DNA from: Gammaproteobacteria bacterium
GTDB taxonomy: Bacteria > Pseudomonadota > Gammaproteobacteria > UBA1113
NCBI GenBank assembly: GCA_019752835.1
Contig: JAIELR010000175.1
Coordinates: 1-5,926, forward strand
Direction of reading: 5' to 3'
DNA length: 5,926 nucleotides
The translations under genes and the position numbers were made by a program. A model generated the notes under the pieces. The model was not told where the DNA came from and ran no database searches. It was given only the letters and a program-made list of their open reading frames with translations. Position 1 is the stretch's first letter. The number at the start of each line of letters is the position of its first letter. Below, one piece after another: positions 1 through 5,926 of this stretch.

Positions 1-629
1 GCAGCTTGCAATTGCATTCTACCGCTTAGGGTTAATAACACCTTGGCATGCCCTGTATCTAATTTCTTTTCGCTAAGCCATTGTTTTACTTGGGGTTCTA
101 GATTTAGTAAGCGCAATAAATTGGTGATTTGGGCACGCGATTTACCTAATAGAGCGGCGGCATCGTCGTGGGTTAATTGGCACTCCTCAATTAAGCGCTC
201 AATGGCTAAGGCTTCATCCAAGGGCGATAAGTCTTCGCGCTGAATATTTTCTATTAAAGCCAAGGCCATGGTAGTTTGATCGTCTATGGTTTTGATGATC
301 ACGGGTACTCGACTTAATCCAGCCAATTGCGCTGCCTTGAAGCGGCGTTCGCCAGCGATGATTTCATAACGATGTTCATCGAGAGGACGCACCAGCAGAG
401 GTTGTAATATACCTTGTGTTTTGATCGAGCTGGCCAAATCTGCTAAGGCTTCGCTGTCCATCTCGCGTCTGGGCTGAAATTGCCCGCCTTGAATCATTTC
501 TATGGCCATTTCTTGAAGGCCGGTGGGGGCTGTCGCATTAACAGGCATAGGTTCAGTTTTTTCTACCGTCGTATTTAAAGTGTTGCTCAATAAATCACCT
601 AAACTGCGGCCTAAACGGGATCGTGCCAT
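1..629 (-). CDS. parB: ParB chromosome-partitioning protein, C-terminus cut off by window edge
   Basis: ParB is the CTP-dependent clamp that loads at parS sites near the origin and works with ParA to segregate chromosomes. Codons are in phase from 3 to 629 with no stop, giving the first 209 residues; family members are usually near 280-300, so the C-terminal dimerisation domain lies off the left edge. The N-terminus MARSRLGRSLGDLL is typical. The CTP-binding region contains GERRF at residues 93-97 and ENIQRED at 127-133. A helix-turn-helix region follows at about 152-176, with LTHDDAAALLGKS, and the frame is still open past HAKVLLTLS. The ATG at 629-627 has GGAG (642-639) 9 nt upstream. It sits 28 bp downstream of parA on the same strand, so the two are almost certainly one operon. 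Family assignment is very secure. Confidence 0.96.
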   Translation of the reverse strand, partial: MARSRLGRSLGDLLSNTLNTTVEKTEPMPVNATAPTGLQEMAIEMIQGGQFQPRREMDSEALADLASSIKTQGILQPLLVRPLDEHRYEIIAGERRFKAAQLAGLSRVPVIIKTIDDQTTMALALIENIQREDLSPLDEALAIERLIEECQLTHDDAAALLGKSRAQITNLLRLLNLEPQVKQWLSEKKLDTGHAKVLLTLSGRMQLQA

Positions 630-657
630 GGTATATGTCTCCAGTATGCAATTATGC

Positions 658-1464
658 TTAAGAAGCTACTGCTTCTCGTTGTTGTTGTTCTGCGCGACGT
701 ACTTTAATGCGCGCTAAAATTTCATCCGCTAAATCCAGATAGGCTTTTGCACCTGGGGATTTAGCATCGTAATACAACGCAGGTAAGCCGAAGCTCGGTG
801 CTTCCGCTAAGCGTACATTACGGGGAATAACGGTTTTAAACAGCTGTGTTGAAAAGTGCCGGACTAATTCTTTGGTGACATCCATGCTTAAACGGCTGCG
901 CGGGTCTACCATGGTGCGTAAAATGCCTTCGATATACAGATCTGGGTTAACCAATTCTTGTAATTCCTGAATAGTGCTGATAAGGCCTGATAAACCTTCT
1001 AAGGGATAATATTCACATTGCAGCGGAATTAATACACTGTGTGCTGCAACCAAAGCATTAACGGTCAAGGTATTTAAAGTCGGTGGACAATCAATAACGA
1101 TGTAATCATAACTATTGCCAATGTTTTTTAAAGCTTTTTGCAGCGTGTATTCTCTGCCTTCTAATTTTAATAGGGCTGTTTCTGCTGCGGTAAGTTCTTC
1201 ATTCGCTGCTAATAAATCATAGCCAGTGCGTTCCTGGTGCGTCACTACATCTAGGATATTTTTGCTGTGCATTAATACATCGTATACAGAGGTTTGGATA
1301 CTTGCTTTGTCACAGCCGCTGCCGGTACTGGCATTACCCTGGGGATCCAAGTCTATCAATAGCACGCATTTACGTTTTACAGCCAGGGAAGCCGCTAAGT
1401 TGACGCTAGTGGTCGTTTTCCCCACACCGCCTTTTTGATTGGCTACAGCGATAATGTGTGGCAC
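658..1464 (-). CDS. parA: ParA/Soj chromosome-partitioning ATPase
   Basis: ParA is a MinD/ParA-type ATPase that binds nucleoid DNA as an ATP dimer and is stimulated by ParB, moving or anchoring the origin region. The 268-residue length is normal for chromosomal Soj proteins, which lack the N-terminal HTH of plasmid type Ia ParA. The deviant Walker A motif KGGVGKTT is at residues 11-18 (signature K11, P-loop K16), Walker A' LIDLDPQGN at 36-44, and Walker B YIVIDCPP at 121-128 (D125). The conserved IPRNVRLAEAPSFG (213-226) and SPGAKAYL (236-243) segments are present, so the enzyme looks intact. The start is GTG at 1464-1462: an in-frame TAA lies upstream at 1515-1513 with no ATG between, and AGGGGA lies 7 nt before the GTG. 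parB follows 28 bp downstream. The divergent neighbour is a phzF gene rather than the rsmG (gidB) often found beside parA in related bacteria. Confidence 0.97.
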   Translation of the reverse strand: MPHIIAVANQKGGVGKTTTSVNLAASLAVKRKCVLLIDLDPQGNASTGSGCDKASIQTSVYDVLMHSKNILDVVTHQERTGYDLLAANEELTAAETALLKLEGREYTLQKALKNIGNSYDYIVIDCPPTLNTLTVNALVAAHSVLIPLQCEYYPLEGLSGLISTIQELQELVNPDLYIEGILRTMVDPRSRLSMDVTKELVRHFSTQLFKTVIPRNVRLAEAPSFGLPALYYDAKSPGAKAYLDLADEILARIKVRRAEQQQREAVAS

Positions 1465-1471
1465 GATATAT

Positions 1472-1477
1472 TCCCCT
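1472..1477 (-). promoter_or_regulatory. Ribosome binding site of parA
   Basis: The minus strand reads AGGGGA, a near-consensus Shine-Dalgarno, 7 nt before the GTG at 1464-1462. It decides the start because no ATG occurs between the upstream in-frame stop and this GTG. Confidence 0.8.
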
Positions 1478-1516
1478 AAGGCTAAATTAAAATATGGTTG
1501 TAAATCAACGAGTTAT

Positions 1517-1544
1517 AATACCCTGCGGCAAACCTCAGGGTATT
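1517..1544. repeat. Perfect 9-bp inverted repeat upstream of parA
   Basis: AATACCCTG at 1517-1525 is the exact reverse complement of CAGGGTATT at 1536-1544, with a 10-base centre (1526-1535). As RNA it would be a 9-bp hairpin, but no T-run follows on either strand, so it does not look like an intrinsic terminator. It lies about 50 bp upstream of the parA start and could be an operator or a 5'-leader structure of parAB. The inner hexamers TACCCT and AGGGTA recur as a second pair in front of phzF. Confidence 0.65.
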
Positions 1545-1605
1545 GTCTAATTTAGCATAGTTGGTGCCTATAACAAAAGCCTGGCATCACCGGAGTAGGG
1601 AGCGT

Positions 1606-1636
1606 TTGGCAATGATATCTGCTAAGAGGGTATAAT
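1606..1636 (+). promoter_or_regulatory. Candidate sigma70-type promoter of phzF
   Basis: A perfect TATAAT lies at 1631-1636, with TTGGCA at 1606-1611 (5 of 6 matches to TTGACA) as the -35. The 19-bp spacer is longer than the ideal 17, so the -35 assignment is weak while the -10 is good. Transcription would begin near 1643 and leave a leader of about 20 nt before the ATG at 1666. Confidence 0.5.
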
Positions 1637-1651
1637 TGCCCTGCTTACCCT
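1627..1651. repeat. AGGGTA/TACCCT inverted pair over the phzF -10 box
   Basis: AGGGTA at 1627-1632 and TACCCT at 1646-1651 form a 6-bp inverted repeat with a 13-base centre. The left arm overlaps the TATAAT box at 1631-1636, and the right arm ends just before the phzF ribosome site. The same hexamers form the core of the longer inverted repeat at 1517-1544. This placement suits a repressor operator, but that is inference. Confidence 0.45.
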
Positions 1652-1652
1652 T

Positions 1653-1657
1653 AGGAG
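1653..1657 (+). promoter_or_regulatory. Ribosome binding site of phzF
   Basis: AGGAG lies 8 nt upstream of the ATG at 1666. It favours that start over the in-frame TTG at 1636, which overlaps the TATAAT box, lies upstream of the expected transcription start, and would add ten residues absent from the family. Confidence 0.85.
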
Positions 1658-1665
1658 CCTTCAGT

Positions 1666-2460
1666 ATGAAAAAAATCCCCTTATACCAAGTCGATGCGTT
1701 TACCTCAACACTCTTTTCAGGGAACCCTGCGGCAGTGTGTCCTTTGGACGAATGGCTGCCAGACCAAGTGATGCAGCAAATAGCGCAAGAAAATAATTTA
1801 TCAGAAACAGCCTTTATTGTTCCATGGGATGAGGGATATCACCTGCGCTGGTTTACACCCCATGAAGAAGTTGCTTTATGTGGTCATGCTACTTTGGCAA
1901 CAGCATGGGTCATATTTCATTTTTTAGAACCTCAGCGGCAAGAGATCCATTTTCAATCCCTAAGTGGGCTATTGACGGTGAGACGTGCAGATGAATTGAT
2001 AACGCTGAATTTTCCGCGCGTAGATTATAAGCCTTGCCCCCTACCGGATTATATTGTAGAAGGATTAAATGTAAAGCCCGTGGAGTTTTATCGTTCACAG
2101 CGTTATGTAGCGGTTCTGGAAACAGAAGCGCAAATTAAAAACCTTTCTTTAAATTTAATGGCCTTGGCACAAATGGATTGCCCCGGAATCATTGTCACTG
2201 CTCCCAGTGATGATAAACAATATGATTTTGTATCGCGCTATTTTACGCCTAAAATTCCACGTATTGAAGATCCCGTCACCGGTTCAGCACATTGTGTGTT
2301 AGCGCCTTATTGGGGGCAACGATTCAATAAAACCCGTTTAGTCGCGCGACAACTTTCGGCGCGCGGTGGCGACGTGGTGTGTGAATTGCAAGGAGATAGG
2401 GTATGGTTATCGGGGTATGCAGTGTTGTATATGAAAGGAGAGATTTTTAACATACAATAA
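1666..2460 (+). CDS. PhzF/YddE-family isomerase-like enzyme
   Basis: This 264-residue protein belongs to the PhzF superfamily, which shares the diaminopimelate epimerase double fold. PhzF itself isomerises a phenazine precursor (trans-2,3-dihydro-3-hydroxyanthranilate), but most members, such as E. coli YddE, have no established substrate. The family opening YQVDAFTSTLFSGNPAAVC is at residues 7-25. ENNLSETAF (42-50) carries E47, which aligns with the proposed catalytic glutamate. CGHATLA is at 72-78, RYFTP at 191-195 and EDPVTGSAHC at 201-210, in the expected order, so both lobes appear complete. No other phenazine genes are near, so a phenazine role is unsupported. It is cytoplasmic, with no signal peptide, and stands alone on the plus strand, divergent from parA and convergent with the signalling operon. 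Family assignment is secure and the substrate unknown. Confidence 0.94.
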   Translation: MKKIPLYQVDAFTSTLFSGNPAAVCPLDEWLPDQVMQQIAQENNLSETAFIVPWDEGYHLRWFTPHEEVALCGHATLATAWVIFHFLEPQRQEIHFQSLSGLLTVRRADELITLNFPRVDYKPCPLPDYIVEGLNVKPVEFYRSQRYVAVLETEAQIKNLSLNLMALAQMDCPGIIVTAPSDDKQYDFVSRYFTPKIPRIEDPVTGSAHCVLAPYWGQRFNKTRLVARQLSARGGDVVCELQGDRVWLSGYAVLYMKGEIFNIQ

Positions 2461-2533
2461 GTAACAAACAAAATACAGAGGTTCATAACCAAGTTTTGCT
2501 ATAAGATGACATGAGCTCTTCAAAGAAGGTGAT
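2461..2533. other. Convergent gap between phzF and the response regulator gene
   Basis: This 73-bp gap should terminate transcription from both sides. Only very short hairpins are visible: a 4-bp stem at 2480-2490 (GGTT/AACC), followed on the minus strand by a T-rich stretch, and CTTC/GAAG at 2518-2528. Neither is a convincing intrinsic terminator. Confidence 0.5.
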
Positions 2534-3481
2534 TCAAGCCGAAGAAAATTGGTGCGAATTAAGGTTCAAATGACGGACCGAAAAATAGTATTGTTGATTG
2601 TTTATTATTAATTTATCTGATAAGCATAGAATATTATGCCATTCTGTTATCGGTAAATTAGTTTCATCGCCATAAAAGCAGGGGATAAAACCAGCGTTTA
2701 ATTTCTCTATTAAAGTCCGTTTTGAGTTATTGCCTTCTGCGATATCTTTGTAGTAGTTAAGCTCTGACTCAGGCATAAAAGTAAAAATAAGCGGCTCATT
2801 TTTTTCTGTAATAAACAGATAAGAGCCATTGGTATTCAGTAAATAGTACTCTGTCACTTTATATTGAACGATTATTTTTGAAAAAAACTTAGAAAATTCG
2901 GTTGAAAATAGCAGCGTATACAGATCGGTGTTATAAGCCAGTTTACGTGTTTGTTTATAGAAAAAATTATGTTTTGCATCTTCAATATGTTGAGATAATA
3001 TGAGTTTTAAATTGGGTGAATCCTTTAATAGAAATTTATCAATGATACCTCTATTAAATGCCTCAACCGCTAATTCATGGCTGGCTTTTCCCGTTAACAT
3101 AATAATAGAGATGTCTTCCTTACAAAGGTTACGCGCAAATAAAAACCCATCCATCTCTGGCATATCATGATCAAGTATGATAGTAGTTATTTTTTGCTGT
3201 CGATTGAGTAATTGAGAAAGATTAACGAATTCCTGAGTGAGCGTTGATTGTGAGATCAAATCATTTTCCGCTAGAATATCCTCTAGATCTTTTTTAGGTT
3301 GGTTATTAAAGTGAAGATTGTGTTCCTGTTTGTTTTGATTAACTATTTGTAAAGCTTTAACAGGATTCGATTCAACAATGCATAAATGTTGTGCAGATAA
3401 AGCGGCTGTTATGGTCGATAAAAAGATTTCATTATCGTCCACTAATAGTGTTGTCGTTGGATATGAAAAAAGATAAGGCAT
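2534..3481 (-). CDS. Response regulator with enlarged receiver and non-HTH C-terminal domain
   Basis: A 315-residue cytoplasmic protein, last gene of the signalling operon. The receiver starts with LLVDDNEIF (acidic pair D15, D16). ILDHDMPEMDGF places the phospho-accepting aspartate at D104, three residues before MP, with T130 (MLTGK) and K153 (LLK) as switch threonine and lysine. The D16-D104 distance is about twice the usual 40-45 residues because of a polar insertion at about 49-97. AVEAFNRGIIDKF (138-150) is a motif I recall from a widespread proteobacterial regulator family with this same insertion. Residues from about 165 to 315 form an uncharacterised domain with YYLLNTNGSYLF and IPCFYGDE segments; no HTH, GGDEF, EAL or HD motif is visible. 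ATG at 3481 has AAGGAG 6 nt upstream, overlapping the previous stop, so translation is probably coupled. Receiver identity is firm; the output is unknown. Confidence 0.88.
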   Translation of the reverse strand: MPYLFSYPTTTLLVDDNEIFLSTITAALSAQHLCIVESNPVKALQIVNQNKQEHNLHFNNQPKKDLEDILAENDLISQSTLTQEFVNLSQLLNRQQKITTIILDHDMPEMDGFLFARNLCKEDISIIMLTGKASHELAVEAFNRGIIDKFLLKDSPNLKLILSQHIEDAKHNFFYKQTRKLAYNTDLYTLLFSTEFSKFFSKIIVQYKVTEYYLLNTNGSYLFITEKNEPLIFTFMPESELNYYKDIAEGNNSKRTLIEKLNAGFIPCFYGDETNLPITEWHNILCLSDKLIINNQQYYFSVRHLNLNSHQFSSA

Positions 3482-3487
3482 AAGAGT

Positions 3488-3493
3488 CTCCTT
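3488..3493 (-). promoter_or_regulatory. Ribosome binding site of the response regulator gene
   Basis: The minus strand reads AAGGAG, 6 nt before the ATG at 3481. Its first base is part of the TAA stop (3495-3493) of the small upstream gene, which points to translational coupling. Confidence 0.8.
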
Positions 3494-3747
3494 TAATTAG
3501 TCTGGGGGCTTTCTTGCAATGTATAAATTAATATATTAATTTGCGTAATAGCAGCTTCAATATTATTTAGTAGTCTTAAGATGGTTTCAAGCTGAGTCGT
3601 TTTTATTATATTTTCTATGTTAAAATCAGGATTTTCTTTTTCAAGAATTAAAGCATTAATAAATGGTTTTACAGCATCAACTGCGACGGAAATAGTTGAT
3701 AGTGGTGTTTTTATATTATGTTTAAATTTATCTAGGTTATCAGACAT
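3493..3747 (-). CDS. Small stand-alone H-box (DHp-like) protein, possible histidine phosphotransferase
   Basis: The sequence near the N-terminus, FKHNIKTPLSTI, matches the H-box of histidine-kinase dimerisation domains, which usually read H-(E/D)-x-(R/K)-x-P-L. The candidate phospho-accepting residue is H10. The rest looks like two long amphipathic helices (about 4-36 and 43-78), as expected of a DHp hairpin. No N, G1 or G2 box exists, so it cannot bind ATP like a kinase. The residue after the His is Asn instead of the usual acidic residue, which would suit a phosphotransfer partner better than an autokinase. I prefer the ATG at 3747 (84 residues) because GGAG lies 6 nt upstream; the in-frame ATG at 3759 has no such site and would give 88 residues. 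It lies 15 bp after the hybrid kinase stop and 11 bp before the response regulator, so it is probably an intermediate between them. It could instead be a kinase inhibitor or a remnant of a larger kinase. Confidence 0.75.
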   Translation of the reverse strand: MSDNLDKFKHNIKTPLSTISVAVDAVKPFINALILEKENPDFNIENIIKTTQLETILRLLNNIEAAITQINILIYTLQESPQTN

Positions 3748-3753
3748 TTTTTT

Positions 3754-3757
3754 CTCC
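3754..3757 (-). promoter_or_regulatory. Ribosome binding site deciding the start of the small H-box gene
   Basis: The minus strand reads GGAG followed by six A residues and then ATG at 3747. The first G belongs to an upstream in-frame ATG (3759-3757) that has no purine-rich site of its own. This makes 3747 the better start. Confidence 0.65.
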
Positions 3758-3762
3758 ATGGT

Positions 3763-5919
3763 CTAGTAAGGACAATTTTTACCACTAATAGCGTTAATCC
3801 AATATAAATTAGGGAAATTGTCATGTGGTTTTCCTGTTACTAAGTAAAGATTTCTATAACCCATCATGTATAAATCTCTGGCAATCTCTTCGCCCTTTAT
3901 GCCATCGTTCAATTCAGAGTCTATATAAAGTGGAGTTTCTATTGAGTAATCTATTATTTCTTGTAAAAATAAATCAACATCATTAAATGTTTTAATATTA
4001 ATATTTTTCAGCTCACAGGAAAGTTCCCAGGTATTGGTGATCAATGAATCGTTATCAAGAAATATGAGATCAATCTTAATATCATCTGTAATTTCTATTG
4101 GAATGTATGCGAAGAAAAATTTTGGTAACAACTTGACACCCGAGCGCAAACATTCTTCCCGTAAAATATCCAATTCATAGCAGCTAGTGACTAATATAGC
4201 ATGGCTTTCTGCACCACATTGTTTGATTAACTCCATGCCATTTATTTTACAACCTTCAAATTGATAATCAACTAGCAATAAGTAGGGCTCGTTGATATTT
4301 ATTTTGCACCAACTAATGAATTCTGTTGGGTCATTGAAATGAATTATCTTAAAATCTAATGTCTTAGATAAAAATTCCAAACGATTATCCCAGATTTGGT
4401 GCACAGATTCTTCATCATCAACAACGACGACGTATTTAATATTTTTACTAAAAAGTATACGTCCTGCAAACCAGGCAGGGGGTTTTGCCAAGGGTAAGCA
4501 AATTTTTATTGTTGTTCCATGATTTACCTGCGATTCGATCGTTAATGTACCGTTCCATGATTTAACATGAGCGATTGCAGAAGATAAACCTAAGCCATGC
4601 CCCTCTTTACCATGACTGCTGCTACCATTCAATAACAGGGGTAATAGATGGTCAGGGATACCGCATCCTGTGTCAACGATTTTGATAATCGCCTCTTTAG
4701 ATGATATTTTTAAAGAAACTCTAATATTCCCCTTACCCGAGGTAGCTTCAATGGCATTGTTTAAGATATTAGAAAGTGTTCTTTTGAAGAAACCAGGATT
4801 TATATTGACACATATTCCATGAGCTTGTTCATGTATTTCAAAAGAAATTTTTACATTAGATTTATTGAGTTGTAGTCGTTTTTCTGAGACAACCATGTAA
4901 ATCAAATCAGAGATCAATTCTGAAGTGAGATAATTTTCGATTTCTTCATTATCTAGTTTTTTAATTAATCGATATTGACTTAACAGGTTATTAGCAATAT
5001 CGTTAATCCTATTAATGGCATGTTTAATGAGCAGCCGCTTTTTCTCTGGGAATTGATTTGCGTCTACGGCAAGAACCTCAAGAGCCGCGAGAGGGCTGCG
5101 AATATCATGTGCGATTTGTATGGCAAAATGGCTTAAAGTTGCTTTTTTCTCGCTTTCACGTATTCGTATATTTTCAAGGTACAATCGATTCAGTAATTGG
5201 TCAAAAACACTTTTTATTTTATGTATCTCAATAGGAGCCCAACCGATATCTCCCATATTGGTAGTTTCACAAATATTTGTATAGTCAAGTTGAGCAATTT
5301 TTTTCTCTAGTTTAATTAAGGGAGATAGCAATTTTTTGTGTAGGTTTATTTTTAACAAAATAAAAAGCAAGCCGGAAATGACAAAAAGTGAGAAGAGTAA
5401 CTTCATTAATAGTATCCAGGGTTTAAAAGTGAAATCAAGGTTATTAAAACTAATTAACACCCCTAATCTGGTGCCATTTTCTGTATTTTGATCGTAATAG
5501 TAAATGGGTGAGCAGTAAAAGAAATGATTCTTATGTAAAGTCTTTTCTGTTTTATTGAGTAACGAACAATCAATATTCTTGTTGGCCGAGATCAATTTTT
5601 TTATGACGTCAAAATACAGGTAGTCTGACATATAGATATTTTTATTATTATCAATAACAGAAAAAAATATATCTTTAGAAGAGGAAAGTGCTAATAATCT
5701 ACGGATTTCCATCACGTTATAGATTGAAAGCTCTGGTGCAATAATTGAAGAAAGTGTAGTGTGGGTATCATGTATTTTCGCAATGCGCTCTATCTTAGCA
5801 TTATTTTTCTCAATAAAAACGCCCGCAATAAAAGCAATTAGAAAAATGAACGAAATAGTACCCAATAAGGTGTGGGATATATATTTTTTAAGTGTGTAAT
5901 TTTTTCTAATAAATGGCAT
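3763..5919 (-). CDS. Membrane hybrid histidine kinase with two C-terminal receiver domains
   Basis: A 718-residue inner-membrane sensor kinase. TM1 is at about 17-36, a periplasmic sensor region at 37-167 (possibly Cache-like, with C118 and C136), TM2 at 168-190 and a HAMP-like linker at 190-245. The HisKA H-box AHDIRSPLAAL gives phospho-acceptor H271. The ATPase has an N box NNAIEA (387-392), G1 DTGCGIP (416-422) and G2 GHGLGLSSA (440-448). After a PPAWF linker (480-484), receiver 1 (about 496-610) has D501/D502, D551, T578 and K600. A compact second receiver-like domain (617-718) has D622/D624, D667, T695 and K714. All key residues are present, so kinase and relay activity are expected; the ligand is unknown. 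The ATG at 5919 directly follows an in-frame TAA, so the gene is complete. No ribosome site fits in the 7 bases left before the window edge. First gene of a three-gene operon whose promoter is outside the window. Confidence 0.93.
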   Translation of the reverse strand: MPFIRKNYTLKKYISHTLLGTISFIFLIAFIAGVFIEKNNAKIERIAKIHDTHTTLSSIIAPELSIYNVMEIRRLLALSSSKDIFFSVIDNNKNIYMSDYLYFDVIKKLISANKNIDCSLLNKTEKTLHKNHFFYCSPIYYYDQNTENGTRLGVLISFNNLDFTFKPWILLMKLLFSLFVISGLLFILLKINLHKKLLSPLIKLEKKIAQLDYTNICETTNMGDIGWAPIEIHKIKSVFDQLLNRLYLENIRIRESEKKATLSHFAIQIAHDIRSPLAALEVLAVDANQFPEKKRLLIKHAINRINDIANNLLSQYRLIKKLDNEEIENYLTSELISDLIYMVVSEKRLQLNKSNVKISFEIHEQAHGICVNINPGFFKRTLSNILNNAIEATSGKGNIRVSLKISSKEAIIKIVDTGCGIPDHLLPLLLNGSSSHGKEGHGLGLSSAIAHVKSWNGTLTIESQVNHGTTIKICLPLAKPPAWFAGRILFSKNIKYVVVVDDEESVHQIWDNRLEFLSKTLDFKIIHFNDPTEFISWCKININEPYLLLVDYQFEGCKINGMELIKQCGAESHAILVTSCYELDILREECLRSGVKLLPKFFFAYIPIEITDDIKIDLIFLDNDSLITNTWELSCELKNINIKTFNDVDLFLQEIIDYSIETPLYIDSELNDGIKGEEIARDLYMMGYRNLYLVTGKPHDNFPNLYWINAISGKNCPY

Positions 5920-5926
5920 TTAAAGT

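What the first reader, a model, noticed from the sequence alone, without database searches (positions are those of the whole stretch)
2534..5919. Three-gene split phosphorelay: hybrid kinase, stand-alone H-box protein, response regulator
Seen: three same-strand genes with 15-bp and 11-bp gaps, together containing H271, D551, D667, a small-protein H10 and a regulator D104. Known: multi-step His-Asp-His-Asp relays use a hybrid kinase, a histidine phosphotransferase and a terminal regulator. Inference: the 84-residue protein replaces a classical HPt and carries phosphate from the kinase receiver to D104. I do not know a described system with exactly this architecture.
Basis: partly seen in the sequence, partly recalled or inferred. 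Interest (0 to 1): 0.72.

Follow-up and report, generated by a model that had tools for sequence, protein, structure and literature searches.

The report
Split phosphorelay feeding an LqsR-family regulator
Three neighbouring bacterial genes look like a four-step phosphate relay in which the middle carrier is a tiny stand-alone piece of a sensor kinase rather than the usual carrier domain, and the same arrangement recurs in related bacteria, so it looks like a real variant of a known signalling design.

Summary
In detail: same-strand genes, gaps of 15 and 11 bp, and H271, D551, D667, H10 and D104 in place. The regulator is a full-length LqsR relative (6sy9). The small protein shows no HPt match; it looks like a stand-alone DHp (HisKA-type) hairpin whose profile matches the DHp of LqsS-like kinases beside LqsR-family genes (hhalign probability 98.3). 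H10 is kept in 36 of 38 members; the acid after the histidine is mostly Phe. In one locus REC2, small protein and regulator are three separate genes, a Spo0F-Spo0B-Spo0A-like layout. Best reading: H271, receiver (REC2 favoured), H10, D104. Against: no biochemistry; the window's REC2 has Asn for the second acid; eight exceptions; one HPt-like frame beside a small gene and one kinase with an HPt motif near a regulator; only three independent pairs, p 0.25. New variant of a known kind.

The parts
3763..5919 (-). Hybrid histidine kinase, 718 aa: membrane sensor region (by eye), HisKA-type DHp, HATPase_c, REC1, REC2
   Evidence: Pfam HATPase_c E 7e-20, Response_reg E 0.0016 and HisKA E 0.18, the last two below cut-off; kinase-family alignment; two receiver-like domains predicted in residues 480-718, mean pLDDT 85.9
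5107..5109 (-). H271 codon, autophosphorylation site
   Evidence: H in 24 of 24 rows that cover it, 28 rows aligned
4267..4269 (-). D551 codon, REC1 phosphoacceptor
   Evidence: D in every row that covers it; window REC1 also keeps DD, T and K
3919..3921 (-). D667 codon, REC2 phosphoacceptor
   Evidence: Y[IV]DS[DE]L in 15 of 15 rows with REC2; the window's acidic pair is D-N, as in L130, where most rows read D-D
3493..3747 (-). Small stand-alone DHp-like protein, 84 aa (88 aa if started at 3759)
   Evidence: helical hairpin, mean pLDDT 88.2; Pfam HisKA E 0.013, below the gathering score, and 34 of 38 family members match HisKA at E up to 0.1; hhalign to the DHp of LqsS-like kinases probability 98.3, E 1.1e-14
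3718..3720 (-). H10 codon of the small protein, proposed second phosphohistidine
   Evidence: H in 36 of 38 family members
3754..3757 (-). Shine-Dalgarno-like GGAG before the 84-aa start
   Evidence: read directly from the sequence
2534..3481 (-). LqsR-family response regulator, 315 aa
   Evidence: phmmer to 6sy9_A over residues 7-300, E 1.2e-28; profile E 1.6e-97
3170..3172 (-). D104 codon, terminal phosphoacceptor
   Evidence: D in 16 of 16 aligned rows, window included; aligned with the receiver Asp of 6sy9; LqsR D108 is named in PMC3376566 (passages)
3488..3491 (-). Shine-Dalgarno-like GGAG before the regulator start
   Evidence: read directly from the sequence

Best explanation
A three-gene His-Asp-His-Asp phosphorelay. 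A membrane hybrid kinase autophosphorylates on H271 and passes phosphate to one of its own receivers; REC2 (D667) is the likelier donor to the next step, REC1 (D551) the alternative. The 84-aa protein, a stand-alone LqsS-type DHp hairpin that would dimerise into a four-helix bundle, takes the phosphate on H10 and hands it to D104 of an LqsR-family regulator. Shown: gene order, domain identities, conservation of the five phospho-residues, likeness of the small protein to the DHp of kinases beside LqsR-family genes, and recurrence of the set. Inferred: dimerisation, direction of flow, donor receiver, and output.
For: The small protein is predicted as a helical hairpin with its histidine on helix 1 and aligns over 67 columns with the DHp of plain kinases beside LqsR-family genes (LqsS-like by position, not compared with L. 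pneumophila LqsS itself). H10, T14, P15 and I19 are kept in 36, 36, 37 and 37 of 38 members. The residue after the histidine is F in 31 of 38, D in 2, whereas the 21 LqsS-like H-boxes extracted (of 23 kinases; L006 and L241 are the same place) all have E or D. That acid is needed for kinase and the Thr/Asn for phosphatase activity in four HisKA proteins (PMC3510030, abstract), so its loss fits a carrier that does not autophosphorylate. Of 102 LqsR-family regulators, 33 have a REC2 gene or piece and a small H-box gene within 7 kb, 61 neither, 5 REC2 only, 3 small only. Over whole genomes 31 of 31 strong type-B hits (E up to 2e-16) share a contig with an LqsR-family gene, 27 of them within 110 bp. 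In L125 a 108-aa REC2 is its own gene directly before the small gene and the LqsR paralogue. The window's regulator groups with 4 type-A and 3 REC1-only rows, among others, at 97/90.
Against: No biochemistry. The window's REC2, and that of L125, has D-N instead of D-D. Rows are related: only 3 independent pairs differ in REC2, all 3 agree, p 0.25; the contig-edge filter of that test spared rows with both features and so removed every exception in the tree (4 REC2-only rows and the 2 L113 rows). Exceptions: REC2 without small gene in L228, L230, L233 (two regulators) and L234; small gene without REC2 at L113 (two regulators) and L118. L120 has a truncated HPt-like frame (Pfam Hpt E 0.074) between kinase and small gene, and in L237 a kinase with an HPt motif lies 1.1 kb from the LqsR-family gene, so an ordinary HPt may serve some members. 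In the REC1-only loci that I read (L010, L102, L111, L122, L129) no second histidine protein was seen. The window protein's own HisKA match is below the gathering score.
Confidence: 0.72

Rival explanations
1. The small protein is chiefly a phosphatase or phosphate drain for the LqsR paralogue. As a DHp without the acid but with the Thr at H+4, it docks on the regulator and removes phosphate, while the kinase phosphorylates the regulator directly.
For: T14 is kept in 36 of 38 and the acid mostly lost; in four HisKA proteins Thr/Asn is needed for phosphatase and the acid for kinase activity (PMC3510030, abstract). The same gene order would be expected.
Against: Phosphatase action alone does not readily explain the near-invariant H10 or the link to a second receiver, nor REC2 as a separate gene beside it in L125.
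Confidence: 0.14
2. The small protein is a modulator that pairs with the kinase DHp or blocks it, and the kinase or its receivers signal to the LqsR paralogue without a second histidine, or through an HPt elsewhere.
For: REC1-only kinases near LqsR paralogues show no small gene in the loci read; HPt-like sequences occur at L120 and L237.
Against: The type-A profile matches the DHp of LqsS-like kinases over 67 columns but the hybrid kinases' own DHp only over 12, so it looks matched to the regulator rather than to the kinase.
Confidence: 0.1
3. The small gene is a decaying remnant of an LqsS-type kinase.
For: Its sequence is LqsS-like, and LqsS-like pseudo-kinases exist beside LqsR paralogues in relatives.
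Against: 36 of 38 members keep the H-box histidine; the window gene has its own GGAG and tight spacing.
Confidence: 0.03

Closest known systems
Lqs system of Legionella (LqsS/LqsT to LqsR)
   Same: Same regulator family over its full length; the small protein resembles the DHp of kinases beside LqsR-family genes.
   Different: Lqs is described as flow from LqsS and LqsT to LqsR (PMC11237717, passages). Here the kinase is a hybrid one with two receivers and the DHp is a separate 84-aa protein. No LqsA or LqsS in the 5.9-kb window.
Spo0F-Spo0B-Spo0A (Bacillus)
   Same: Receiver, dimeric hairpin phosphotransferase, regulator; Spo0B forms its four-helix bundle from the hairpins of two subunits (PMC3433190, passages). 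L125 has a separate receiver gene too.
   Different: Spo0B has a C-terminal ATPase-like domain (recalled) and the window's protein has none; the regulator family differs (recalled).
CckA-ChpT-CtrA (Caulobacter)
   Same: Hybrid kinase, DHp-based phosphotransferase, regulator.
   Different: ChpT keeps a C-terminal domain resembling the ATP-binding domain, without autokinase activity (PMC3433190, passages). PMC9981736, in the passages seen, gives HPt or pseudo-HK as the relay intermediate; this one is a DHp alone.
CqsS-LuxU-LuxO (Vibrio)
   Same: Hybrid kinase, separate histidine protein and regulator in quorum sensing (PMC3376566, passages).
   Different: LuxU is an HPt (fold recalled); the window's protein has no Hpt match.

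Membership tests
LqsR response-regulator family | Full-length similarity to LqsR, receiver plus its own output domain | tested here: met
   6sy9_A, residues 7-300, E 1.2e-28; profile E 1.6e-97. The tables call 6sy9 only 'Response regulator'; that it is LqsR is recalled, and fits the structure paper in the reference list seen.
LqsR response-regulator family | Receiver residues DD, phospho-Asp, Thr, Lys | tested here: met
   D15, D16, D104 and K153 invariant in 16 of 16 rows, T130 in 90% or more
Lqs quorum-sensing system | LqsA synthase and LqsS sensor with LqsR | tested here: inconclusive
   None in the 5926-base window; the rest of the genome is not held
Lqs quorum-sensing system | Response to an alpha-hydroxyketone signal | not testable with these tools
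   No experiment possible
HPt phosphotransfer proteins (PF01627) | Match to the Hpt profile | tested here: not met
   No Hpt match for the window protein nor among the families listed for the 38 members at E up to 0.1
Pseudo-HK phosphotransferases (Spo0B, ChpT) | DHp followed by a degenerate CA domain | tested here: not met
   84 aa, two predicted helices only
DHp / HisKA fold | H-box and helical hairpin | tested here: met
   HisKA found in 34 of 38 members at E up to 0.1, the window protein at 0.013, below the gathering score
DHp / HisKA fold | Dimer forming a four-helix bundle | not tested
   Only a monomer model was run; fold search took no jobs
Hybrid histidine kinase | H-box, HATPase_c and C-terminal receiver with DD, D, T/S, K | tested here: met
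   REC1 has the whole set; REC2 has D-N in place of D-D
His-Asp-His-Asp phosphorelay | Phosphate passes through all four residues | not testable with these tools
   Inferred from anatomy and co-occurrence only

The most novel reading that the evidence does not exclude
A third class of relay intermediate besides HPt and pseudo-kinase: a DHp-only phosphotransferase, reduced from an LqsS-type kinase (kinase, then soluble pseudo-kinase, then hairpin alone), that turned LqsR-type two-component pathways into phosphorelays. An analogous small H-box protein (type B, not shown to be homologous) sits in the same place in many genomes of the Legionella order, so the step may have happened twice.
Probability: 0.48. 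Interest if true: 0.75.

Novelty: new variant of a known kind. Interest (0 to 1): 0.6.

Why it matters
If true, it adds a minimal carrier of about 84 residues to the known relay intermediates, shows LqsR-family regulators ending phosphorelays fed by different sensors, and gives a natural series (kinase, pseudo-kinase, hairpin) for how a two-component pathway becomes a relay. It also gives a role to small genes that, where a source names them, are mostly called hypothetical protein.

Tried and rejected
HPt identity: not supported. Chance ORF or remnant: rejected. Type A and type B as one family: not supported (hhalign probability 2.2; type B to LqsS-like DHp 7.8; 0 of 11 type-B members match HisKA). 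The small protein as a copy of the hybrid kinase's own DHp: not supported beyond 12 columns. Spread outside the order: 0 of 369 class-wide genomes for type A at 1e-12 and for type B at 1e-6; the tool warns that an empty answer without a positive control shows nothing. Type B in the order of G001: 0 of 36 (same warning). Placing the window's organism: not achieved (PhzF at most 54% in the order of G003; ParA at most 59% in the order of G001; my cut-off was too strict to tell anything). Promoters and terminators: no more than in shuffles. PDB sequence search with the small-protein profile: best kinase chain only E 0.054, best hit a designed protein E 0.0011. PDB search with the last 115 residues of the kinase (REC2): best E 0.034, not a receiver by name. 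For these I lowered the main confidence from 0.74 to 0.72 and the novel case from 0.50 to 0.48, and raised two rivals slightly.
Full report
WHAT IS THERE. The window holds parB and parA on the minus strand, a PhzF-family gene on the plus strand, and then the three genes of the finding on the minus strand. The kinase has a membrane sensor region (by eye), an H-box (H271), a HATPase_c domain and two receivers. Pfam sees the first receiver weakly and the second not at all. An alignment of 28 related kinases and pieces shows that the window's REC1 keeps DD, the phospho-Asp, T and Lys. REC2 keeps D667, T and Lys, but its acidic pair reads D-N, as in L130, where most rows read D-D. A structure prediction from only three sequences gives two alternating strand-helix domains at mean pLDDT 85.9; no fold comparison was possible.

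THE REGULATOR. It matches PDB 6sy9_A from residue 7 to 300 (E 1.2e-28; profile 1.6e-97). The tables call that chain only a response regulator; that it is Legionella LqsR is recalled, and fits the LqsR structure paper in the reference list seen. LqsR receives phosphorylation signals from LqsS and LqsT (PMC11237717, passages), and its receiver Asp is D108 (PMC3376566, passages).

THE SMALL PROTEIN. A search of 5.8 billion proteins with it alone found itself and one 98% relative. A profile of six such proteins (A3) then found 38 short proteins, itself included, among them ones from Legionella spiritensis and L. nautarum. Where a source names them the name is hypothetical protein, except one called signal transduction histidine kinase. 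That search admits only proteins of similar length, and several come from contigs of about 1 kb or less. The histidine is kept in 36 of 38, T14 in 36, P15 in 37, I19 in 37; the two without it look mis-started or broken. The model is a two-helix hairpin (residues 2-38 and 50-79, mean pLDDT 88.2). For profile comparison I used 33 of the 38 (five broken or outlying rows left out) and 21 of 23 plain kinases of 390-560 aa near LqsR-family genes (two lacked my motif pattern; L006 and L241 are the same place). I call these LqsS-like by their position; they were not compared with L. pneumophila LqsS itself. The small protein matches their DHp (probability 98.3, E 1.1e-14, 67 columns) and much less the hybrid kinases' own DHp (84.7, 12 columns). 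The residue after the histidine is E or D in all 21 LqsS-like H-boxes, but in the small proteins F in 31 of 38, N 2, L 2, D 2, A 1. In CrdS, HK1190, HK4262 and HK853 that acid is needed for kinase and the Thr/Asn for phosphatase activity (PMC3510030, abstract). So the protein looks as if it has given up autokinase chemistry while keeping the phospho-residue and docking part.

RECURRENCE. The LqsR-family profile hit 87 of 143 genomes of the order of Legionella yabuuchiae and 9 of 36 of a second order at E up to 1e-20 (in some genomes only 15 candidates were scored). I read neighbourhoods of part of these (80 regions) plus 21 of the 49 loci; the other 28 were left out because their match covers little beyond the receiver. 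In the place of the window's small gene I found two kinds of small H-box protein. Type A (the window's kind) stands directly before an LqsR paralogue on the same strand in 6 of 6 loci with context; a REC2 piece stands upstream in 4 of the 6. Type B (72-77 aa as a rule, HDxxN motif) usually follows a REC2 kinase with the regulator converging. Type B is analogous only; homology is not shown. Over whole genomes, the type-A profile's strong hits in short frames were 4 in 143 genomes and 1 in 36, all next to LqsR paralogues; the next best were DHp domains inside kinases, many of them close to LqsR. The profile was built from those five proteins plus the window's, so finding them again is circular; that none lay elsewhere is not. 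Type B gave 33 hits in 30 of 143 genomes; 31 of 31 with E up to 2e-16 share a contig with an LqsR-family gene (one, in G152, broken), 27 within 110 bp, and the two weak ones (E above 0.003) do not.

CO-OCCURRENCE OF REC2 AND THE SMALL GENE. Of 102 LqsR-family regulators of 200 aa or more, 33 have both within 7 kb, 61 neither, 5 REC2 only, 3 small only. REC2 here may be a whole kinase or a piece at a contig end. Dropped before the count: L108 (same place as L017) and regulator pieces under 200 aa (so L217, with broken regulator pieces, a REC2 piece and a type-B gene, is not counted). L006 and L241 are the same place, and both count as neither. Many type-B rows are near copies. On the regulator tree (86 rows) type-B regulators form a 100/100 group of 20 rows (17 with the small gene seen, 3 without, on short contigs or at their ends), and the window falls in a 97/90 group of 12 rows: 5 type A, itself included, 3 close relatives of the window without context, 3 REC1-only and 1 with neither. 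A stricter set (56 of 83 rows) is 21 both and 35 neither, but its contig-edge filter spared rows with both features and removed all six exceptions that were in the tree. Only 3 independent pairs exist, all agreeing, p 0.25. The link is consistent but not statistically shown once kinship is allowed for.

TELLING LOCI. L125: a 108-aa stand-alone REC2 (pair D-N as in the window; D, T and K kept), then type A, then the LqsR paralogue; the gene before REC2 is KAS III-like by eye, not a kinase. L230 and L233: REC2 kinase or piece with the regulator, no small gene found, but a soluble protein that matches the LqsS-like kinase profile (65 and 70 bits) and whose ATP-binding boxes look lost by eye; L113 has another (150 bits). 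These suggest a series from kinase to pseudo-kinase to hairpin. Against a universal role of the hairpin: L120 has a 77-aa HPt-like frame (Pfam Hpt E 0.074) between its REC2 kinase and type A. A motif scan of 4453 frames found three other HPt-like places; one of them, in L237, is in the nearest kinase to the LqsR-family gene, 1.1 kb away, while those in L116 and L127 lie about 4 and 6 kb from theirs.

MECHANISM. I commit to H271 to receiver to H10 to D104. REC2 is the likelier donor because REC1 is present in the hybrid kinases that I read in full, also those without a small gene, while REC2 goes with it. The Asn in the window's REC2 speaks somewhat against this and keeps D551 open. Direction, dimerisation and output are inferred. 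An EnvZ chain of 67 aa is among the solved structures (1joy, E 0.26; that it is an isolated DHp dimer is recalled), so a DHp alone can fold.

WHAT IS KNOWN. The relay intermediate is described as HPt or pseudo-HK (PMC9981736, passages). The listings shown by searches of an open-licence library (top rows only) held no title that I recognise as a DHp-only relay protein or an LqsR relay of this form. Most subscription papers are not in it, and I saw only passages or abstracts of seven papers (one search found none of its terms).

VERDICT. Real, recurring, ordinary in principle and unusual in its middle part. New variant of a known kind.

Noticed in passing
L125 6704-7030 (+): REC2 as a separate 108-aa gene before the small gene and LqsR paralogue, downstream of genes that look by eye like FabG, acyl ligase, ACP and KAS III.
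   Followed up: partly
L116 6309-7184 (-): Type-B H-box domain joined to a cyclase-family protein (Pfam Cyclase E 2e-24) in one frame.
   Followed up: partly
L230 597-1370 (-), L233 669-1502 (-), L113 8412-9197 (-): Soluble LqsS-like proteins with degenerate-looking ATPase parts beside LqsR paralogues.
   Followed up: partly
L120 8427-8660 (-): Truncated HPt-like frame between a REC2 kinase and a type-A small gene.
   Followed up: partly
L237 4082-6610 (+): Kinase of 842 aa with a C-terminal HPt motif, 1.1 kb from an LqsR-family gene.
   Followed up: no
L114, L122, L129: LqsR paralogue with a REC1-only kinase about 3.8 kb away and no small gene; in L122 and L129 a peptidase-like and a substrate-binding-protein-like gene lie between (names by eye).
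   Followed up: no
G174 (loci L083, L109-L112): Five LqsR-family regulators in one genome of the Legionella order.
   Followed up: no
window 3-1464 and 1666-2460: parB and parA pair and a PhzF-family gene beside the relay genes.
   Followed up: no
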